A DNA stretch of 64,000 nucleotides from Flavobacterium johnsoniae UW101. GTDB lineage: Bacteria > Bacteroidota > Bacteroidia > Flavobacteriales > Flavobacteriaceae. This document shows positions 1 through 64,000 of this stretch, in pieces (within the stretch, counting starts at the first letter, position 1; each line of letters begins with the position of its first letter). The notes beneath the pieces were generated by a model. The model searched no databases. It worked only from the letters and a program-made list of their open reading frames with translations, and was not told where the DNA came from. The position numbers and the translations under genes are program-made. The stretch is from the NCBI RefSeq assembly GCF_000016645.1, contig NC_009441.1:5642001-5706000 (forward strand), in the 5' to 3' direction.

Positions 1-102
1 ACTGTCGAAACACACCGAAAAAACATTATGAAAAAGCTCAACATAAAAAATACTATCGGACTTGTAAAATATGCTTTAAAAAACAATTTAATTAACGAGT
101 AA
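1..102 (+). CDS. LuxR/NarL-type response regulator, C-terminal end (partial)
   Basis: Only the last 33 codons are inside the window; the gene enters from the left and stops with TAA at 100-102. The residues TVETHRKNIMKKL followed by a helix ending in KNNLINE match the recognition helix and final helix of the LuxR/NarL DNA-binding domain, where the TVxxHR motif is characteristic. A histidine kinase of the matching type begins five bases after the stop, so this is most likely the response regulator of a two-component pair. The receiver domain cannot be seen. Confidence 0.8.
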   Translation, partial: TVETHRKNIMKKLNIKNTIGLVKYALKNNLINE

Positions 103-107
103 TTCAA

Positions 108-1058
108 TTGAGAAACATTCAAAATCAAATAAAATCTATGTCTTTTATTAGAGTTTTCATATTAGTATTTTTCTTTGTTCCAATTGAAAATAAAGCTTTT
201 AGCCAGGATACTATTTCTTCTGAAAAGTCAAAAACGACAATTTCTGAAAGTTCAAATAAAACCAACGTTTTCAAACAAATCAAACTGGAACAATTACGAA
301 ATAAAAAAGTCGTAAGCTTATCTATTGTTCTTATTATTATATTGTTTTTTCTTTTCTATTTTGTGTATCAAAACAACCGATTAAAACAAAAGATAAAGCG
401 AAAAGACACCAAGCAGAAAATCCTCTTAAATGTAATAAATGCCGGAATTGACAGTCAGGAAACTGAACAAAAAAAAATTGCTTCTTTTTTACATGATAAT
501 ATAAATTCGCTTTTATCTTCGGCCGGACTGCATTTAAATGTTTTTACAACAAAAACCAATATTCAGTCTGAAGAAATTCAAAAAGCAAAAGCCATTCTGG
601 CACAAGCTCATGATCTTTTACGAGATATATCACATGACCTTGTTCCTACCCTATTGGTTCGTTTTGGCTTAATTTATGCTTTAGAAGATTTATGCGAAAG
701 GAATTCTAATTCGAGTATTGAGTTTGCATTTTCAAGCTCAGTTGCGTCAGAAATCAGATATTCTGAAAAATTCGAAACGAAGCTTTATTTTATTGTTTCA
801 GAATTGGTGAGTAATATAATTAATCACAGTGAAGCGAAGAAAGCTCAAATTTCACTGCATGAAAATAAGAATCAGTTAATTATTATTATTCACGACAACG
901 GAAAAGGTTTTGATTCTGAAAAACTCAACGAAATTGAAGGTTTTGGTTTAAACCGAATCAGGGTTAGAATAAAAAAATTAAAAGGATCATTTTCTATTAT
1001 ATCGCGGGCAAATGAAAACACAGGAACTTCTATAAAAATAAAAGTTCCCATTTCGTAA
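108..1058 (+). CDS. Sensor histidine kinase, HisKA_3/NarX-like type
   Basis: Membrane kinase expected to phosphorylate the LuxR-type regulator just upstream. Counting from the TTG at 108, there is an N-terminal hydrophobic signal or anchor (about 11-33), a short extracytoplasmic stretch, a membrane segment at about 68-88, then a HisKA_3 dimerisation helix with phosphoacceptor H129 in ASFLHDNINSLL. The C-terminal ATPase has an N-box (SELVSNIINH), DNGKGF and GFGLNRI. The TTG lies 5 bases after the upstream stop, but the ATG at 138 opens directly into the hydrophobic segment and is an equally good start. The sensor part is too short to hold a known ligand domain. Confidence 0.88.
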   Translation: MRNIQNQIKSMSFIRVFILVFFFVPIENKAFSQDTISSEKSKTTISESSNKTNVFKQIKLEQLRNKKVVSLSIVLIIILFFLFYFVYQNNRLKQKIKRKDTKQKILLNVINAGIDSQETEQKKIASFLHDNINSLLSSAGLHLNVFTTKTNIQSEEIQKAKAILAQAHDLLRDISHDLVPTLLVRFGLIYALEDLCERNSNSSIEFAFSSSVASEIRYSEKFETKLYFIVSELVSNIINHSEAKKAQISLHENKNQLIIIIHDNGKGFDSEKLNEIEGFGLNRIRVRIKKLKGSFSIISRANENTGTSIKIKVPIS

Positions 1059-1061
1059 TTT

Positions 1062-1556
1062 TTATTTTTTACCAATTTCTATAATTTCCAGATCTTTTAT
1101 TTTATCATCGTCTATTACAAAACGAAGCATAGTACGCATTTGATGAAATCCGCTTTTTCCTGCTGCACCTGGATTCATGTGCAATAGGTTATTTTTTTTA
1201 TCAAACATCACTTTTAAAATATGCGAATGTCCGCAAATAAATAATTTAGGCGGATTTGAAGCCATTTCATCTCTAATCGCAGGATTGTATTTTCCGGGAT
1301 AACCGCCAATGTGCGTAATCCAAACCGATACATTTTCGCACATAAATCTATTATTAAGCGGAAATTCTAATCTTGCTTTTGCATCATCAATATTTCCATA
1401 CACACAACGAAGCGGTTTCAGCTTTTTGATAGTATCTGTAACATGCAAATCTCCAATATCACCCGCATGCCAGACTTCATCGGCCTGAGCGACATATTTT
1501 AAAATGGTATCATCAATATGAGAGTGTGTATCTGAAAGGAGAAGGATTTTTTTCAA
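1062..1556 (-). CDS. YfcE-like metallophosphoesterase
   Basis: Calcineurin-like phosphodiesterase of about 164 residues, the usual size for the YfcE/MJ0936 group. All metal-binding blocks are present in order: SDTH near the N terminus, HAGDIGD, YGNID, ITHIGG and CGHSH, followed by MNPGAAG. Homologues begin with a short MKKILLLSDTH-like leader, so the TTG at 1556-1554 is preferred. An upstream TTG at 1598 would add 14 residues translated from a word-like intergenic repeat. The gene converges on the histidine kinase with 3 bases between stops. The physiological substrate is unknown; the family hydrolyses phosphodiesters in vitro. Confidence 0.88.
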   Translation of the reverse strand: MKKILLLSDTHSHIDDTILKYVAQADEVWHAGDIGDLHVTDTIKKLKPLRCVYGNIDDAKARLEFPLNNRFMCENVSVWITHIGGYPGKYNPAIRDEMASNPPKLFICGHSHILKVMFDKKNNLLHMNPGAAGKSGFHQMRTMLRFVIDDDKIKDLEIIEIGKK

Positions 1557-1565
1557 TTTTTTATT

Positions 1566-1602
1566 AAGGTGCAAAGGTTCATAGATGCAAAGGTACAAAG
1601 GT
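1566..1602. repeat. Word-like repeat, CAAAGGT family
   Basis: Four imperfect copies of an 8-12 base word (AAGGTGCAAAGGTTC, GATGCAAAGGTACAAAGG) lie just upstream of the phosphodiesterase start. The same words occur in reverse complement at 1726-1809 on the other side of the spacer. Confidence 0.75.
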
Positions 1603-1725
1603 TTTTCCTGTATAAAAACATTAATAACTATGTGTAAATTCTGTCTTTATTTACTTATTAGACATTATGTGCCTGCTTTGAATCTCTACAAATGAGACGT
1701 TTTTACAACATCCCTAAAAAGAAAA

Positions 1726-1809
1726 CTTTGAACCTCTGTCCCTTTGAACCTTTGAACCTCAAAAAGAAAAAATCTTTGTACCTTTGCACCTCAAAACCTC
1801 TGTACCTCA
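1726..1809. repeat. Word-like repeat, CCTTTGAA family
   Basis: Imperfect tandem words such as CCTTTGAA, CTTTGTACC, CTTTGCACC and CTGTACCTC fill the spacer up to 3 bases before the truA start codon. They are the complement of the words at 1566-1602. The frame stays open through the repeat, which gives truA a spurious N-terminal extension. Confidence 0.75.
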
Positions 1810-1811
1810 CA

Positions 1812-2546
1812 ATGAGATATTTTATTCATTTTGCTTATAACGGAACTCATTATCATGGCTGGCAGTTTCAGCCAAATGCTTCTTCAGTTCAGGAAACTTT
1901 AAATAAAGCGCTTTCGGTTTTATTAAATTCAACCATAAATGTTATGGGCGCCGGAAGAACAGATACTGGGGTGCATGCCGAGGAAATGTACGGACATTTT
2001 GATTTAGAAAAATCTATTGATATTCCGGTTTTGGTTCATAAACTCAATTCGTATTTACCAAAAGATATTGCGGTTTACAACCTGATTCCGGTACATGATG
2101 ATGCGCATTGTAGATTTGACGCAACAAAAAGAACATACGAATATCATATCAATACAGTTAAAAATCCGTTTTTAGAAGAATTGAGCTGGTACGTGACTCA
2201 AAAGCTCGATGTTGAGTTAATGAATGAGGCTGCAAAGATATTATTGAAGCATACCGATTTTCAGTGTTTCTCAAAAGTAAATACAGATGTTAATACTTTT
2301 GACTGCACGATTTTTGAGGCCTATTGGAAACAGGAAAATAACAAACTGGTTTTTACAATTTCGGCAAACCGTTTTTTACGAAACATGGTTCGGGCAATTG
2401 TGGGAACTTTAATTAATATAGGATTACACAAAATCACGCTGGCAGATTTTGAAAATATTATTGCCAGCAAAAACAGAGAAAAAGCCGGATTTTCGGTTCC
2501 GGCGCATGGTTTGTATTTAACCAAAATTTATTACGATTATTTATAA
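1812..2546 (+). CDS. truA: tRNA pseudouridine(38-40) synthase TruA
   Basis: Modifies uridines 38-40 in the anticodon arm of tRNAs. The protein is 244 residues from the ATG at 1812, close to the family norm. The catalytic aspartate is D51 in GAGRTDTGVHA. Other conserved blocks are FAYNGTHYHGWQFQ at the N terminus, KRTYEYHI, and SANRFLRNMVRAIVGTL near the C terminus. The frame is open 120 bases further upstream, but that part is repeat-derived (Lys, Leu, Pro rich), so the ATG directly before RYFIHFAYNG is taken as the start. Confidence 0.96.
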   Translation: MRYFIHFAYNGTHYHGWQFQPNASSVQETLNKALSVLLNSTINVMGAGRTDTGVHAEEMYGHFDLEKSIDIPVLVHKLNSYLPKDIAVYNLIPVHDDAHCRFDATKRTYEYHINTVKNPFLEELSWYVTQKLDVELMNEAAKILLKHTDFQCFSKVNTDVNTFDCTIFEAYWKQENNKLVFTISANRFLRNMVRAIVGTLINIGLHKITLADFENIIASKNREKAGFSVPAHGLYLTKIYYDYL

Positions 2547-2632
2547 GCTTTAAGCTTTAGGCAATAGGCTTCAGGCTTATTTCTTACTGTTTACTGCTAA
2601 TAGCTTACAGCCTAAAGCCTAAAGCTTAAAGC
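2547..2632. repeat. Inverted repeat with AAGCTTTA words between truA and the ABC exporter
   Basis: A perfect 16-bp inverted repeat (2547-2562 against 2617-2632, GCTTTAAGCTTTAGGC type) encloses a 54-base loop that holds further degenerate copies of the same word. It starts one base after the truA stop and ends 9 bases before the ABC exporter ATG. It has no uridine tract, so a simple terminator is unlikely. Confidence 0.8.
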
Positions 2633-2641
2633 ATCAAAAAA

Positions 2642-4396
2642 ATGAAAGCAAAAGCATTTGATACCGGTTTATTTAAACGGATTTTAAAATATACGAAACC
2701 TTATAAATGGCGTTACTACGGCGTTATTATTTTTGCGGTTTCGCTCTCTATTTTTGCAGCTCTGCGACCTTATTTATTAAAACAAACGGTCGACGGCTAT
2801 ATCAAAACGCACGACAAGACTGGTTTACTGTTATACATTATTTTAATGGGATCGGTTTTGCTTATGGAGGTTTTCTCTCAGTTCTATTTTGTGTATTGGG
2901 CTAACTGGCTTGGACAGGATATTGTAAAAGATATTCGCAACAAACTTTTCAAACACATTTTAAGTTTTAGAATGAAATATTTTGATTTGGTTCCGGTTGG
3001 GCAGCTGGTTACCAGATCTGTTTCTGATATTGAATCTATAGCCCGTATTTTCAGTCAGGGATTGTTTATGATTATAAGTGATTTGATGAAAATGCTGGTG
3101 GTTTTGATTTTTATGTTTTATATGAACTGGAAACTTACCTGGATTGTGGTTGTTGCAATGCCTATTCTGGTTTATATTACCCGAATTTTCCAACGTAAAA
3201 TGCAGGTGGCTTTTGAGGAAGTACGTACACAGATTGCCAACATGAATTCGTTTGTTCAGGAACGTGTAACGGGAATGAAAATCGTACAGCTTTTTAACCG
3301 CGAAAAAATCGAAGCCGAAAATTTCAGAGTCATTAACGACAAACACAGAGTTGCGTGGATTAAAACCATTCTATACAACTCGATCTTCTTCCCTATTGCC
3401 GATATTATTTCGTCGATTACCTTAGGTTTAGTTGTAGTTTTTGGAGGATTCAAAATTTTGAACGGTGATAATTTTACAACATTCGGAGATTTGTTTTCTT
3501 ATACGATGTTTATCGGTATGCTTTTTAATCCGTTAAGACAGATTGCTGATAAATTTAACGAGATGCAGTTAGGAATGATTGCAGCCAATCGTGTTTTTGA
3601 TATCATCCATACTCAGGATCATATTCAGGATACAGGAACAATTGAAGCTCCGGTTTTTAACGGAAGTATCGATTTTAAACAAGTCCGTTTTAGTTATATT
3701 CCCGAAGAAGAAGTTATAAAAGGCATCGATTTATCTGTAAATGCCGGACAAACTGTTGCAATTGTAGGTTCGACCGGAGCAGGAAAATCAACTATTATTA
3801 ATCTGCTGAATCGTTTTTATGAAATTAACAGCGGTACGATTTGTATTGATGGAGAAAATATTGAGAATTACACTTTGGCTTCACTTCGAAAACAAATCGC
3901 TGTGGTTTTACAAGATGTATTTTTGTTTGCCGATACGATTTACAATAATATTACACTTCATAACCCTGAAATTACACGCGAAAAGGTTTTAGATGCTGCA
4001 AAGAAAATTGGTGTTCACGACTTTATTATGAGTCTTCCAGATAATTATGATTTTGATGTTAAGGAACGAGGCGTTATGCTTTCGTCTGGTCAAAGACAAT
4101 TAATTGCTTTTTTACGTTCGTATGTGAGCAACCCAAGTATTTTGATTCTAGATGAAGCAACTTCGTCTATTGATACCTATTCTGAAGAATTGATTCAGCG
4201 TGCAACGGAAACGATTACAAAAGGAAGAACTTCGATTATTATTGCACACCGTTTAGCAACAATTGTAAATGCTGATAAAATTGTGGTAATGGACAAAGGT
4301 TTGATTGTGGAACAAGGAACTCATCAGGAATTATTAATGAAAACTGATGGATATTATAAAAACTTATACGATTCTCAATTCTCGGTTGCGAATTAA
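2642..4396 (+). CDS. ABC exporter, MsbA/MDR-like half-transporter
   Basis: ATP-driven exporter of 584 residues with membrane domain and ATPase in one chain, likely acting as a homodimer. The first 320 residues hold about six membrane segments of the type I exporter fold. The ATPase has Walker A GSTGAGKST at about 376, a Q-loop in VVLQDVF, a signature that reads LSSGQRQL (SSGQ rather than SGGQ), Walker B ILILDEATSSID, and the switch histidine in IIAHRLAT. The substrate cannot be read from the sequence; lipid, peptide or drug export are all possible. A single second half-transporter is not adjacent. Confidence 0.92.
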   Translation: MKAKAFDTGLFKRILKYTKPYKWRYYGVIIFAVSLSIFAALRPYLLKQTVDGYIKTHDKTGLLLYIILMGSVLLMEVFSQFYFVYWANWLGQDIVKDIRNKLFKHILSFRMKYFDLVPVGQLVTRSVSDIESIARIFSQGLFMIISDLMKMLVVLIFMFYMNWKLTWIVVVAMPILVYITRIFQRKMQVAFEEVRTQIANMNSFVQERVTGMKIVQLFNREKIEAENFRVINDKHRVAWIKTILYNSIFFPIADIISSITLGLVVVFGGFKILNGDNFTTFGDLFSYTMFIGMLFNPLRQIADKFNEMQLGMIAANRVFDIIHTQDHIQDTGTIEAPVFNGSIDFKQVRFSYIPEEEVIKGIDLSVNAGQTVAIVGSTGAGKSTIINLLNRFYEINSGTICIDGENIENYTLASLRKQIAVVLQDVFLFADTIYNNITLHNPEITREKVLDAAKKIGVHDFIMSLPDNYDFDVKERGVMLSSGQRQLIAFLRSYVSNPSILILDEATSSIDTYSEELIQRATETITKGRTSIIIAHRLATIVNADKIVVMDKGLIVEQGTHQELLMKTDGYYKNLYDSQFSVAN

Positions 4397-4411
4397 ATTA
4401 CTGGTACTTCT

Positions 4412-5983
4412 TTGAAATTTAGATTAAAAAAAATAACATCCCGACGTGCATTTTTAATTTATGTAGCCGTCTCTATTCTTATTACTGTTTCTTCTGTATA
4501 TATATTGAGTAATTTGATTACTGATCTTACCGAAAAAGCAAATGAAGAAGCAGCACAGCGTAACTTTATTAAAAAGCAGGAATTTTTGTCGCAGGAATTC
4601 TCAAAATTTCTGGAACAGGAAAACAGAATAAAGCACGTTTTAAAAATAAGTAAACCAGAAGAACTGGCTTCTAACTTACATGTTTTGTCTTCGGTTCAAA
4701 ACACCAATTTATTGGTAGCCGATAATTGGTTTCAAATAAATGATAATAAAATTCAGTTTGGAACTGATTCTATTTCGGGTGACCTAAAAAAAGATGCAGA
4801 AGATTTTATCCAAAAAAATAAAGATCAGGATCACATAAGTGTTATTATTCCGCAGGGAGAAGAATGGGTTTGGAGAATTTATTTTAAACTTACTTCAAAA
4901 AACACAGTTGTTCGTTATGGCTACGATATCAACTTAAAAAAACTTGTTGATTATTTTTCCAGTATAGATATTAAATCGACTAACAATTATGCTTTTATAT
5001 TTGATAAGTCAGGAAGATGTATTTATCATCCTGAATTGAATTTTATAGGAAAAAATATTTATGAGGTTTCTTCTACCCGTGCAATTGATACCATATTTCC
5101 AAAAAAGCAGGATTATGTAAAAAGAGTTACCATGTCTGAATATTTAGGACTGGATGTTATTCGATTTACAAAAAAATTAGACCTTAGAAACACACATTGG
5201 TTTATATGTGTCAATTTTCCAAAAAATGTCAGCGACGAAAATGTAGCGTTGATTAATAAATATTCGACCTGGATATATTCGATTACAACGGTAATGCTTC
5301 TGCTGATTTTCTATTTATTCTCGTATGCCAACAGACGTGCTTACAAAGAGAAAGGAATTGCCATTAAAGAAAAAAACAGGCTTTTGGTTGAGAATGAAAA
5401 AATCATCAAAGAAAAAGCACTTATTCAGCTGCAGCATTTAAAAGAACAGATTAATCCGCACTTTTTATTCAATTCGCTCAACTCTCTTTACATGTTAGTT
5501 GGAAGCGATGTAAAAACGGCACAAAAATTCACACTGAACTTATCCCGTATTTACCGTTATTTAATTGATCCGCCTGAAAAAAATATTGTACCGCTTAAGG
5601 ATGAATTATTATTTATCGAAAAATATATCTTTTTACAGCAGACTCGTTTCAAGGAAGAATTATTCTTTTCTATTAAAATTGAAGATCAGGAAGCTCTCGA
5701 AAAGTTTATTCCGTATCTGGGATTTCAGGTAGTAGTCGAGAATGCTATTAAGCACAATATGGCGACACAGGAAAATCCGTTAACGACAGAAATTCTAATT
5801 CAAAAAGATCAGGTCATAATCACTAATAATCTTCAAAAAAAGACTCACAGCGAGCCTGGCACAAATTTTGGCTTAAAATACTTGTTAAGTATCTATAACT
5901 TCTACTCCAGAACCAATTTAACAACTTCAGAAAATGACGGCAAATTCGTATGTATTCTGCCATTAATATCCATTCACTCCTAA
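4412..5983 (+). CDS. LytS/YpdA-type sensor histidine kinase
   Basis: Sensor kinase of the His_kinase (PF06580) type. A first membrane segment (about 13-33), an extracytoplasmic domain of about 250 residues that looks like a Cache-type sensor, a second membrane segment (about 288-308), a short coiled region, and the kinase core with H350 in INPHFLFNSLNSLY. The ATPase has VVENAIKHN and a degenerate G-box. Start is TTG at 4412, 15 bases after the exporter stop. These kinases partner with LytTR regulators; none is adjacent, and the nearest is at 14475-15239, beyond the metalloprotease-SusCD genes. That pairing is inference. Confidence 0.88.
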   Translation: MKFRLKKITSRRAFLIYVAVSILITVSSVYILSNLITDLTEKANEEAAQRNFIKKQEFLSQEFSKFLEQENRIKHVLKISKPEELASNLHVLSSVQNTNLLVADNWFQINDNKIQFGTDSISGDLKKDAEDFIQKNKDQDHISVIIPQGEEWVWRIYFKLTSKNTVVRYGYDINLKKLVDYFSSIDIKSTNNYAFIFDKSGRCIYHPELNFIGKNIYEVSSTRAIDTIFPKKQDYVKRVTMSEYLGLDVIRFTKKLDLRNTHWFICVNFPKNVSDENVALINKYSTWIYSITTVMLLLIFYLFSYANRRAYKEKGIAIKEKNRLLVENEKIIKEKALIQLQHLKEQINPHFLFNSLNSLYMLVGSDVKTAQKFTLNLSRIYRYLIDPPEKNIVPLKDELLFIEKYIFLQQTRFKEELFFSIKIEDQEALEKFIPYLGFQVVVENAIKHNMATQENPLTTEILIQKDQVIITNNLQKKTHSEPGTNFGLKYLLSIYNFYSRTNLTTSENDGKFVCILPLISIHS

Positions 5984-6001
5984 AAAAAAGCCATTCACTC
6001 C
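5970..6001 (+). promoter_or_regulatory. Direct repeats, candidate LytTR operator
   Basis: CCATTCACTCC occurs exactly at 5970-5980 and again at 5991-6001, a period of 21 bp, i.e. two helical turns. LytTR regulators such as YpdB and BtsR of E. coli bind two direct repeats of 8-10 bp with this period, and the YpdB half-site (GGCATTTCAT) resembles this word. The first copy overlaps the end of the kinase gene. A -7-like TAGTTTCG lies at 6032-6039, so the repeats would sit just upstream of the core promoter, as for an activator. Confidence 0.5.
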
Positions 6002-6068
6002 GTTTTGTTTTTTTTCTGAGCTAAAATCGAATAGTTTCGACGAAAATTAACTTAAACTTAACATCAAA

Positions 6069-8666
6069 ATGAAGGAAAAGGCATTCCTGCATAATGTAAA
6101 ATTATTCTGCTTACTAATTTTATTATTATTCATTCCTGTTACAGTTCTTGCCCAAAAGAAAAAGAAAAAAGAAACTGAGAGTGAAATTGTAAAAAAAGAT
6201 TCTACTGACGCCAAAAAAGGCAAAAAATATAGCGACCTTATAAAAAAAGGGACTGTTAAAAAAGGACTATTCAATATCATTCAGGTTAAAACCGATGTAT
6301 ATTTTGAAATTCAGGATAGTTTGTTTAAAAGAGAATTTCTAATTGTAAACAAATTATCTCAGGTTCCTTATGATCTTAACGAAGCTGGATTAAATAAAGG
6401 AATGAATTATGAAAATAAAGTTATTTCCTTTTATAAAGACACTATTGCAAAAAAAGTCTGGGTAAAGACCTATCAGCCTAAAGTTTCTTCTCCTAAAGAT
6501 GATGCCATCACAGCATCTGTAATTAATAATTTTGCCGAATCTATTATTGAAGTTTTTGATATCGAAACCAAAAACAACGATTCGAGCGCTGTTGTAATTA
6601 AAGTAAACAAGATTTTTGACGGAAAACAAAAAAGCTTTAATGATGTTATGGGCAACATTGGCTTAAACGGTTCTGTAAAATCTGATTTATCCTATATAGA
6701 AGGATTAAAATCTTTTCCTAAAAACATTGTTGTAAAATCACAAATGACAACTTCACTAAGCGATGGAGGTGCAACAGTACCCATTACGCTTGGTGTGACA
6801 ACTAATATTATTTTATTGGATAAAACTCCAATGAAACCTCGTTTTTCTGACAAACGAATTGGTTTTTTTACTGAAAAGCATTGGTACTTTGCCGATGCAC
6901 AGCAGGCAATGCTTGAAAAAGAATTGATTACCCGCTGGCGTTTAGAACCAAAGAAAGAAGATGAAGAACGTTATATGAAAGGTGAATTAGTAGAGCCGAA
7001 AAAACCAATCGTTTATTACATCGATCCATCGACTCCAAAACAATGGAGAAAAAACATCATTGATGGGGTACACGATTGGCAGGCAGCTTTTGAAAAAGCC
7101 GGATTTAAAAATGCCGTTATTGCAAAAGAACCTACTGAAGAAGATTTAGATTTTGACATTGATGATGTGCGTTATTCTGTTATTACGTATGCTGCATCGC
7201 CAAAATCAAACGCAATGGGACCATCTGTGGTTGATCCAAGAAGTGGTGAAATTATTGAGGCCGATATTATCTGGTGGCATAATGTAATGACTTCGCTTCA
7301 AAGCTGGATGCGTATTCAGACTGGACCAATTGACCCGAAAGCAAGAGGGAACAAATTCAGTGATGAACATATGGGAGAAGCAATTCGTTTTGTTTCGTCT
7401 CATGAAGTAGGACACACATTTGGTTTAAAACATAATATGGGCGCTTCTTTCGCTTATGATGTAGAATCTTTAAGATCTAAAGAATTCACAGCAAAAATGG
7501 GAGGCACTGCTCCTTCTATCATGGATTATGCCCGATACAATTATGTGGCACAGCCGGAAGACAATGTTACAGTTATTACTCCAAAAATTGGAGAATATGA
7601 TAAATATGCAATAGAATGGGGTTACAGATGGTATTCGCCTAACGAAAACGAAACAGCAAAACTAAACGCCTTACTTACAAAACATCAAAATGACCCCATT
7701 TATTTTTACGGTGAGCAGCAATCAGGCGTTGCGATTGATCCTCGCTCACAGTCTGAAGATTTAGGAAATGATGCTGTAAAAGCAAGTGAATACGGTTTAA
7801 AAAACTTAAAGCGTGTTGTAGACAATATTATAAACTGGACGTATGATAAAGATCAGTCTTACTACGAAACTGGTAAACTATATGTTGGAACTATCGGACA
7901 ATGGCAAACGTACAATGATCATGTATTAACCAATATTGGCGGTGTTTACTTAAACACTACAGTACACGGCGACAACAAACAAAGTTACGTTCCGGTTCCT
8001 GCAGCAATGCAGAAAAGAGCAGCCGATTATTTAATTAAAAATGTAATTACGATTCCACAGTGGTTGTTTTTCAATGACATTTTAGACAAAACAAATCCGC
8101 TGAAAGACTCTCCTCTTGGACCTTATGAGTACACACCATACACAATGGCAAGAGCATTACAGTACGAGATTATGTATAGTTTATTATTTGATGAACGTTT
8201 GCTTCGAATGACAGAAAATGAATTATACCAGCGAAATAAAACCAATGAGAAGGTTTTTACCGTAAATGATTTGTTTAAAAAATTACACCAAAGTGTATTT
8301 GCAGGAACTATCCAAAACAAATCACTTACTATTCTGGAGCGTATGACGCAAAAGAATTATGTAGATGTTTTAATTATTTCGACAAATAAATTATTTGAAA
8401 AAACAGATGCTAAAAAAACAATTCAACTTAAAGAAACATTACAAATGCCTCATTTATGTTCTGTAGATGATGAACATACGGCAAGAAACATTAATAACTA
8501 TTTTTTGAAAAGAGTTACAGAAGTAACCTCTGATAAAAAAGGAGAATTATCAAAAGTGCTTCAGTTATTAAAACTAAAAAAGAGCACCGGAGATCAATCG
8601 ACCCAAAACCATTACCTCGATTTAATACAACGAATCGAGAAAGCCCTGAATAATACAACCTTTTAA
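6069..8666 (+). CDS. Secreted zinc metalloprotease, DUF5117/DUF5118 type
   Basis: Large exported metalloprotease of 865 residues. A Sec signal peptide ends near VLA-Q (about residue 29), followed by a lysine-rich patch. The N-terminal half matches the DUF5118/DUF5117 architecture as I recall it. The catalytic site is H445-E-V-G-H449-TFGLK-H455, an exact HExxHxxGxxH metzincin motif, and SIMDY downstream serves as the Met-turn. It lies 18 bases before susC and probably shares its transcript. The context suggests it cuts proteins or peptides outside the cell or in the periplasm, with SusCD importing the products; that role is inference. Confidence 0.88.
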   Translation: MKEKAFLHNVKLFCLLILLLFIPVTVLAQKKKKKETESEIVKKDSTDAKKGKKYSDLIKKGTVKKGLFNIIQVKTDVYFEIQDSLFKREFLIVNKLSQVPYDLNEAGLNKGMNYENKVISFYKDTIAKKVWVKTYQPKVSSPKDDAITASVINNFAESIIEVFDIETKNNDSSAVVIKVNKIFDGKQKSFNDVMGNIGLNGSVKSDLSYIEGLKSFPKNIVVKSQMTTSLSDGGATVPITLGVTTNIILLDKTPMKPRFSDKRIGFFTEKHWYFADAQQAMLEKELITRWRLEPKKEDEERYMKGELVEPKKPIVYYIDPSTPKQWRKNIIDGVHDWQAAFEKAGFKNAVIAKEPTEEDLDFDIDDVRYSVITYAASPKSNAMGPSVVDPRSGEIIEADIIWWHNVMTSLQSWMRIQTGPIDPKARGNKFSDEHMGEAIRFVSSHEVGHTFGLKHNMGASFAYDVESLRSKEFTAKMGGTAPSIMDYARYNYVAQPEDNVTVITPKIGEYDKYAIEWGYRWYSPNENETAKLNALLTKHQNDPIYFYGEQQSGVAIDPRSQSEDLGNDAVKASEYGLKNLKRVVDNIINWTYDKDQSYYETGKLYVGTIGQWQTYNDHVLTNIGGVYLNTTVHGDNKQSYVPVPAAMQKRAADYLIKNVITIPQWLFFNDILDKTNPLKDSPLGPYEYTPYTMARALQYEIMYSLLFDERLLRMTENELYQRNKTNEKVFTVNDLFKKLHQSVFAGTIQNKSLTILERMTQKNYVDVLIISTNKLFEKTDAKKTIQLKETLQMPHLCSVDDEHTARNINNYFLKRVTEVTSDKKGELSKVLQLLKLKKSTGDQSTQNHYLDLIQRIEKALNNTTF

Positions 8667-8684
8667 TAATTACAAACCCAAAAC

Positions 8685-11600
8685 ATGAAAAAAATTCTAC
8701 ATGCCTTACTGCTGTTCCTGGCCATCGCAGGATACTCGCAGGAAACCCGAACTATTACGGGGATCATTCAAGATGAAGCAGACTTGTCGCCAATTCCTGG
8801 TGCGTCTATCTTTGTTGAGAATAATTCCATTTCAAACAAAACTGCTATGGCAGGTATTATTCAAAGTGAAGCTATTGGAACTACTACAGATTTCGATGGT
8901 AAATTCACCTTGAAAATTGCAAAAAATGTTACTTCATTGAGAGTTGTTTTCATGGGATACAAATCGTATACTCTTGAATTAGACGGTCAAAAAAACTATA
9001 CAGTTAACTTAAAATCTGAAACTGCAAAACTTCAGGAGGTTGTAGTAACTGGTTACCAAAAAATCGAGAAAAGAAAACTTACTGCTGCGGTTACAAAAAT
9101 CGACATGGCTGCAATCCAGCAGACTGGGGTTTCGAGCATTGACCAATTATTAGTTGGACAAATTGCTGGAGTTGCTGTAAGTACACCTTCTGGAGCACCT
9201 GGAGCACCTGCTAAAATCAGAATCAGGGGTACAGCTTCTTTAAATGGTACACAAGATCCTTTATGGGTATTAGATGGTTTACCATTAGAAGGAAATGACG
9301 TTCCAAAAAACTTCGATAAAGACAACATCGACGTATTAAACAACTACTCTATCGCTGGTTTAAATCCAGATGATATTAAAGACATTACAATCTTAAAAGA
9401 TGCTGCTGCAACAGCTATTTACGGTGCTCGTGCTGCAAATGGTGTAATCGTGGTAACCACTAAAAAAGGACGTGCTGGTAAAATGGTTGTAAGTTTTAAC
9501 ACTAATACCTTTATTACTCAAAGACCTGAGTTTTCTAAATTAAACTTAATGAACTCAAACGAAAAAGTTGATTTCGAACTTGGTCTTGCTTCCCGCGAGG
9601 ATTTAACTTACAGAGATACATCTGGTGATATTGCCCGTATCTTAAACGGAGCAAATGAATTAAATGCATACAGAGCTGGAGGATTCTCTGCTTTAAGCGG
9701 TGCAACACAAGAATCAATCAATGCTTTAAGAAACAACAATACAAACTGGGGTAATTTATTGTACCAAACTGCTATCAATACACAGCACGGTTTAAGTTTA
9801 TCTGGAGGTGGTGAAAAATCAGATTACTATTTCTCTTTAGGATACTATGATGAAAAAGGAACAACTGTAGGAACAGGTTTCAAACGCTACAACGTAACCT
9901 TAAAAAACAACTACGAAATTACAGATAAATTCAAAGTTGGTGTTAGTCTTTTTGGTTCAGAGAACAAAACTTCATCTTACTTAACAGATACTAATGCATA
10001 TACAAATCCTGCAAATTATTCTAGAAACGTAAACCCATATTTAACTCCTTTTAATGAAGATGGAAGTTATAAATATGATAAAGATGTTGTAGGACTTGTT
10101 GGTGGTGATTATATTCCATTTAACTTTTTAGAAGAAAGAGAAAATACTTCTTACGATTTAAAAACAAGATCTATAAAAGCATTATTAGATGCTGAATATA
10201 AAGTTACTAAAGATTTAAGAGTAACTTCTCAGTTAGGTTTACAGTTAGATAATACATCTACTGAAAAATATGCTGGCGAAAACAGCTACTACACAAGAGT
10301 ACAAAGAGAAAGATCAAGCTACTTTAGCGGTGGAAAAAAATATTTCCTTCCAGTTGGAGGTATTATCCAAAATTCTAATGCAGACTTTTTTCAGTACAAC
10401 CTAAAAACAATGGTGAACTACTCTAAAACTTTAGGAGAGAAACACGAAATTGAAGCAATGGTTGGTAATGAGTTAAGACGTAATGACGCAACATCAATTT
10501 CTACTAAAGGTTTTGGTTATAATGCTCAGAATTTAACAACGCAGCCAATCTTATTCCCAAATGCATCTTTCGCAACAGGAGCAACTTGGAGAACGTATGC
10601 TAAAACTAAAAATGAAAATGCATTTGCATCATTCTTTGCAACAGCATCATATACTTATGATAGAAAATATAGTGTATTTGGAAGTGTAAGATACGACGGT
10701 TCAGATTTATTTGGTGTAGATCCAAAATACAAATACCTGCCGCTTTATTCAACTTCTGCTTCATGGGCAGTGTCTGAAGAAAATTTCTTAAAAGATAATT
10801 TAACACTTTCTAATTTAAGACTTCGTGCTTCTTACGGTTTACAAGGTAACATTGACAAAGGTACTTCTCCTTATGTAGTAGGTGCAAACAGTACAGGTAC
10901 AATACTTCCTGGTAATACAGAACAAACTGTCGTAGTTATAAGCCCGCCTAATGAAAAATTACGTTGGGAAAAAACTACAAACACGAACATTGGAGCAGAC
11001 ATTGGTTTATTCAACAACCGTATCAGCATTGTAACTGATATTTATGGAAGAAAAAGTACTGACTTAATTGGTCTTAGATCACTTCCATTAGAAAATGGTT
11101 TTGAATTTACAAATATGAACTGGGCACAAGTAAGTAACAAAGGTTATGAGATTACTTTGTCTACAAAAAACATCGACCGTCCTAACTTTAAGTGGAATAC
11201 AAGTATTAACTTTTCTCACAATAAAAGTAACGTAGACCGTTTACAAATTAGAGATAACAGTTACTTACCAAATCAGGAAGGTTACGCTGTAAATGCAGTA
11301 TTTGGATTTAAAACTAATGGTGTTGACGAAAATGGATATCCATTATTTGTAAACAAAAATGGAGAAACTGTAAACGCTCAAACATTCTTTAAACTGGTAG
11401 ATGGTTTCCCAGATTTTCCAGGAATTATCTCTGACTCAGGATTAACTCCAGCAGAATTTAGAGATTTATTTGTTTACTTAGGAGATAGAGATCCAAAGTT
11501 TACAGGAGGTATCACTAATACATTTAAGGTAAGTAATTTTGATCTTACAGTTGCAGCTTCTTTCAACATTAAGCAGACTGTTACAAGAACTCCTCCTTAT

Positions 11601-12020
11601 AACGGAACATTAGTAGACAGAGGACAAAACTACAGTAGAGATATATTAAATGCTTGGTCTCCAACAAATACATCTTCTACTTTACCTGGAATTACAAGTG
11701 AAACAGGCGGAACTGGAGATTCTTGGATGGCAAATCAATTTTTTGCAGGAAGAAATCAAGTAGAAACATTAAATTACTTAGACATTTATGCAAGTGAAAT
11801 GAGCTACATGAGATTAAGCAGTGTGCGTTTAGGCTATACATTCCCTAAAACGTTTACAGATCACATCAATATAGCAAGTATCAGATTAAATGTTGAGGCA
11901 AGAAACTTATTCGTAGTAAGCTCTGATTACAAAGGTTACTTTGATCCTGAAACTTTTGGAAACATTTATGCACAACCAGTTCCTAAGTCATTCACTTTAG
12001 GATGTAATGTAACTTTCTAA
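8685..12020 (+). CDS. SusC/RagA-family TonB-dependent outer-membrane transporter
   Basis: Outer-membrane barrel of 1111 residues that imports oligomers with its SusD partner. A signal peptide ends near GYSQ, then a carboxypeptidase-regulatory-like beta domain (about 22-110) with an unusual insertion of roughly 25 residues (ENNSISNKTAMAGIIQSEA) before the GTTTDFDGKF block. LQEVVVTGYQ follows, then the plug with IRIRGTASLNGTQDP and LWVLDGLP, and KDAAATAIYGARAANGVI. The protein ends in an aromatic strand (TLGCNVTF). It sits between the metalloprotease and susD with very short gaps, so a shared transcript is likely. Confidence 0.95.
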   Translation: MKKILHALLLFLAIAGYSQETRTITGIIQDEADLSPIPGASIFVENNSISNKTAMAGIIQSEAIGTTTDFDGKFTLKIAKNVTSLRVVFMGYKSYTLELDGQKNYTVNLKSETAKLQEVVVTGYQKIEKRKLTAAVTKIDMAAIQQTGVSSIDQLLVGQIAGVAVSTPSGAPGAPAKIRIRGTASLNGTQDPLWVLDGLPLEGNDVPKNFDKDNIDVLNNYSIAGLNPDDIKDITILKDAAATAIYGARAANGVIVVTTKKGRAGKMVVSFNTNTFITQRPEFSKLNLMNSNEKVDFELGLASREDLTYRDTSGDIARILNGANELNAYRAGGFSALSGATQESINALRNNNTNWGNLLYQTAINTQHGLSLSGGGEKSDYYFSLGYYDEKGTTVGTGFKRYNVTLKNNYEITDKFKVGVSLFGSENKTSSYLTDTNAYTNPANYSRNVNPYLTPFNEDGSYKYDKDVVGLVGGDYIPFNFLEERENTSYDLKTRSIKALLDAEYKVTKDLRVTSQLGLQLDNTSTEKYAGENSYYTRVQRERSSYFSGGKKYFLPVGGIIQNSNADFFQYNLKTMVNYSKTLGEKHEIEAMVGNELRRNDATSISTKGFGYNAQNLTTQPILFPNASFATGATWRTYAKTKNENAFASFFATASYTYDRKYSVFGSVRYDGSDLFGVDPKYKYLPLYSTSASWAVSEENFLKDNLTLSNLRLRASYGLQGNIDKGTSPYVVGANSTGTILPGNTEQTVVVISPPNEKLRWEKTTNTNIGADIGLFNNRISIVTDIYGRKSTDLIGLRSLPLENGFEFTNMNWAQVSNKGYEITLSTKNIDRPNFKWNTSINFSHNKSNVDRLQIRDNSYLPNQEGYAVNAVFGFKTNGVDENGYPLFVNKNGETVNAQTFFKLVDGFPDFPGIISDSGLTPAEFRDLFVYLGDRDPKFTGGITNTFKVSNFDLTVAASFNIKQTVTRTPPYNGTLVDRGQNYSRDILNAWSPTNTSSTLPGITSETGGTGDSWMANQFFAGRNQVETLNYLDIYASEMSYMRLSSVRLGYTFPKTFTDHINIASIRLNVEARNLFVVSSDYKGYFDPETFGNIYAQPVPKSFTLGCNVTF

Positions 12021-12031
12021 TAAAATTAAAG

Positions 12032-13354
12032 ATGAAAAAAATCTCAAAATATATTTTACTTTTTGTTGCTGCAATTGCTGTAACAAGCTGCGATGACTAT
12101 TTAGACATCCAACCTCTCGGAAAAGTAATTCCTGAAACATTACAAGATTATCGTGGTGTCCTTACAACAGGGTATGTAGCTTATCCTGATCACAAATCGA
12201 TAACAGCAGTTCGTACTGATGAATTAATACTAGATGGTGACGGCGATAGCGAAATTCCATTATACCAAGATATCTACGCTTGGAAAGATGCTGGTACAGA
12301 TCGTCGAACAATGACTTTTCCATACCAAAATTTATATACGGTAATTTTTTATACGAATGTACTAATTAATGATGCTCAAGGAAAATTATCAAATTCTCCT
12401 GAAAAAGATCAACTAATTGGAGAAGCTTATGCTTTAAGAGCAATGGCTTATTTTGATTTGATTAACTTATTTAGTAAACCTTTCAATCCTGCAACTTCAG
12501 GATCTGACAAAGGTGTTCCATTAGCATTAAAAGTAGATTTAGAGCAGACTTATCCTTCTCAAACTGTTGAAGCAATTTACAATCAAATTATTTCTGACAC
12601 TCAAGAAGCAGAAAGTTTACTTAATTTAAACACGCAGCCAAAAGGATTTAACTATCGTTTTTCTAAAGCCGCTTTGTATAGTTTAGAAAGCCGTATTTAT
12701 CTATACATGCAGCAATGGCAGAAATCTCAGGATGCAGCCAATAAAGCCTTAGCTATAAACAATGCTTTAGTTGATTTAAAAGCAACTCCGGTATTGGCAA
12801 CGAAATTCGATTCAAAAGAATCTATTTTAGCGCTTGAAGAAAATTATGATAATGGTCTTAAATTATTATCATATGCATCAGATGATTTACTTGCTGCTTA
12901 TAACAGAACTACAGATTTACGTTTTCCAATTTACTTTGCAGCAAACGGAAGTAATTTCAGAATTCAAAAAGGAGCTAATGATGATCAAAAATGCTCTTTC
13001 AGAACATCTGAATTGTATTTAATTAAAGCTGAGACTTCATTAAAATTGAATAATCTGGCTGATGCTAAAACAACAGTTTTAACTTTCATCAAAAACAGAT
13101 ATACAGCATCTGGATTTACACAGCTTGAAAGTGAAATCGCAGCAATGAATGCAGCTGATTTAACAACGTTCATTTTAGCAGAAAGACAACGTGAATTTGC
13201 TGTAGAAGGACAGCGTTGGTATGATTTAAGAAGAACAACTCAAAAACAAATTGTTCACACTTTCTTAGGTCAAACCTATACTTTGACACAAAACGATCCG
13301 CGATATACTATTCCAGTACCAGCAAACGCGAGATTAAACAATCCCAATCTATAA
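12032..13354 (+). CDS. SusD/RagB-family outer-membrane lipoprotein
   Basis: Substrate-binding lid of the SusCD complex, 440 residues. The lipobox is VTSC with lipidated C20, followed by Asp-Asp, typical of surface-exposed Bacteroidota lipoproteins. The N-terminal DDYLDIQPLGKVIPE and the C-terminal ERQREFAVEGQRWYDLRRT are SusD signatures, and TPR-like helices lie between. The protein is somewhat shorter than many SusD proteins (about 480-600 residues), as seen in peptide- or small-substrate systems. It starts 11 bases after susC, and a strong terminator follows. Confidence 0.94.
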   Translation: MKKISKYILLFVAAIAVTSCDDYLDIQPLGKVIPETLQDYRGVLTTGYVAYPDHKSITAVRTDELILDGDGDSEIPLYQDIYAWKDAGTDRRTMTFPYQNLYTVIFYTNVLINDAQGKLSNSPEKDQLIGEAYALRAMAYFDLINLFSKPFNPATSGSDKGVPLALKVDLEQTYPSQTVEAIYNQIISDTQEAESLLNLNTQPKGFNYRFSKAALYSLESRIYLYMQQWQKSQDAANKALAINNALVDLKATPVLATKFDSKESILALEENYDNGLKLLSYASDDLLAAYNRTTDLRFPIYFAANGSNFRIQKGANDDQKCSFRTSELYLIKAETSLKLNNLADAKTTVLTFIKNRYTASGFTQLESEIAAMNAADLTTFILAERQREFAVEGQRWYDLRRTTQKQIVHTFLGQTYTLTQNDPRYTIPVPANARLNNPNL

Positions 13355-13374
13355 GTTACCTATTGTTTTTTTTG

Positions 13375-13408
13375 AAAAAGGTCCAGTTGCAAAACTGGGC
13401 CTTTTTTT
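13375..13408 (+). terminator. Rho-independent terminator after susD
   Basis: A hairpin with GTCCAGTT paired to AACTGGGC around a GCAA loop, flanked by an A tract on the left and seven T on the right. The A/T flanks could let it work in both directions for the convergent lipoprotein gene. Confidence 0.85.
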
Positions 13409-13453
13409 AATTATTGTCTGTCGCGTCCTAAAACGAAAAATTTTTACTACAAC

Positions 13454-14143
13454 TTAATTAGTAAAGAAGATATATTGCTGCCAAGGGAATGTCGTATATT
13501 CTAAATTAGGGTTAAAAAAGCAAATTATTTTTGCTGGTCGTTCAATATTCGCGTTTTGTCCATCAATAATTATTGGATAATAAAACTTACCATAAATATT
13601 TACTGTATAACTAGCATTTGCTGAATAATTAACAGCATTGTAACTAAAATAAACACCGTTTCCATTAATAGTTGCTACACTAACATCCTTTACCCCATCA
13701 TTCCAGTTATAACTCATATAAAATGAATTATACCAAAATTCATAATATACTGTCATTGATGAATTAGGAACAGGAATTGTTGATGACAGCCTCTGGTATT
13801 CCGAAAGATCGAAAGATTTAGCAGTTGAAAGATTTTTAATAGTTTGTGCAGAACTTTCCTTGGAAATCATTTCTTGTATTTTGCCTTCATCATTTAATTC
13901 TTTTGGGAAAATTTCAGCAAGATCATCAATAGATTCTACTACTATTCTTCCATCCGTAGATACATTATCTATAAATGTTACATTTTTAGAATCAATGCCT
14001 AGCTGCTCTAATTTAGTTAAGATTTGTTTTTGTTTGTTAAGCTTTTCAACATTTTGGGCATCAACTAAATCATCACTTGAAGAATCACAAGACGTAATTG
14101 ATAAAAATAGCGTTAAGGCTAAAAAGAGCATAAATTTTTTCAT
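13454..14143 (-). CDS. Hypothetical lipoprotein
   Basis: Not recognised. The 229-residue protein has a clear lipoprotein signal with lipobox ITSC (C19) followed by Asp and Ser residues, which in this phylum can direct the protein to the cell surface. After it come a short charged helical region (about 30-60) and a C-terminal part rich in Tyr, Asn and Ser that is probably beta-sheet (about 125-229). It is convergent with susD and divergent from the LytTR regulator. It may belong functionally to the uptake locus, but nothing in the sequence proves it. Confidence 0.7.
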   Translation of the reverse strand: MKKFMLFLALTLFLSITSCDSSSDDLVDAQNVEKLNKQKQILTKLEQLGIDSKNVTFIDNVSTDGRIVVESIDDLAEIFPKELNDEGKIQEMISKESSAQTIKNLSTAKSFDLSEYQRLSSTIPVPNSSMTVYYEFWYNSFYMSYNWNDGVKDVSVATINGNGVYFSYNAVNYSANASYTVNIYGKFYYPIIIDGQNANIERPAKIICFFNPNLEYTTFPWQQYIFFTN

Positions 14144-14474
14144 AGTGGTATATAAAATTAAAAGTTACAAAGGATTATAATACAAACGTTTTTCTTAAAA
14201 TGAAAACAAAAAAAGTAACTAAAGTAATACAAAAACACACCGAAACAAATAAAAAACAAAAACAAATCCTGCTTTTTTACTCAATAATTTGATTAATAGC
14301 AGTATTAATTCTTATATTTTTTTTCAAATCATTAAATCAAATAAATTTTAATCACAACAAAAAACAAAAACAACATTAAAAACATATTGCAAAAAATCCA
14401 GAGACAATTATATTTGCACAACCATTAAGAACTTCATTTTATTGAATGAAACTTTTTAACATCAGCCAAGAATA
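14144..14474. other. 331-bp AT-rich divergent spacer
   Basis: Spacer between the lipoprotein gene (leftward) and the LytTR regulator (rightward). It is very A-rich, with runs such as AAAACAAAAA, and holds the promoter listed at 14387-14416. No open frame or strong hairpin was found. Confidence 0.6.
14387..14416 (+). promoter_or_regulatory. Bacteroidota-type promoter for the LytTR regulator
   Basis: TTG at 14387-14389, 19 bases, then TATATTTG at 14409-14416. This matches the -33 TTG / -7 TAnnTTTG consensus of Flavobacterium and Bacteroides promoters. It lies 58 bases upstream of the regulator ATG. Confidence 0.6.
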
Positions 14475-15239
14475 ATGAGAATTGCCATTGTCGAAGACGA
14501 ATATCTTGCTTCCAGTTATCTAAAATCGATTTTAGAGCAGCAGGAAATTTTACAGATTGCAGAAATTACAGTTTTAAAATCTGTAAAAGAAGCCGTCGAC
14601 TTTTTTAAACAAAACAATGTCGATCTCGCTTTTATGGACATTCACCTTGGCGATGGAAAAAGTCTTGAGATTTTTGAAAAAACCACAATCTCCTGCCCTG
14701 TTATTTTTGTTACGGCTTATGATTCTTACGCTATCTCGGTTTTCAAACACTTTACCATAGATTATCTTTTAAAACCTTTTGAAGAACAGGAATTATTAGA
14801 AGCCTTATTCAAATTCAAAAAAATAAAAGAGAGTTTTAATACCGATGCTGCAGTGCGGTCATTAGTCGCATTAGAAAATCCCGAAACAAACAAAATACAG
14901 CGTCATTTTTTAGTAAACCACGGATATAAGCTAATTTCGGTAAACGAGTCTGAAATCACCTATTTTGCAGCATCCGGAAAGCATTTGTTTATCTATGTAA
15001 AATCTGGAAACAGTTATTTGTACAATAATACACTTACAGACATCATAAACAGCCTCGATCCGTTTATTTTTTTTAAAGTAAACAGAAAATATATCGTAAG
15101 CCGAAATATTATAAAAGAAGTCGTAAAACATTCAAATCAAAAAATCGAATTAATTCTTACGGTTCCACCAGTCGAAGATGACCCTATTATGATTAGCAAA
15201 AAAGAAATAAATAATTTCAAAAACTGGCTTGATCAATAA
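14475..15239 (+). CDS. LytTR-family response regulator
   Basis: Two-component regulator of 254 residues. The receiver domain (about 1-120) carries the acidic pair E7/D8, phosphoacceptor D55 in LAFMDIHLG, a Thr in FVTAYDSYA, and the Lys of LLKPF. The C-terminal LytTR DNA-binding domain (about 145-250) contains YFAASGKHLFIY and FKVNRKYIVSRNII. No LytS kinase lies beside it; the unpaired LytS-type kinase at 4412-5983 on the other side of the SusCD genes is the natural partner candidate. The direct repeats at 5970-6001 are the candidate target. Confidence 0.92.
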   Translation: MRIAIVEDEYLASSYLKSILEQQEILQIAEITVLKSVKEAVDFFKQNNVDLAFMDIHLGDGKSLEIFEKTTISCPVIFVTAYDSYAISVFKHFTIDYLLKPFEEQELLEALFKFKKIKESFNTDAAVRSLVALENPETNKIQRHFLVNHGYKLISVNESEITYFAASGKHLFIYVKSGNSYLYNNTLTDIINSLDPFIFFKVNRKYIVSRNIIKEVVKHSNQKIELILTVPPVEDDPIMISKKEINNFKNWLDQ

Positions 15240-15465
15240 TTTTCAGCTTCAATTTCTCTTAAATTTTGGCTTTTGCCCAAAATCAAAAAACTGAATTATT
15301 CATAATTTAGGAATCAAAATCTGCCTAAAAACTGTCAAAACCATTTTAAAACGTTAAAATAGCGTTATAAGAATCATAAAATTGATAGTTCATTACCAGC
15401 ACAATAGCATTCTTCATTTCGGAATTCTTTATCTTTGAGAGACAAAATTTAAATGAAAAAGAAAA

Positions 15466-16050
15466 ATGCCACATAATAGATTTTACCCTAACGAAGTATT
15501 CAAAGAAATAGAAATAAACGCCTCATTACAACTTAAATATGCCATTTCAAACAGAGGAAGACTAATAAGCTTTACTGATGAAATTGAAAACGGCCGCATC
15601 CTTAAAGGCGGTTTGAGTGACGGATATCCAACTTTTAGATTTAAAGTCAAAAAAGACGACAAAATCATTAACAAATACTTATTTCTTTACAAATTAGTAG
15701 CCCAATATTTTATTCCAAAAGATTCTGAAGATCAAACTTATGTTCTGCATCTGGATTATAACCGAAGCAACGATGATGTAAGCAATTTACGCTGGGCAAC
15801 AAAACAAGAAATGATGGCGCACAGCCGCAAGAGTCCGCGTGTAATTCAGGCCAAGAAAAACCTGATAGAACACAATTTAAAAGCCGACGGAAGAAAACTG
15901 ACTACAACAAAAGTCATGTTAATTAAAAAAATACTGGCAAGACCAGAACAAAAAACCCGTTTAAAAATGATCGCCAAACAATTTGGTGTAAGCGAAATGC
16001 AGATCCGCAGAATTGCCAGCGGTGAAAACTGGGGACACGTTAAAGTTTAA
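15466..16050 (+). CDS. NUMOD4/HNH-like protein with C-terminal helix-turn-helix
   Basis: Resembles the small HNH endonucleases of phages and introns, 194 residues. A NUMOD4-like part (about 12-60) has AISNRGRLISF and ILKGGLSDGYP. An HNH-like core follows with H95 (LHLDYNRSND), N107 (VSNLRW) and H119 (MMAHS) all present, but the usual VHRLVA helix reads LYKLVA. The C-terminal helix-turn-helix (about 145-192, MIAKQFGVSEMQIRRIASG) resembles the DNA-binding tail of such nucleases. It stands alone as a monocistronic chromosomal gene. It may be a nuclease or a domesticated DNA-binding protein. A -7-like TATCTTTG lies at 15430-15437. Confidence 0.75.
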   Translation: MPHNRFYPNEVFKEIEINASLQLKYAISNRGRLISFTDEIENGRILKGGLSDGYPTFRFKVKKDDKIINKYLFLYKLVAQYFIPKDSEDQTYVLHLDYNRSNDDVSNLRWATKQEMMAHSRKSPRVIQAKKNLIEHNLKADGRKLTTTKVMLIKKILARPEQKTRLKMIAKQFGVSEMQIRRIASGENWGHVKV

Positions 16051-16420
16051 TGGCTAATTATAGAATTTAAATTAATAATTCGCCATCAGCAATTAAAACA
16101 ATTATTATCACTCTATTAAAAAGTCGAAGATCTTTGAATATTCAAAAAAAGTTCTTCGGCTTTCTCGTGTAAATTAAGTTTTGTTTTGAAGATTTAGAGC
16201 AAAAATTACAATTTCTGGCTAATAATTCACAATTTGCAATTAACAATTACTTCAGTTTCTGTGAAAAGGTCAAAAACTGTATGGGTAAAAACAAATTTAA
16301 AGGCGTTCATTTAAAATAAATCCTTAAATTCGCAAGCACAAATAACAAAGAATCATCGAAAAATGAGTTTCGGAAAATTATAAACTTCATTTTCGATAGT
16401 TAATATTAAAAACCAAAAAA
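16051..16420. other. 370-bp spacer before lpdA with a hairpin
   Basis: No gene seen. An imperfect hairpin at 16121-16163 pairs AAGTCGAAGATCTTTGAAT with its opposite arm, with a small bulge, and could end the upstream transcript. Flanking it are two degenerate copies of a TAATTCGCCA-like word in opposite orientation (about 16075-16086 and 16217-16230). The rest is AT-rich and presumably holds the lpdA promoter. Confidence 0.55.
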
Positions 16421-17809
16421 ATGAAATACGACGTTATTGTTTTAGGAAGTGGTCCTGGTGGATATGTAACAGCGATTAGAGCTTCACAATTAGGCTTTAA
16501 AGTAGCTGTAGTTGAAAAAGAAAATCTTGGTGGTGTATGTTTAAACTGGGGATGTATCCCAACAAAAGCATTACTAAAATCTGCTCAGGTTTTTGATTAC
16601 TTAAAACACGCTTCTGATTACGGATTAAAAGTTTCTGAATTCGATAAAGATTTCCCAGCAGTTATTCAGCGCAGCCGTGGTGTTGCAGAAGGAATGAGCA
16701 AAGGAGTTCAATTCTTAATGAAAAAAAACAAAATTGACGTTATCGAAGGTTTTGGAAAATTAAAACCAGGAAAAAAACTTGACGTTACAGATAAAGACAA
16801 TAAAGTTACAGAATACAGCGCTGATCATATTATCATCGCAACTGGAGCTCGTTCTCGTGAGCTGCCAAACTTACCTCAAGACGGTGTAAAAGTAATTGGA
16901 TACCGTCAGGCAATGACATTACCAACTCAGCCAAAATCTATGATTATCGTAGGTTCTGGAGCAATTGGAGTAGAATTTGCTCACTTCTACAACTCAATGG
17001 GAACAGACGTTACTATTGTAGAATTTATGCCAAATATCGTTCCTGTAGAAGACGAAGACGTTTCTAAACAAATGGAGCGTTCTATGAAAAAAGCAGGTGT
17101 AAAAATCATGACAAACTCTTCTGTAGAAAAAATTGACACTACAGGAAACGGAGTTAAAGCAACTGTAAAAACTGCAAAAGGAGAAGAAATTCTTGAAGCA
17201 GACATCGTACTTTCGGCAGTTGGAATCAAAACAAACATCGAAAACATTGGTTTAGAAGAAGTTGGAATCGCTGTTGACAGAGATAAAATCTTAGTAAACG
17301 CTTACAACGAAACTAACATTCCTGGATACTACGCAATTGGAGACGTTACTCCTGGTCAGGCCTTAGCTCACGTAGCTTCTGCAGAAGGAATTAACTGTGT
17401 AGAAAAAATCAAAGGTTTACACGTAGACCCAATCGATTACGGAAACATTCCGGGTTGTACTTATGCAACTCCAGAAATCGCTTCTGTAGGTTTAACAGAA
17501 AAACAAGCAAGAGATAAAGGTTACGAATTAAAAATTGGTAAATTCCCATTCTCAGCTTCTGGAAAAGCAAAAGCTGCAGGAGCTGCGGACGGATTCGTAA
17601 AAGTAATCTTTGATGCAAAATATGGAGAATGGTTAGGATGCCACATGATTGGTGCTGGTGTTACAGATATGATTGCTGAGGCAGTTGTAGCTCGTAAACT
17701 AGAAACTACAGGTCACGAAGTCCTTAAATCTATCCACCCTCACCCAACAATGAGCGAGGCTGTTATGGAAGCTGTAGCAGATGCTTACGGCGAAGTAATT
17801 CACTTGTAA
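16421..17809 (+). CDS. lpdA: Dihydrolipoyl dehydrogenase (E3)
   Basis: Flavoprotein that re-oxidises dihydrolipoamide in the 2-oxoacid dehydrogenase complexes and glycine cleavage. The protein is 462 residues, the normal length. It has an FAD site GSGPGGYVTAIRA, redox-active C40 and C45 in GGVCLNWGCIPTKA, an NAD site GSGAIGVEF, the second FAD motif YAIGDVTPGQALAH, and the C-terminal HPHPTMSEAVMEA with the catalytic His. It is monocistronic with its own terminator. The tidy codon choice suggests high expression. Whether it serves the pyruvate or another complex cannot be told from context. Confidence 0.96.
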   Translation: MKYDVIVLGSGPGGYVTAIRASQLGFKVAVVEKENLGGVCLNWGCIPTKALLKSAQVFDYLKHASDYGLKVSEFDKDFPAVIQRSRGVAEGMSKGVQFLMKKNKIDVIEGFGKLKPGKKLDVTDKDNKVTEYSADHIIIATGARSRELPNLPQDGVKVIGYRQAMTLPTQPKSMIIVGSGAIGVEFAHFYNSMGTDVTIVEFMPNIVPVEDEDVSKQMERSMKKAGVKIMTNSSVEKIDTTGNGVKATVKTAKGEEILEADIVLSAVGIKTNIENIGLEEVGIAVDRDKILVNAYNETNIPGYYAIGDVTPGQALAHVASAEGINCVEKIKGLHVDPIDYGNIPGCTYATPEIASVGLTEKQARDKGYELKIGKFPFSASGKAKAAGAADGFVKVIFDAKYGEWLGCHMIGAGVTDMIAEAVVARKLETTGHEVLKSIHPHPTMSEAVMEAVADAYGEVIHL

Positions 17810-17850
17810 AAATATACCGTTTTACGGTTATATATAATTCTCAATTAATT

Positions 17851-17885
17851 AAATCCGATTTGTGAAAACAGATCGGATTTTTTTA
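17851..17885 (+). terminator. Terminator of lpdA, ATCCGAT family
   Basis: AAATCCGAT pairs with ATCGGATTT across a 13-base loop and is followed by seven T. The stem is nearly the same as those at 21216, 22054 and 24421. Confidence 0.85.
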
Positions 17886-17997
17886 TAAATATTATTATCA
17901 TCCAAACACAAATTCAAAACCGCAATACAAGTCTTAAAATTTAACAAACAAAAAGTTGTTAAAAACTTGATATAAAAAAGTAATACAGATGTCTTAT

Positions 17998-18030
17998 AAT
18001 TCTTATTTTTAGCTCTTCTAAATAAGAATT
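17998..18030 (+). promoter_or_regulatory. Perfect inverted repeat abutting the SPFH start codon
   Basis: AATTCTTATTT (17998-18008) and AAATAAGAATT (18020-18030) form a perfect 11-bp stem with an 11-base loop. The right arm ends one base before the ATG at 18032. In RNA it would cover the ribosome landing site; in DNA it could be an operator for a dimeric repressor. Confidence 0.5.
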
Positions 18031-18031
18031 C

Positions 18032-18985
18032 ATGAAACTACCTTTTATAGAAATAATCGAAGCCGCAACCAGTGATCCTAATTTACTGATGTGGAAATTT
18101 TATGATGAAGACAAAGAAATCAAAAACGGAGCAAAACTAACCGTTCGTGAAAGTCAGCACGTTATGCTTTTAAATGAAGGCCAGCTTGCAGATGTTTTTT
18201 CTCCCGGACTTCATACTTTATCTACAGAAAACATTCCTATTTTAAGTAAATTAAAAGGCTGGAAATACGGTTTCGAAAGTCCGTTTAAAGTCGATGTTTA
18301 CTTTTTTAACACACACCAATTCATCAATAATAAATGGGGAACTCCTGCTCCTATTTTGATGAACGACCCTCAGTTTGGGCAAATCAGAATCCGCGCTTTC
18401 GGAAGTTTTGATATTAAAATTGCCGATCCTGCTAAATTCTTCCGCCAATATGCCGGAACTTACAAACAGCTTACCATTTTCGAATTGCAAAATCAGTTAC
18501 GAGATTTTGTGGCACCAAAATTTGGAGAAGTTTTAGCAAACGAAAATATTACCGTTACTGACGTTGCTGGAAATATTACACAATTAGGAAAAAAAATCGA
18601 GCCTTATCTTAAACCCTATTTTGAGCAGTTAGGTATCGAGTTAACCCAATTTGTAATTACAAGTGTAACCTTGCCGGAAGAAGTTACTGCACATTACGAT
18701 AAAATCACCAATATGAATATGGTAACCGATATGGATAAATTTACCAAATTCAATACCGCAACGGCAATTGGCGACAAAGGAACCGCGCTTCACGATGCAA
18801 CACAAAATGCCGTGACCATGGGAATTCTTTTAAACCAGTTACAGCAAAATAAAGAAACCCCAAAGCAGGAAACAGCAGACGATTTAACGTCTAAACTTCA
18901 AAAACTAAAATCTTTATTTGACGCTGGTTTAATTGACGAAGATGAATTCAAAAACAAGAAAACTGAACTATTAAGCCAATTGTAA
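18032..18985 (+). CDS. SPFH/band-7 protein, YdjI-like, with C-terminal SHOCT
   Basis: SPFH-domain protein of the YdjI group (annotated in some genomes as virion core protein), 317 residues. After an N-terminal KFYDEDKEIKNGAKLTVRESQ come the band-7 strands (about 25-215), with FSPGLHTLSTENIPI and a long helical part ending in TSVTLPEEV. The last 35 residues (DDLTSKLQKLKSLFDAGLI and on) form a SHOCT-type oligomerisation motif. There is no membrane segment, as in YdjI, which in Bacillus acts with PspA and a zinc-ribbon partner in membrane stress. It starts a tight gene series, overlapping the next gene by one base. Confidence 0.85.
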   Translation: MKLPFIEIIEAATSDPNLLMWKFYDEDKEIKNGAKLTVRESQHVMLLNEGQLADVFSPGLHTLSTENIPILSKLKGWKYGFESPFKVDVYFFNTHQFINNKWGTPAPILMNDPQFGQIRIRAFGSFDIKIADPAKFFRQYAGTYKQLTIFELQNQLRDFVAPKFGEVLANENITVTDVAGNITQLGKKIEPYLKPYFEQLGIELTQFVITSVTLPEEVTAHYDKITNMNMVTDMDKFTKFNTATAIGDKGTALHDATQNAVTMGILLNQLQQNKETPKQETADDLTSKLQKLKSLFDAGLIDEDEFKNKKTELLSQL

Positions 18986-19227
18986 TGGAAGAAAAAAAAG
19001 TCAATTCGTTTTTGAGCAGACTCAAAGAAAATGCGCAGAAACAAACCAATTATGGAGGTGAAATGGAAATTACCGAAGCCAAAATGAATGCAAAAGACTG
19101 CCCAAACTGCGGTGCAGGAAGAGCAAAACAAGACGGTTTAACCCATTGCGCCTATTGCGGATTTGAGTTTTTAAACGTAAAACTTACTGACGGAGTTTAT
19201 ATTAAAAAAGAAGATAATTCAATTTAA
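18985..19227 (+). CDS. Small zinc-ribbon protein
   Basis: Protein of 80 residues whose ATG overlaps the SPFH stop in TAATG, so translation is probably coupled. Two Cys pairs, CPNCG (about 37-41) and CAYCG (about 54-58), form a zinc ribbon; the first 30 residues are polar and helical. It is a candidate adaptor of the SPFH protein, comparable to the zinc-ribbon part of Bacillus YdjG but without its membrane region. The precise role is unknown. Confidence 0.8.
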   Translation: MEEKKVNSFLSRLKENAQKQTNYGGEMEITEAKMNAKDCPNCGAGRAKQDGLTHCAYCGFEFLNVKLTDGVYIKKEDNSI

Positions 19228-19239
19228 AAATTAGATAAC

Positions 19240-20211
19240 GTGTTCGGACTATTTAACAAATCAAAAAACAAAGAAAACCAAGCAAACCAAACAAATCAAG
19301 TAAGCAGAGAATCATATCCGGAATGGTATGCAGAACTTCAGGAATCACAACAAAGATGGTTCGCTTTCTTAGAAAAACTCGAAGCAAAAATGGAAGAACT
19401 GGCTGTAGCCGCAATTCCGGAGTTAAAACAGCTTTTGCAGGATGATGAAGACATGTACAAAAGGACTTTTCAAAGAGTTTATTCAGGCATAAACGGTCAG
19501 TTAAACAATATTAGAGAAAAAGCCAGAGATACATACGAAGAAAAAATCGACAGTATTTATTACGACCTAGATTCAAGAGTTTCTGTTTTAGACAAAAATC
19601 ATGATTTATTATCTGATTTTAGAAGCGCGTGTTCAGATCGTTACAATGATTTTGACTATAAATACGACTATTGGAGAAAACAAATCGAAAAAACTCAGGA
19701 ACGCGATCTGGAAATCGAATACAAAAAAATTCTGGACGAATACGAAACCATCAAAAGCAAATTTAACTGCACGCAGTGCGGCGGCAATATAGAAATCGAG
19801 AAAATATTTTTAATCGAAACCTATATCACATGCCCATACTGCCAGACACAAAATACATTTGCTCCAAGTACATTGGGAAGAAATCTTCAGAATATTGCCA
19901 AAGAACTTGCAGAACAGCGAACAGCTCATTTGTATGACGCTTATGAAAGTGAAAAAGACAAAGAGCGTGATTTGTACCATAAACGTCATGAATTAAGCCT
20001 TAGCACCATTCATGAATCTGATAAAAAAGTTTTAGCCGAAATTCAGGCAAAAATGGACGATCTTGAAGAACAGAGACAAGCTGCCATTAAAAATGCTCCA
20101 AAATTATATCAGGTTTATTTAAGAGCCATGTATGACGAATGGAATAAAATTACGCCCGATTTAAAAGAACACAACGAAAAAATGTATCAAAATCAATTAC
20201 AATACCTATAA
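19240..20211 (+). CDS. Coiled-coil protein with central zinc ribbon
   Basis: Protein of 323 residues starting with GTG at 19240, 12 bases after the previous stop. Long charged helices (about 25-170 and 215-320) flank a zinc ribbon with CTQCG at about 176 and CPYCQ about 20 residues later. No signal peptide or membrane segment is present. I do not recognise a named family. The place in the series and the second zinc ribbon suggest a cytoplasmic scaffold working with the SPFH protein. The alternating helix/ribbon layout is loosely like PspA-linked proteins, which is inference. Confidence 0.7.
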   Translation: MFGLFNKSKNKENQANQTNQVSRESYPEWYAELQESQQRWFAFLEKLEAKMEELAVAAIPELKQLLQDDEDMYKRTFQRVYSGINGQLNNIREKARDTYEEKIDSIYYDLDSRVSVLDKNHDLLSDFRSACSDRYNDFDYKYDYWRKQIEKTQERDLEIEYKKILDEYETIKSKFNCTQCGGNIEIEKIFLIETYITCPYCQTQNTFAPSTLGRNLQNIAKELAEQRTAHLYDAYESEKDKERDLYHKRHELSLSTIHESDKKVLAEIQAKMDDLEEQRQAAIKNAPKLYQVYLRAMYDEWNKITPDLKEHNEKMYQNQLQYL

Positions 20212-20235
20212 ATTATTAACCCTAAAATTTGAAAA

Positions 20236-21195
20236 ATGTTTAAAAAACTTTTTGGAGCTCTAACTGGAGACAATAAACAGGAAAACCAAAACTATGAAGC
20301 GCAGACTTCAAATGATAATTATGAAAATGATTATGAAGATGAATATCAGGAAGTAGAATACGATCCGGAAACTTTACACGGAACACATTATACTGTAGAA
20401 GATTTTGATGCAGAAGTAGCTGAAAGAGCCGAAGCATGGATTGCAGACGAACGTGCAAGCGGAGAAAACCTTGAAGATAAAGATATTAAAAACATCTATT
20501 TTAATTATAGAAGAACAGTTTATACAGAATGGAACAACTGCGATTCAGACCAAATGATTCGTTTTGAACACGCTAATTCTTTAAAATACAGCGGAGTTCA
20601 AACTTCAGGATTTGTAAAAGTAGACGATAATAATCCGTTCTTAGAACCAGTTCACGGTGTAGATTTAAGAACTTACACTGCAATGTGTCTTAAAATAAGT
20701 GCAGGAGTAGATTATCTTGAAGTTTGCAAAGCAATGGGATTCGAACCAGCAGTTTGGGAAGAATTAAACACAATCTGGCCGCAGCGTATGGGCGAAGATA
20801 CTTCATTTACCGTAACAACTTTATTTGGCCAGTATTATGCCGAAAATGTAACAGTTCCTCAATTAGAAAACCTGAAAGCTGAAATTTCAGAAGAAGGCGC
20901 AGCAAATCTTGAAAGAATAAAAACTGATCGTTATTTCTACGAAGAACTAGCAGGTGCAAGACAAGCGGCTTACGAATACGGAATTGACGGCGCTCAATGG
21001 ATTTTAGATACTTTTGGAATCAACCTTGCCGATTTTCAATCTGTCGCAATGCAATGGATGACAGAGCAAAACCAAAACTGGAATTCAGCAGACATTACAG
21101 AATTTCATGATTATCAACAAGCAAAACAAAAAGAATATGCAGCCAAATTTGCGGCTGAACAAGGCGGAAATATCGCAGACGATGTAAATTTCTAA
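20236..21195 (+). CDS. DUF6620-like protein
   Basis: Soluble, very acidic protein of 319 residues. The N-terminal 45 residues are disordered and rich in Asn, Asp, Glu and Tyr. The rest is mainly helical with many Trp and Tyr (EEWNNCDSD-type segment, YFYEELAGARQAAYEYG). I recall similar proteins as DUF6620, found beside SPFH/YdjI-like genes, but cannot verify this here. It begins 24 bases after the coiled-coil gene and is followed by a terminator, so it closes the first transcription unit of the cluster. Confidence 0.65.
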   Translation: MFKKLFGALTGDNKQENQNYEAQTSNDNYENDYEDEYQEVEYDPETLHGTHYTVEDFDAEVAERAEAWIADERASGENLEDKDIKNIYFNYRRTVYTEWNNCDSDQMIRFEHANSLKYSGVQTSGFVKVDDNNPFLEPVHGVDLRTYTAMCLKISAGVDYLEVCKAMGFEPAVWEELNTIWPQRMGEDTSFTVTTLFGQYYAENVTVPQLENLKAEISEEGAANLERIKTDRYFYEELAGARQAAYEYGIDGAQWILDTFGINLADFQSVAMQWMTEQNQNWNSADITEFHDYQQAKQKEYAAKFAAEQGGNIADDVNF

Positions 21196-21215
21196 ATTCA
21201 GCTTCTTTTGATGAT

Positions 21216-21250
21216 TAAAAAACCGATTTGCAAAACAAATCGGTTTTTTA
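21216..21250 (+). terminator. Terminator, CCGATTTG stem
   Basis: AAAAAACCGATTTG pairs with CAAATCGGTTTTTT around a 4-5 base A-rich loop. This is a strong, nearly symmetric terminator ending the SPFH transcription unit. Confidence 0.88.
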
Positions 21251-21300
21251 TTCGTTAAAAATAGCACAATCACAAAAAGTTACTTTATAAAAAATATACA

Positions 21301-22050
21301 ATGGAAAACACACCAATATTCTTTGCCGATGGAGAAAATCCAAAAATGATCGAAGCCTACAAAAAAGCACAAGAAACCTTTAAATATTTCTGGAGAGAAT
21401 TATCGTGGGAATACCGCAGAATAATTCCCGGACTAGACGTTGCCTGCGTAAAACTGGCATTTACTCAGGAAATAGACGGTGAAACTGTTGTAGAACACAT
21501 GTGGATTAACGACGTAAATTTTGACGGTGATATTATTTATGGAACTTTGGTAAACCAGCCAAACGAATTAACGAATGTAAATAATGGAGACGAAGTTGAA
21601 ATTCCGGTAAACCAAATCAGCGACTGGTTATTTGCAAGCCAGGGAAAAACTTACGGAGCTTTTACCATACACGCCATGCGATCTGAAATGAGCGAAGATG
21701 AAAGAAATGAACATGATGATGCCTGGGGATTAGATTTTGGAGATTACAACGATATTTTGGTAGTGTCTGACCAAAATGAAAAACCAGAAAATCTTGTAGA
21801 ACATCCTATGAGCAAAAACATGAAAGAGAGCCTTATCGATTTTGTAAAAAACAATCCGGAAGAACTTACTTCGCAAGATGAATTGGGTTATACTTTTCTA
21901 CATCGCGAAACTATTGCAGGAAATAGTACATCTGTCGAAGTTTTACTAGAATCTGGAGCAGACAAAAATGCTAAAAATCATCTGGGTAAAACAGCTTTAG
22001 ATTATGCGGCAGAACTAAAATGGAATCACTTGATACCATTATTTAAATAA
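21301..22050 (+). CDS. DUF2314 and ankyrin-repeat protein
   Basis: Two-part cytoplasmic protein of 249 residues. The first half is a DUF2314 domain (about 25-125: VEHMWINDVNFDGDIIYGT, then LVNQPNEL, NNGDEVEIP and ISDWLF). The C-terminal third holds ankyrin repeats (about 185-249: LGYTFLHRETIAGN, VEVLLESGADKNAKNHLGKTALDYA). DUF2314 proteins are widespread with unknown function; ankyrin repeats bind partner proteins. It has its own terminator, and its spacing suggests an independent unit in the same cluster. Confidence 0.85.
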   Translation: MENTPIFFADGENPKMIEAYKKAQETFKYFWRELSWEYRRIIPGLDVACVKLAFTQEIDGETVVEHMWINDVNFDGDIIYGTLVNQPNELTNVNNGDEVEIPVNQISDWLFASQGKTYGAFTIHAMRSEMSEDERNEHDDAWGLDFGDYNDILVVSDQNEKPENLVEHPMSKNMKESLIDFVKNNPEELTSQDELGYTFLHRETIAGNSTSVEVLLESGADKNAKNHLGKTALDYAAELKWNHLIPLFK

Positions 22051-22053
22051 AAT

Positions 22054-22095
22054 AAAAAATCCGATTTACGTTTTGTTAAATCGGATTTTTTATTT
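22054..22095 (+). terminator. Terminator, ATCCGATTT stem
   Basis: AAAAAATCCGATTT pairs with AAATCGGATTTTTT around a 10-base loop, immediately after the ankyrin gene. It has the same stem family as 17851 and 24421. Confidence 0.88.
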
Positions 22096-22146
22096 TTAAA
22101 ACATAAACAAAATCTTACTTTTGAAATTTATTTTAAAGTTTATAAA

Positions 22147-22656
22147 ATGCTTTTCAAATTTTCAATGCCCAATAGATCAGTTATATTTTTATTATGTTTA
22201 GTTTCTCTTTTAATATTAAACTCATGCTATTCCTATAAAATTTATCCAAAAGAATATCGAAACGCAATAAATACACACGTCAGAGAAACTGTATATGTTG
22301 TAAACGATACTTTAAAAAAAGAATTTAAGATTTTAGAGAAATCAAACCTTTTTACTTTTACCAAAGACAGCACACAAACAAACATAAAAATAAAACTGTA
22401 TCCTATAAAGCAATATCCAGGCTGCGGAAATCCGCTTATTGCTCAGGTTATAACATTAGGACAGCTGCCAGTATATCTGCCTAATCAATACGAATATCAA
22501 TTTGACCGAATAGAAAAAGGAAAAACGAACCCGCAAAAATTTAACTTAGGCATTACTCAAAGATATTGGTTTTGGGATATGTTCACATTCAGCAAAAATT
22601 TCGAAAAAAAAGCTGGTCAGTTACTATTGGTTAAATATCAAGATAAGCAGAATTAA
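22147..22656 (+). CDS. Hypothetical lipoprotein
   Basis: Protein of 169 residues with a lipoprotein signal and lipobox ILNSC (C27 from this start). An ATG at 22165 gives a more typical signal length and may be the real start. The remainder is not recognised: a mixed alpha/beta domain with IKIKLYPIKQYPGCGNPL and a C-terminal QRYWFWDMF. A -7-like TACTTTTG sits at 22116-22123. It lies between the ankyrin and TPM genes of the SPFH cluster and is the only predicted outer-membrane member. Confidence 0.65.
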   Translation: MLFKFSMPNRSVIFLLCLVSLLILNSCYSYKIYPKEYRNAINTHVRETVYVVNDTLKKEFKILEKSNLFTFTKDSTQTNIKIKLYPIKQYPGCGNPLIAQVITLGQLPVYLPNQYEYQFDRIEKGKTNPQKFNLGITQRYWFWDMFTFSKNFEKKAGQLLLVKYQDKQN

Positions 22657-22737
22657 AATGACAGTTTTAAAAAATTATTTTTCATTTTAAAACAAAAAAC
22701 TAATCTTTTTTTCGTCTGTTTAAAATAAAGAATATGC

Positions 22738-22745
22738 TACTTTTG
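22738..22745 (+). promoter_or_regulatory. -7 promoter element of the TPM gene
   Basis: TACTTTTG fits TAnnTTTG exactly, with TCTG about 19 bases upstream as an imperfect -33 element. It lies 27 bases before the ATG at 22773. Confidence 0.4.
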
Positions 22746-22772
22746 CACCACCAAATCTAATCTGCAAGTGTG

Positions 22773-23288
22773 ATGAAAAAAATATTCTTCATTATTTTAA
22801 TTATCTTGTTTTCACCAAGTATAGTATTTTCTCAGGCAAAAAAAGAAAAGAATGTAAATACCGATCCTAAAAACGTTTTTTCAAGACCTTATGATTATGT
22901 AAACGACTTCGAAAAAATCATGAATGCCGATCAAATTACAACACTTACCAATACACTGAAAGCATTCGAAAAAAAACATCTTTATAAAATTACCGTTGTA
23001 ACCACATCTACAATAGAGCCATATACCTCTTTTCCTGATTACGCTCTTGAATTAGACAAATATCTGGCAGTCGATCCTAAACTAGACCCTACTATTTTAA
23101 TTGTTGTAAGCAAACAATTAAGACAAATTCAGGTTCAAAGCATTGATCTTATTCGCTATAAATTAAGTGATAATGACACCCAGAATATTATAACCACTTA
23201 TGCAGTACCAGAATTTAAAAAAGGAGACTACTCTAAAGGTTTGGAACTTGCTGTCGAACAAATAATGAATAAATTAAAAGTTTATTAA
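22773..23288 (+). CDS. Exported TPM-domain protein
   Basis: Exported protein of 171 residues: signal peptide (about 1-21, ending IVFSQ), then a single TPM (TPM_phosphatase) domain with VNDFEKIMNADQITTLTNTL, ITVVTTSTIEPY and a closing YSKGLELAVEQIM helix. The usual C-terminal membrane anchor or Gly-rich tail of TPM proteins is missing, so it should be free in the periplasm. A GTG at 22770 directly precedes the chosen ATG. TPM proteins act in photosystem repair in plants and occur with SPFH proteins in Bacillus ydjGHI; the role here is not known. Confidence 0.85.
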   Translation: MKKIFFIILIILFSPSIVFSQAKKEKNVNTDPKNVFSRPYDYVNDFEKIMNADQITTLTNTLKAFEKKHLYKITVVTTSTIEPYTSFPDYALELDKYLAVDPKLDPTILIVVSKQLRQIQVQSIDLIRYKLSDNDTQNIITTYAVPEFKKGDYSKGLELAVEQIMNKLKVY

Positions 23289-23357
23289 TTAAAAGAAGTT
23301 TATTCTTAATATCAAAAGTTATATATTGTATCTCGTTAAAATCACAAAAAGAGATAT

Positions 23358-24002
23358 ATGACTTTAGAAGAATATAAAAAAGAATTTTCAGAAGACGACT
23401 CTGTTGGATGGTTAGAAATTGACAAAGTATTTGATCAGCTTTACCCAGAACAAGAACCCAAACATTTTGCACCGGCAATCAGCTATATGTTAGGCGGAGA
23501 AAGTCCGCTTGATGGTGTCAGTATTTACGAAAGTAAAAAGCAAGAAGATCATTTTCATTTTGTAACCTATGGCTTTTCAGAATTGTACTATAATGAAGAA
23601 AAAGTCAACGGAGAATTCAGTAAATGGGGATTTGAACTTACTTTCAGGCTTAAACCTTTTGAAGCCGATAACGGAACCCCAAGCTGGGCGGTTGCACTTT
23701 TGCAGAATATTGCCAAATATGTTTTTAGTACAGGTAACTGGTTTGAAGAATTTCATTATATGCCGGCAAATGGTCCTATAAGACTTGATACCGAAACCGA
23801 TATTACTGCGCTGGTTTTTGTAAACGATCCCGAAATAGAAAAGATACAAACCCCTCACGGCGAAGTTTCTTTTCTGCAAATCGTTGGAATTACTTCTGCA
23901 GAATATGAACATATCAAAGAAAATCCGGAAACTGTCGAAGAGCTTGTAAATAAATTAAAAGAAAACAATCCATTATTAATAACCGATTTAAACCGAAAAT
24001 AA
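23358..24002 (+). CDS. Suppressor-of-fused (SUFU) domain protein
   Basis: Cytoplasmic protein of 214 residues that is essentially one SUFU domain (about 30-185). Markers are the N-terminal DQLYPEQEPKHFAP, the strand DGVSIYES, FELTFRL, LQNIAKYVF and a C-terminal FLQIVGITSAEYE. In bacteria such domains are frequent as immunity proteins in polymorphic-toxin loci, but no toxin is visible here. The stop codon is followed at once by the ATG of the next gene, so the two are co-translated. Confidence 0.87.
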   Translation: MTLEEYKKEFSEDDSVGWLEIDKVFDQLYPEQEPKHFAPAISYMLGGESPLDGVSIYESKKQEDHFHFVTYGFSELYYNEEKVNGEFSKWGFELTFRLKPFEADNGTPSWAVALLQNIAKYVFSTGNWFEEFHYMPANGPIRLDTETDITALVFVNDPEIEKIQTPHGEVSFLQIVGITSAEYEHIKENPETVEELVNKLKENNPLLITDLNRK

Positions 24003-24401
24003 ATGGCAAATTCTTTTTATTCCTATTCAGCTTATATATCACCGTCTTCAAATGCAGATATTAAGGTTTTAAAAGAGTTTCTAGATGCCTTTTATCAAGA
24101 ATCTGATAATAAAATTACATTAAGCGACAATCAAATTACTATAACTTTTGATGATGAATATAACTTCTATATTTATTTAGCAGAAGAAGAACATGTAAAT
24201 CAAGAAGCACTCGAAATTGCCGGTTATTTAGAAGAAGACTGGAACGAAACCCCTTATGATAAAGAAAAATTAAAAGTATCAAAAAAGCGTTTTGAAGTTT
24301 GGGGAGATTCCGATTTTGATATGGATTACTTCAATGACAGTCTTTTCATAATAGAGCAAGTGGAAAAGTTTAATGACATTATTATTTTTCAAAATCAATA
24401 A
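24003..24401 (+). CDS. Small acidic hypothetical protein
   Basis: Not recognised. A 132-residue, strongly acidic protein with no signal peptide; short strands alternate with helices and the Tyr and Asp content is high (FEVWGDSDFDMDYF). It begins at the base after the SUFU stop, which points to a linked function, perhaps as a partner. A terminator of the ATCCGAT family follows 20 bases later. Small size and acidity fit an immunity- or inhibitor-type protein; that is only a guess from composition. Confidence 0.65.
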   Translation: MANSFYSYSAYISPSSNADIKVLKEFLDAFYQESDNKITLSDNQITITFDDEYNFYIYLAEEEHVNQEALEIAGYLEEDWNETPYDKEKLKVSKKRFEVWGDSDFDMDYFNDSLFIIEQVEKFNDIIIFQNQ

Positions 24402-24420
24402 ACAGTATTTATAGAATATC

Positions 24421-24457
24421 AAAATCCGATTTGCAATAAAACAGATCGGATTTTTTA
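24421..24457 (+). terminator. Terminator, ATCCGAT family
   Basis: AAAATCCGAT pairs with ATCGGATTTT around a 16-base loop, followed by six T. Its loop and right arm reappear without the left arm at 25282-25308. Confidence 0.85.
24429..24455. repeat. 27-bp direct repeat, left copy
   Basis: The segment from the ATTTGCAATAAAACAG loop through the right arm of the terminator recurs, base for base over 27 bp, at 25282-25308. The two copies bracket the orphan gene 24524-25282. Confidence 0.85.
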
Positions 24458-24523
24458 TTTGCTATTAAAAAATTGTAATATTTTACTTATTTATTAATTT
24501 TATGTTTTTTAATAAATACTATA

Positions 24524-25282
24524 ATGAATTATATTCCTCTAATACATACAATAACTGATGAAAATATTTTTAGCGTCCTAAGGCAGTTTCTCAAGACTTG
24601 GTATGAAATTGATCTTCTCCAATCTGACAAAGAAATTAATTTTGGAAATAGATTAGGTATCACTTTATCAAAAAATATAAATGACCTTCTGAATCTTTTT
24701 ACTGATTTAAGTAATTCAATTATCTATGGAAATAAAAAATATATCTATTCCTCTTTTAATTATATTTTTATAGATCAGCGATTAGTCGTTTCTTATAGCA
24801 AGAAAAATGATTTTTTATTGTTATTACAAGAAGGGCAAAGAGATTTTTTTTATGGCATTAAAAAAGAAGATTTATTAAAAGATAATCCGATAATCTATAG
24901 ATGCATTATAGATATAAAAACAAAGGAGGTAACTTATTATAAAGATTTAAGTTTAAATAATTTTATAATAAAGTGTATTTGTACAAACTGTTCAAAACTC
25001 AAAACAAAATCATATAAAATTCTTCTTCCAAAAAAAGATAATTTAATTAAGGATAAAATAGACTTAATAGTAAGTTATTTTGATTACAATACATCATTTG
25101 ATAAAATTACATTTTTAGAGAGTAATGATACAATTGCTTCAATCTATAATGATGAAAGTTCTGATTACAATTTATTAGAAATAAACAAATGGACAGAAAA
25201 ACAAAAAGAAATAACTGAAAAAGCAATAAATATATTTGACTGGAATGGCTGGAGCGATAACAGCCACAGATTTAAACTTTAA
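24524..25282 (+). CDS. AT-rich orphan gene between direct repeats
   Basis: Not recognised. A 252-residue protein with very high Lys, Asn and Ile content, without signal peptide; one CTNCSKLK motif in the middle is the only cysteine pair. Base composition is visibly richer in A+T than its neighbours. The stop codon overlaps the first base of the right-hand copy of the 27-bp repeat, so the gene plus repeat looks like a unit added into the terminator. It has no complete terminator of its own. Confidence 0.65.
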   Translation: MNYIPLIHTITDENIFSVLRQFLKTWYEIDLLQSDKEINFGNRLGITLSKNINDLLNLFTDLSNSIIYGNKKYIYSSFNYIFIDQRLVVSYSKKNDFLLLLQEGQRDFFYGIKKEDLLKDNPIIYRCIIDIKTKEVTYYKDLSLNNFIIKCICTNCSKLKTKSYKILLPKKDNLIKDKIDLIVSYFDYNTSFDKITFLESNDTIASIYNDESSDYNLLEINKWTEKQKEITEKAINIFDWNGWSDNSHRFKL

Positions 25283-25308
25283 TTTGCAATAAAACAGATC
25301 GGATTTTT
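25282..25308. repeat. 27-bp direct repeat, right copy (half terminator)
   Basis: Exact copy of 24429-24455. Here the upstream arm AAAATCCGAT is absent, so it cannot fold into the terminator hairpin. Confidence 0.85.
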
Positions 25309-25377
25309 GTTTTTGGACTGTTAAAAAAACTTCCACAGCCATATATTTTAATAACTTTAGGTTCAAAAAAAAGCATT

Positions 25378-26280
25378 ATGAAAGAAATAACTATTGTCGA
25401 ATTCACTTCTAATTTGGGCTTAAAAGAACCTCAAACCGGAAAAGAACCAGGCGTAAACCGTCTGCCCGATTGGTTATGGAAACACAATCTTCATAAAGCC
25501 ATTACACCAAAAAATATCGTAAGACTTGATCCGCCCAGATATTCAAACATAAAAGATCCTCAAACTACTATTTTAAATGCAGACTCATTAGTTACTTATG
25601 CCAGAGAACAGGCTTATTTGATAAACAATTTAATCAGCGCCAATAAATTTCCTTTTGTACTTGGCGGTGACTGCAGTATACTTTTAGGAACCGCAATGGC
25701 ATTAAAGCAAAAAGGAAATTACGGTCTATTCTATCTCGACGGTCATACTGATTTTATGGATGTTTCTTTATCTGAAACCGGCGGTACAGGCGGCATGATT
25801 GCGTCTATTGTTACTGGAAACGGACACGAAAAATTAACCAATATTCTTAACTTGTCTCCATACATAAAAGAAGAAAACCTTTGGTGCGTGGGCAATCGCG
25901 AATATGATGACGAATACGAAAATGAAATCAGAAAATCTTCTGCAGTATATTTAAGTTTAAAAGAATTACGAAAACAAGGTATTAAAAACTCTGTACAGTC
26001 TTTTCTTTTAGAAGTTGAAAGTAAAAAGCTCGATGGTTTCTGGCTGCACATCGATGTCGATGTTTTAAACGACTCTGTTATGCCCTGCGTGGACAGCCGA
26101 ACTCCAGACGGACTGACTTATGACGAATTTAATGAACTTACCTCCTATTTGTTTCAAAGTCAAAAACTAAGCGGACTCGAAATTACAATTCTCGATCCGG
26201 ATTTAGACCAAACCGGAGAATACACTAAGGAATTTGTCGCTAATATTACCTCAACTTTTAATCAGAACTTCAACAATTAG
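25378..26280 (+). CDS. Arginase/agmatinase-family hydrolase
   Basis: Ureohydrolase fold, 300 residues, binuclear manganese enzyme family acting on guanidino compounds. Metal-ligand blocks are LGGDCS (D98, with C99 where classical arginase has His), DGHTDF (D121, H123, D125) and HIDVDVL (D226, D228). The His-to-Cys change in the first block occurs in part of the family as I remember it and may alter metal use rather than abolish activity. The C-terminal EITILDPDLDQTGEY is also typical. The substrate cannot be assigned, and the gene is not near arginine metabolism genes. Confidence 0.87.
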   Translation: MKEITIVEFTSNLGLKEPQTGKEPGVNRLPDWLWKHNLHKAITPKNIVRLDPPRYSNIKDPQTTILNADSLVTYAREQAYLINNLISANKFPFVLGGDCSILLGTAMALKQKGNYGLFYLDGHTDFMDVSLSETGGTGGMIASIVTGNGHEKLTNILNLSPYIKEENLWCVGNREYDDEYENEIRKSSAVYLSLKELRKQGIKNSVQSFLLEVESKKLDGFWLHIDVDVLNDSVMPCVDSRTPDGLTYDEFNELTSYLFQSQKLSGLEITILDPDLDQTGEYTKEFVANITSTFNQNFNN

Positions 26281-26333
26281 TATTTAAAACTTAAAAAAGC
26301 TGCTTTTAAAAGAATAGAGCAGCAAATCATTTC

Positions 26334-26765
26334 ATGGAAATAACCGAAATTAGAAATAAAGATTACGAAACACTGAAAAACCTATTTTTAAAAGAAAGAC
26401 AAAGAACTTTTTCATGGCTTGATACCTCAGAATTTCAATTAGATGATTTTGAAAAACATACGCAGGGAGAACATATTCTGGTTGCATTATTAGACGACAT
26501 TCCTGTAGGTTTTATTTCGATCTGGATGCCTGCTAATTTTATTCATCATTTGTATGTCGATCAAAAACACCAAGGCCGGAAAATTGGAACGGCATTATTA
26601 AAAGCTGCAATTAATAAATTTAAGCTTCCGCTGACTTTAAAATGCCTCGAAAACAATAGCAAGGCAGTAGAATTTTATATAAAAACAGGATTTACGGCAA
26701 AAGAAAAAGGCCAGTCCGGCAACGGAACTTATATTCTCTTTGAGCTTTCAAAAAATATTGATTAA
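26334..26765 (+). CDS. GNAT-family N-acetyltransferase
   Basis: Single GNAT domain of 143 residues. The acetyl-CoA pyrophosphate loop is HQGRKIGTALL (after HHLYVDQK), preceded by the strand VGFISIWM and followed by TLKCLENNSKAVEFYIKTGF, the standard motif B. It follows the arginase-type gene by about 50 bases and may share its transcript. The acceptor is unknown. Confidence 0.88.
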   Translation: MEITEIRNKDYETLKNLFLKERQRTFSWLDTSEFQLDDFEKHTQGEHILVALLDDIPVGFISIWMPANFIHHLYVDQKHQGRKIGTALLKAAINKFKLPLTLKCLENNSKAVEFYIKTGFTAKEKGQSGNGTYILFELSKNID

Positions 26766-26911
26766 CCAAAAAAATCAAGAACTTATGAATAACAATTAAA
26801 AATCGTTGAAAAATTAAAATTTATCTGACCTGAAACTCAAAAATGGATAAAATTTCAACATAGAATAATCCCCAGATTTTACTTATATTGCAAGGAACAA
26901 AAATTACAAGC

Positions 26912-27325
26912 ATGTCAAAAAATATTGAAAGTCTTATTCCGCACAGAGCACCATTTCTTTTCGTAGATGAAGTTATATCCTATACTAAAGAAGAAATAAT
27001 TGGCTTTAAAACATTTGGCGAAAAAGACAACTGGTTAAAAAGTACTTTTAAAATATTCGATTTTATACCCGGAGCCATTTTAATAGAAGCTATGGCGCAA
27101 TGCGGCGGTGCAGGCGTAAAACTTTTGGGAATAACAGATGGAATATTTGGTTTAGTAAGCATTGAAAATGCAGAATTTTACGGCAAAGCCAAATTTGGAG
27201 ACAAAATAAAACTTGCAATTGAAAATATTCGTTTAGGCGAAAAAATAATAAAACAACAAGGAACTGCATACATCGACGACAAACCCATCGTTAAAGCCGG
27301 CTGGATGTGTGTAAAAATTTCATAG
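26912..27325 (+). CDS. FabZ-like hotdog protein lacking the catalytic His
   Basis: Hotdog-fold protein of 137 residues resembling 3-hydroxyacyl-ACP dehydratase. LIPHRAPFLFVDEV and PGAILIEAMAQCGG match FabZ, and the catalytic Glu is kept (E59). The position of the catalytic His of GHFP is Thr (T45, in STFKIFDFIPG), so ordinary dehydratase chemistry is doubtful; a thioesterase-like or binding role is possible. The ATG at 26912 is chosen over an upstream TTG because FabZ-like proteins begin close to the IESLIPHR helix. It has no lipid-synthesis neighbours. Confidence 0.78.
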   Translation: MSKNIESLIPHRAPFLFVDEVISYTKEEIIGFKTFGEKDNWLKSTFKIFDFIPGAILIEAMAQCGGAGVKLLGITDGIFGLVSIENAEFYGKAKFGDKIKLAIENIRLGEKIIKQQGTAYIDDKPIVKAGWMCVKIS

Positions 27326-27328
27326 AGG

Positions 27329-27425
27329 CAAATTCAATATCAAATTCAATATCAAATTCAATATCAAATCTAAAATCTAAATTCTAAAATCTAAATTCTA
27401 AAATCTAAATTCTAAAATCTAAAAT
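27329..27425. repeat. Two adjoining tandem arrays (12-mer and 14-mer)
   Basis: CAAATTCAATAT is repeated three times from 27329, plus a partial copy, then CTAAAATCTAAATT four times from 27370, the last copy degenerate. The array starts 4 bases after the hotdog gene and ends about 100 bases before the next gene. Confidence 0.92.
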
Positions 27426-27524
27426 TAATCTTTGTCCGAAATCCCCCTTACAATTGTCTTTTAAAAACCCAACTTACTGATTTTTAAGTAATAAATTTGA
27501 TATTCAATTTTAAAAACCATAAAA

Positions 27525-28010
27525 ATGAATACAGCAGATTTTACTACAACAATACTTGTGAGCCAGTCACCAGAAGAAGTTTTTAATGCCGTTACCAATG
27601 TTCGAGGCTGGTGGTCTGAAGAAATAGAAGGAAATACAGCCGCACAAAATGATCAATTTGATTATCATTACGAAGACGTTCATCGTTGTAAAATAGAACT
27701 TATTGAAGTAATTCCGAATCAAAAAGTCGTTTGGTTAGTTAAAGAAAATTATTTCAATTTTACAGAAGACAAAACAGAATGGACGGGAACAAAACCTACT
27801 TTTGAAATTACAGCAAAAGACGGAAAAACAGAACTTCGTTTTACCCATTTTGGTTTAACTTCAGAATATGAATGTTTTGAAATCTGCCGAGGTGCCTGGA
27901 CAAATTATATTCAAAATAGTTTAAAAAAACTTATTGAAACCGGAAAAGGCGAACCAAACGCAACTGGAAAACCACAAACAGAAAACGAAAAAAGATTATC
28001 CAAAAGCTAA
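27525..28010 (+). CDS. AHSA1/START-like (SRPBCC) protein
   Basis: SRPBCC helix-grip domain of 161 residues: SPEEVFNAVTNVRGWWSEEI at the N terminus, strands with KIELIEVIPNQKVVWLV, then TELRFTHFGL and the C-terminal helix with NYIQNSLKKLIETGKG. Such small START-like proteins bind hydrophobic ligands or act on Hsp90-like partners; the ligand here is unknown. A -7-like TAAATTTG lies at 27492-27499. Confidence 0.87.
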   Translation: MNTADFTTTILVSQSPEEVFNAVTNVRGWWSEEIEGNTAAQNDQFDYHYEDVHRCKIELIEVIPNQKVVWLVKENYFNFTEDKTEWTGTKPTFEITAKDGKTELRFTHFGLTSEYECFEICRGAWTNYIQNSLKKLIETGKGEPNATGKPQTENEKRLSKS

Positions 28011-28012
28011 AA

Positions 28013-28056
28013 AAACTCAGCAGCTTAGAAACTTAAAAGCTCAGAATCTTATTTAG
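28013..28056. repeat. Word-like repeat, CTCAG/CTTAG family
   Basis: Degenerate words (CTCAGCAG, CTTAGAAA, CTTAAAAG, CTCAGAAT, CTTATTTAG) begin two bases after the preceding stop codon. Confidence 0.6.
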
Positions 28057-28131
28057 ACTACAACATTCGTAGATTTGGCTACAGCTGTTTATTTGATGCA
28101 TTGCAACTTTGTAACATCAAAATTAGAACAG

Positions 28132-29022
28132 ATGAAAATTACTATTACAGGTTCTCTAGGGAACATCAGCCAGCCTCTGGCAAAAGAATTAATACAAAAA
28201 GGACATACTGTTACCATAATTGCCAGCAGTACAGAAAGACAAGCCGAAATCGAAAAATTAGGCGCAAAAGCAGGTATTGGATCTGTAGAAGATTTAGCAT
28301 TTTTAACTAAAACTTTTACAGATTCAGATGCTGTATATTGTATGATTCCGCGTGCCAATTATTTCGATCCAAATCTTGATTTAGATGCTTTTACCCGTAA
28401 AATTGGAAACAATTATGCCGAAGCAATCAAACAATCTGGTGTAAAACGCGTCGTTTTTCTGAGCAGTATTGGAGCGCATTTAAAAGAAAAATCAGGAATT
28501 ATTCAGCGTTACAACGAAATCGAAGCCGTTTTAAATACATTATCAGATGTTTCGATAACATTTATGCGTCCAACTTCGTTCTATTACAATTTACTGGCTT
28601 ACATTCCAATGATCAAAAATCTGGGCTTCATTGCTGCCAATTATGGAGCAGATTCTATGATTCCGTGGGTTTCACCAAATGATATTGCAGCAGCAATTGC
28701 GGAAGAAATCACAACTTCGTCTCAAGGAAAAAAAATCCGTTATGTGGCAAGCGAGGAACTAACCGGACACGAAACTGCAAAAATATTAGGCGCAGCAATA
28801 GGCAGACCAGACTTAAAATGGGAATTAATTAGTGATGAAGAAACCCTAAATGGCTTAATTTCTGCTGGTATGCAGCCAAAAATCGCGAACGGTCTGGTTG
28901 AAATGTATGCCGCACTATACAACGGTACACTGGCTCAGGATTATTTGAAAAACAAACCGGCAGTTTTAGGAAAAACAAAACTGACAGATTATGCAGAAGA
29001 ATTTGCTGCAATTTATAATTAA
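28132..29022 (+). CDS. NmrA-like NAD(P)-binding protein
   Basis: Atypical short-chain dehydrogenase of the NmrA/HSCARG group, about 296 residues. The Rossmann motif is GSLGNISQPLAKEL right at the N terminus, followed by VVFLSSIGAH, IMRPTSFYYNL-type strand and IPWVSPNDIAAA. A frame open from a TTG at 28075 would add 19 residues before the Rossmann strand; the ATG at 28132 fits the family. It is followed 20 bases later by an AraC-type regulator, which suggests a redox-sensing or quinone-reductase-type pair. Confidence 0.88.
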   Translation: MKITITGSLGNISQPLAKELIQKGHTVTIIASSTERQAEIEKLGAKAGIGSVEDLAFLTKTFTDSDAVYCMIPRANYFDPNLDLDAFTRKIGNNYAEAIKQSGVKRVVFLSSIGAHLKEKSGIIQRYNEIEAVLNTLSDVSITFMRPTSFYYNLLAYIPMIKNLGFIAANYGADSMIPWVSPNDIAAAIAEEITTSSQGKKIRYVASEELTGHETAKILGAAIGRPDLKWELISDEETLNGLISAGMQPKIANGLVEMYAALYNGTLAQDYLKNKPAVLGKTKLTDYAEEFAAIYN

Positions 29023-29041
29023 AAAATAAGTAATTTAGGTT

Positions 29042-29956
29042 ATGGCAAATCAGCAGCCGCATCGAGTAAAAAGCATAAGCGAATTTCATGAGTTTCGAGA
29101 TTTGCCAAAACCTGAACACCCTTTAGTGAGTGTTTATAATTTTGAAGATTTAAAATACCTCAACAAAGAAGAACCCAAAAGTCTTATTCTTGATTTTTAT
29201 TCCATTGCATTAAAAAGAAATGCAAATGCCAAAATGCGCTACGGCCAGCAGGAATACGATTTTAAAGAAGGCGTTTTATTATTTATTGCTCCGGGTCAGG
29301 TTTTTTCTATCGAAGGCAATTCAGAACTGCAGCATACAGGACATTCCCTTTTAATTCATCCTGATTTTTTATGGAATACACCGCTTGCCCAGAAAATAAA
29401 ACAATATGAATATTTTGGATATGCAGTTCATGAAGCCCTGCATCTTTCTGATAAAGAAGAAAAAATGATTATTGATATCATGAAAAATATTCAGCAGGAA
29501 TACCGGTCTAACATTGACAAATTCAGCCAGGACGTAATTATTGCGCAAATCGAATTATTGCTTACCTATTCTGAACGCTTTTACAACCGCCAGTTTATAA
29601 CCAGAAAAATAAACAATCATGAAATTCTGGCTCGTTTAGAAAAACTGCTCGAAGAATATTTCAACAATGATTCAATTATAAAAAAAGGAATTCCTACGGT
29701 ACAGTACATTGCAGAAAATCTAAATGTTTCGCCCAATTATTTAAGCGGACTTTTAAAACATCTCACAGGACAGAGCACCCAGCAGCACATTCATAATAAA
29801 CTCATAGAAAAAGCAAAAGAAAAACTTTCTACAACCAATTTATCTGTAAGTGAAATTGCTTTCGAATTAGGTTTCGAGCATCAGCAATCGTTTAGTAAAT
29901 TATTTAAAACCAAGACAAACGTTTCGCCTTTAGAGTTCAGGCAGTCTTTCAATTAA
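29042..29956 (+). CDS. AraC-family transcriptional regulator
   Basis: Regulator of 304 residues. The N-terminal part (about 20-160) is a cupin-like sensor domain (FIAPGQVFSIEG); the C-terminal 100 residues hold two helix-turn-helix units, NVSPNYLSGLLKHLTGQSTQQHI-type and LSVSEIAFELGFEHQQSFSK, ending in VSPLEFR. It lies 20 bases after the NmrA-like gene on the same strand and is probably co-transcribed. Typical targets are its own operon or the neighbouring genes. Confidence 0.9.
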   Translation: MANQQPHRVKSISEFHEFRDLPKPEHPLVSVYNFEDLKYLNKEEPKSLILDFYSIALKRNANAKMRYGQQEYDFKEGVLLFIAPGQVFSIEGNSELQHTGHSLLIHPDFLWNTPLAQKIKQYEYFGYAVHEALHLSDKEEKMIIDIMKNIQQEYRSNIDKFSQDVIIAQIELLLTYSERFYNRQFITRKINNHEILARLEKLLEEYFNNDSIIKKGIPTVQYIAENLNVSPNYLSGLLKHLTGQSTQQHIHNKLIEKAKEKLSTTNLSVSEIAFELGFEHQQSFSKLFKTKTNVSPLEFRQSFN

Positions 29957-30018
29957 AAAATATTTTAAGTAAATGCAATTCATAATTTTCATAAATTCGT
30001 AAGAACAAAATAAAAATT

Positions 30019-30447
30019 ATGAACCCCTTTTTAAGAAATACTCTGGCCGTTACTGTCGGAATTATCATTGGAAGTTTAATAAACATGAGCATAATTTTAA
30101 TCAGCAGTTCGATAATCCCTCTTCCGGAAGGAGCTGATAACAGAACAATACAAGGACTTCAAAAAACAATTCACTTATTTGAGGCAAAACATTTTCTCTT
30201 TCCCTTTCTTGCCCATGCGGCAGGAACATTTGCCGGAGCCGTTACAACTGCATTACTTGCTGTAAATCATAAAAAGAAACTGGCTTTAGCCATTGGTGCT
30301 TTTTTCTTATTTGGCGGTATTATTAGTGTCAGCTCTCTCCCATCGCCAACCTGGTTTACACTTATCGATTTAGTTTTTGCTTATATACCAATGGCATACC
30401 TCGCGTTGAAATTAGTCTGCAGAAAACAATTGAAATTTGAATATTAA
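30019..30447 (+). CDS. Small four-helix membrane protein
   Basis: Integral membrane protein of 142 residues with four predicted segments at about 8-34, 60-80, 88-106 and 112-130. No family is recognised with confidence. A polar loop (about 38-55) follows the first helix. It stands downstream of the AraC gene and 9 bases upstream of the ArsR-like stub, with which it may be co-transcribed. Confidence 0.72.
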   Translation: MNPFLRNTLAVTVGIIIGSLINMSIILISSSIIPLPEGADNRTIQGLQKTIHLFEAKHFLFPFLAHAAGTFAGAVTTALLAVNHKKKLALAIGAFFLFGGIISVSSLPSPTWFTLIDLVFAYIPMAYLALKLVCRKQLKFEY

Positions 30448-30456
30448 ATCCATAAC

Positions 30457-30672
30457 ATGAAAAACGAATCAACTAAACAAAAACCGGCAAAAATTTGTTA
30501 CGAACATATTGGCGGAAAACTCGGGCAGTTACTTGCCGTTTCTTTTGCCGAAAAAGGCTGGATTGCAAAGAAAAACAATTCAGACAAACACTTTTATATT
30601 ACAGATTTAGGCGAAAAAGAATTTACAAAATTAGGCATCGATATTTCTGAAATTAAATCAGAAAATTTATAA
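30457..30672 (+). CDS. Stand-alone C-terminal half of an ArsR-type regulator
   Basis: Protein of 71 residues. KICYEHIGGKLGQLLAVSF, followed by GWI and YITDLGEKEFTKLGID, matches the C-terminal region of certain ArsR-family regulators (the CYDHLAGKLG and LT..G...L..LGID blocks). The winged helix-turn-helix that normally precedes it is absent, and the reading frame upstream does not supply it. It may be a real stand-alone domain rather than a remnant, since it has an ATG, a tidy length and close spacing to the membrane protein gene. Confidence 0.65.
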   Translation: MKNESTKQKPAKICYEHIGGKLGQLLAVSFAEKGWIAKKNNSDKHFYITDLGEKEFTKLGIDISEIKSENL

Positions 30673-30735
30673 AATTTAATTCTTAAAAAATAATAAAAAT
30701 ACTATATTTTTGATTTAATTTTAAATTTTACAATA

Positions 30736-31434
30736 ATGTCTTATTTTGGAGGATTAGGTTCTGGAAAAGGATGGAATACATTTAATTTTATAGTAACACC
30801 ACAAGAATTTAAATCAATTTTCGAAAAACAAACCTATGATTTTGTTGTAACAAATTCAAGAGTTGAAATTGATTACGAAAAAACAGAAAAACATCTTCTA
30901 TTTGATAACTATGAAAATTTCTTTTATAAAATATTAATTAAAAAAGAGAAGCTTGATAGAAAAGAACAATGGCCTTTTGAAAGTAAAATTAGAATATCAA
31001 TAATAGACGATATTAATAAAATACAATTCGAAAGTATTACTAACAAAAAAGGACTGATTTCAAATGAATTTAAATCAGTTCAACCTACAGAACCAGTAAT
31101 AAATATAAGACCTTTCTACCTTACCTATTTTAAGATTAAAGAAAGTTTAAGTGTTGCATATATGAATGAAGAAGGAACGATTGGATTAGAATTAACATAT
31201 CCAAAATTAGTAAGCTTCTCAAATGATAATTTTAGAAATTTTATCGACGCACATACTTTTACAACTTATAATTTGTTTGAGAATTTGATAAAAAACATAA
31301 AAGCAATATCAAATAAAGCAAAATTACAAAGCAATACAAAATTGTTTCGTCCTAATTTCTGGATTAGTCCAGAAGCAAAAAAGGTTATTAATAACAACCA
31401 TTATTTAAAATCTAATGGCTTAAATATTATTTAA
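30736..31434 (+). CDS. AT-rich hypothetical protein
   Basis: Not recognised. A 232-residue protein rich in Lys, Asn, Ile and Phe; it starts with a Gly-rich SYFGGLGSGKGW and appears mostly beta-sheet in the first 170 residues with a helical end. No signal peptide or cysteine motif. The A+T content is above that of its neighbours, and a -7-like TATTTTTG precedes it at 30705-30712. It is probably an acquired or lineage-specific gene. Confidence 0.6.
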   Translation: MSYFGGLGSGKGWNTFNFIVTPQEFKSIFEKQTYDFVVTNSRVEIDYEKTEKHLLFDNYENFFYKILIKKEKLDRKEQWPFESKIRISIIDDINKIQFESITNKKGLISNEFKSVQPTEPVINIRPFYLTYFKIKESLSVAYMNEEGTIGLELTYPKLVSFSNDNFRNFIDAHTFTTYNLFENLIKNIKAISNKAKLQSNTKLFRPNFWISPEAKKVINNNHYLKSNGLNII

Positions 31435-31483
31435 TTTCTACATAGTTATTTCATAACTTAGTTTCGATTTATATCTTGAAATT

Positions 31484-31852
31484 ATGACTAAGAAAGAAAT
31501 TGCACAAAACTTCTTAAAACTTGCCGCAAGCGGACACTCGCATGAAGGATTCAAACTTTATGTGCATGAAAATTTCAAACATCACAATGCTTATTTTAAA
31601 GGTGATGCCGAGACTTTAATGCTCGCAATGGAAGAGTCTGCAAGGAAAAATCCAAATAAGATATTTACAATTCATCACATCATCGAAGAAGAAAATCTCG
31701 TTGCTGTCCATTCGCATTTAAAACAAACGCCAGCTGATATTGGATTTGCCGTTGTACACATTTTAAAATTCAAAGAAGATAAAATAATAGAACTTTGGGA
31801 TTTAGGACAGCAGATTCCAAATGAAACAGTTAACGAAAACGGAATGTTTTAA
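31484..31852 (+). CDS. SnoaL-like (NTF2 fold) protein
   Basis: Small protein of 122 residues with the NTF2-like cone fold: an N-terminal helix (KEIAQNFLKLAASG), YVHENFKHHNAYFKGD, IHHIIEEENLVAVHSHL and FKEDKIIELWDLGQ. The pattern matches predicted SnoaL-like aldol condensation-type proteins. The His-rich central part could form a binding pocket. The substrate is unknown, and the gene stands alone. Confidence 0.85.
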   Translation: MTKKEIAQNFLKLAASGHSHEGFKLYVHENFKHHNAYFKGDAETLMLAMEESARKNPNKIFTIHHIIEEENLVAVHSHLKQTPADIGFAVVHILKFKEDKIIELWDLGQQIPNETVNENGMF

Positions 31853-31912
31853 ATTAATTATTAATTGTGAATTGTTAATTATAAATTATTTATCAGAATT
31901 AAATCAGTAAAA

Positions 31913-32012
31913 CAAACCATAAACAACAAACCATAAACAACAAACTATAAACAACAAACTATAAACAATCAACCAACAACCAACAACCAACAACCAACAA
32001 CCAACAACCAAA
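31913..32012. repeat. Tandem 14-mer and 7-mer array before the serine hydrolase
   Basis: CAAACCATAAACAA (with a C-to-T variant) four times at 31913-31968, then AACCAAC six times at 31971-32012, the last copy degenerate. The array ends 4 bases before the ATG. A TTAATTGTGAATT word precedes it and recurs at 34587. Confidence 0.93.
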
Positions 32013-32016
32013 ATAA

Positions 32017-33054
32017 ATGAAATTTTTTTCTTTTACATTTCTATTGTTTATCCTATGCAGCTGTCATTCATCGGCACAAAAAAAAGACAATTACGCTTCA
32101 AAAATTGACAGCATTATTCAAAACAGCACTTCTTCAGATTTTAATGGTGTGGTTTTAATTTCAAAAAACGGAAAAACATTATATTCAAAAGTAAAAGGAT
32201 CTGCCAATTTTGAAACCCAAAAACCTTTAACAATTGATACTCAATTTGAGATCATGTCAAACAGCAAACAGATTGCTGCTGTTTTGGTTTTACTAGAAGC
32301 CGAAAAAGGCAGAGTCGATTTAAATTCACCCATAAAAAAATACCTTCCTGAATTAACCCAAACCTGGGCTGACACGGTTACGGTACACCAGCTTTTAAAT
32401 CATTCGCACGGAATTGTCGATTTGCAGAAACCTTTGGCATTTAAACCCGGAACTCAATTTAAATACGGAAATTTAAGTTTTAATTTAATTGGTAAAATTG
32501 TTGAATTCAGTACAAAGAAAAGTTACAACGAAACTGCCGGCGCACTTTTTAAGAAATTAAAAATGAACCAGACTTTTTGTTATTCTAAAGACAAAGCACA
32601 GAATCTGGCAACAGGATATTTCTCCTCAAAAAATAAAATGGAACCTGTAACTGGTTCACAAATTACACCTGAAAGTTTTGGCGCCGATGGCATAATTTCA
32701 ACTGTTTCAGATTTGGCGATCTGGAATAACAACCTTCATAAAGGAAAAATACTAAAACCAGAATCGTATAAACTGCTGACAAAAAATACGATTTTATCAC
32801 AGCATAATTTCTTTGGAAAAGAAAAAGAGCCTTACGGATACGGAATACGAATTATTGAAAAAGAAACCGTAAAATATTTAGGCCATACCGGGTTAGGCGA
32901 CGGGTTTTCTTCTGTAAATTTGTATTTCCCTCAAAGTGATGTGAGTTTAATTGTTTTAGAAAATCAAATGCCCGAAGATTCCAGTTTGTTTTATGCTGCA
33001 GGATTTAAAATCAAAAACATTTTACTCAAAAGCGATTTATTAAATAAAAAATAA
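32017..33054 (+). CDS. Serine hydrolase, beta-lactamase/PBP4*-like lipoprotein
   Basis: Exported lipoprotein of 345 residues with the serine beta-lactamase fold (class C / esterase type). The lipobox ends at C16 in LCSC. Catalytic motifs are S81-NSK84 (SxxK) in IMSNSKQIA, YGN in FKYGNLSFN, and HTG in LGHTGLGDG. Such proteins are usually esterases or D,D-peptidases rather than antibiotic-resistance enzymes. It lies 5 bases before the DUF1801 gene; the three genes 32017-34588 run with almost no gaps and look like an operon. Confidence 0.88.
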   Translation: MKFFSFTFLLFILCSCHSSAQKKDNYASKIDSIIQNSTSSDFNGVVLISKNGKTLYSKVKGSANFETQKPLTIDTQFEIMSNSKQIAAVLVLLEAEKGRVDLNSPIKKYLPELTQTWADTVTVHQLLNHSHGIVDLQKPLAFKPGTQFKYGNLSFNLIGKIVEFSTKKSYNETAGALFKKLKMNQTFCYSKDKAQNLATGYFSSKNKMEPVTGSQITPESFGADGIISTVSDLAIWNNNLHKGKILKPESYKLLTKNTILSQHNFFGKEKEPYGYGIRIIEKETVKYLGHTGLGDGFSSVNLYFPQSDVSLIVLENQMPEDSSLFYAAGFKIKNILLKSDLLNKK

Positions 33055-33059
33055 ATGCA

Positions 33060-33482
33060 ATGGCTAAAAATAAAACAACCGAAACTGAATACAGTGTAAT
33101 TGATTTTATCAATGCGGTTCCTGATGAAAACAAACGAAATGACGCTTTTGAACTTCTTAAAATAGTACAGAAAATCACTGGTTTTGAACCCAAAATGTGG
33201 GGACCAAGTATTATAGGTTTTGGAAGTTATCATTACAAATATGAAAGCGGACATGAAGGCGATGCTCCTCTGGCCGGCTTTTCTCCAAGAAAAACAGCCA
33301 TGACCGTTTATTTTTACCTGCCTGAAAAAGATAGAGAAGAACTTTTACCTAAACTTGGCAGACATACTTCTTCTAAAGCTTGTATTTACATTAAAAAATT
33401 AGCTGATATCGATATTGACATCTTAAAAAAGGTAATTTTACTTTCGATTGATTACACTCAAAAACTATATCCCCAAAAATAA
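33060..33482 (+). CDS. DUF1801 protein
   Basis: Small protein of 140 residues matching the DUF1801 (YdhG-like) fold: VPDENKRNDAFELLKIVQ, MWGPSIIGFGSYHYKY, AMTVYFYL and KLGRHTSSKACIYIKKL. Function unknown, with some relatives proposed as iron chaperones. It is spaced 2-5 bases from its neighbours, inside an apparent three-gene operon. A second, different DUF1801 protein is encoded at 37662-38030. Confidence 0.85.
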   Translation: MAKNKTTETEYSVIDFINAVPDENKRNDAFELLKIVQKITGFEPKMWGPSIIGFGSYHYKYESGHEGDAPLAGFSPRKTAMTVYFYLPEKDREELLPKLGRHTSSKACIYIKKLADIDIDILKKVILLSIDYTQKLYPQK

Positions 33483-33484
33483 AA

Positions 33485-34588
33485 ATGATTACATTTCTAA
33501 TTCTTATAATCCTAATAGGTTTTATTGTTTACAATTTCTTGCAGCATCCAAAATTTGGAAAAGCACCTTCCGGCGAAAGATTCACTTTAATTCAGAACTC
33601 GCCTCAATATAAAAACGGGAAATTCGAGAATCAGAGCTTTACGCCAGATTTGGCTGAAGGTGCAAGCATGGCTGGAGTTTTACTTGAATTTTTCTTCAAA
33701 AAAGTAGAACGAAAAATCCCAACCGATTTAATTCCGTCTGTAAAAACCAATCTGCATGAACTATCTATAGAAGAGGATGTTTTGGTTTGGTTTGGACATT
33801 CTTCTTATTTTATTCAGCTTGAAGGAAAACGTTTTTTAATCGATCCTGTTTTTAGCGGCAATGCCTCTCCTATTTCGGGAACGACAAAGTCATTTAAAGG
33901 TTCAGATATCTATACTGTTGATGATCTTCCGGAAATTGATTATTTATTGATTACACACGATCATTATGATCATTTAGATTATGAAACCATTCTTAAATTA
34001 AAACCCAAAACAAAAAAAGTAATTACGGCTCTTGGTGTAGGTTCGCATTTTGAATTTTGGGGATTTCCAACAGAAAATGTAATTGAAAAAGACTGGTTTG
34101 AAAAAATTGAATTAGATGAAAATCTAACATTACATACAACTCCTTCAAGACATTTTTCCGGCAGAAGTTTTAAACGCTGCAACACACTTTGGACTTCTTT
34201 TGTTTTAGAAACTAAAGACTTTAAAATGTATTTGGGCGGAGACAGCGGTTATGACAAGCATTTTGCTGAAATTGGAGAAAAATACGGCCCGTTTGATATT
34301 GCTTTGATCGACAACGGCCAATACAACGAAAAATGGAAATACATTCATAACATGCCCGAAGATGTTATAAAAGCGATGAAAGACTTACATGCAAAAAGAG
34401 TTTTTCCGGTTCATTCTTCAAAATTTGCTTTATCGCTTCATTCCTGGGACGAACCTTTGATAAGAGTAACAGAATTAAATAGTTTGAGCGAAAAACCAAT
34501 TCCGTTAATTACACCAATGATTGGCGAATTAGTCGAATTAAAAAACGAAAATCAACAATTTAAACAATGGTGGAAAGGGGTTAATTAA
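33485..34588 (+). CDS. Membrane-anchored MBL-fold hydrolase, NAPE-PLD-like
   Basis: Metallo-beta-lactamase-fold enzyme of 367 residues with an N-terminal membrane anchor (about 2-20). Metal motifs are WFGHSS, THDHYDHLD, the later RHFSGR and GGDSGY; VFPVHSSKF supplies the last His. The layout matches UlaG/NAPE-phospholipase-D-like enzymes, which cut phosphodiester or lactone bonds. It ends an operon with the serine hydrolase and DUF1801 genes. The substrate is not known; a lipid-type substrate is suggested by homology only. Confidence 0.86.
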   Translation: MITFLILIILIGFIVYNFLQHPKFGKAPSGERFTLIQNSPQYKNGKFENQSFTPDLAEGASMAGVLLEFFFKKVERKIPTDLIPSVKTNLHELSIEEDVLVWFGHSSYFIQLEGKRFLIDPVFSGNASPISGTTKSFKGSDIYTVDDLPEIDYLLITHDHYDHLDYETILKLKPKTKKVITALGVGSHFEFWGFPTENVIEKDWFEKIELDENLTLHTTPSRHFSGRSFKRCNTLWTSFVLETKDFKMYLGGDSGYDKHFAEIGEKYGPFDIALIDNGQYNEKWKYIHNMPEDVIKAMKDLHAKRVFPVHSSKFALSLHSWDEPLIRVTELNSLSEKPIPLITPMIGELVELKNENQQFKQWWKGVN

Positions 34589-34661
34589 TTGTGAATTATG
34601 AATGGTTAATTATGAATTATAATTGGAACCTGAAAACCTGAAACTTGAAACCTGAAAACCA
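34587..34661. repeat. Word-like repeat, CCTGAAA family
   Basis: AATTGTGAATTATGAAT-like words at 34587-34624, then CCTGAAAA, CCTGAAA, CTTGAAA and CCTGAAAA in tandem at 34629-34661. The array ends 3 bases before the lactonase ATG. Confidence 0.85.
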
Positions 34662-34664
34662 AAA

Positions 34665-35789
34665 ATGAAAACCAAAATAAACTTCTTACTGCTAATCTTT
34701 TTACTAACATTTAATGCTTTCTCGCAAAACACTTATGTCTTTTTGGGATCGTATAACCGCGATAAAACTGCAGAAGCGATCCAGATATATCAATTGGATA
34801 CATTAAATGGAAAACTTACGAAAGTAACGGCTGCAAAAAACATTATAAATCCGTCTTATTTAACGATTTCTCCAAACGGAAAATATGTGTATGCCTGTAC
34901 AGATACTAAAACACCAAATGCAGGAAGCGTGAGCAGTTTTGAGTTTAATCCCGACAATAAAACACTGACATTTTTAAACAGCCAGAGAAGCGGCGGAGAA
35001 AATCCGGTATATGTAAGCGTTCACAAAAGCGGTAAATGGCTGGCAAATGCAAATTATACAGAAGGAAGCGTTTCGGTTTATCCTCTTTTAGAAAATGGAA
35101 AAATAGATTCAATTGCGCAGAACTTTCAATATACAGACGGAAGCGTAAACAAAGACAGACAGACAAGATCTCACGTACATTCGGCAGTATTTTCTCCGCA
35201 ATGCGATTATTTGTTTTTACCCGATTTAGGTGCAGATAAAATTCGTTGTTATGCCTTTGATGCTTCTCAGAAAAAACCTTTAATCGAAACCCAAAACCCG
35301 TTTACAAAAACAGATTTAGAAGCCGGACCAAGGCATTTTACTTTTCATCCTAATCAAAAATGGGGTTATTGTATTGAAGAAATGGCTGGGCAGATAAGTG
35401 TGTATAATTATGATAATGGCGTTTTAAATAAAATACAGCGTATTGCTTCACATCCAGATAAAATAAAAGAAGGTTTTGAAAGTTCGGACATTCATATTTC
35501 TCCAGATGGAAAATTTCTGTATGCCACAAATCGTGGAAAAGAAAACAATATTGCTATTTTCTCTATTGACGAAAATGGACTGCTAAAAAACATTGGTTAC
35601 CAGTCTACTTTAGGAAAACATCCTAGAATTTTTGCAATAGACGAAAGCGGAAAATTTTTGGCTGCATCGAATGTGCTTACCGGAAATGTAATTGTTTTTA
35701 AAAGAGATTTGAAAACCGGTTTATTGAAAAAAACAGGAAAACAGATTAAAATGGAGAATGTTTCATGCGTTCAGATCAAAAAGATTTAG
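34665..35789 (+). CDS. Exported lactonase, Pgl-type seven-bladed propeller
   Basis: Beta-propeller protein of 374 residues related to 6-phosphogluconolactonase of the YbhE type. A signal peptide (about 1-20, ending AFSQ) makes it periplasmic, so sugar-phosphate lactones are unlikely and other lactones are more plausible. Repeated blades show GENPVYVSVHKSGKWL, RSHVHSAVFSP, GPRHFTFHPNQKWGYCI and SSDIHISPDGKFLYATNRG. The family fold is clear; the substrate is not. Signal cleavage leaves about 354 residues, the normal size. Confidence 0.88.
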   Translation: MKTKINFLLLIFLLTFNAFSQNTYVFLGSYNRDKTAEAIQIYQLDTLNGKLTKVTAAKNIINPSYLTISPNGKYVYACTDTKTPNAGSVSSFEFNPDNKTLTFLNSQRSGGENPVYVSVHKSGKWLANANYTEGSVSVYPLLENGKIDSIAQNFQYTDGSVNKDRQTRSHVHSAVFSPQCDYLFLPDLGADKIRCYAFDASQKKPLIETQNPFTKTDLEAGPRHFTFHPNQKWGYCIEEMAGQISVYNYDNGVLNKIQRIASHPDKIKEGFESSDIHISPDGKFLYATNRGKENNIAIFSIDENGLLKNIGYQSTLGKHPRIFAIDESGKFLAASNVLTGNVIVFKRDLKTGLLKKTGKQIKMENVSCVQIKKI

Positions 35790-35843
35790 AGCCCCTAAAT
35801 GCATTAATCAGCAGACAAAAAACTAACAGAAAAACCAAAAATC

Positions 35844-36362
35844 ATGATATCAAATTTCAATTTACAGCCTGAAGTTTTAGAAAATGAACTCACAAAACTA
35901 ATCCCGTTAAAGGAAAAAGATTTTGAAGCATTATTTGAAGCAGCTTCTGATCCGCTGATTTGGGAACAGAATCCTGCAAAAAACCGACATGAAAGAGAGG
36001 CTTTTAAAACTTTTTTTGATATCATAATTACAAAAGGTTCGTTCTTAATTCTTGATAAACATACCAATGAGATAATAGGAACAACCAGTTTTTATGATTA
36101 CAATCCCGAAAAATCAAGCGTTGGAATTGGCTATACTTTTATAACCAGAAAATATTGGGGCGGACCGTATAACAAAGCAAACAAAAAATTAATGATTGAT
36201 TATGCTTTTCAGCATGTTAATTCGGTGCTTTTTCATGTTGGAGCAGAAAATTTTCGTTCGCAGAAAGCCGTTTTAAAACTCGGAGCAGAAAAAATTAATG
36301 ATATCCTATTTAAGGTAAATGGTGTTGATACGCCGTATTTTGAATATGAATTGAAGAAATAA
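35844..36362 (+). CDS. GNAT-family acetyltransferase, RimJ/RimL-like
   Basis: GNAT (Acetyltransf_3) domain of 172 residues. The N-terminal TKLIPLKEKDFEALFEAASD and the fold segment GIGYTFITRKYWGG (acceptor-site style) with NVLFHVGAENFRSQKAVLKLGAE (motif B) are typical of the RimJ/RimL group. The usual Q/RxxGxG loop is replaced by a tryptophan-Gly-Gly-Pro segment, as in many members of this group. The acceptor is unknown; it may be a small molecule rather than a ribosomal protein. Confidence 0.85.
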   Translation: MISNFNLQPEVLENELTKLIPLKEKDFEALFEAASDPLIWEQNPAKNRHEREAFKTFFDIIITKGSFLILDKHTNEIIGTTSFYDYNPEKSSVGIGYTFITRKYWGGPYNKANKKLMIDYAFQHVNSVLFHVGAENFRSQKAVLKLGAEKINDILFKVNGVDTPYFEYELKK

Positions 36363-36378
36363 TGAGACTTGAAATAAG

Positions 36379-36426
36379 AAGCAAGAGGAAAGATTTTGAC
36401 CTTCTAGATTATCTTACCTCTTGCTT
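36379..36426. repeat. Inverted repeat, GCAAGAGG arms
   Basis: AAGCAAGAGG at 36379-36388 is complementary to CCTCTTGCTT at 36417-36426, with a 28-base loop. It sits between the acetyltransferase and LOG-family genes. Confidence 0.65.
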
Positions 36427-36450
36427 TTCAAAATAATAAAAAAAACAAAA

Positions 36451-37032
36451 ATGAAAAGAATAACCGTTTTTTGTGCTTCAAGTTTTGGCACTGAAAAAAT
36501 TTATGAAGAACAGGCAATAGCTTTAGGAAAAACGCTTTCCGAACAAAATATAGAATTGGTTTACGGAGGCGCAAACGTAGGCTTAATGGGCGCTGTTGCA
36601 GACGGAGCCTTAAATGCAGGAGGAAAAGTAATTGGTGTGCTTCCTAATTTTTTAAGATCAAAAGAAATAGCACATTTAGGTTTAACCGAATTAATTTTGG
36701 TTGAAAGCATGCACGAACGCAAAACCAAAATGAATGATTTATGTGATGGTGTAATTGCACTTCCCGGAGGTTTTGGAACTCTCGAAGAGCTTTTTGAAAT
36801 GCTTACTTGGGCACAATTAGGACTTCATAAAAAGCCTATTGCTATTTTAAACATAGACGGATTTTATGATGCACTTATTGAACTTCTTAAAGTTATGGTT
36901 GAAAAAGGTTTATTGAAAGATGTAAACGCTTCAATGGTTTTAGTAAGCGATAACATTGAGGATTTATTGAATAAAATGAGAAATTATATTCCGCCAACGG
37001 TTGGAAAATGGATTGACAAAGAAAAATCATAA
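36451..37032 (+). CDS. LOG-family protein (TIGR00730 type)
   Basis: Rossmann-fold protein of 193 residues, the cytokinin-riboside 5'-monophosphate phosphoribohydrolase (LOG) family, often misannotated as lysine decarboxylase. Signature motifs are GGANVGLMGAVAD, MHERK and PGGFGTLEELFE. The frame is open ten codons further, but the ATG at 36451 starts at KRITVFCAS, as in homologues. Bacterial members hydrolyse nucleoside 5'-monophosphates. The gene is alone. Confidence 0.92.
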   Translation: MKRITVFCASSFGTEKIYEEQAIALGKTLSEQNIELVYGGANVGLMGAVADGALNAGGKVIGVLPNFLRSKEIAHLGLTELILVESMHERKTKMNDLCDGVIALPGGFGTLEELFEMLTWAQLGLHKKPIAILNIDGFYDALIELLKVMVEKGLLKDVNASMVLVSDNIEDLLNKMRNYIPPTVGKWIDKEKS

Positions 37033-37123
37033 CTTACAATTCTGTAAATCAAAAGTTAAAGTAAAAATTTAGAATTATCTTTACATTTCCTTCTTTCTAC
37101 AAATAATATTTAATTATAAAAAA

Positions 37124-37591
37124 ATGAAAACAGAAAACAACAAATATGCAAAGGCCGAAATGCTGATAAGAAAACCTGTTTCAGAAGTTTTTCAGGCTTT
37201 TATAAACCCCGAAATCACACGTAAATTTTGGTTTACAAAAGGTTCGGGTAAATTAGAAGAAAATCAAAAAACTGAATGGACTTGGGAAATGTATGGTTTT
37301 TCACTGTCGGTTACAACATTGGTTTTGCAGGAAAATAAAAAAATTGTCATAGAATGGGGAAATCCAGATGAAACTACTTTGGTAGAATGGACTTTTACTC
37401 CGTTAAACGAAAACGAAACTTTTGTAAGTATAACCAATTCTGGTTTTCATGGCGATTCAGATAAAATAATCGATCAGGTTCGCAACTCTACAGAAGGTTT
37501 TACCTTAGTTTTAGCCGGAGCAAAAGCATATTTAGAACATCAATTACAGTTAAATTTAGTTCTGGATCGCTTTCCGAAAGGATTGGCTTAA
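37124..37591 (+). CDS. AHSA1/SRPBCC-domain protein
   Basis: Helix-grip START-like protein of 155 residues. Markers are RKPVSEVFQAFINPEITRKFW, then WTWEMYGFS, VIEWGNPDETTLVEWTF and the closing helix GFTLVLAGAKAYLEHQL. It differs from the related protein at 27525, showing at least two SRPBCC types in the region. Such proteins bind hydrophobic ligands or chaperone partners; nothing more specific can be said. Confidence 0.87.
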   Translation: MKTENNKYAKAEMLIRKPVSEVFQAFINPEITRKFWFTKGSGKLEENQKTEWTWEMYGFSLSVTTLVLQENKKIVIEWGNPDETTLVEWTFTPLNENETFVSITNSGFHGDSDKIIDQVRNSTEGFTLVLAGAKAYLEHQLQLNLVLDRFPKGLA

Positions 37592-37595
37592 AAAA

Positions 37596-37640
37596 GTTTC
37601 AGGTTTCAAGTTTTTTTAGTTTCAACTTTAAACCTGAAAC
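37596..37640. repeat. Inverted repeat with GTTTCAGGTTT arms
   Basis: GTTTCAGGTTT (37596-37606) and AAACCTGAAAC (37630-37640) form a perfect 11-bp stem, with a T-rich loop. It follows the SRPBCC stop by four bases. The word resembles CCTGAAA at 34629-34661. Confidence 0.8.
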
Positions 37641-37661
37641 CGAAACAAAAAAACAAAACTC

Positions 37662-38030
37662 ATGGAAACGAAAAAACCCGAAAATATCGACGAATACATT
37701 GGAGGATTTCCAAATGATGTTCAGGAAATTTTAGAGAAAGTTCGAATGACAATCCAAAAAGCTGCGCCAGAAGCCAAAGAGAAAATAAGTTATTCGATGC
37801 CGGCTTTTGACCAAAATGGAATTGTAGTCTATTTTGCCGCTTTTAAAAATCATATTGGTTTATATGCACTGCCAAGCGGTCACGAGGCTTTTGCGGCAGA
37901 ACTTTCAAAATACAAATCAGGAAAAGGTTCTGTTCAGTTTCCTTTAAATCAGCCTATGCCTTATGATTTAATTACAAAAATTGTAAAATTTAGAGTTCAG
38001 GAAAATCTTCAAAAAGCAAAAAAGAAATAA
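37662..38030 (+). CDS. DUF1801/YdhG-like protein
   Basis: Protein of 122 residues. The pattern VQEILEKVRMTIQKAAPEAKEKISYSMPAFDQNG, then VVYFAAFKNHIGLYALPSG and GSVQFPLNQPMPYDLI is typical of DUF1801/YdhG-like proteins, some of which act as iron chaperones in Bacillus. It is followed 6 bases later by the 2H phosphoesterase gene, probably in one transcript. Confidence 0.9.
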   Translation: METKKPENIDEYIGGFPNDVQEILEKVRMTIQKAAPEAKEKISYSMPAFDQNGIVVYFAAFKNHIGLYALPSGHEAFAAELSKYKSGKGSVQFPLNQPMPYDLITKIVKFRVQENLQKAKKK

Positions 38031-38036
38031 TCATAA

Positions 38037-38720
38037 ATGAATTTAACTGAACATTATAATCAATTATATACAACTTCTTCAAAAAGTATTTTGACAGGAA
38101 AATATTCTATTGATACTGAAATTAAAAACGAATCTGATTCCCGATTTGGCATTACTCTGCTCATTCGCCCAAGCGATGAAATCAAAGCAAATATCCAAGT
38201 CTTATTGAATGAACTAAAACAAGTTGAACCAGAACAGTATTATTATCCTGATTCTGATATTCATATTACCGTAATGTCGATTATTTCCTGTTCAGAAAAT
38301 TTTAATTTAAACCATATTTCTCCAAACGATTATATTCAGCTTATCTGTAAAAGTCTGGTTGATGTAGATAAAGTTACAATTCAGTTTAAAGGAATTACCG
38401 CTTCGTCTTCTGCAATTATGATTCAGGGTTTTCCAACTGATGAAACCTTAAATAATTTACGAAATAAACTACGCGAAGATTTTAAAAACTCTCAATTGCA
38501 GCAAAGCATCGACAGCCGATATAGAATATCTACTGCTCATGCCACAGTAATGCGTTTTCAGGAAAAACTTCTTGATCCAGAAAAATTAATACAAACCGCA
38601 GAAAAATATCGTGATTACGATTTTGGGGAATTTAATGTAAAAAGCTTAGAATTGGTTTACAATGACTGGTACCAGCGTAAAAGCAATACAAAAGTTTTGG
38701 GCGAATTTTGTTTGAGATAA
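38037..38720 (+). CDS. 2H-phosphoesterase family protein
   Basis: Protein of 227 residues with two H-x-T motifs, DIHITVMS (middle) and AHATVMRF (C-terminal part), the hallmark of the 2H/2',5'-RNA ligase-like phosphoesterases. Family members act on cyclic phosphates of RNA or nucleotides. The gene follows DUF1801 with a 6-base gap. The substrate is unresolved; RNA repair or nucleotide clean-up are possible. Confidence 0.85.
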   Translation: MNLTEHYNQLYTTSSKSILTGKYSIDTEIKNESDSRFGITLLIRPSDEIKANIQVLLNELKQVEPEQYYYPDSDIHITVMSIISCSENFNLNHISPNDYIQLICKSLVDVDKVTIQFKGITASSSAIMIQGFPTDETLNNLRNKLREDFKNSQLQQSIDSRYRISTAHATVMRFQEKLLDPEKLIQTAEKYRDYDFGEFNVKSLELVYNDWYQRKSNTKVLGEFCLR

Positions 38721-38760
38721 TTTATAATCGGGGTTCTTTTAATTCAATTAAATCTGCCCT

Positions 38761-39126
38761 TTATTTTTTAAACACTCCAAAATGCCATAAAACACCAGAA
38801 GGATCGTGCAGAAAACATTCGCTTCCCCAGTCTAAATATCGTATTGGAGTTAACTTTGCTCCTTTATATTTTTCAGGAAGATTTAAAGCCAGAAGTTCAT
38901 TGTAATAACGTTCAACATCATCAACTTCTACAAAAATCATAGTATTTTCGATCCAGTTTTTATCGTAATAATCCTGAAGATAAAAAGCCGTTTCACCAGA
39001 TTTAAAAACAGAAAAATTAGATTCTAAAACTATTTCTTCAAACCCTAATTCACGATAAAAACTTCTGGAGACCTCAAAATCCTGAGCTCCAATAAACGGT
39101 CGTATTGACTTGATATTATGGTTCAT
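38761..39126 (-). CDS. VOC-superfamily (glyoxalase/bleomycin-resistance-like) protein
   Basis: Protein of 121 residues with the beta-alpha-beta-beta-beta fold of the VOC superfamily: IRPFIGAQDFEVSRSFYRELGFEE at the N terminus, YNELLALNLPEKYKGAKLTP in the middle, and CFLHDPSGVLWHFGVF at the end, where the family Asp-Pro-x-Gly is kept. The metal-ligand Glu of true glyoxalases is not obvious, so a binding or resistance-like role is as likely as catalysis. Confidence 0.85.
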   Translation of the reverse strand: MNHNIKSIRPFIGAQDFEVSRSFYRELGFEEIVLESNFSVFKSGETAFYLQDYYDKNWIENTMIFVEVDDVERYYNELLALNLPEKYKGAKLTPIRYLDWGSECFLHDPSGVLWHFGVFKK

Positions 39127-39143
39127 TTTATACCTATTAGAAA

Positions 39144-39887
39144 TTACTTTTCAAACCCAAGCTGTTTTCTTAAATCGATATTCAAGCCGTATTGTTCCTG
39201 AACGGGAATAATTTTTCTTGAATTTTTATTAATATCACTTCCTTCGGCTGTCCATAAAAAAGGATAGAAATTAAAAACTTCATCGCCTTTTAGTTTCGAG
39301 ACTTCTTCTCGCCAGCCGTCCCATCTGTTTCCTTCATAAAACTTATCCAAGTCATTATTAAAACAAAAACCTAAAAACTCAGAATACGTAACATCAAGTG
39401 GTTCGTATTCTAAATTATCCGGAGAAAAATAATAAACTTTGCCAATGTCTGTTCCTAGTCCGCCTCCATTTAAAAGATAAAAACCGCCAATAGCATCATC
39501 TGCAATTAATAAATACGGTGGTGTTTCACCAAATTCAGTAAACGTTTTTCCTTTGTTCCAATCCGGAAGAGTACGGTCAAATTTTGAATTTCCCGAACCC
39601 AAAATCCTAATCCATCCGTCATCAATTAAAAGTCCGCCGGTATTAAAAACGACCGCTCCCATTGACGAACGGGTTGTAACTTGTGTCTTATACAAAGCCT
39701 CTTTTGCTTTCGCAGCATCAGCAGGTAAAATCTCTACTTTATTTTGTGCGGTTTTAATCCAATCTTCAACCAGAGTCCAGCCCGGATCGGCTTTGTCTAT
39801 GAGTTCTTCAACTTTTTTCATTTTGTTTTGTGCATTCGCTGCGAAGCTTAAAAATGTTAATACTATTAACGGAAACTTTAGTCTCAT
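39144..39887 (-). CDS. Exported DUF2625 protein
   Basis: Protein of 247 residues with a signal peptide (about 1-19, ending ANAQ). The rest is a DUF2625 domain: WTLVEDWIKTAQNKVEILP, TTRSSMGAVVFNTGGLLIDDGWIRILGSG, PPYLLIADDAIGGFYLLNGG and FLGFCFNNDLDKFYEG. Most DUF2625 proteins are cytoplasmic; here export is predicted. It lies between the VOC and antiporter genes on the same strand, without an obvious functional link. Confidence 0.85.
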   Translation of the reverse strand: MRLKFPLIVLTFLSFAANAQNKMKKVEELIDKADPGWTLVEDWIKTAQNKVEILPADAAKAKEALYKTQVTTRSSMGAVVFNTGGLLIDDGWIRILGSGNSKFDRTLPDWNKGKTFTEFGETPPYLLIADDAIGGFYLLNGGGLGTDIGKVYYFSPDNLEYEPLDVTYSEFLGFCFNNDLDKFYEGNRWDGWREEVSKLKGDEVFNFYPFLWTAEGSDINKNSRKIIPVQEQYGLNIDLRKQLGFEK

Positions 39888-39912
39888 TTATTAATGCTGA
39901 TAATTATTTATA

Positions 39913-42060
39913 CTAGCTTTTTTTTAAGATGCTTCCTAAACCACGACCAATCTGCTCAATTGCTTCCAGACTTTTAGTTAACGGCGTAGCCGTAAAATCT
40001 TCATAAGCATCCATGGCACTTTCTTTTCGATCGTCGTGAGGATAAACTAGTATAATATTATTATCGTTGAAGAATTTTTCAAATTTCTGAGGCAGCCTGT
40101 CAAAGATTGAATGATAGGAAACTGACCCTTTTCGGGATAAATTAAAAACGATTAAATCTGTTTGGCGGATTTCATCTGAAATAGATTCAAAATCGTCCCA
40201 CTCTATAACGCTCTTAAATCCTAGTTTAGTATTCAATCGAAGATTATTTGCAATTTGCTGAATTGTTTGATGCGTTTTATATTCTGCATAAATTACAATA
40301 GGAATACTTAATTCCTGAGATAATCTTGAAATTTTCTGTAATAATACCTGAAAACCAACTCCTCTTTCTGAAAATGGCGGGCATATAAATACCAGCCTTT
40401 TTTCTTCAATAAAAGTTCTCTGGAACCTGCAGATAAATAAACTTTTATCTACATTATTAATTATAGAATCTACATTTTCTCCAAAGATTTTATCGATAAA
40501 ACCGGTTTTTCTAGGCCAGCCCACAATTACAATATCCGACATAATTTCTTTGGAAGTCCTAGCGATTCCACTTGCTGGATTATGATCGATTCTGGCAATT
40601 GTGTTAATTTTTACTTCAGAAGCAGAAGCCTGAATTACGAATTTATCAACTGCTTTTTTATATTTTAAAATGTTCTTTTCGGCCTGATCGTTATTGGGTA
40701 CAATCGTTAAAAGCGTAACCGGATTTGATGATTTTTTATCTTTAATTAAAAGTGCAAAATCTAATAAACTGGCTGTCGCCGAAGTTTTTGCCAGCGGAAT
40801 CAAAATATGTTCATCTAGAATTTGATTTTTACCGGCATCTTCATGAGAAACTTCTTCTTCACAGATTGCAATTTTTTTAGCCGCCTTTTCTGTAGCAAAA
40901 GAAGCTACAATACAAGTTATCAGAATTAAAATAATGGTTCCGTTTAATATATTTTCATCTAGAATTTTGGCTTTAAAACCTACTAAAATTACAGCCAGAG
41001 TTGCGGCCGCGTGCGCACTGCTCAACCCAAAAATAAGCTGTCTTTCGGTTTTAGTATATTTAAAAACGACCTGTGTAAAAAATGCTGCAATCCATTTCCC
41101 AAAAATAGCCACAACACTCAACGTTCCGGCAACGATTAAAGCTGTAGGCCCGCTTAAAATTACACTGATATCAACCAGCATTCCAACCGAAATCAGGAAA
41201 AACGGAATAAACAAAGCATTTCCAATAAACTCAATTCTATTCATCAAAGCTGATGAATGCGGAATTAAAGGATTTAATGCCAAACCGGCAACGAATGCTC
41301 CAATAATAGGCTCTACTCCTGCTACTTCGGCTAAAAATGCCGCAAAGAAAACGACTGAGAGAACAAAAATATAATGGGCGTGTTTTTCACTTTCCAGTTT
41401 CTTGAAAAACCATTTAGCAATTCTTGGAATAACCAAAAACATAATGGCAGAGAAAATTGCCAGAGATACACCTAACTTAATCCAAAACGCCTGGTTTAAA
41501 CTTCCCTGAGCGCTTCCCATAATTACGGCCAGAATAATCAAAACGGCAGTATCAGTTAAAATTGTTCCTCCAACCGTAATAGCTACTGCCTGATTTTTTG
41601 CAATTCCAAGTTTACTCACAATTGGGTACGCAACCAAAGTATGCGTTGCAAACATACTTGCTGTTAAAAAACTAGCGTTAAAATCGTATTTCAGTAAGTA
41701 AAAACAAACCGGAAAACCTATTGAGAGCGGTAAAATGAATGTAAAAAAACCAAATAATAAACTTTTGTTTCTATTGGCTTTAAATTCGTTCATATCCAAT
41801 TCAAGACCTGCAATAAACATAATGTACAAAAGCCCAATTGTCGAGAATAAATCTACAGCAGAATTTTTTGCCAGTATATTTAATCCATGAGGACCTATGA
41901 TAACACCAGAAATAATTAAACCAATGATTCCGGGAATATTTATTTTTTTAAGTAAAATGGGCGACAGCAGAATAATGAAAAGTATTAACGAAAAAATCAA
42001 TACCGGGTTGTTGAGAGGGAGTTCGAATTCGTGTAAAAAATGCTTGAAAAATTCTATCAT
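39913..42060 (-). CDS. CPA2 cation:proton antiporter with stress-protein-like C terminus
   Basis: Membrane antiporter of 715 residues. The first 400 residues form the sodium/proton exchanger fold with about 12 segments (GLIISGVIIGPHGLNIL and AVTVGGTILTDTAVLI). The cytoplasmic half, from about 415, resembles tandem universal-stress-like folds (DEHILIPLAKTSATASLLDFA, IVIVGWPRKTGF), which often bind nucleotides and control transport. No TrkA-type N or C domain was seen. The role would be potassium or sodium homeostasis at the inner membrane; ion specificity is unresolved. Confidence 0.9.
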   Translation of the reverse strand: MIEFFKHFLHEFELPLNNPVLIFSLILFIILLSPILLKKINIPGIIGLIISGVIIGPHGLNILAKNSAVDLFSTIGLLYIMFIAGLELDMNEFKANRNKSLLFGFFTFILPLSIGFPVCFYLLKYDFNASFLTASMFATHTLVAYPIVSKLGIAKNQAVAITVGGTILTDTAVLIILAVIMGSAQGSLNQAFWIKLGVSLAIFSAIMFLVIPRIAKWFFKKLESEKHAHYIFVLSVVFFAAFLAEVAGVEPIIGAFVAGLALNPLIPHSSALMNRIEFIGNALFIPFFLISVGMLVDISVILSGPTALIVAGTLSVVAIFGKWIAAFFTQVVFKYTKTERQLIFGLSSAHAAATLAVILVGFKAKILDENILNGTIILILITCIVASFATEKAAKKIAICEEEVSHEDAGKNQILDEHILIPLAKTSATASLLDFALLIKDKKSSNPVTLLTIVPNNDQAEKNILKYKKAVDKFVIQASASEVKINTIARIDHNPASGIARTSKEIMSDIVIVGWPRKTGFIDKIFGENVDSIINNVDKSLFICRFQRTFIEEKRLVFICPPFSERGVGFQVLLQKISRLSQELSIPIVIYAEYKTHQTIQQIANNLRLNTKLGFKSVIEWDDFESISDEIRQTDLIVFNLSRKGSVSYHSIFDRLPQKFEKFFNDNNIILVYPHDDRKESAMDAYEDFTATPLTKSLEAIEQIGRGLGSILKKS

Positions 42061-42379
42061 AATGTAATTTTATCTTCTTGTGGTATTCTAAATTTTTCGT
42101 AAAAAGACATTTACAGCATTAAAACGAAATCCTTGAAGTTAACACAAACAGATAAGTCTGAAGAATCAAAAGAAATTACAGATTTACCCATTTGAATCCT
42201 TACAAAAATACCGAAAAAACACAAACTTTAAACGAAAACCGCATATTAAACAATTAAATTTATTTAGTTGCCGAATTATTAAAATTTAATATTTTTTTTA
42301 ACAAATATGCAAGATTAACAATCAAAACTAAACCATCATTGCATTATTCAATTATCTTTGTCTTAACAAAAATTGAACA
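42061..42379. other. 319-bp divergent spacer between antiporter and sdaA
   Basis: AT-rich spacer with both promoters. A -7-like TATCTTTG at 42353-42360 is 20 bases upstream of sdaA; no matching -33 was found at the usual spacing. No gene, hairpin or word repeat stands out. Confidence 0.5.
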
Positions 42380-43807
42380 ATGGAAGAATGTATCTCTGTT
42401 TTTGATATGCTTAAAATTGGCGTTGGCCCTTCAAGCTCACATACTTTGGGTCCGTGGAGAGCTGCCGAACGCTTTCTCGAAGAGTTAAAAAGCGAGTCGA
42501 TTTTAGACCAGATTAAACGAGTAAAAGTCGATTTATACGGATCACTTTCCTTAACCGGAAAAGGTCATGCTACAGATTTATCGGTTATGCTTGGTTTAAG
42601 TGGTCAGGATCCTGAATATATTCCGGTTGAGAATATTGCCGGAATTATCAAAACAATCGAAGACACAAACGAAATAAATCTTGCAAATGAATTTAAAATT
42701 CCGTTTTATTTTCTGCAGGATATTGTTTTCAATAAAGATTTTCTTCCTTTCCATGCTAACGGATTAAAATTTACGGCTTATAAAAATGATGATTCAGAAT
42801 ACGAATCTACATTTTATTCCATAGGCGGTGGTTTTGTTGTGAAAGAAGAACGCGAAAATGCCAAGATAAAAGAAGTTATAAAATGTGCATTTCCGTTTCC
42901 TATTCAAAATGCGGTTGAACTTTTAAATTATACAATTTCTGAAAACAAATCGATTTCTGAAATTGTGTATGAAAACGAAAAATCAATGCGTTCTGAAGAA
43001 GAAATCCATTCAGAATTAATGCGTATCTGGAATACGATGCTTGAATGTATGTATATTGGCTGTCATACCGGAGGAATTCTTCCGGGCGGCTTACACGTTC
43101 GCAGACGAGCTTTTGATATGCACCAAAATTTAATTGGTTTATCAAATTACAACGATCCCCAATCGTGGCTGGAAGAAATTAGAAAAACCGAGGTTAAATT
43201 CCGTCAGATTTTAAAATGGGTAAGCTGTTTTGCTCTTGCCGTAAATGAAGTAAATGCTTCTTTAGGACGAGTTGTAACGGCGCCGACTAACGGAAGCGCA
43301 GGCGTTATTCCGGCCGTTTTAATGTATTATATGGTAATTGAAAACCATGATGCCGGAGAAAAAGAAATCAAACAATTTTTAATGGTTGCCGGGGAAATTG
43401 GCAGCATCTTTAAAAAAGGATCAACAATTTCTGCTGCAATGGGCGGTTGTCAGGCCGAAATTGGTGTTTCGTCGTCTATGGCTGCGGCGGCACTCTGCGA
43501 ATTAATGGGCGGTACTCCTGCTCAGGTTTTAATGGCTGCCGAAATTGCAATGGAGCATCATTTAGGTTTAACCTGTGATCCTATTGGCGGTTTAGTTCAA
43601 ATTCCGTGTATTGAAAGAAATACTATGGGTGCCATAAAAGCTATTAATGCAGCTGAACTGGCGCTTGAAACTGATTCTAAAAACGCAAAAGTGCCTTTAG
43701 ACAAAGTTATCAATACAATGTGGGAAACCGCAAAAGATATGAATTCTAAATACAAAGAAACTTCTGAAGGAGGTCTTGCCGTGGCAGTAAACATGGCAGA
43801 TTGCTAA
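42380..43807 (+). CDS. sdaA: L-serine ammonia-lyase, single-chain iron-sulfur type
   Basis: Deaminates L-serine to pyruvate and ammonia. The 475-residue protein fuses the beta and alpha domains. The N-terminal [23 protein letters not shown] and the later [17 protein letters not shown] carry substrate-binding residues; [33 protein letters not shown] and [17 protein letters not shown] contain the Cys residues expected for the [4Fe-4S] cluster. Length matches the bacterial single-chain enzyme. Monocistronic, with a large hairpin at 43818-43897 behind it. Confidence 0.96.
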
Positions 43808-43817
43808 GAATAAAGCT

Positions 43818-43897
43818 GCCACGAATTTCACTAATTTACACTAATTTATCTCCTGTTTCGTAAAAAACAATTTGTGTAAATTCGTGAAATTCGCGGC
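43818..43897. repeat. Large dispersed hairpin element, CACGAATTTCAC type
   Basis: Arms of 29 bases (43818-43846 and 43869-43897) match in 26 positions, with a 22-base loop. Each arm is itself built from degenerate words such as GAATTTCAC and AATTTACAC. No T tract follows. Confidence 0.85.
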
Positions 43898-43914
43898 AAA
43901 AAAACAAACACTTC

Positions 43915-45111
43915 ATGAAAAAAATCTACTTCTTAATTGCATTATTCTGCACCGTTTTATTGCATTCTCAGGAACGTTATTTTCTAAATTCAGATACAAG
44001 ACTTTATACTTCACCCAATACTTCTTCTGCTTTTCTAGGGTATTTTAGATACGGAGCAGAAGTCCGATTGTTATCTGAAAGTCAAAACGGATGGTATAAA
44101 GTTCAGGCAGATAATTTTAATGAAGGATATATTCAGGAAAAATTTGCTGCGACCAGATTAAATGCAAAAGATGTAAAAATAAAAGATGCCGAAAATCCTA
44201 TTTTAGAAGGCGGTGATGCTTATTATGGCGGTAATCATTTGTTTGTTCTTGTGGCCGGGCTAAAAGCCAGAGCACTGCCGGATAAAAACTCAAAAATTAA
44301 AGAAATTTTATTTACCGGAGATCCCGTTGCTGTAGATTATGTTCCTGTAAATGAAGATGACTGGGTAAACATAAACGGTAATTTCGACGAAGAATATGCG
44401 AGATATACGTTAAGAAAATTTATTGGTCTAAGACCTAATTTCGAAACGCTTATTAAAGATTTTGATAACCTTGATGTAAATGCGGTTTCAGAGCGAAAAA
44501 CTCTAAGCGAAAGAATTGTAGAACTGGCATGGAACAGCGAATACTCTAAACTGGAACCTGCATACCAAAGATACTACGAAGTAGTGAAGCAAATTAACGA
44601 TCCAAAATTAATTGCTGAAACCGAAATGAATATGGCTCTTGCCAAAGGTTTAGCAAAACATAAACTACCGGAACAAATTATTGCTTTTACAAAAAAAGCA
44701 GAATTCAGCTTAAAAGGAACTAAAACAAAATCTTTGTATTTATCACAGACTGAATTGGTAAAAACATTCGGTAAACCAGCAAAAAAAGCTAATGTTGGTG
44801 ACGAATGCGGTATTTATTTAAGTGATTTATTTTATTACTATCCAGATTTAGAAGTTTCTGTTGACGAAAAGAAAAACCAAGCCGAAATCGTAAAAGTTTA
44901 CATCAACGAAAACAATAAATTCATCATAAACCCAAACACAATTTTAGATAATTCGGTGTCCGAAAAAGCTTTCATTGAAAAATATGGAACCTATATCGAA
45001 GCTTCGCTTAAATCACCGCATAATTATTCTATCATAATGGAAGACAGTCAGTTTAGATTAGTTTTTAAAGACGGAAAGCTTTTTTCTGTCGAAATATTCT
45101 TTTATTGCTGA
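43915..45111 (+). CDS. Exported SH3-domain protein
   Basis: Protein of 398 residues with a signal peptide (about 1-18, ending LLHSQ). It contains two bacterial SH3-like domains (about 19-85, with [20 protein letters not shown] and GWYKVQAD; and about 105-165, with [21 protein letters not shown] and DDWVNING). The remainder is helical, then a beta part, and is not recognised. SH3b domains usually bind cell-wall peptides or targets in the periplasm; the partner is unknown. Confidence 0.8.
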
Positions 45112-45161
45112 TTCCCCTTTTACAATTATTCAATACTTTTACATTATCAAAAAAAATTAAA

Positions 45162-45980
45162 ATGTCAACAGCAAAAAAAGATTATAAAAGAATCACAACA
45201 AAGTCATTAATTGAAATGAAAAGCAATGGAGAAAAAATCTCTATGCTTACGGCGTATGATTACACAATGGCTAAAATTGTTGATACCGCAGGAGTCGATG
45301 TAATTTTGGTGGGAGATTCTGCTTCAAATGTTATGGCGGGCCATGAAACGACTCTTCCAATTACTTTAGATCAAATGATTTATCACGCTTCTTCTGTAGT
45401 TCGCGCTGTAGAGAGAGGTTTGGTTGTGGTTGATCTTCCTTTTGGAAGTTACCAGTCAGATCCTAAAGAGGCTTTGCGTTCTGCTATCAGAATCATGAAA
45501 GAAAGCGGCGCCCACGCTGTGAAATTAGAAGGCGGAAAAGAAATTAAAGAATCAATCAAAAAAATATTAAACGCAGGAATTCCGGTTATGGGCCACTTAG
45601 GTTTAACGCCTCAGTCTATCTATAAATTTGGAACTTACAGCGTTCGTGCAAAAGAAGAACAAGAAGCTGAAAAACTTATTGAAGATGCTCAAATGCTTGA
45701 AAAAGTAGGATGTTTTGGAGTTGTTCTTGAAAAAATCCCAGCTGATTTAGCTAAAAAAGTAGCCGATAGTATTTCAATCCCAGTTATCGGAATTGGTGCC
45801 GGCGGTGCGGTAGACGGACAAGTTTTAGTTATTCACGATATGTTAGGAATGAATAATGAATTCAGCCCGCGTTTCTTACGCCGTTACTTAAACTTATACG
45901 AAGAAATGACTAAAGCAATTGGTCAATATGCTGCTGATGTAAAATCAAGCGATTTCCCTAATGCTAGTGAGCAATATTAA
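45162..45980 (+). CDS. panB: 3-methyl-2-oxobutanoate hydroxymethyltransferase PanB
   Basis: First committed enzyme of pantothenate (vitamin B5) synthesis, using methylenetetrahydrofolate. The protein is 272 residues from the ATG at 45162. Conserved blocks are [70 protein letters not shown] and [23 protein letters not shown]. The open frame further upstream (from 45105) is not homologous and is ignored. The Ala-Gly-Gly-Ala in the last block is a slight variant of the usual Gly-Ala-Gly-Pro. Confidence 0.95.
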
Positions 45981-45999
45981 TTTTTAAAGATGCTAAGGT

Positions 46000-46056
46000 T
46001 CTAAGGTTCTGAGATTTTTTTTAGAGACAAAGATCCAAAGTGACAAAGGTTCAAAG
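46000..46056. repeat. Word-like repeat, AAGGTTC family
   Basis: Words AAGGTTCTAAGGTTCTGAG, then AAAGATCCAAAGTGACAAAGGTTCAAAGG-type copies run between panB and the RluA-type gene. The same words occur at 1566-1602. Confidence 0.65.
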
Positions 46057-46084
46057 GCTTTTTAAATTGAACAAAACTTAATAG

Positions 46085-46136
46085 CCCTCAGCTTTAGCTG
46101 GGGGTATATTTTTAAGTTCACGAAAGGCTTTAGCCA
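46085..46136. repeat. REP-like palindromes (AGCTTTAGCT and GGCTTTAGCC)
   Basis: CCCTCAGC pairs with GCTGGGGG around TTTA at 46085-46104, and GGCTTTAGCC at 46127-46136 is a near-palindrome. Both resemble REP-type elements. Confidence 0.6.
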
Positions 46137-46194
46137 AACTTTTTTCAATCTACAATCAGAAATCTAAAATCTAAAAATCAAAGTCCGTCTACTT

Positions 46195-46884
46195 ATGAAA
46201 ATCCTTTCAGATAAAAATAACCTGCAAATACTTCACGAAGACAATCACATTATTGTGGTTAATAAGCGTGTTGGCGATATTGTACAAGGTGATAAAACGG
46301 GTGATAAACCTTTATCTGATATTGTAAAAGAATACATAAAAGACAAATACAATAAACCCGGCGATGTTTTTCTGGGTGTAATTCATCGTTTAGATCGTCC
46401 TACAACCGGAATTGTGGTTTTTGCGAGAACCAGCAAAGCATTATCACGAATGAATGAATTGTTCAGCAATCGTGAAACTAAAAAAACATATTGGGCTGTT
46501 GTAAAAAATAAACCTGTAGAAGCTGCTGCCAAACTGGTTCATTATTTAAAAAGAAACGAAAAAAACAATACTTCAAAAGCGCATTTAAAAGAAGTTCCAG
46601 ACAGCAAACTGGCAAGTCTGGATTATAAAATCATCAAAGAACTTCAAAATTATACGGCTCTTGAAATCAATCTTCATACAGGACGTCATCATCAAATTAG
46701 AGCGCAATTATCGGCAATTGGTTCTCCAATAAAAGGCGATTTAAAGTATGGTGCAGACCGAAGCAATCCAGACGGAGGTATTCATCTTCATGCGAGAAAA
46801 CTAGTTTTTGTTCATCCGGTTTCAAAAGAAAATATCACAATTATTGCCCCGGTTCCAGACGAAACTATTTGGAATGCGGTATGA
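46195..46884 (+). CDS. RluA-family pseudouridine synthase
   Basis: RNA pseudouridine synthase of 229 residues with the catalytic motif GVIHRLDRPTTGIVVFART; the Asp is the nucleophile. The C-terminal blocks LEINLHTGRHHQIRAQLSAIG and GDLKYGA are standard. The N-terminal S4 domain of RluD/RluC is absent, as in the small RluA-type and in Bacteroidota homologues. The RNA site cannot be told from sequence alone. Confidence 0.9.
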   Translation: MKILSDKNNLQILHEDNHIIVVNKRVGDIVQGDKTGDKPLSDIVKEYIKDKYNKPGDVFLGVIHRLDRPTTGIVVFARTSKALSRMNELFSNRETKKTYWAVVKNKPVEAAAKLVHYLKRNEKNNTSKAHLKEVPDSKLASLDYKIIKELQNYTALEINLHTGRHHQIRAQLSAIGSPIKGDLKYGADRSNPDGGIHLHARKLVFVHPVSKENITIIAPVPDETIWNAV

Positions 46885-46960
46885 TTTTTATGATTAAATT
46901 GTTAATTTTTTAATTTTTATCGATTAACTTGCATATCCTAAAAAACAAGCTGATCACAAA

Positions 46961-48289
46961 ATGGACTTCAAAAACGACATTGGTTACCGAAAAGAAACGC
47001 TGAAAAAGTTATTATATAACATTCAGAAAAATGAAGATCTAATTGTAAAAGCTTTATATGATGATTTTAAAAAACCTGAATTTGAAGCTGTTCTAACCGA
47101 AACGAATTATGTTATTTCGGAATTAAAAGATACCATTAAAAACATCAATTCCTGGGCAAAACCAAAACGTGTCCTCCCTTCTATTCTAAATTTTCCTTCT
47201 TCAGATTATATTTATAAAGAACCTTACGGAAATGTTTTAGTAATCGCTCCTTGGAATTATCCTTTTCAGCTTGCTTTGTGTCCGCTTATTGCAGCCGTTG
47301 CTGCAGGAAACCGAGTAGTTTTAAAACCTTCAGAACTTACACCTCACACTTCTTCTATTATTGCCAAATTAATCGAAAAAACATTTCACATCAGCCATGT
47401 GGAAGTTTTTGAAGGCGGTGTTGAAGTTTCAAATAAATTACTGGCAGAACGCTGGGATTATATTTTCTTTACCGGAAGTGTTTCGGTTGGAAAAATTATA
47501 GCAAAAGCCGCTGCCGAAAATCTGACTCCGGTTACCTTAGAATTAGGCGGAAAAAATCCGTGTGTTATTGATGAAACAGCCAATTTAAAATTAGCGGCGA
47601 AACGCATCGTTTGGGGGAAATTCATAAATGCGGGCCAGACCTGCATTGCTCCTGATTATATTTTGATTCAGAAGAATATGAAAGTCAATTTCATTTCTTT
47701 TCTAATGGAAGAAATTGTAAATGCTTATGGTAAGAAAATAGACAAATCGCCTGATTTTGCCCGAATCATAAACACAAAAAACTGGGTTCGTCTGGATCAG
47801 ATGATTGAGCGCGAAAAAGTAATTTTTGGCGGAGAGACCAATCACGACAAACTTTATATTTCACCTACCTTAATCGAAGAACCAAGTTTAGACAGTCCGG
47901 TTATGAAAGAGGAAATTTTTGGTCCAATTTTACCAATTCTGACTTACGAAACCGAAGCAGAAATTCATAACGTAATAAGCAAGTACGAAAAACCTCTCGC
48001 ATTTTATATTTTTAGTGAAAATAAATCGTTTACAAAAAAATTAATCTCAAATTACGCTTTTGGAGGCGGATGCATAAACGATACAGTTGTTCATTTTTCT
48101 AATAAAAGACTGCCTTTTGGCGGTGTAGGCCACAGCGGAATTGGAGCATATCACGGGCAAATGAGCTTTGATACTTTTTCGCATCATAAAGCAATTGTAA
48201 AAAAAGGCAACTGGCTCGATTTACCAATGAGATATGCACCTTACAAAGATAAATTAACCTCAATTAAACGAATTTTAGACTGGATTTAA
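46961..48289 (+). CDS. Aldehyde dehydrogenase, class 3/YwdH-like
   Basis: NAD(P)-dependent aldehyde dehydrogenase of 442 residues. The catalytic Cys is C228 in NAGQTCIAP and the general base is E194 in VTLELGGKNP; the coenzyme loop is FFTGSVSVGKI. The C-terminal part has KRLPFGGVGHSGIGAYHG. The length is slightly under 450-460 because the N-terminal arm is short. The family handles medium-chain or aromatic aldehydes; the physiological substrate is unknown. Confidence 0.92.
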   Translation: MDFKNDIGYRKETLKKLLYNIQKNEDLIVKALYDDFKKPEFEAVLTETNYVISELKDTIKNINSWAKPKRVLPSILNFPSSDYIYKEPYGNVLVIAPWNYPFQLALCPLIAAVAAGNRVVLKPSELTPHTSSIIAKLIEKTFHISHVEVFEGGVEVSNKLLAERWDYIFFTGSVSVGKIIAKAAAENLTPVTLELGGKNPCVIDETANLKLAAKRIVWGKFINAGQTCIAPDYILIQKNMKVNFISFLMEEIVNAYGKKIDKSPDFARIINTKNWVRLDQMIEREKVIFGGETNHDKLYISPTLIEEPSLDSPVMKEEIFGPILPILTYETEAEIHNVISKYEKPLAFYIFSENKSFTKKLISNYAFGGGCINDTVVHFSNKRLPFGGVGHSGIGAYHGQMSFDTFSHHKAIVKKGNWLDLPMRYAPYKDKLTSIKRILDWI

Positions 48290-48410
48290 GATTCGAAAAC
48301 AATTTCGTAATGTTTTGTAGATTTTTATACGGAATTGATTAAAAATATTATATTTACGTCAAGCAATTATTATCATAAAACGGAAAATATAAAACAACTT
48401 TACCTTTCAA

Positions 48411-49205
48411 ATGAAATCTACACTTGACCAGATTGAAGACATCAAAAAAGATGGCTATTCAATAGACTTTTCTACTGTATTTAATTACGCTGTTGAGAAT
48501 TACAAAAAAATTGCCTTATACTCCGGACTTATAATTCTTGTGTTTTCGGTAGTGGCTGGTGCTGTAATTATGGGATTAGCTGTAGCTTTTTACGGCGTAC
48601 AGAGTTTGTCTGAAAATTTTATAGAAAATTTTAAAATTGAAAATCTAAGTTATGTACAGCAAATTATTACTGCTGCTTCAATTGCAGCAGTCACGGCCTT
48701 ATTTGCGCCGCTAGGTGCTGGTTTTTTAAAAATGGCTGATTGTGCAGATAAAGATGAAACTTTTAATGTTTCAACAATATTTACTTATTACAGTTCGCCA
48801 TATTTTCTTCAATTGTTTTCGGTTGCTTTCATTATTGGAATTGTTACTAACGGAATTTCTTATTTTACAGAAAGTTTAGGCATAGGCTATTTAGGAACTG
48901 GAGTTTCATTATTTATTAATTTTTTCACATACTTTACAATTCCGCTGATCATTTTTGGAAATTTAAATGCTGTCGATGCTATAAAATCAAGTTTAGTTTT
49001 GGTAAGTAAAAATCCAGTTACCATTTTCCTTCTTTTTATAGTTGGATTTCTTGGATCATTAGTAGGACTTGTGGGCTGCTGTATTGGAGTAATCTTTACG
49101 GTAGTTTTTAATTCGTCAGTAACCTATTCTGCTTACTTTTCAATTTTTAATGAAGAAGAACAGCAGGATTCTATTGACTCGATTGGAAGATCGGATTTAG
49201 AATAA
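48411..49205 (+). CDS. Multi-span membrane protein
   Basis: Membrane protein of 264 residues with about six segments (roughly 35-60, 85-105, 130-150, 155-180, 185-200 and 205-235). A polar N terminus of 30 residues is cytoplasmic. A GCC pair lies in the last segment. No family is recognised with confidence; length and Gly-rich helices resemble unassigned DUF membrane proteins. It is not clearly linked to the hybrid kinase that follows by about 95 bases. Confidence 0.75.
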   Translation: MKSTLDQIEDIKKDGYSIDFSTVFNYAVENYKKIALYSGLIILVFSVVAGAVIMGLAVAFYGVQSLSENFIENFKIENLSYVQQIITAASIAAVTALFAPLGAGFLKMADCADKDETFNVSTIFTYYSSPYFLQLFSVAFIIGIVTNGISYFTESLGIGYLGTGVSLFINFFTYFTIPLIIFGNLNAVDAIKSSLVLVSKNPVTIFLLFIVGFLGSLVGLVGCCIGVIFTVVFNSSVTYSAYFSIFNEEEQQDSIDSIGRSDLE

Positions 49206-49300
49206 AACCAAAAAATTCTGAAACAAAACAAGAGCTTAACCAACTCTTATTCAGAGTTTTTAAAATATAATTTACTAAACCAAAAACATCCCCAAAATCT

Positions 49301-52300
49301 ATGGTAGAAAACTATAGTTTTTTCAATTTCTTGGTTTCAGGTATTGCCGGTTTTGGCAATACCTTAAAATCAATTATGACAAACTGGTACGTTTTCCGCT
49401 CAGATATTATTTTTTACAACAATCCTAAACTCATCGTTCTGGGTTTCTCATTACTGGGATTTTTATCTTTATTAGTTTACCAATTCTTTCGGATAAAGGC
49501 AAAAATTGGTAATTTCATTGAGAAAAAGAAAGAAGCCGAAACGGTTGCCAGAGAATACCAGCTTTATATTTTATTTTTTGGAATTGCTGTTATTGTAATC
49601 GAAATTATAAACGAAATATTTAAAATCAGGCCAAAGAGTCTGTTAACGATAAATGTTTCAATTGGTATTTCGGTACTTTTATGTTATCTCATAACCGATA
49701 AAATAAAATGGCTCCGCGACAGAATTCAGCGCATTTTTATTATTTGCTTTTTTATTTACATTAGTTATGTAGGCTACAATATTGTTTTTCTCTCCAATGA
49801 TGTAGTTCCCATAATAGTTTTTTTAATCTCCTTTTTCTTTTCTTATAACATCTTAAAGCCTATAAAAGTTTATTGGTTTTTCGTAGCACTCGTATTTACA
49901 TTCCTGATTTTAACGGTAACCTTTCATCTAATTCCAATAAAATCATCTATCTTATTAATTAATTTCTGCATATTAATTTTCATCATCAACCAAGTTAAAT
50001 ATGCTGTATTATTAAACAATAGGGACAATTTTAGATTTGCAAATGAAATTGTACATAAAGGAAATTCATTAACAATTGCCACAGATCAAAAGGGAGAAAT
50101 TTTATTTTGCAGTGAAACCGTAAAGCCAATCCTGGGATATTATCCGGAAGAAGTCATGGGATTAAATTTCTGGAAACTTACAAAAGGTGATAAATACAAT
50201 GCGAATATCCACCCCATTCATCATCATGAAAACAAGATTTATACCCGAAAATTAAAAAGCAAAAACGGAGAGTATAAATACATTCAATGGAAAGACAAAA
50301 AATTTTCTGACGACCTCATTATTAGTATAGGCCAGGATGTTACAGAACAAATTCTTGTTCAGGACCAATACAAAAACTTAATTCAAACGGCAACAGATAT
50401 TATTTTTGAAGTCGACGCCGATGGACATTTTACCTTTATAAATGAATTTGCTTATTCTGTTTTAGGTTATTCAGAAAATGAAATAGTTGGAAAACATTAC
50501 TCCAATTTTATTCATGAAAATTATTCGATGAGTGCGGTCGATTTTTATGAAAACTTTGAAAACAACGGTTATAAATTTCCTATTATTGAACTTCCTATTG
50601 TAAAGAAGAACGGGCTCGAACTCTGGATTTCGCAAAAAATCATCATCCGCAAAAATGATTTAGGACAAACAATTGGTTTTGCAGGTATTGCAAGGGATAT
50701 TACCGAAATAAAAAATGCCGAAAACGAGAAAAAAAGGCGTCTTGAAAAGATTGAAGCTTATAACAATTCTACCAAAAAATTATCGACCACAGATTTTAGC
50801 ACTTACGATAATTTAAACACCGTTATCGATTATATCATAAAAGAAGCTTCGACAGTAAGTAAATCCAACAGAGTTAGTTTTTGGAAATACAATAAAGATT
50901 TAATCAGCTGTAAAAACTTATACAGCATTGACAACCAAAACGTAACAGATAAAAACATCTTAGACGAAGAATCATATCCTATCTATTTTGAAACCTTAAA
51001 AAACAAAGCGATAATAAATGCGCCTGATGTTTTTAACAAATTAGAAACTTCTGAATTTCAAAAGCTTTACTTCACAAAAAATCATATCAAATCGATGCTG
51101 GATGTTCCGGTTTTCTTAAGCGGACAATTAGCCGGCGTGGTTTGTTTCGAAAGCACAGAAGAACAAAGAGATTGGGATAACGAAGATATTAACTATGCCC
51201 GAACGATTTCTGATGTGATTTCACTCGCCATTTCGATGCAGATGCGTTTAGAAACAGAACGACGATTAGAATTTAAAAGTCAGCTCCTCTCCGCACTTTC
51301 TCTTTGTACAGAAAAGTTTTTACTAAGCAAATCGACACAACAGATGTTTCAGGAAACATATGATATAATTGGAAAAGCTTCAAAAGCAGATCATATGTTT
51401 TATTATGAAAGAGATTTTTCTACCAATACCGTAACTCAAAAATACAAATGGTCCAGACAAGGCATAACGCATCAGATAACGCCTTTGCGCCATATGACCG
51501 AAGACAATTTAAAAGAGATCTTTGAAGCGGCAAAAAACAAACGAATTGTAAACACTTTTACCCGAAAACTCGAAGATTCGTTTTTTAAACAATTATTAAT
51601 CAACAATGAGATCAAATCTATTTTAATACTTCCGCTTTATATAAACGATATATTTACCGGATTTATTGGTTTTGATGATTGTTCTGAAGAAAGAAAATGG
51701 CTGGAAGAAGAAATTTACATTTTTCAGGTTTTAGCCAATAATATTTCATCTGCATTAGAAAGAAACAGAAACGAATCTAAAATTATTGAAAGCGAAGAAA
51801 AATTCAAGTTAATCGCCAACAATATTCCGGGAACAGTCTATTTGTCAAAATTTGATGCTTTTTCTACCAAAATCTTTTTAAATGATGAAATCCAAAATCT
51901 TACAGGCTATTCTAAAGTTGAATTTATAGAAAATAATCTATCATTTTTATCACTCATACATCATGATGACCGCGATGAAGTTATTAATAATCAAATTGAT
52001 AATCTTCAAAACGGAATGCCTCTGCATAATATTTACCGAATTAAACGAAAAACCGGTGAATATATCTGGGTTGAAGAATTTGGAGACGTAATTAAAAAAG
52101 GCGACGAAATTGAGTTTGTGGGCGGGATTTATTTTGATATTACCAATAAAAAAGAAACCGAAGATGCTATTAAAGCCAAACAATTAGCAGAAGCCGCAAA
52201 CAAATCTAAATCTGATTTTCTGGCTAATATGTCGCATGAAATTAGAACACCGCTCAATGGTATTATAGGTTTTACGCATTTATTGATGAAAACTGAACTT

Positions 52301-53353
52301 GAAGAAATTCAGGAAAAATACATGACAACAATTAATCAATCGGCACATTCGCTGCTTGAAATTATCAATGATATTTTGGATTTCTCTAAAATCGAAGCTG
52401 GAAAACTGGAGCTTTTTATCGATTTATATGATATTAAAAAAGTACTCGGTCAGGTATTTGATTTAATTGTTTTTGAATCCAATCAAAAAAGTCTGCAATT
52501 AGAACTCAATGTAGATCATGATGTTCCAAAATACATTTGGACAGATATTGTCAGGATTAAACAAATTTTGATAAACCTGCTATCAAACGCAGTAAAATTT
52601 ACCAACGAAGGTTCTATAAAACTGAATGTTTCGGTTTTATCAAAAACAAAAAACAACTTTTGCACCATCCGTTTTTCTGTAATTGATACCGGAATTGGTA
52701 TCATGGAAAAAAACCAAAAGAAAATTTTTAAAGCTTTTTCGCAGGCAGACAGCTCTACAACGAGAAAATTTGGAGGAACCGGTTTAGGTTTAACTATATC
52801 CAACCAGCTTTTAGCATTAATGGAAAGCCGATTACAGCTGGAAAGTACAATTGGCGAAGGAAGTAACTTTTTCTTCGATTTAAATTTAAAAACCAGCAAT
52901 CAAAGCATTAACGAAAAATACAACAGCGAACTTAAAGGCATCAGCTTAAAATCTGATTTAGATAAAAACGAAGCCAGCAGTAAAAGCATACGCTTTTTGA
53001 TTGTCGAAGACAATAAGGTTAATATGCTGCTTTTAAAAACAATTGTAAAAAATCTATATCAAAATGCTTTTATATTTGAATGTGAAAACGGTTACGAGGC
53101 TGTAAAACAATTTGAAAGCATTAATCCAAATCTAGTTTTTATGGATATACAAATGCCAATTATGAACGGTTACGAAACCACAAAGGCTATTAGAAATACC
53201 ATAAGCGGCAAAAATATCCCCATAATCGCAGTGACAGCAGGTGCCGAAAAAGAAGAACGAAACAAATGCATATCAGCCGGAATGGACGATTATATTTCTA
53301 AACCTATCATGAAAGGTACTGTAGAAGAAACTTTGGAAAAATGGCTGAAATAA
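49301..53353 (+). CDS. Hybrid sensor histidine kinase with 7 TM, PAS and GAF domains and receiver
   Basis: Sensor of 1350 residues. The N terminus has about seven membrane segments (roughly 47-235). Then follow two PAS domains (about 250-345 and 357-470), two GAF domains (about 500-650 and 665-830), a third PAS (about 830-955), HisKA with H979 in MSHEIRTPLNG, an ATPase with NLLSNAVKFT and GTGLGLTIS, and a C-terminal receiver with D1282 in LVFMDIQMP. No Hpt domain or DNA-binding output is fused or nearby, so the phosphate must go to a protein encoded elsewhere. Redox, light or small-ligand sensing is possible but not shown. Confidence 0.93.
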   Translation: MVENYSFFNFLVSGIAGFGNTLKSIMTNWYVFRSDIIFYNNPKLIVLGFSLLGFLSLLVYQFFRIKAKIGNFIEKKKEAETVAREYQLYILFFGIAVIVIEIINEIFKIRPKSLLTINVSIGISVLLCYLITDKIKWLRDRIQRIFIICFFIYISYVGYNIVFLSNDVVPIIVFLISFFFSYNILKPIKVYWFFVALVFTFLILTVTFHLIPIKSSILLINFCILIFIINQVKYAVLLNNRDNFRFANEIVHKGNSLTIATDQKGEILFCSETVKPILGYYPEEVMGLNFWKLTKGDKYNANIHPIHHHENKIYTRKLKSKNGEYKYIQWKDKKFSDDLIISIGQDVTEQILVQDQYKNLIQTATDIIFEVDADGHFTFINEFAYSVLGYSENEIVGKHYSNFIHENYSMSAVDFYENFENNGYKFPIIELPIVKKNGLELWISQKIIIRKNDLGQTIGFAGIARDITEIKNAENEKKRRLEKIEAYNNSTKKLSTTDFSTYDNLNTVIDYIIKEASTVSKSNRVSFWKYNKDLISCKNLYSIDNQNVTDKNILDEESYPIYFETLKNKAIINAPDVFNKLETSEFQKLYFTKNHIKSMLDVPVFLSGQLAGVVCFESTEEQRDWDNEDINYARTISDVISLAISMQMRLETERRLEFKSQLLSALSLCTEKFLLSKSTQQMFQETYDIIGKASKADHMFYYERDFSTNTVTQKYKWSRQGITHQITPLRHMTEDNLKEIFEAAKNKRIVNTFTRKLEDSFFKQLLINNEIKSILILPLYINDIFTGFIGFDDCSEERKWLEEEIYIFQVLANNISSALERNRNESKIIESEEKFKLIANNIPGTVYLSKFDAFSTKIFLNDEIQNLTGYSKVEFIENNLSFLSLIHHDDRDEVINNQIDNLQNGMPLHNIYRIKRKTGEYIWVEEFGDVIKKGDEIEFVGGIYFDITNKKETEDAIKAKQLAEAANKSKSDFLANMSHEIRTPLNGIIGFTHLLMKTELEEIQEKYMTTINQSAHSLLEIINDILDFSKIEAGKLELFIDLYDIKKVLGQVFDLIVFESNQKSLQLELNVDHDVPKYIWTDIVRIKQILINLLSNAVKFTNEGSIKLNVSVLSKTKNNFCTIRFSVIDTGIGIMEKNQKKIFKAFSQADSSTTRKFGGTGLGLTISNQLLALMESRLQLESTIGEGSNFFFDLNLKTSNQSINEKYNSELKGISLKSDLDKNEASSKSIRFLIVEDNKVNMLLLKTIVKNLYQNAFIFECENGYEAVKQFESINPNLVFMDIQMPIMNGYETTKAIRNTISGKNIPIIAVTAGAEKEERNKCISAGMDDYISKPIMKGTVEETLEKWLK

Positions 53354-53446
53354 TTCAAACTAAATTCTCGTTTAATTATAAGTTTTTCCTAAAAATTACA
53401 TAAATTCGTACAATAAAAAACATAAAAAGCTTAAAAAGAATATACT

Positions 53447-54292
53447 ATGAAATGGCAAGGCAGAAGACAAAGTGATAACGTAGAAGACCGAAGATCGATT
53501 TCTGGCGGAAAAGTTGCTGTTGGAGGTGGTATTATTGGAATTATCATTTTATTACTAAATGTTTTTGGAGGCGAAACCGGCCAGCAGATAGCACCAATTT
53601 TGGAGCAGATGCAAGGCGGACAAACACAAACTGAAGCTGCTGCTCCATTGAGCAAAGAAGATGAAGAAATGGGACAATTTGTAAAAGTTGTTCTGGCCGA
53701 TAATGAAGACATTTGGGGAAAAATATTTGCAGAACATGGAATGACCTATAAAAACCCAAAATTAGTGCTTTTTAGAGGCTCTGTTCAAACTTCTTGTGGT
53801 GGTGCTTCATCAGCATCCGGACCATTTTATTGCCCCGCAGATCAAAAAGTATATATGGACTTAGGTTTCTTTGAAGAACTTAAAACAAAATTTGGTGCAA
53901 AAGGAGGCGATTTTGCAATTGCCTATGTAATCGCACACGAAATTGGTCATCATGTGCAGACACTTTTAGGAACATCTGCCAAAATGCACAGAGATCAGCA
54001 AGGAAAAAGTCAGGCTGCAGCGAATAAACTTTCGGTTGCTTTAGAATTACAAGCCGATTTTTATGCCGGAGTCTGGGCACATTATAATGAGAAAAATTTA
54101 GATGAAGGTGATATCGAAGAAGCATTAAGTGCAGCAAATGCTGTTGGTGATGATGCTATACAAAGTAAAATGCAGGGACAAATTGTTCCCGACTCTTTTA
54201 CTCACGGAACATCTGAACAAAGAATGTACTGGTTTAAAAAAGGCTTCAAAACTGGAGATATTAAACAAGGAACTACTTTTGAGGAAATCTGA
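53447..54292 (+). CDS. YpfJ-type neutral zinc metallopeptidase
   Basis: Protein of 281 residues: an N-terminal MKWQGRRQSDNVEDRR, a membrane anchor (about 25-43), and a metallopeptidase domain with H164-EIGH168 and the downstream LELQADFYAGVW, whose Glu is the third ligand. The RGSVQTSCGGASSASGPFYC segment is typical of the YpfJ/KPN_02809 family. Function is poorly known. It is monocistronic with a terminator. Confidence 0.92.
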   Translation: MKWQGRRQSDNVEDRRSISGGKVAVGGGIIGIIILLLNVFGGETGQQIAPILEQMQGGQTQTEAAAPLSKEDEEMGQFVKVVLADNEDIWGKIFAEHGMTYKNPKLVLFRGSVQTSCGGASSASGPFYCPADQKVYMDLGFFEELKTKFGAKGGDFAIAYVIAHEIGHHVQTLLGTSAKMHRDQQGKSQAAANKLSVALELQADFYAGVWAHYNEKNLDEGDIEEALSAANAVGDDAIQSKMQGQIVPDSFTHGTSEQRMYWFKKGFKTGDIKQGTTFEEI

Positions 54293-54321
54293 TAATACAT
54301 AAACCAAATTATAATAACCGC

Positions 54322-54352
54322 GAAAAGCATGATTTAACCGTCATGCTTTTTT
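54322..54352 (+). terminator. Rho-independent terminator after the metallopeptidase gene
   Basis: AAAAGCATGA pairs with TCATGCTTTT around an eight-base loop, followed by more T. Confidence 0.85.
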
Positions 54353-54398
54353 TATTTCCTCTTAACGACAGGACAATGGTTCAAAAAATTAAACGCAC

Positions 54399-54427
54399 AA
54401 AAAAAGCCTTGAATTTCTTCAAGGCTT
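54399..54427 (-). terminator. Terminator of tRNA-His
   Basis: Read on the minus strand, AAAGCCTTGAA pairs with TTCAAGGCTTT around a short loop, followed by seven T. It lies just 3' of the tRNA. Confidence 0.82.
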
Positions 54428-54435
54428 TAAATCTG

Positions 54436-54510
54436 GGTGGCTGACCGGGTTCGAACCGGCGACCCGCGGCACCACAAACCGCTACTCTAACCAGCTGAGC
54501 TACAACCACC
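54436..54510 (-). tRNA. tRNA-His (GTG)
   Basis: A full cloverleaf on the minus strand. Acceptor GTGGTTG pairs with CAGCCAC, D stem GCTC with GAGT, anticodon stem GCGGT with GCCGC, T stem GCCGG with CCGGT around TTCGAAC. The loop TTGTGGT gives anticodon GTG (54473-54475). The extra 5' G (G-1, at 54510) opposite discriminator C73 (54436) is specific for histidine tRNA. The 3' CCA is not encoded. Confidence 0.97.
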
Positions 54511-54577
54511 ATTTTTTTGCTTAGCGAGTGCAAATATATAACAAAGGTTGAGTTCTACAAAGAAAAAAATGAAAAAA

Positions 54578-55294
54578 TTACAATAAATTTTCTAAGCTGT
54601 TGACTGCCAAACACCTTTCAACTGTAAATCCTTCTGCAAAATCTTTACCAACCAGTCTTCCTAAGTCCTGCGCACGATAATTTAAACTCTCAAAAAAGTT
54701 TTTACTTGTAATTGGCGTTGAAGGCTCTTTTGAATTCGGATCGTAAAATTGGGTTTTATATGCCATAACCGCTTCAATTTTCTTTTCTTCAAAACCAGTA
54801 ATATCAACTACAAAGTCTGGAGTAATATTTTTCCACTGAATATAGTGGTATACAACTTTTGGTCTCCAGGCTTCCTGGTTCTCTCCGTCGATTGAAGTTT
54901 CGATTTTCATTAAACCAGACAGGAAACAAGCATCAGAAACTAATCTGCTTCCTTTACCATGATCAATATGACGATCATCAATTGCGTTGCATAATACAAT
55001 TTCAGGTTTGTATTTTCGAATCATTTTTATAACCTCTAATTGATGTTTTTCATCATTAACGAAAAATCCATCACGCATTGCCAGATTTTCGCGCACAAGA
55101 ACTCCCAGAATCTTTGCGGCATCTTTTGCTTCCTCGTCTCTAATTTCTGCTGTACCTCGAGTTCCTAGTTCGCCGCGGGTTAAATCTACAATACCTACTT
55201 TTTTCCCAAGGGAAACTTCTTTTAAAATTGTTCCGGCGCAACCTAATTCTACATCATCCGGATGTGCGCCAAAGGCTAATATGTCTAATTTCAT
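54578..55294 (-). CDS. bshB1: Bacillithiol biosynthesis deacetylase BshB1
   Basis: Zinc-dependent N-acetylglucosaminyl-malate deacetylase, second step of bacillithiol synthesis. The protein is 238 residues with FGAHPDDVELGCAGT (AHPDD metal motif), LTRGELGTRGT and the RHIDHGKG metal/catalytic site, all typical of the BshB1 group. Bacillithiol is the main low-molecular-weight thiol in many Bacteroidota. The other bsh genes are not in the window. It lies downstream of the isochorismate synthase pair on the same strand, with a word-repeat spacer between. Confidence 0.92.
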   Translation of the reverse strand: MKLDILAFGAHPDDVELGCAGTILKEVSLGKKVGIVDLTRGELGTRGTAEIRDEEAKDAAKILGVLVRENLAMRDGFFVNDEKHQLEVIKMIRKYKPEIVLCNAIDDRHIDHGKGSRLVSDACFLSGLMKIETSIDGENQEAWRPKVVYHYIQWKNITPDFVVDITGFEEKKIEAVMAYKTQFYDPNSKEPSTPITSKNFFESLNYRAQDLGRLVGKDFAEGFTVERCLAVNSLENLL

Positions 55295-55325
55295 TTTTGT
55301 TTTTTGTTTGTTTTGTTTCAGGTTG

Positions 55326-55430
55326 AGTCGCAGTCTCAGTTTTCAGTCTCAGTTTTTAGTCTCAGTATCTGCAAACTGCGACTGCGACTGTAAACTCATA
55401 ATTCATAACTTCTAACTCATAACTCTCAAT
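55326..55430. repeat. Word-like repeat with AGTCGCAGT/ACTGCGACT stem
   Basis: Perfect 9-bp arms AGTCGCAGT (55326-55334) and ACTGCGACT (55381-55389) enclose CAGTCTCAGTTTT words; then a run of ATAACTTCTAACTC words extends to 55430, partly inside the 3' end of the menF-type gene. Confidence 0.75.
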
Positions 55431-56482
55431 ACTCTTTTCATCGTCATCGATTTATTGACGCTTTCCTCCCATTCTTTTTCGGGAATACTTTCTTTAGTTA
55501 TGCCGCATCCCATGTATAAAATGGCTGTTTTATCCAGAATCTGCATGCTTCGTAAATTTACGAATAAATCAGAACTAACAGTATTTCCAGTAAAACTGCT
55601 GTTTAATTCACCCAGAAATCCGGTATAAAAAGTTCTATCGTAATTCTCGTTTTCGATAATAAATGCTTTTGCTTTTTTCTTTGGAAGTCCGCACACAGCA
55701 GGAGTTGGATGAAGCGTATCAATAACTTCTTCTAAAGTTGAATTCTCCTTTAAAACTCCCGAAATATCCGTTTTAATATGCCAGATAGAACCTGCTTTTA
55801 AACTGTACGGTTCAGAAACTACAACCGAAGCCGTAAATTCTCTCAGTCTTTTTACAATAAAATCAGTTACAAACTGCTGTTCGTCTTTTTCTTTTTGCTG
55901 CCAGACTATTTCAGTTTCAGAATTATCTTTTTGTGTTCCGGCCAAAGCCATGGTTTCAAAAACATTTCCGTTTGCTTTTAAAAGTTTTTCAGGCGTTGCT
56001 CCCATCCAAAATCCAACTTTTGGATGAAAAAAGCAATAACAGAAAGTAGCAGGATAAATTTGAATCAAATGCTGAAAGGTTTCAATAAAATCAAATTCAG
56101 CTAAATTGACTTTTTCGCTTCTTGATAAAACTACTTTTTTAAACTCTTCATTTTTAATAGCCTCAACGCCTTTTGCAACTAAACTTTCGTATTGCGTTTT
56201 AGCTGCAGCATCTAAATTTAAATCATCTGTTTCAAAAGATTCAAATGCAGTGATTTCTTTTTGTGAAGTAATAATTTCCGATTCGTTCTCCGGAATTAAA
56301 ACAAGCTGTTTTTCATCAAAAGAAGCAAAAACAAATCCTTTCTCTGTATAATCTGCAACTTGATGTAAAGTATCATTTTGCTGTAAAAAACCAATAAGAT
56401 TTCCAGAATTGGGTTTTGAATAAAGTACAAAAGGTAAATTTTGTTCTTTATGATTTTTAAATTTTAAGAAAAATGGATTCAT
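55412..56482 (-). CDS. menF: Isochorismate synthase (menaquinone)
   Basis: Chorismate-binding enzyme of 356 residues, converting chorismate to isochorismate. Core motifs are KVVLSRSEKV, AGTQKD, YTGFLGELNSS and LYMGCGITKESIPEKEWEE. The N-terminal part is short, as in the EntC/MenF group, without a glutamine-amidotransferase partner. The adjacent thioesterase gene ends 3 bases before it, pointing to menaquinone rather than siderophore synthesis. Salicylate or siderophore function cannot be fully excluded. Confidence 0.85.
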   Translation of the reverse strand: MNPFFLKFKNHKEQNLPFVLYSKPNSGNLIGFLQQNDTLHQVADYTEKGFVFASFDEKQLVLIPENESEIITSQKEITAFESFETDDLNLDAAAKTQYESLVAKGVEAIKNEEFKKVVLSRSEKVNLAEFDFIETFQHLIQIYPATFCYCFFHPKVGFWMGATPEKLLKANGNVFETMALAGTQKDNSETEIVWQQKEKDEQQFVTDFIVKRLREFTASVVVSEPYSLKAGSIWHIKTDISGVLKENSTLEEVIDTLHPTPAVCGLPKKKAKAFIIENENYDRTFYTGFLGELNSSFTGNTVSSDLFVNLRSMQILDKTAILYMGCGITKESIPEKEWEESVNKSMTMKRVLRVMS

Positions 56483-56485
56483 AAT

Positions 56486-56917
56486 TTATTCACTTTTCTT
56501 TCTGTCTAAAACCATATTCGTCAGTTTACAAAGCGAAACCAGATTTCCTTCTTCATCTGTAATTTTGATTTCCCAAAGATGAAGGCTTCTTCCTTTATGG
56601 ATAATTCTGGCTGTACCAAAAACATAACCTTCGCGAATACTTTTTAAATGATTTGCCGAGATTTCGATTCCTCTTACTTCCTGTTCTTTTGGATTGATAA
56701 AGAAGAAAGAAGCCGCACTGCCCACACTTTCTGCCAAAGCAACAGAAGCGCCTCCGTGCAGTAATCCCATTGGCTGGTGAACACTTGGATTTACAGGCAT
56801 TTTTGCAGTTAAAAAATCTTCGCCTGCGTCGATATATTCAATTTTCAGCGTTTCCATTAATGTGTTTTTAGAAAACTCATTACAGCGCGCTAAAATCTGC
56901 TCTTTTGTATAATTCAT
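56486..56917 (-). CDS. Hotdog thioesterase (PaaI-like, DHNA-CoA type)
   Basis: Single hotdog domain of 143 residues. The motif MGLLHGGASVALAESVGSAAS contains the catalytic Glu of the 4HBT/PaaI group. The partner gene is an isochorismate synthase 3 bases downstream, so the likely reaction is cleavage of 1,4-dihydroxy-2-naphthoyl-CoA in menaquinone synthesis. A phenylacetyl-CoA-type thioesterase is the alternative. Confidence 0.85.
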   Translation of the reverse strand: MNYTKEQILARCNEFSKNTLMETLKIEYIDAGEDFLTAKMPVNPSVHQPMGLLHGGASVALAESVGSAASFFFINPKEQEVRGIEISANHLKSIREGYVFGTARIIHKGRSLHLWEIKITDEEGNLVSLCKLTNMVLDRKKSE

Positions 56918-57064
56918 TAAAATAAACTTTAAAATCGTAAAATTAAAGAAAGATAAGACACAAATCGAAAAATCAGATTCTAAAATTAAAAATCATTTAT
57001 AAACTTGTCAGTTTTTTGCTATTTTTACAAAAACAATCAAAATCAATCTTTGGCTGATTTTTTT

Positions 57065-57195
57065 GCCACAGATTACACAGATTTAAAGGATTTTAAAAAT
57101 ACAACAGTTAATTACAGGGATTTTCGCGAATTTTATTTCAATATAATTTGTAGAGTTCGCGGCGAAAAAAATCATTTCAATCCTATTAATCTGTA
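57065..57195. repeat. Mosaic hairpin element
   Basis: Outer arms from two words, GCCACAGATTACACAG at 57065 and CCTATTAATCTGTA at 57182-57195, nest around an inner pair with TTCGCGAATTT (57122) and GTTCGCGG (57155). It combines words of the families seen at 43818 and 63574. The frame through it is open for 62 codons but has no coding character. Confidence 0.7.
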
Positions 57196-57216
57196 ACAAA
57201 AAACAAACAAATTCAA

Positions 57217-58728
57217 ATGCGTCAATACTTTACAATCTTGGTTCTGGGTTTAATTTTAGTTTTCAGTTCTTGCAGAACTGATTTTGATACTGTTGCCAGT
57301 TCTGGAGATTTAAAGTTTTCGAGAGATACCGTTTATTTAGATACCGTTTTTAAAAATATCGGTTCAAGCACCTATCAATTAAAAGTGTATAACCGAAGTA
57401 AAGACGATATTTCGATTCCGATTATACAACTTAAAAAAGGGTTAAGTTCTAAATACCGAATGACAGTTGACGGAATGAGCGGCAACAACGGAAAAATTTT
57501 TAAAGATGTAACGCTTTTAGCAAAAGACAGTTTGTACATTTTTATAGAAACTACTGCTGATATTACTGACGCTAATCCAACTGATTTTTTATATACTGAT
57601 GAAATTCAGTTTGACAGCGGCGCAAATCTTCAGGAAGTTGCTTTGGTAACTTTAATTCAGGACGCCGTTTTTTTATTTCCAAAACAAAATGCCGACGGGA
57701 CAAAGGAAAAAATCCAGATTGAAGGAAAAGATGTTGACGGATTTTATCTTAACGAAAATGATCCGGAAAACGGAAACGAATTGATTTTTACCAATCAAAA
57801 ACCGTATGTAATTTATGGATATGCCGGAGTGCCGGAAAATAAAACCGTAACTTTTGAAGCTGGAGCGCGAGTTCATTTTCATGCTAATTCAGGTTTATAT
57901 GTCAGTGATAAAGCCTCTCTGGAAATAAACGGAAAAACTTCAACAACCGAAAAACTCGAAAACGAAGTTATTTTTGAAGGCGATCGTTTAGAATCTCTTT
58001 ATTCTGCTATTCCCGGACAATGGAATTCTGTTATTTTTTCTAACGGAAGCACAAATCATTCAATCAATCATTTAACTTTAAAAAATGCCGTTATTGGGTT
58101 AGATTTTAAAAATCCTGTTAATACCGTTGAAATTAAAAATACACAGATTTACAATTGTGTCGAATACGGAATTTTAGCTCAAAACACACAGATTAACGGC
58201 GAAAATATCGTTATAAATTATGCCGGAATTGCCAGTTTATCTTGTGTTTATGGCGGTAATTATACTTTTACGCATTGTACTTTTAATAACAATTGGTCAA
58301 ATAGTTCTCATTTTGCCGTTAACTTAAGTAATCGTTTATCTGGAGCAGTTCCAGAAACCAATCCGCTTACAAATGCAGCTTTTAATAATTGTATTATTTA
58401 TGGTTCAAGCACGAATGAATTTAATTTAGAGAAAAGTGCAAATACTGCATTTGTATATCAGCTCAACAACTGTCTGCTAAGATTCGGCACTACAACAAAT
58501 GCTGATTATCAATTTAAAACCGATACAGAGCATTATAACAATATTATTCTAAATGAAAATCCGAAATATTATAATGTTTCTAAAAACCAATTGAATATTG
58601 ATAAAACTTCTGCCGCTTTCGCGAAAGGAAATCAGGCTTATATAATTCCATTAGATATTTTAGGAATCACAAGAACTTCACCTCCGGATTTGGGTGCATA
58701 CCAGAGTAAAGACTTCCCTTCTAAATAA
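57217..58728 (+). CDS. Right-handed beta-helix lipoprotein
   Basis: Lipoprotein of 503 residues with lipobox FSSC (C19). After an immunoglobulin-like N-terminal region (about 30-150) there are about eight coil turns of a right-handed beta-helix (about 190-460), with repeated NGENIVINYAG, GNYTFTHCTFNNN and FNNCIIYGSS rungs. This fold is common in polysaccharide lyases and surface adhesins, but no catalytic site is evident. Export to the outer surface is likely. The protein may bind or process a polysaccharide. Confidence 0.8.
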   Translation: MRQYFTILVLGLILVFSSCRTDFDTVASSGDLKFSRDTVYLDTVFKNIGSSTYQLKVYNRSKDDISIPIIQLKKGLSSKYRMTVDGMSGNNGKIFKDVTLLAKDSLYIFIETTADITDANPTDFLYTDEIQFDSGANLQEVALVTLIQDAVFLFPKQNADGTKEKIQIEGKDVDGFYLNENDPENGNELIFTNQKPYVIYGYAGVPENKTVTFEAGARVHFHANSGLYVSDKASLEINGKTSTTEKLENEVIFEGDRLESLYSAIPGQWNSVIFSNGSTNHSINHLTLKNAVIGLDFKNPVNTVEIKNTQIYNCVEYGILAQNTQINGENIVINYAGIASLSCVYGGNYTFTHCTFNNNWSNSSHFAVNLSNRLSGAVPETNPLTNAAFNNCIIYGSSTNEFNLEKSANTAFVYQLNNCLLRFGTTTNADYQFKTDTEHYNNIILNENPKYYNVSKNQLNIDKTSAAFAKGNQAYIIPLDILGITRTSPPDLGAYQSKDFPSK

Positions 58729-58763
58729 AATTAAAAGTTTAAATACGTATTTTGAAATTGTCA

Positions 58764-58787
58764 GCACAGACTTTGTTTTCATAGTCT
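58764..58787 (+). terminator. Possible terminator after the beta-helix gene
   Basis: CAGACT pairs with AGTCTG around a ten-base loop, followed by a moderately T-rich stretch. It is weaker than the others listed. Confidence 0.4.
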
Positions 58788-58916
58788 GCATTTTATGTTT
58801 AAAACATAAACATAATCATCAGTTAACATGTTTTTTTCTTTAAAACTGTAATCTTGTCCTAAGAATTAAACCTATTTATTTTAAGACTTCAAGTCACAAT
58901 TTCAACCTGCTTATTT

Positions 58917-60770
58917 ATGAAAAAAAACTACTTTTTTCTTTTTTTACTGGTTTTTACATCTGCTTTTTCACAAATCCCTACTGGATATTATGATACGGCA
59001 ACAGGAACCGGCTATGCATTAAAAACGCAATTGTACAATATTATTAAAGATCACACCGATAATGGATATGGCGGACTTTATGTAACGTATGCCACATCAG
59101 ACCTTGATCATTTTTATGAAAATGACGGTACGGTTTTAGACATGTATTCTGAAAATCCAACAGGAACAGATCCTTACAGCTACAGCATTGCCACTACTCA
59201 AAGATGTGGTAATTATGTTAAAGAAGGTGATTGTTATAACAGAGAACACATCATTCCACAATCTGTATTTGACGAAAAATCACCAATGGTGGCCGATGCT
59301 CATTTTATTACCCCAACAGATGGAAAGGTTAACGGAATGCGCTCGAATTACCCTCATGGCGTTGTAAATAATCCAACTTATACCTCTTTAAACGGAAGCA
59401 AATTAGGTGCAAATGCTACTGCGGGATATTCAGGAACTGTTTTTGAACCAATTGATGAATTTAAGGGCGATATTGCCCGAATGTATTTTTATTTTGCAAC
59501 ACGATATGAAAATACAATTGCCGGATATTCATATCCAATGTTTAACGGAACTTCAAACAAAGTTTTTACAGCAGCTTTCTTAAATATTCTTCTAGCCTGG
59601 CATACACAAGATCCTGTAAGTCCGAGAGAAATAGAGCGAAACAATGCTATTTATGCACGTCAGAACAACAGAAATCCATTTATTGATCATCCGGAATATG
59701 TAAATCAAATCTGGACAACTGAATCAGACGATACTACACCTCCAACTACACCTCAAAACTTAACGGTTACACAAAGCACTTCAAACTCAATAAGTTTAAG
59801 CTGGTCGGCTTCGACAGATAATTCAGGAATTGCAGCTTATGCGATTTACGTAGACAATGTTTTTAAACAAAATACAACGAGTACTACTGCAACAATATCA
59901 GGATTAACACCTTCGACAACCTATTCTTTTTATGTAATTGCAAAAGACGCATCCAACAATTCTTCTACTCAAAGCACCTCTGTAAATGGAACTACAACTG
60001 AAGCATCATCCGGAGGCGGCGGTACTGTTACGAATGAAATTTTCTTCACCGAATATGTTGAAGGTTCTGGAAACAATAAATACTTAGAAATTTCAAATTT
60101 TACAGGAAACACAGTCGATTTAACTAAATATGCTATCAAAAAGCAGGTTAATGGCGCCGGTCCGTGGACATCAACTTCCGGACTTGCATTAACGGGAACA
60201 TTAGCTCATGGGGCATCGTATGTAATTGCATACAGTCAGGCAGCTGCAGCTTGTTTTGCTCCGGCAAGTGCTAATTTATCAAGCGGTGCAACTGAACTTC
60301 AGTTTAACGGAAATGATCCTGTAGGATTATTTAAAAATGATGTTTTGATTGATATAATTGGTACTTTAGGCAATACTGCTAATTTTTCTATTGACGAAAC
60401 TTTAAGAAGAAAACCAACGGTTTCTTCACCAAACACTATTTTTGATAAAGCTGCAGAATGGGATGTGTATCCTAAAGATACTTGCAGCGGATTAGGAAGT
60501 CATACTTTAGCCAATTTAGGAACTGGAAATTTTGACTCTGCCATATTTTCAATCTATCCAAATCCATCAAATGGTCATTTTACAATTCAGTTGAAAGATT
60601 CAAATGAAACTTCAAATATTGAAATAATATCAATTTTAGGACAAAGAGTTTTTTCACAAAAGAACAGTCTTAATTCGTCTATAAATGTGAATAATATTCA
60701 AAAAGGAATTTATATTGTACGCATTACGCAAGGTTCAAAAACAAGCAGCAAAAAAATAATTATCAACTAG
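58917..60770 (+). CDS. Secreted endonuclease I with FN3, lamin-tail-like domain and T9SS sorting tail
   Basis: Secreted nuclease of 617 residues. A signal peptide (about 1-19), an endonuclease I (PF04231) domain (about 20-265) with catalytic H111 in CYNREHIIPQSVF and NGMRSNYPHG, an FN3 domain (about 275-355), a lamin-tail-like domain (about 365-490: FFTEYVEGSGNNKYLEI and FNGNDPVGLFKNDVLIDIIGT) and a type A T9SS C-terminal domain (YPNPSNGHF and GIYIVRI...KKIIIN). It would be released or attached outside the cell to degrade DNA or RNA. A paralogue of the same design is encoded at 61725-63569. Confidence 0.93.
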   Translation: MKKNYFFLFLLVFTSAFSQIPTGYYDTATGTGYALKTQLYNIIKDHTDNGYGGLYVTYATSDLDHFYENDGTVLDMYSENPTGTDPYSYSIATTQRCGNYVKEGDCYNREHIIPQSVFDEKSPMVADAHFITPTDGKVNGMRSNYPHGVVNNPTYTSLNGSKLGANATAGYSGTVFEPIDEFKGDIARMYFYFATRYENTIAGYSYPMFNGTSNKVFTAAFLNILLAWHTQDPVSPREIERNNAIYARQNNRNPFIDHPEYVNQIWTTESDDTTPPTTPQNLTVTQSTSNSISLSWSASTDNSGIAAYAIYVDNVFKQNTTSTTATISGLTPSTTYSFYVIAKDASNNSSTQSTSVNGTTTEASSGGGGTVTNEIFFTEYVEGSGNNKYLEISNFTGNTVDLTKYAIKKQVNGAGPWTSTSGLALTGTLAHGASYVIAYSQAAAACFAPASANLSSGATELQFNGNDPVGLFKNDVLIDIIGTLGNTANFSIDETLRRKPTVSSPNTIFDKAAEWDVYPKDTCSGLGSHTLANLGTGNFDSAIFSIYPNPSNGHFTIQLKDSNETSNIEIISILGQRVFSQKNSLNSSINVNNIQKGIYIVRITQGSKTSSKKIIIN

Positions 60771-60797
60771 ATAAGTTATTTTCTCCTTACTATACTT

Positions 60798-60838
60798 CCC
60801 GCAAAGGCTCTGATTTTTAAAAATCGTGTCTCTGCGGG
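60798..60838. repeat. Inverted repeat, CCCGCAAAG type
   Basis: CCCGCAAAGGCTCTGATTTTT (60798-60818) and the opposite arm ending CTCTGCGGG (60819-60838) pair with a bulge. No strong T tract follows. A related word lies at 63697-63725. Confidence 0.6.
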
Positions 60839-60979
60839 ATTTATGTTTATAAAAAACATCGTAAGAAAATAAAAAACAATACTGCTTTAGTTTGCAAAAA
60901 AAGCTTTTTTTTGCAGGTTTTTTCTTTAAATTTATTGTTTTATATAAGTGTTATTAATAACTTTAAATACAAAAACAAA

Positions 60980-61543
60980 ATGCAAGAAAAAATAATAATC
61001 GCTTATGGCCTAAACTGCATTGATAATCATGAGTATTTTTTCGAAAATGCTCCCAAATCTATATTTTGTAATGAATGTGAATGCTGTATAGATTTTTCTT
61101 ATTTGCCAACTGATTTTAAAATAAGAAATAAAGCAGACTATAGCGCAACATATGATCGTAGATTAATTTCTTCTTTGAAATTCAAAGATTTTATAGAAGA
61201 GTTAAACTTTAATGTCGATTTTCTTTCACTGAACAAAGACAGTTCACTTTTTTTAATGAAACCTTTGGAAATTTTAGAATTTTCTGCATGGAAACGAGGA
61301 AGATTTTGTGACAAATGCAACCAATATAATGATCAGGTAGTTCCTGAACCAGATTTTTTTTATAAAACGGGAAAAATAATTGAAGAAGGAATATTTTCAA
61401 CCAGTGTAGGTTTCGGAAGTGGAAAAGAAATATACCCAAATATTATTCTTGGAATAGAAACTGCTCAAATAATCAAAGAGGCTGTCAAAAAATATAAATT
61501 TAGAGGTTTATCTATAAATGAAATAACAAGTTTAAAAATTTAG
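60980..61543 (+). CDS. Cysteine-rich hypothetical protein between nuclease paralogues
   Basis: Not recognised. From the ATG at 60980 it encodes 187 residues without a signal peptide, hence probably cytoplasmic. Cys clusters CNECECC (about 33-39) and CDKCNQ (about 113-118) form a likely zinc site. A conserved-looking SAWKRGRFCDKC and GFGSGKEIYPNIILG stand in the second half. The gene is AT-rich. The position between two secreted nucleases is unexplained; it could be a passenger gene. An upstream open extension (from 60911) is mostly AT-rich and not needed. Confidence 0.7.
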   Translation: MQEKIIIAYGLNCIDNHEYFFENAPKSIFCNECECCIDFSYLPTDFKIRNKADYSATYDRRLISSLKFKDFIEELNFNVDFLSLNKDSSLFLMKPLEILEFSAWKRGRFCDKCNQYNDQVVPEPDFFYKTGKIIEEGIFSTSVGFGSGKEIYPNIILGIETAQIIKEAVKKYKFRGLSINEITSLKI

Positions 61544-61640
61544 GATTGTAAATAATTCTTATAACTATTCTACAAATTAAACAGTAAGAAAATATATCAA
61601 AAATTAAACATTGCTTAACGCGGTGTATTCATAAAAGTAG

Positions 61641-61648
61641 TAGATTTG
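61641..61648 (+). promoter_or_regulatory. -7-like element before the second nuclease gene
   Basis: TAGATTTG matches TAnnTTTG, 76 bases upstream of the ATG. A TTG lies 27 bases further up, longer than usual, so the match is weak. Confidence 0.3.
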
Positions 61649-61724
61649 CTACAATACATTTTTAAAATTCTAATATTCAGATTTTTAAAAACATCTAAAA
61701 CAACCAAATCTTAAACTATTGACT

Positions 61725-63569
61725 ATGAAAAAAAACTACTTTTTGCTGGTATTACTGTTTTCTATTATTGGTTTTTCTCAAATTCCTTCTGGTTATTACA
61801 ATACTGCAACCGGAACAGGTTATACTTTAAAAACACAATTGTATAATATTATTAAAGACCACACCAATAATGGTTATGCAGGATTATATACAACTTATTT
61901 AACATCTGACGTTGATAATTTTTACGAAAACGACGGAACTATTCTGGATATGTATTCTGAAAATCCATCCGGAACAGACCCTTACAATTATACAACCGGA
62001 ACAACTCAAAGATGCGGCAATTATTCTGCCGAAGGCGATTGCTACAATAGAGAACATATAATTCCTCAGTCGGTTTTTAACGAACAGTCACCAATGGTTG
62101 CCGATGCACATTTTATTACACCAACCGACGGAAAAGTAAACGGAATGCGTTCTAATTATCCGCACGGAACTGTAAACTCCGCAACTTATACTTCTCAAAA
62201 TGGAAGTAAACTAGGCTCAAGCAGCGTATCCGGATATTCAGGAACCGTTTTTGAGCCCATCAATGCTTTTAAAGGCGATATTGCCCGAATGTATTTTTAT
62301 TTTGCAACACGTTACGAAAACACAGTTGCCGGATATTCTTATGCTATGTTTAATGGTTCAAGCAATCAGGTTTTTACAACTGCTTTCTTAAATATGCTTT
62401 TGGCGTGGCACGCACAAGATCCTGTAAGTGCCAGAGAAATTGCCAGAAATAATGCTATTTATGCTCGTCAAAACAACAGAAATCCGTTTATCGATCATCC
62501 GGAATATGTAAACCAAATCTGGGGCGGAACATCTTCTACAGATACACAGGCTCCTACTGCTCCAACGAGTTTAGCCTCAACTTCAAAAACAGCGGTTTCA
62601 ATTTCACTTTCGTGGAACGCTTCTACAGATAATGTAGCCGTTACAGGTTATGATGTTTATGCAAACAGTGCTTACAAAACAACTGTTTCGGGCACAACAG
62701 CAACCATTACAGGTTTAACAGCTTCTACAGCTTATTCTATTTATGTAAAAGCAAAAGATGCAGCCGGAAATGCTTCTGCGTCAAGCAATACTATTTCGGT
62801 TACAACCAACAGCAGCGGAACTGGAACTGCAACAGACCTGCTTTTCTCTGAATACATTGAAGGTTCAGGAAATAACAAAGCCCTTGAAATTGCAAACAAT
62901 ACCGGAAGTTCTGTTAGTTTGTCTGCTTACACCATTAAAAAACAAACAAACGGAGCTGGTTCGTGGAGTACAGGATTGGCTTTAACAGGAACATTAGCAA
63001 CAGGAAGTAAATTTGTAATAGTAAACAGTTCAATGTCATCAAGCTGTTTCCCCACTAGTTCTGCCAATATTTCGACAACAGCAACAGAATTAACTTTCAA
63101 TGGAAACGATGCTGTAGGTTTATTTAAAAACGGAGTTTTAATTGACATCATAGGAACTTTTAACGGCGGAACTGCAAATTTTGCAGCAGATGTAACTTTA
63201 AGAAGAAAATCGACTGTAACTTCTCCAAGCACAACTTTTAACTTAAGTGCCCAATGGGATTCGTTTTCACAAGATACCTGCAATAATTTAGGAAGCAAAA
63301 TGGCCAGACCAATCGAAGAAGAAGTTGTTGAAACTTCAGATGAGATTGTGATTTTCCCTAATCCTTCAGATGGAAATTTTAATATTGGTTTAAACAATTT
63401 TAATTTTCCTTACAGCTTAGAAATATTCTCTTTTACAGGGCAAAAAGTTTTTGAAAAACAAAATGCTTCAGATTCTATAATCTCTGTAAGTTATCTTCCA
63501 AGCGGAATTTATATTGTTAAAATCGAAAAGGATTCAAAAACTACTATTAAAAAGATCATAATCAATTAA
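61725..63569 (+). CDS. Secreted endonuclease I paralogue with FN3, lamin-tail-like domain and T9SS tail
   Basis: Protein of 614 residues from the ATG at 61725 (a TTG two codons upstream is less likely). It shares domain order and catalytic H111 (CYNREHIIPQSVF) with the gene at 58917. The endonuclease domain is the most similar part, whereas the FN3, lamin-tail-like and C-terminal sorting regions have diverged more. The sorting tail contains FPNPSDGNF and GIYIVKI...KKIIIN. Both secreted nucleases could supply phosphate or nucleosides or help in killing and DNA uptake. This is a tandem gene duplication interrupted by one gene. Confidence 0.93.
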   Translation: MKKNYFLLVLLFSIIGFSQIPSGYYNTATGTGYTLKTQLYNIIKDHTNNGYAGLYTTYLTSDVDNFYENDGTILDMYSENPSGTDPYNYTTGTTQRCGNYSAEGDCYNREHIIPQSVFNEQSPMVADAHFITPTDGKVNGMRSNYPHGTVNSATYTSQNGSKLGSSSVSGYSGTVFEPINAFKGDIARMYFYFATRYENTVAGYSYAMFNGSSNQVFTTAFLNMLLAWHAQDPVSAREIARNNAIYARQNNRNPFIDHPEYVNQIWGGTSSTDTQAPTAPTSLASTSKTAVSISLSWNASTDNVAVTGYDVYANSAYKTTVSGTTATITGLTASTAYSIYVKAKDAAGNASASSNTISVTTNSSGTGTATDLLFSEYIEGSGNNKALEIANNTGSSVSLSAYTIKKQTNGAGSWSTGLALTGTLATGSKFVIVNSSMSSSCFPTSSANISTTATELTFNGNDAVGLFKNGVLIDIIGTFNGGTANFAADVTLRRKSTVTSPSTTFNLSAQWDSFSQDTCNNLGSKMARPIEEEVVETSDEIVIFPNPSDGNFNIGLNNFNFPYSLEIFSFTGQKVFEKQNASDSIISVSYLPSGIYIVKIEKDSKTTIKKIIIN

Positions 63570-63573
63570 TTTT

Positions 63574-63689
63574 TTTCACGCAGATTCGGCAGATATGGCA
63601 GATTAAGAAATCTTAATAAATATATTGACACAGATTTATTGATAACTCTATTACATTAAATCTGCTCAATCTGCTGCATCTGCGTGAAA
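63574..63689. repeat. Large hairpin element, GCAGATT words
   Basis: Arms of 31 bases at 63574-63604 and 63659-63689 match in 26 positions; each arm has three degenerate GCAGATT words. The loop is 54 bases and AT-rich. It follows the nuclease gene by four bases. Confidence 0.85.
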
Positions 63690-63696
63690 CAAAAAA

Positions 63697-63725
63697 ACTT
63701 TGCGTCTTAGCGCCTTTGCGGGATT
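63697..63725. repeat. Word-like repeat, CTTTGCG family
   Basis: ACTTTGCGTCTTAGCGCCTT and a following TGCGGG share the word GCGCCTTTGCGGG with the complement at 60798-60807. Confidence 0.55.
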
Positions 63726-63797
63726 AAATACAAAATCCTTAAAATTCAATCGCATTTCAGAGCAATTTCATTTTTTTCAAAAGAGTTTGTTATCAAA

Positions 63798-63829
63798 TTT
63801 GCGCTTGCTATTTATTTACATTAAATTTG
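63798..63829 (+). promoter_or_regulatory. Promoter of purL
   Basis: TTTG at 63798-63801, 20 bases, then TAAATTTG at 63822-63829: an excellent -33/-7 match, 30 bases upstream of the ATG. Confidence 0.7.
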
Positions 63830-63858
63830 CAGCTCAATACAACAAACTACACATCACA

Positions 63859-64000
63859 ATGATCCATTTCTTTGAAAACCAAAGCAAAACTGTTTTTGCC
63901 GTACAAACGCAAAACGAAATTTCAGCTCAAGACATTTCAAAATTAAACTGGCTTTTTGCCGACGCAAATAAGATCGAAAAATCCGCACTGACGGGTTTTT
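63859..64000 (+). CDS. purL: Phosphoribosylformylglycinamidine synthase, N terminus (partial)
   Basis: Only the first 47 codons are in the window and the gene runs off the right edge. The N terminus MIHFFENQSKTVFAVQTQ and the following ISKLNWLFADANKIEKS are characteristic, as I remember them, of the large single-chain FGAM synthase of Flavobacterium, an enzyme of de novo purine synthesis. The promoter directly upstream supports an independent start. The catalytic parts cannot be seen here. Confidence 0.8.
   Translation, partial: MIHFFENQSKTVFAVQTQNEISAQDISKLNWLFADANKIEKSALTGF

Follow-up and report, generated by a model that had tools for sequence, protein, structure and literature searches.

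A conserved four-gene locus pairs a YdjI-type SPFH protein with three uncharacterised partners in Flavobacterium johnsoniae and other Bacteroidota

We examined a 64,000-nucleotide stretch of Flavobacterium johnsoniae UW101 DNA, referred to here as the window, that encodes an SPFH protein followed on the same strand by six further genes. An initial annotation had grouped these seven genes into a single expanded system, and its coordinates and domain assignments for each of them were borne out (Table 1). However, strong hairpins follow lpdA, DUF6620 and DUF2314-ankyrin, dividing the region into separate units, and only the first four genes are inherited as a set. These four, SPFH, ZR1, CCZR and DUF6620 (hereafter the core), form one conserved unit that is likely a single operon. 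The SPFH stop codon and the ZR1 start codon overlap by one base, the remaining gaps within the core are 12 and 24 bases, and folding of the two core-internal junctions gave no stable hairpin, in contrast to the strong hairpins at both core ends. The hairpin after DUF6620 is absent from the pattern-scan list, perhaps because its A-T pairs run into the T run.

Table 1. Core genes, bordering hairpins and downstream neighbours, in window coordinates
Feature	Position	Strand	Description
Terminator-like hairpin, left border	17851..17880	+	Between lpdA and core; -18.3 kcal/mol, z -6.3
SPFH (core gene 1)	18032..18985	+	317 aa, Band_7_1; PF13421 4e-76, C-terminal SHOCT 1.3e-8
ZR1 (core gene 2)	18985..19227	+	80-aa zinc-ribbon protein; motif CxxCGAxR...CxYCG
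CCZR (core gene 3)	19240..20211	+	323 aa, GTG start; helical bundle with central zinc ribbon
DUF6620 (core gene 4)	20236..21195	+	Acidic, all-helical; C-terminus ADDVNF-COOH; PF20325 match
Terminator-like hairpin, right border of core	21210..21256	+	After DUF6620; -21.3 kcal/mol, z -7.7
DUF2314 (Imm34)-ankyrin, neighbour not core	21301..22050	+	3.5e-60; own hairpin 22050-22098
Lipoprotein-like, neighbour not core	22147..22656	+	No Pfam family
Exported TPM, neighbour not core	22770..23288	+	PF04536 3.2e-20; no anchor; one N-terminal hydrophobic segment
SUFU-domain protein, neighbour not core	23358..24002	+	PF05076 7.8e-49

The first gene had been described as a YdjI-type SPFH protein lacking a membrane segment, and both its PF13421 match and our search for a hydrophobic segment, which found none, agree with this. 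Such a lack is not unusual, because B. subtilis YdjI is also predicted to have no membrane segment (PMC8581546); YdjI is soluble and requires partners to reach the membrane (PMC8581546). Matches to PF13421 occur in 4 of 14 controls including B. subtilis, where the match is presumably YdjI. The zinc-ribbon partners that had been proposed for the SPFH protein are also present: ZR1 and CCZR each carry a zinc-ribbon motif with four cysteines, although both score below the curated Pfam cut-offs, and each has a single ribbon and no hydrophobic segment. The zinc ligands of CCZR (C177, C180, C198 and C201) are invariant across 73 sequences and across a set of 12 that includes distant ones. The fourth protein is acidic (pI 4.2), as had been noted, and matches PF20325 over residues 127-319 only (1.2e-16, 60.8 bits against a gathering cut-off of 27), leaving the first 263 of 450 model positions unmatched; the Pfam entry names no function. 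In seven fetched loci, the first ~125 residues of DUF6620 are apparently missing. AlphaFold2 models were obtained for CCZR (pLDDT 92.7, pTM 0.76) and for DUF6620 (pLDDT 87.9), which is probably a helical-repeat protein. Structure matching of the two predicted folds returned nothing informative, and for CCZR, considered for an ESCRT-III/PspA fold, no chain bearing the name PspA was among the matches listed, in a comparison by name only.

In order to assess conservation, we fetched 51 loci by way of the SPFH protein, so that SPFH is present in all by construction and trios of the other three genes without SPFH fall outside the sample. In 49 of these loci all four core genes keep one order and orientation inside 4.5 kb, and ZR1 was found in 49. 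The ordered loci come from many Bacteroidota genera and from one metagenome-assembled genome labelled Campylobacteraceae, and one of them has two extra genes between ZR1 and CCZR. Of 296 Bacteroidota genomes, 7 encode CCZR and the same 7 encode DUF6620 (Fisher p 2.7e-14, with kinship ignored), and in all seven, two distant forms among them, the two genes occupy neighbouring positions. A distant Flavobacterium copy (G317) retains all four families at 21-37% identity, arranged as ZR1-CCZR-DUF6620-SPFH and preceded by a hydrophobic 131-aa protein. The core is a compact and patchily inherited module that places an SPFH protein with three uncharacterised partners, and the co-occurrence beyond this strain that had been anticipated for the whole region holds for these four families. 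It does not hold for DUF2314-ankyrin, the lipoprotein or TPM outside one Flavobacterium group.

Several features nevertheless favour the original view of all seven genes as one membrane-stress system. In 19 of the 49 ordered loci no more than 400 bp separate DUF2314-ankyrin from DUF6620, DUF2314 and DUF6620 are naturally fused in one metagenomic protein (P0216), and 7 of 13 core-bearing Flavobacterium genomes have DUF2314-ankyrin as opposed to 13 of 137 others (n=150, p 2.7e-4), an excess that is confounded by shared ancestry around lpdA. However, within the Flavobacterium group DUF2314-ankyrin and TPM also occur without the core: 13 of the 20 genomes with DUF2314-ankyrin lack it, DUF2314-ankyrin directly follows lpdA in five core-less genomes, with gaps of about 180-470 bp, and the TPM gene adjoins DUF2314-ankyrin in core-less genomes as well. 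The lipoprotein-like gene was found in a single locus of the 51 (L028), and SUFU in 17 of 29 Flavobacterium-group core loci. Beyond the close Flavobacterium group there are 20 ordered core loci, and none shows DUF2314-ankyrin, TPM, SUFU or lipoprotein within the fetched stretch. Given this distribution and the intervening hairpins, a seven-gene system is very unlikely; DUF2314-ankyrin, the lipoprotein and TPM are neighbours and not needed parts of the core unit.

These same neighbours raise the possibility of an immunity or conflict locus, in which DUF2314 (Imm34)-ankyrin, SUFU and the SUKH-like neighbour of G317 would confer toxin immunity and the SPFH core would respond to membrane damage. 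The available part of PMC3482391 counts Imm34 (DUF2314), Imm-Ank, SuFu and SUKH as some of the most frequent polyimmunity domains, and the SUKH-like protein, which falls just under the Pfam cut-off, is encoded 1.6 kb after the G317 genes. However, 73 representative downstream proteins belong to a mixture of families; in the 25 of 65 families listed, SUFU, DUF2314, Imm33 and AbiEii were each matched once, and the upstream protein set holds a SUFU too. There was no convincing PADLOC family match, and the four core proteins matched no immunity family in Pfam. Polyimmunity loci, as defined in that same part of PMC3482391, carry several immunity genes on one polycistronic unit, and in the window DUF2314-ankyrin and SUFU are separated by two genes and a hairpin. 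We consider an immunity locus very improbable.

For the core itself, the closest comparison is pspA-ydjGHI of Bacillus subtilis. The YdjI-type SPFH protein of B. subtilis is the link between PspA and the membrane. Both systems have an SPFH protein without a membrane segment adjoining zinc-ribbon partners, but the Bacillus operon includes PspA, the double-zinc-ribbon membrane protein YdjG and the membrane TPM protein YdjH, none of which has a counterpart in the window's operon, where ZR1, CCZR and DUF6620 stand in their place. The absence of PspA and of a membrane-bound YdjG had been suspected from the cluster alone; for PspA it extends to the whole genome, with no matches, and to 15 of the 17 genomes with core marker genes, this genome included. 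As for TPM, the protein encoded at 22770 has its hydrophobic segment at the N-terminus only, in keeping with the exported, anchorless protein that had been described, and its gene sits downstream of other units. Elsewhere, the genome encodes a TPM protein that has a second hydrophobic segment. The module is a ready genetic test of how a YdjI-type SPFH protein acts when PspA, YdjG and YdjH are all missing.

Zinc-ribbon genes also follow SPFH relatives (40-46% identity) on plasmids of Vibrio, Paracoccus and Comamonas, and therefore SPFH with a zinc ribbon is a recurrent pairing. Unlike the window's zinc-ribbon proteins, the plasmid partner has two zinc ribbons together with a hydrophobic segment at the C-terminus, its only one, which fits the YdjG description in the available part of PMC11237479, and the Vibrio SPFH ends in GYF_2 rather than SHOCT. 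A Novosphingobium SPFH of the same family, 34-35% identical to that of the window, lies with DUF4178 and polyamine genes, is followed by polyamine enzymes, has no CCZR or DUF6620 annotated, and resembles an operon type described in the available part of PMC11237479. In the portions of the literature available to us, we found no description of a combination in which zinc-ribbon proteins and DUF6620 accompany a YdjI-type SPFH protein while PspA and a YdjG-like membrane protein are missing.

Our best reading is that the core is a PspA-independent variant of the SPFH and zinc-ribbon membrane scaffold, in which soluble adaptors replace the membrane-anchored YdjG and YdjH. That the four-gene unit builds such a scaffold on the inner face of the cytoplasmic membrane is, in our estimation, an evenly balanced proposition. 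By analogy with other SPFH proteins, the SPFH protein would oligomerise at the membrane. The N-terminal helix of ZR1 is predicted to be amphipathic (hydrophobic moment 0.60, the 97th percentile of 741 background N-termini), and together with the zinc ribbon it may help attach SPFH, taking over the role of YdjG and YdjH. CCZR could be a rod-like adaptor joining the scaffold to DUF6620, which would present its acidic C-terminal peptide to the binding groove of a partner. Under envelope stress, the unit might serve to organise or repair the membrane locally, a putative role of the kind that the initial annotation had proposed. Some observations count against a scaffold. Against a background of 0.35 (sd 0.13), the mean hydrophobic moments at the N-termini of CCZR (0.28) and DUF6620 (0.45) give no convincing sign of raised amphipathicity, and PspA is present in 2 of the 17 core genomes, away from the core. 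Locus L042 carries SPFH without the trio. Conversely, genome G271, two contigs listed as 100% complete, has a DUF6620-ZR-CCZR trio on contig 1, whereas its sole above-cut-off match to PF13421 is on contig 2; the trio may therefore function without SPFH. Trio and SPFH are likewise on different contigs in G280.

It is accordingly possible, if doubtful, that ZR1, CCZR and DUF6620 are the true functional unit and act as a soluble regulator, either of transcription or of genome maintenance, which SPFH often tethers to the membrane but which can do without it. No SPFH is adjacent to the trio in G271 or, as far as its short contig shows, in G280, and several sources label CCZR as DksA- or RPC12-like. 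However, the zinc-finger and DksA/TraR-type matches all fall short of the curated cut-offs, and in 49 loci, albeit loci found via SPFH, the SPFH gene comes first and adjoins the trio.

The C-terminal tail of DUF6620 bears on both the scaffold and the trio. It is conserved in 117 of 120 homologues among the matches listed and in 47 of the 48 fetched loci in which the gene ends in frame, and this near-invariant end, DD[VI]xF-COOH, is likely a docking tag resembling the SSB tail, judging from its sequence. The module supplies DUF6620 with a genomic context and a testable binding peptide. An extension of the scaffold reading, which we regard as improbable, is that ZR1, CCZR and DUF6620 are an undescribed machine plugged onto a PspA-less SPFH membrane platform, with the DUF6620 tail mimicking that of SSB and drawing SSB-binding genome-maintenance proteins to the membrane. 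If true, such mimicry would join membrane repair to DNA repair. As regards a trio acting in genome maintenance, DUF6620 keeps D-[VIL]-x-F-COOH whereas the SSB pattern is D-hydrophobic-P-F-COOH, and the penultimate proline of SSB occurs in none of the 117 conserved tails. In its favour are the resemblance of the two tails and one SSB-family protein encoded in the window's genome, which has the C-terminus NDLPF.

The seven genes at 18032 to 23288, which the initial annotation had treated as one cluster, were all recovered at their positions by ORF and family scans of the window, which spans 5642001-5706000 of a 6.1-Mb genome on one contig. Four of them, encoding the SPFH protein, the 80-aa zinc-ribbon protein ZR1, the 323-aa helical bundle with a central zinc ribbon (CCZR) and the DUF6620 protein, almost certainly constitute one unit, the core. 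Searching genome contigs with the window SPFH protein, whose 97% identity to one of Flavobacterium sp. HSC-32F16 led us to assign the genome to Flavobacterium, yielded 51 loci, and by tblastn the order SPFH-ZR1-CCZR-DUF6620 is found on a single strand within at most 4.5 kb at 49 of these. The exceptions are a Spirochaetaceae MAG with SPFH alone (L042) and a 3.4-kb contig ending near the SPFH gene (L049). Among the ordered loci, SPFH is split across two ORFs in L050 and the sequence of L047 stops inside DUF6620. Locus counts were taken from tblastn; the ORF list keeps the longest of overlapping ORFs, and reverse-strand ORFs there mask ZR1 in L026 and L050, CCZR in L030 and DUF6620 in L048. Of the ordered loci, 29 belong to a group of close Flavobacterium relatives and 20 lie outside it, among them F. 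branchiophilum, F. microcysteis, Niabella, Pedobacter, Sphingobacterium, Chitinophaga, Fluviicola and a MAG labelled Campylobacteraceae, possibly a binning error. Among 296 Bacteroidota genomes, DUF6620 and CCZR profiles identified the identical seven genomes, at neighbouring places (Fisher p 2.7e-14, with kinship ignored and five of the seven belonging to the window's own genus), and the Pfam DUF6620 model found the same seven.

The remaining neighbours behave differently. Whereas the notion that all seven genes travel together holds for the core, it fails outside the close group for the DUF2314-ankyrin, lipoprotein and TPM genes, which, like lpdA and SUFU, were detected at none of the 20 other loci (E <= 1e-4 in the fetched stretch, short for some contigs). 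In the 29 loci of the close group we found lpdA 27 times, DUF2314-ankyrin 22, TPM 21, SUFU 17 and the lipoprotein once. Folding agrees with this division in that strong hairpins occur at both core ends, and at the junctions SPFH-ZR1 and CCZR-DUF6620 the predicted folds are no stronger than those of shuffled sequence; we infer that the core is closed off at both ends, and the genes beyond it are probably separate units. SPFH and ZR1 overlap by 1 base, and gaps of 12 and 24 bases separate ZR1 from CCZR and CCZR from DUF6620. Folding covered part of the intergenic sequence that flanks the lipoprotein and TPM genes, and a terminator consensus scan listed, of the three hairpins, only that following lpdA.

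Hairpins around the core and genes to its right
Feature	Position	Basis
Hairpin 3' of lpdA	17845-17890	-18.3 kcal/mol, z -6.3; strong, T-rich 3' side
Hairpin 3' of DUF6620	21210-21256	-21.3 kcal/mol, z -7.7; strong, T-rich 3' side
Hairpin 3' of DUF2314-ankyrin	22050-22098	-18.8 kcal/mol, z -6.1; strong, T-rich 3' side
SUFU-domain protein	23358-24002	Family scan; next gene after the seven
Arginase-like gene	starts 25378	By eye

Across 150 Flavobacterium genomes, CCZR was found in 14, reduced to 13 by taking the G414 match as chance, and DUF2314-ankyrin in 20 (E <= 1e-20); seven have both and 13 have DUF2314-ankyrin without the core. Wider stretches were obtained for 12 of these 13 (G315 was left out), with lpdA upstream in 10, TPM nearby in seven, excluding a 29% minus-strand match in G299, and SUFU nearby in six. 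Given that DUF2314-ankyrin directly follows lpdA in G336, G400, G387, G345 and G394, the core would have been inserted between these genes, or else lost from that place. Two observations speak against full separation: DUF2314-ankyrin is in excess in core genomes (7/13 versus 13/137 others, p 2.7e-4, kinship ignored), and the DUF6620 homologue P0216 is a fusion with a DUF2314 domain inside it. On this evidence, DUF2314 may sometimes serve the core as an accessory.

Published work describes B. subtilis YdjI as a soluble protein that depends on YdjG and YdjH for its membrane location and without which PspA does not form foci (PMC8581546), and YdjG as two zinc ribbons with a transmembrane segment; operon variants replace the PspA dyad with a band-7 protein bearing 2TM and SHOCT (PMC11237479). 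Other papers place band-7 genes beside pspA in Bacteroidota (PMC9239133) and tie archaeal ESCRT loci to SPFH and zinc ribbons (PMC10936438). The core keeps the SPFH and zinc-ribbon theme, but PspA, YdjG and YdjH are missing and CCZR and DUF6620 are added, and we therefore rejected membership in the PspA-YdjGHI system, although the core may work like it. The four proteins likely act at the membrane; the detailed roles given to them are putative. The literature searched contained no mention of DUF6620, and we came across no description of the four-gene operon there. Of 20 plasmid records carrying an SPFH relative, five were examined. On the Vibrio, Paracoccus and Comamonas plasmids the gene after SPFH encodes a protein with two zinc ribbons and a single hydrophobic segment at the C-terminus. 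In Bacteroides finegoldii, SPFH is accompanied by one hydrophobic protein and by a TPR protein with a zinc ribbon, and in Novosphingobium by DUF4178 and polyamine genes.

Zinc-ribbon model matches to ZR1 and CCZR all fell under the curated cut-offs, and both proteins have clear CxxC...CxxC pairs; the CCZR ligands are invariant in alignments. An AlphaFold2 model of CCZR (73 sequences, mean pLDDT 92.7) predicts helices at 28-171, a zinc ribbon at 177-201 and then more helices. N-termini of 41 ZR1 proteins are amphipathic (mean moment 0.58 versus 0.39 background), and in the same comparison those of CCZR and DUF6620 were not convincing. DUF6620 is modelled as all helical with a low-confidence N-terminus (79 sequences, pLDDT 87.9), and three similar segments, seen by eye in the G280 copy, suggest that its fold is probably a helical repeat.

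Of 120 listed DUF6620 homologues, 117 end in [DES]D[VIL]xF; P0203 and P0211 have other C-termini, and P0216 ends in Y. The tail is also present in four distant copies and at 47 of the 48 fetched loci with an in-frame gene end. The one exception is L043, whose protein agrees with P0203 in length and tail and is taken to be identical with it. Among 892 ORFs >100 aa of the fetched loci, one other protein has this tail, a 469-aa protein upstream of the core in Flavobacterium limi (L021 7660-9069), with the SSB-like end ESDDLPF. E. coli SSB ends in DDDIPF (PMC5872125); six SSB-family matches occur in the window's own genome, and of two tails examined one is NDLPF and the other lacks such an end. 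The window's own genome holds a second DUF6620-like stretch (E 1.6e-7) without the tail, fused to DUF1266 (L080, G000:C1 2170031-2180824), beside genes for a DUF1266 lipoprotein-like protein, a zinc-ribbon protein, DUF3137 and a LemA-like protein; two TPM genes and another LemA-like gene lie ~6-8 kb away (LemA by eye).

The two distant genomes of the seven, G271 and G280, encode shortened trio proteins (ZR1, CCZR, DUF6620). G271 encodes DUF6620 twice, together with a zinc-ribbon protein that is extended and a CCZR of 243 aa, and in G280 the trio lies close to a contig end; no SPFH was seen beside either trio, each genome having one on another contig. In G317, a smaller genome of the window's genus, the order is a 131-aa hydrophobic protein, ZR1, CCZR, DUF6620 and SPFH (37%, 23%, 20-21% and 32% identity to the window proteins, respectively); a search of eight other core genomes turned up no relative of the hydrophobic protein.

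Several loci carry further genes. Between ZR1 and CCZR, L043 (Bacteroidales bacterium 45-6) carries two extra genes (2795-3836), one for a DUF6714 protein and the other for a small protein that looks exported. Upstream of SPFH and on its strand, L035 (7968-9647), L036 (2299-3957), L043 (42-1079) and L037 (7243-8928, split across two ORFs) encode a TPR-like protein that ends in a LuxR-like HTH and is possibly a regulator; in L036, where this was checked, its Pfam matches are weak and it has a single hydrophobic stretch. Flavobacterium sp. 270 (L018) has a tandem pair with signal-peptide-like starts and ubiquitin domains at 5486-5779 (PF00240, 1.9e-25) and 6118-6408 (by eye). In the window itself, two similar large exported-looking proteins lie near one another (58917-60770 and 61719-63569), with endonuclease-like starts and fibronectin-like and C-terminal sorting parts recognized by eye.
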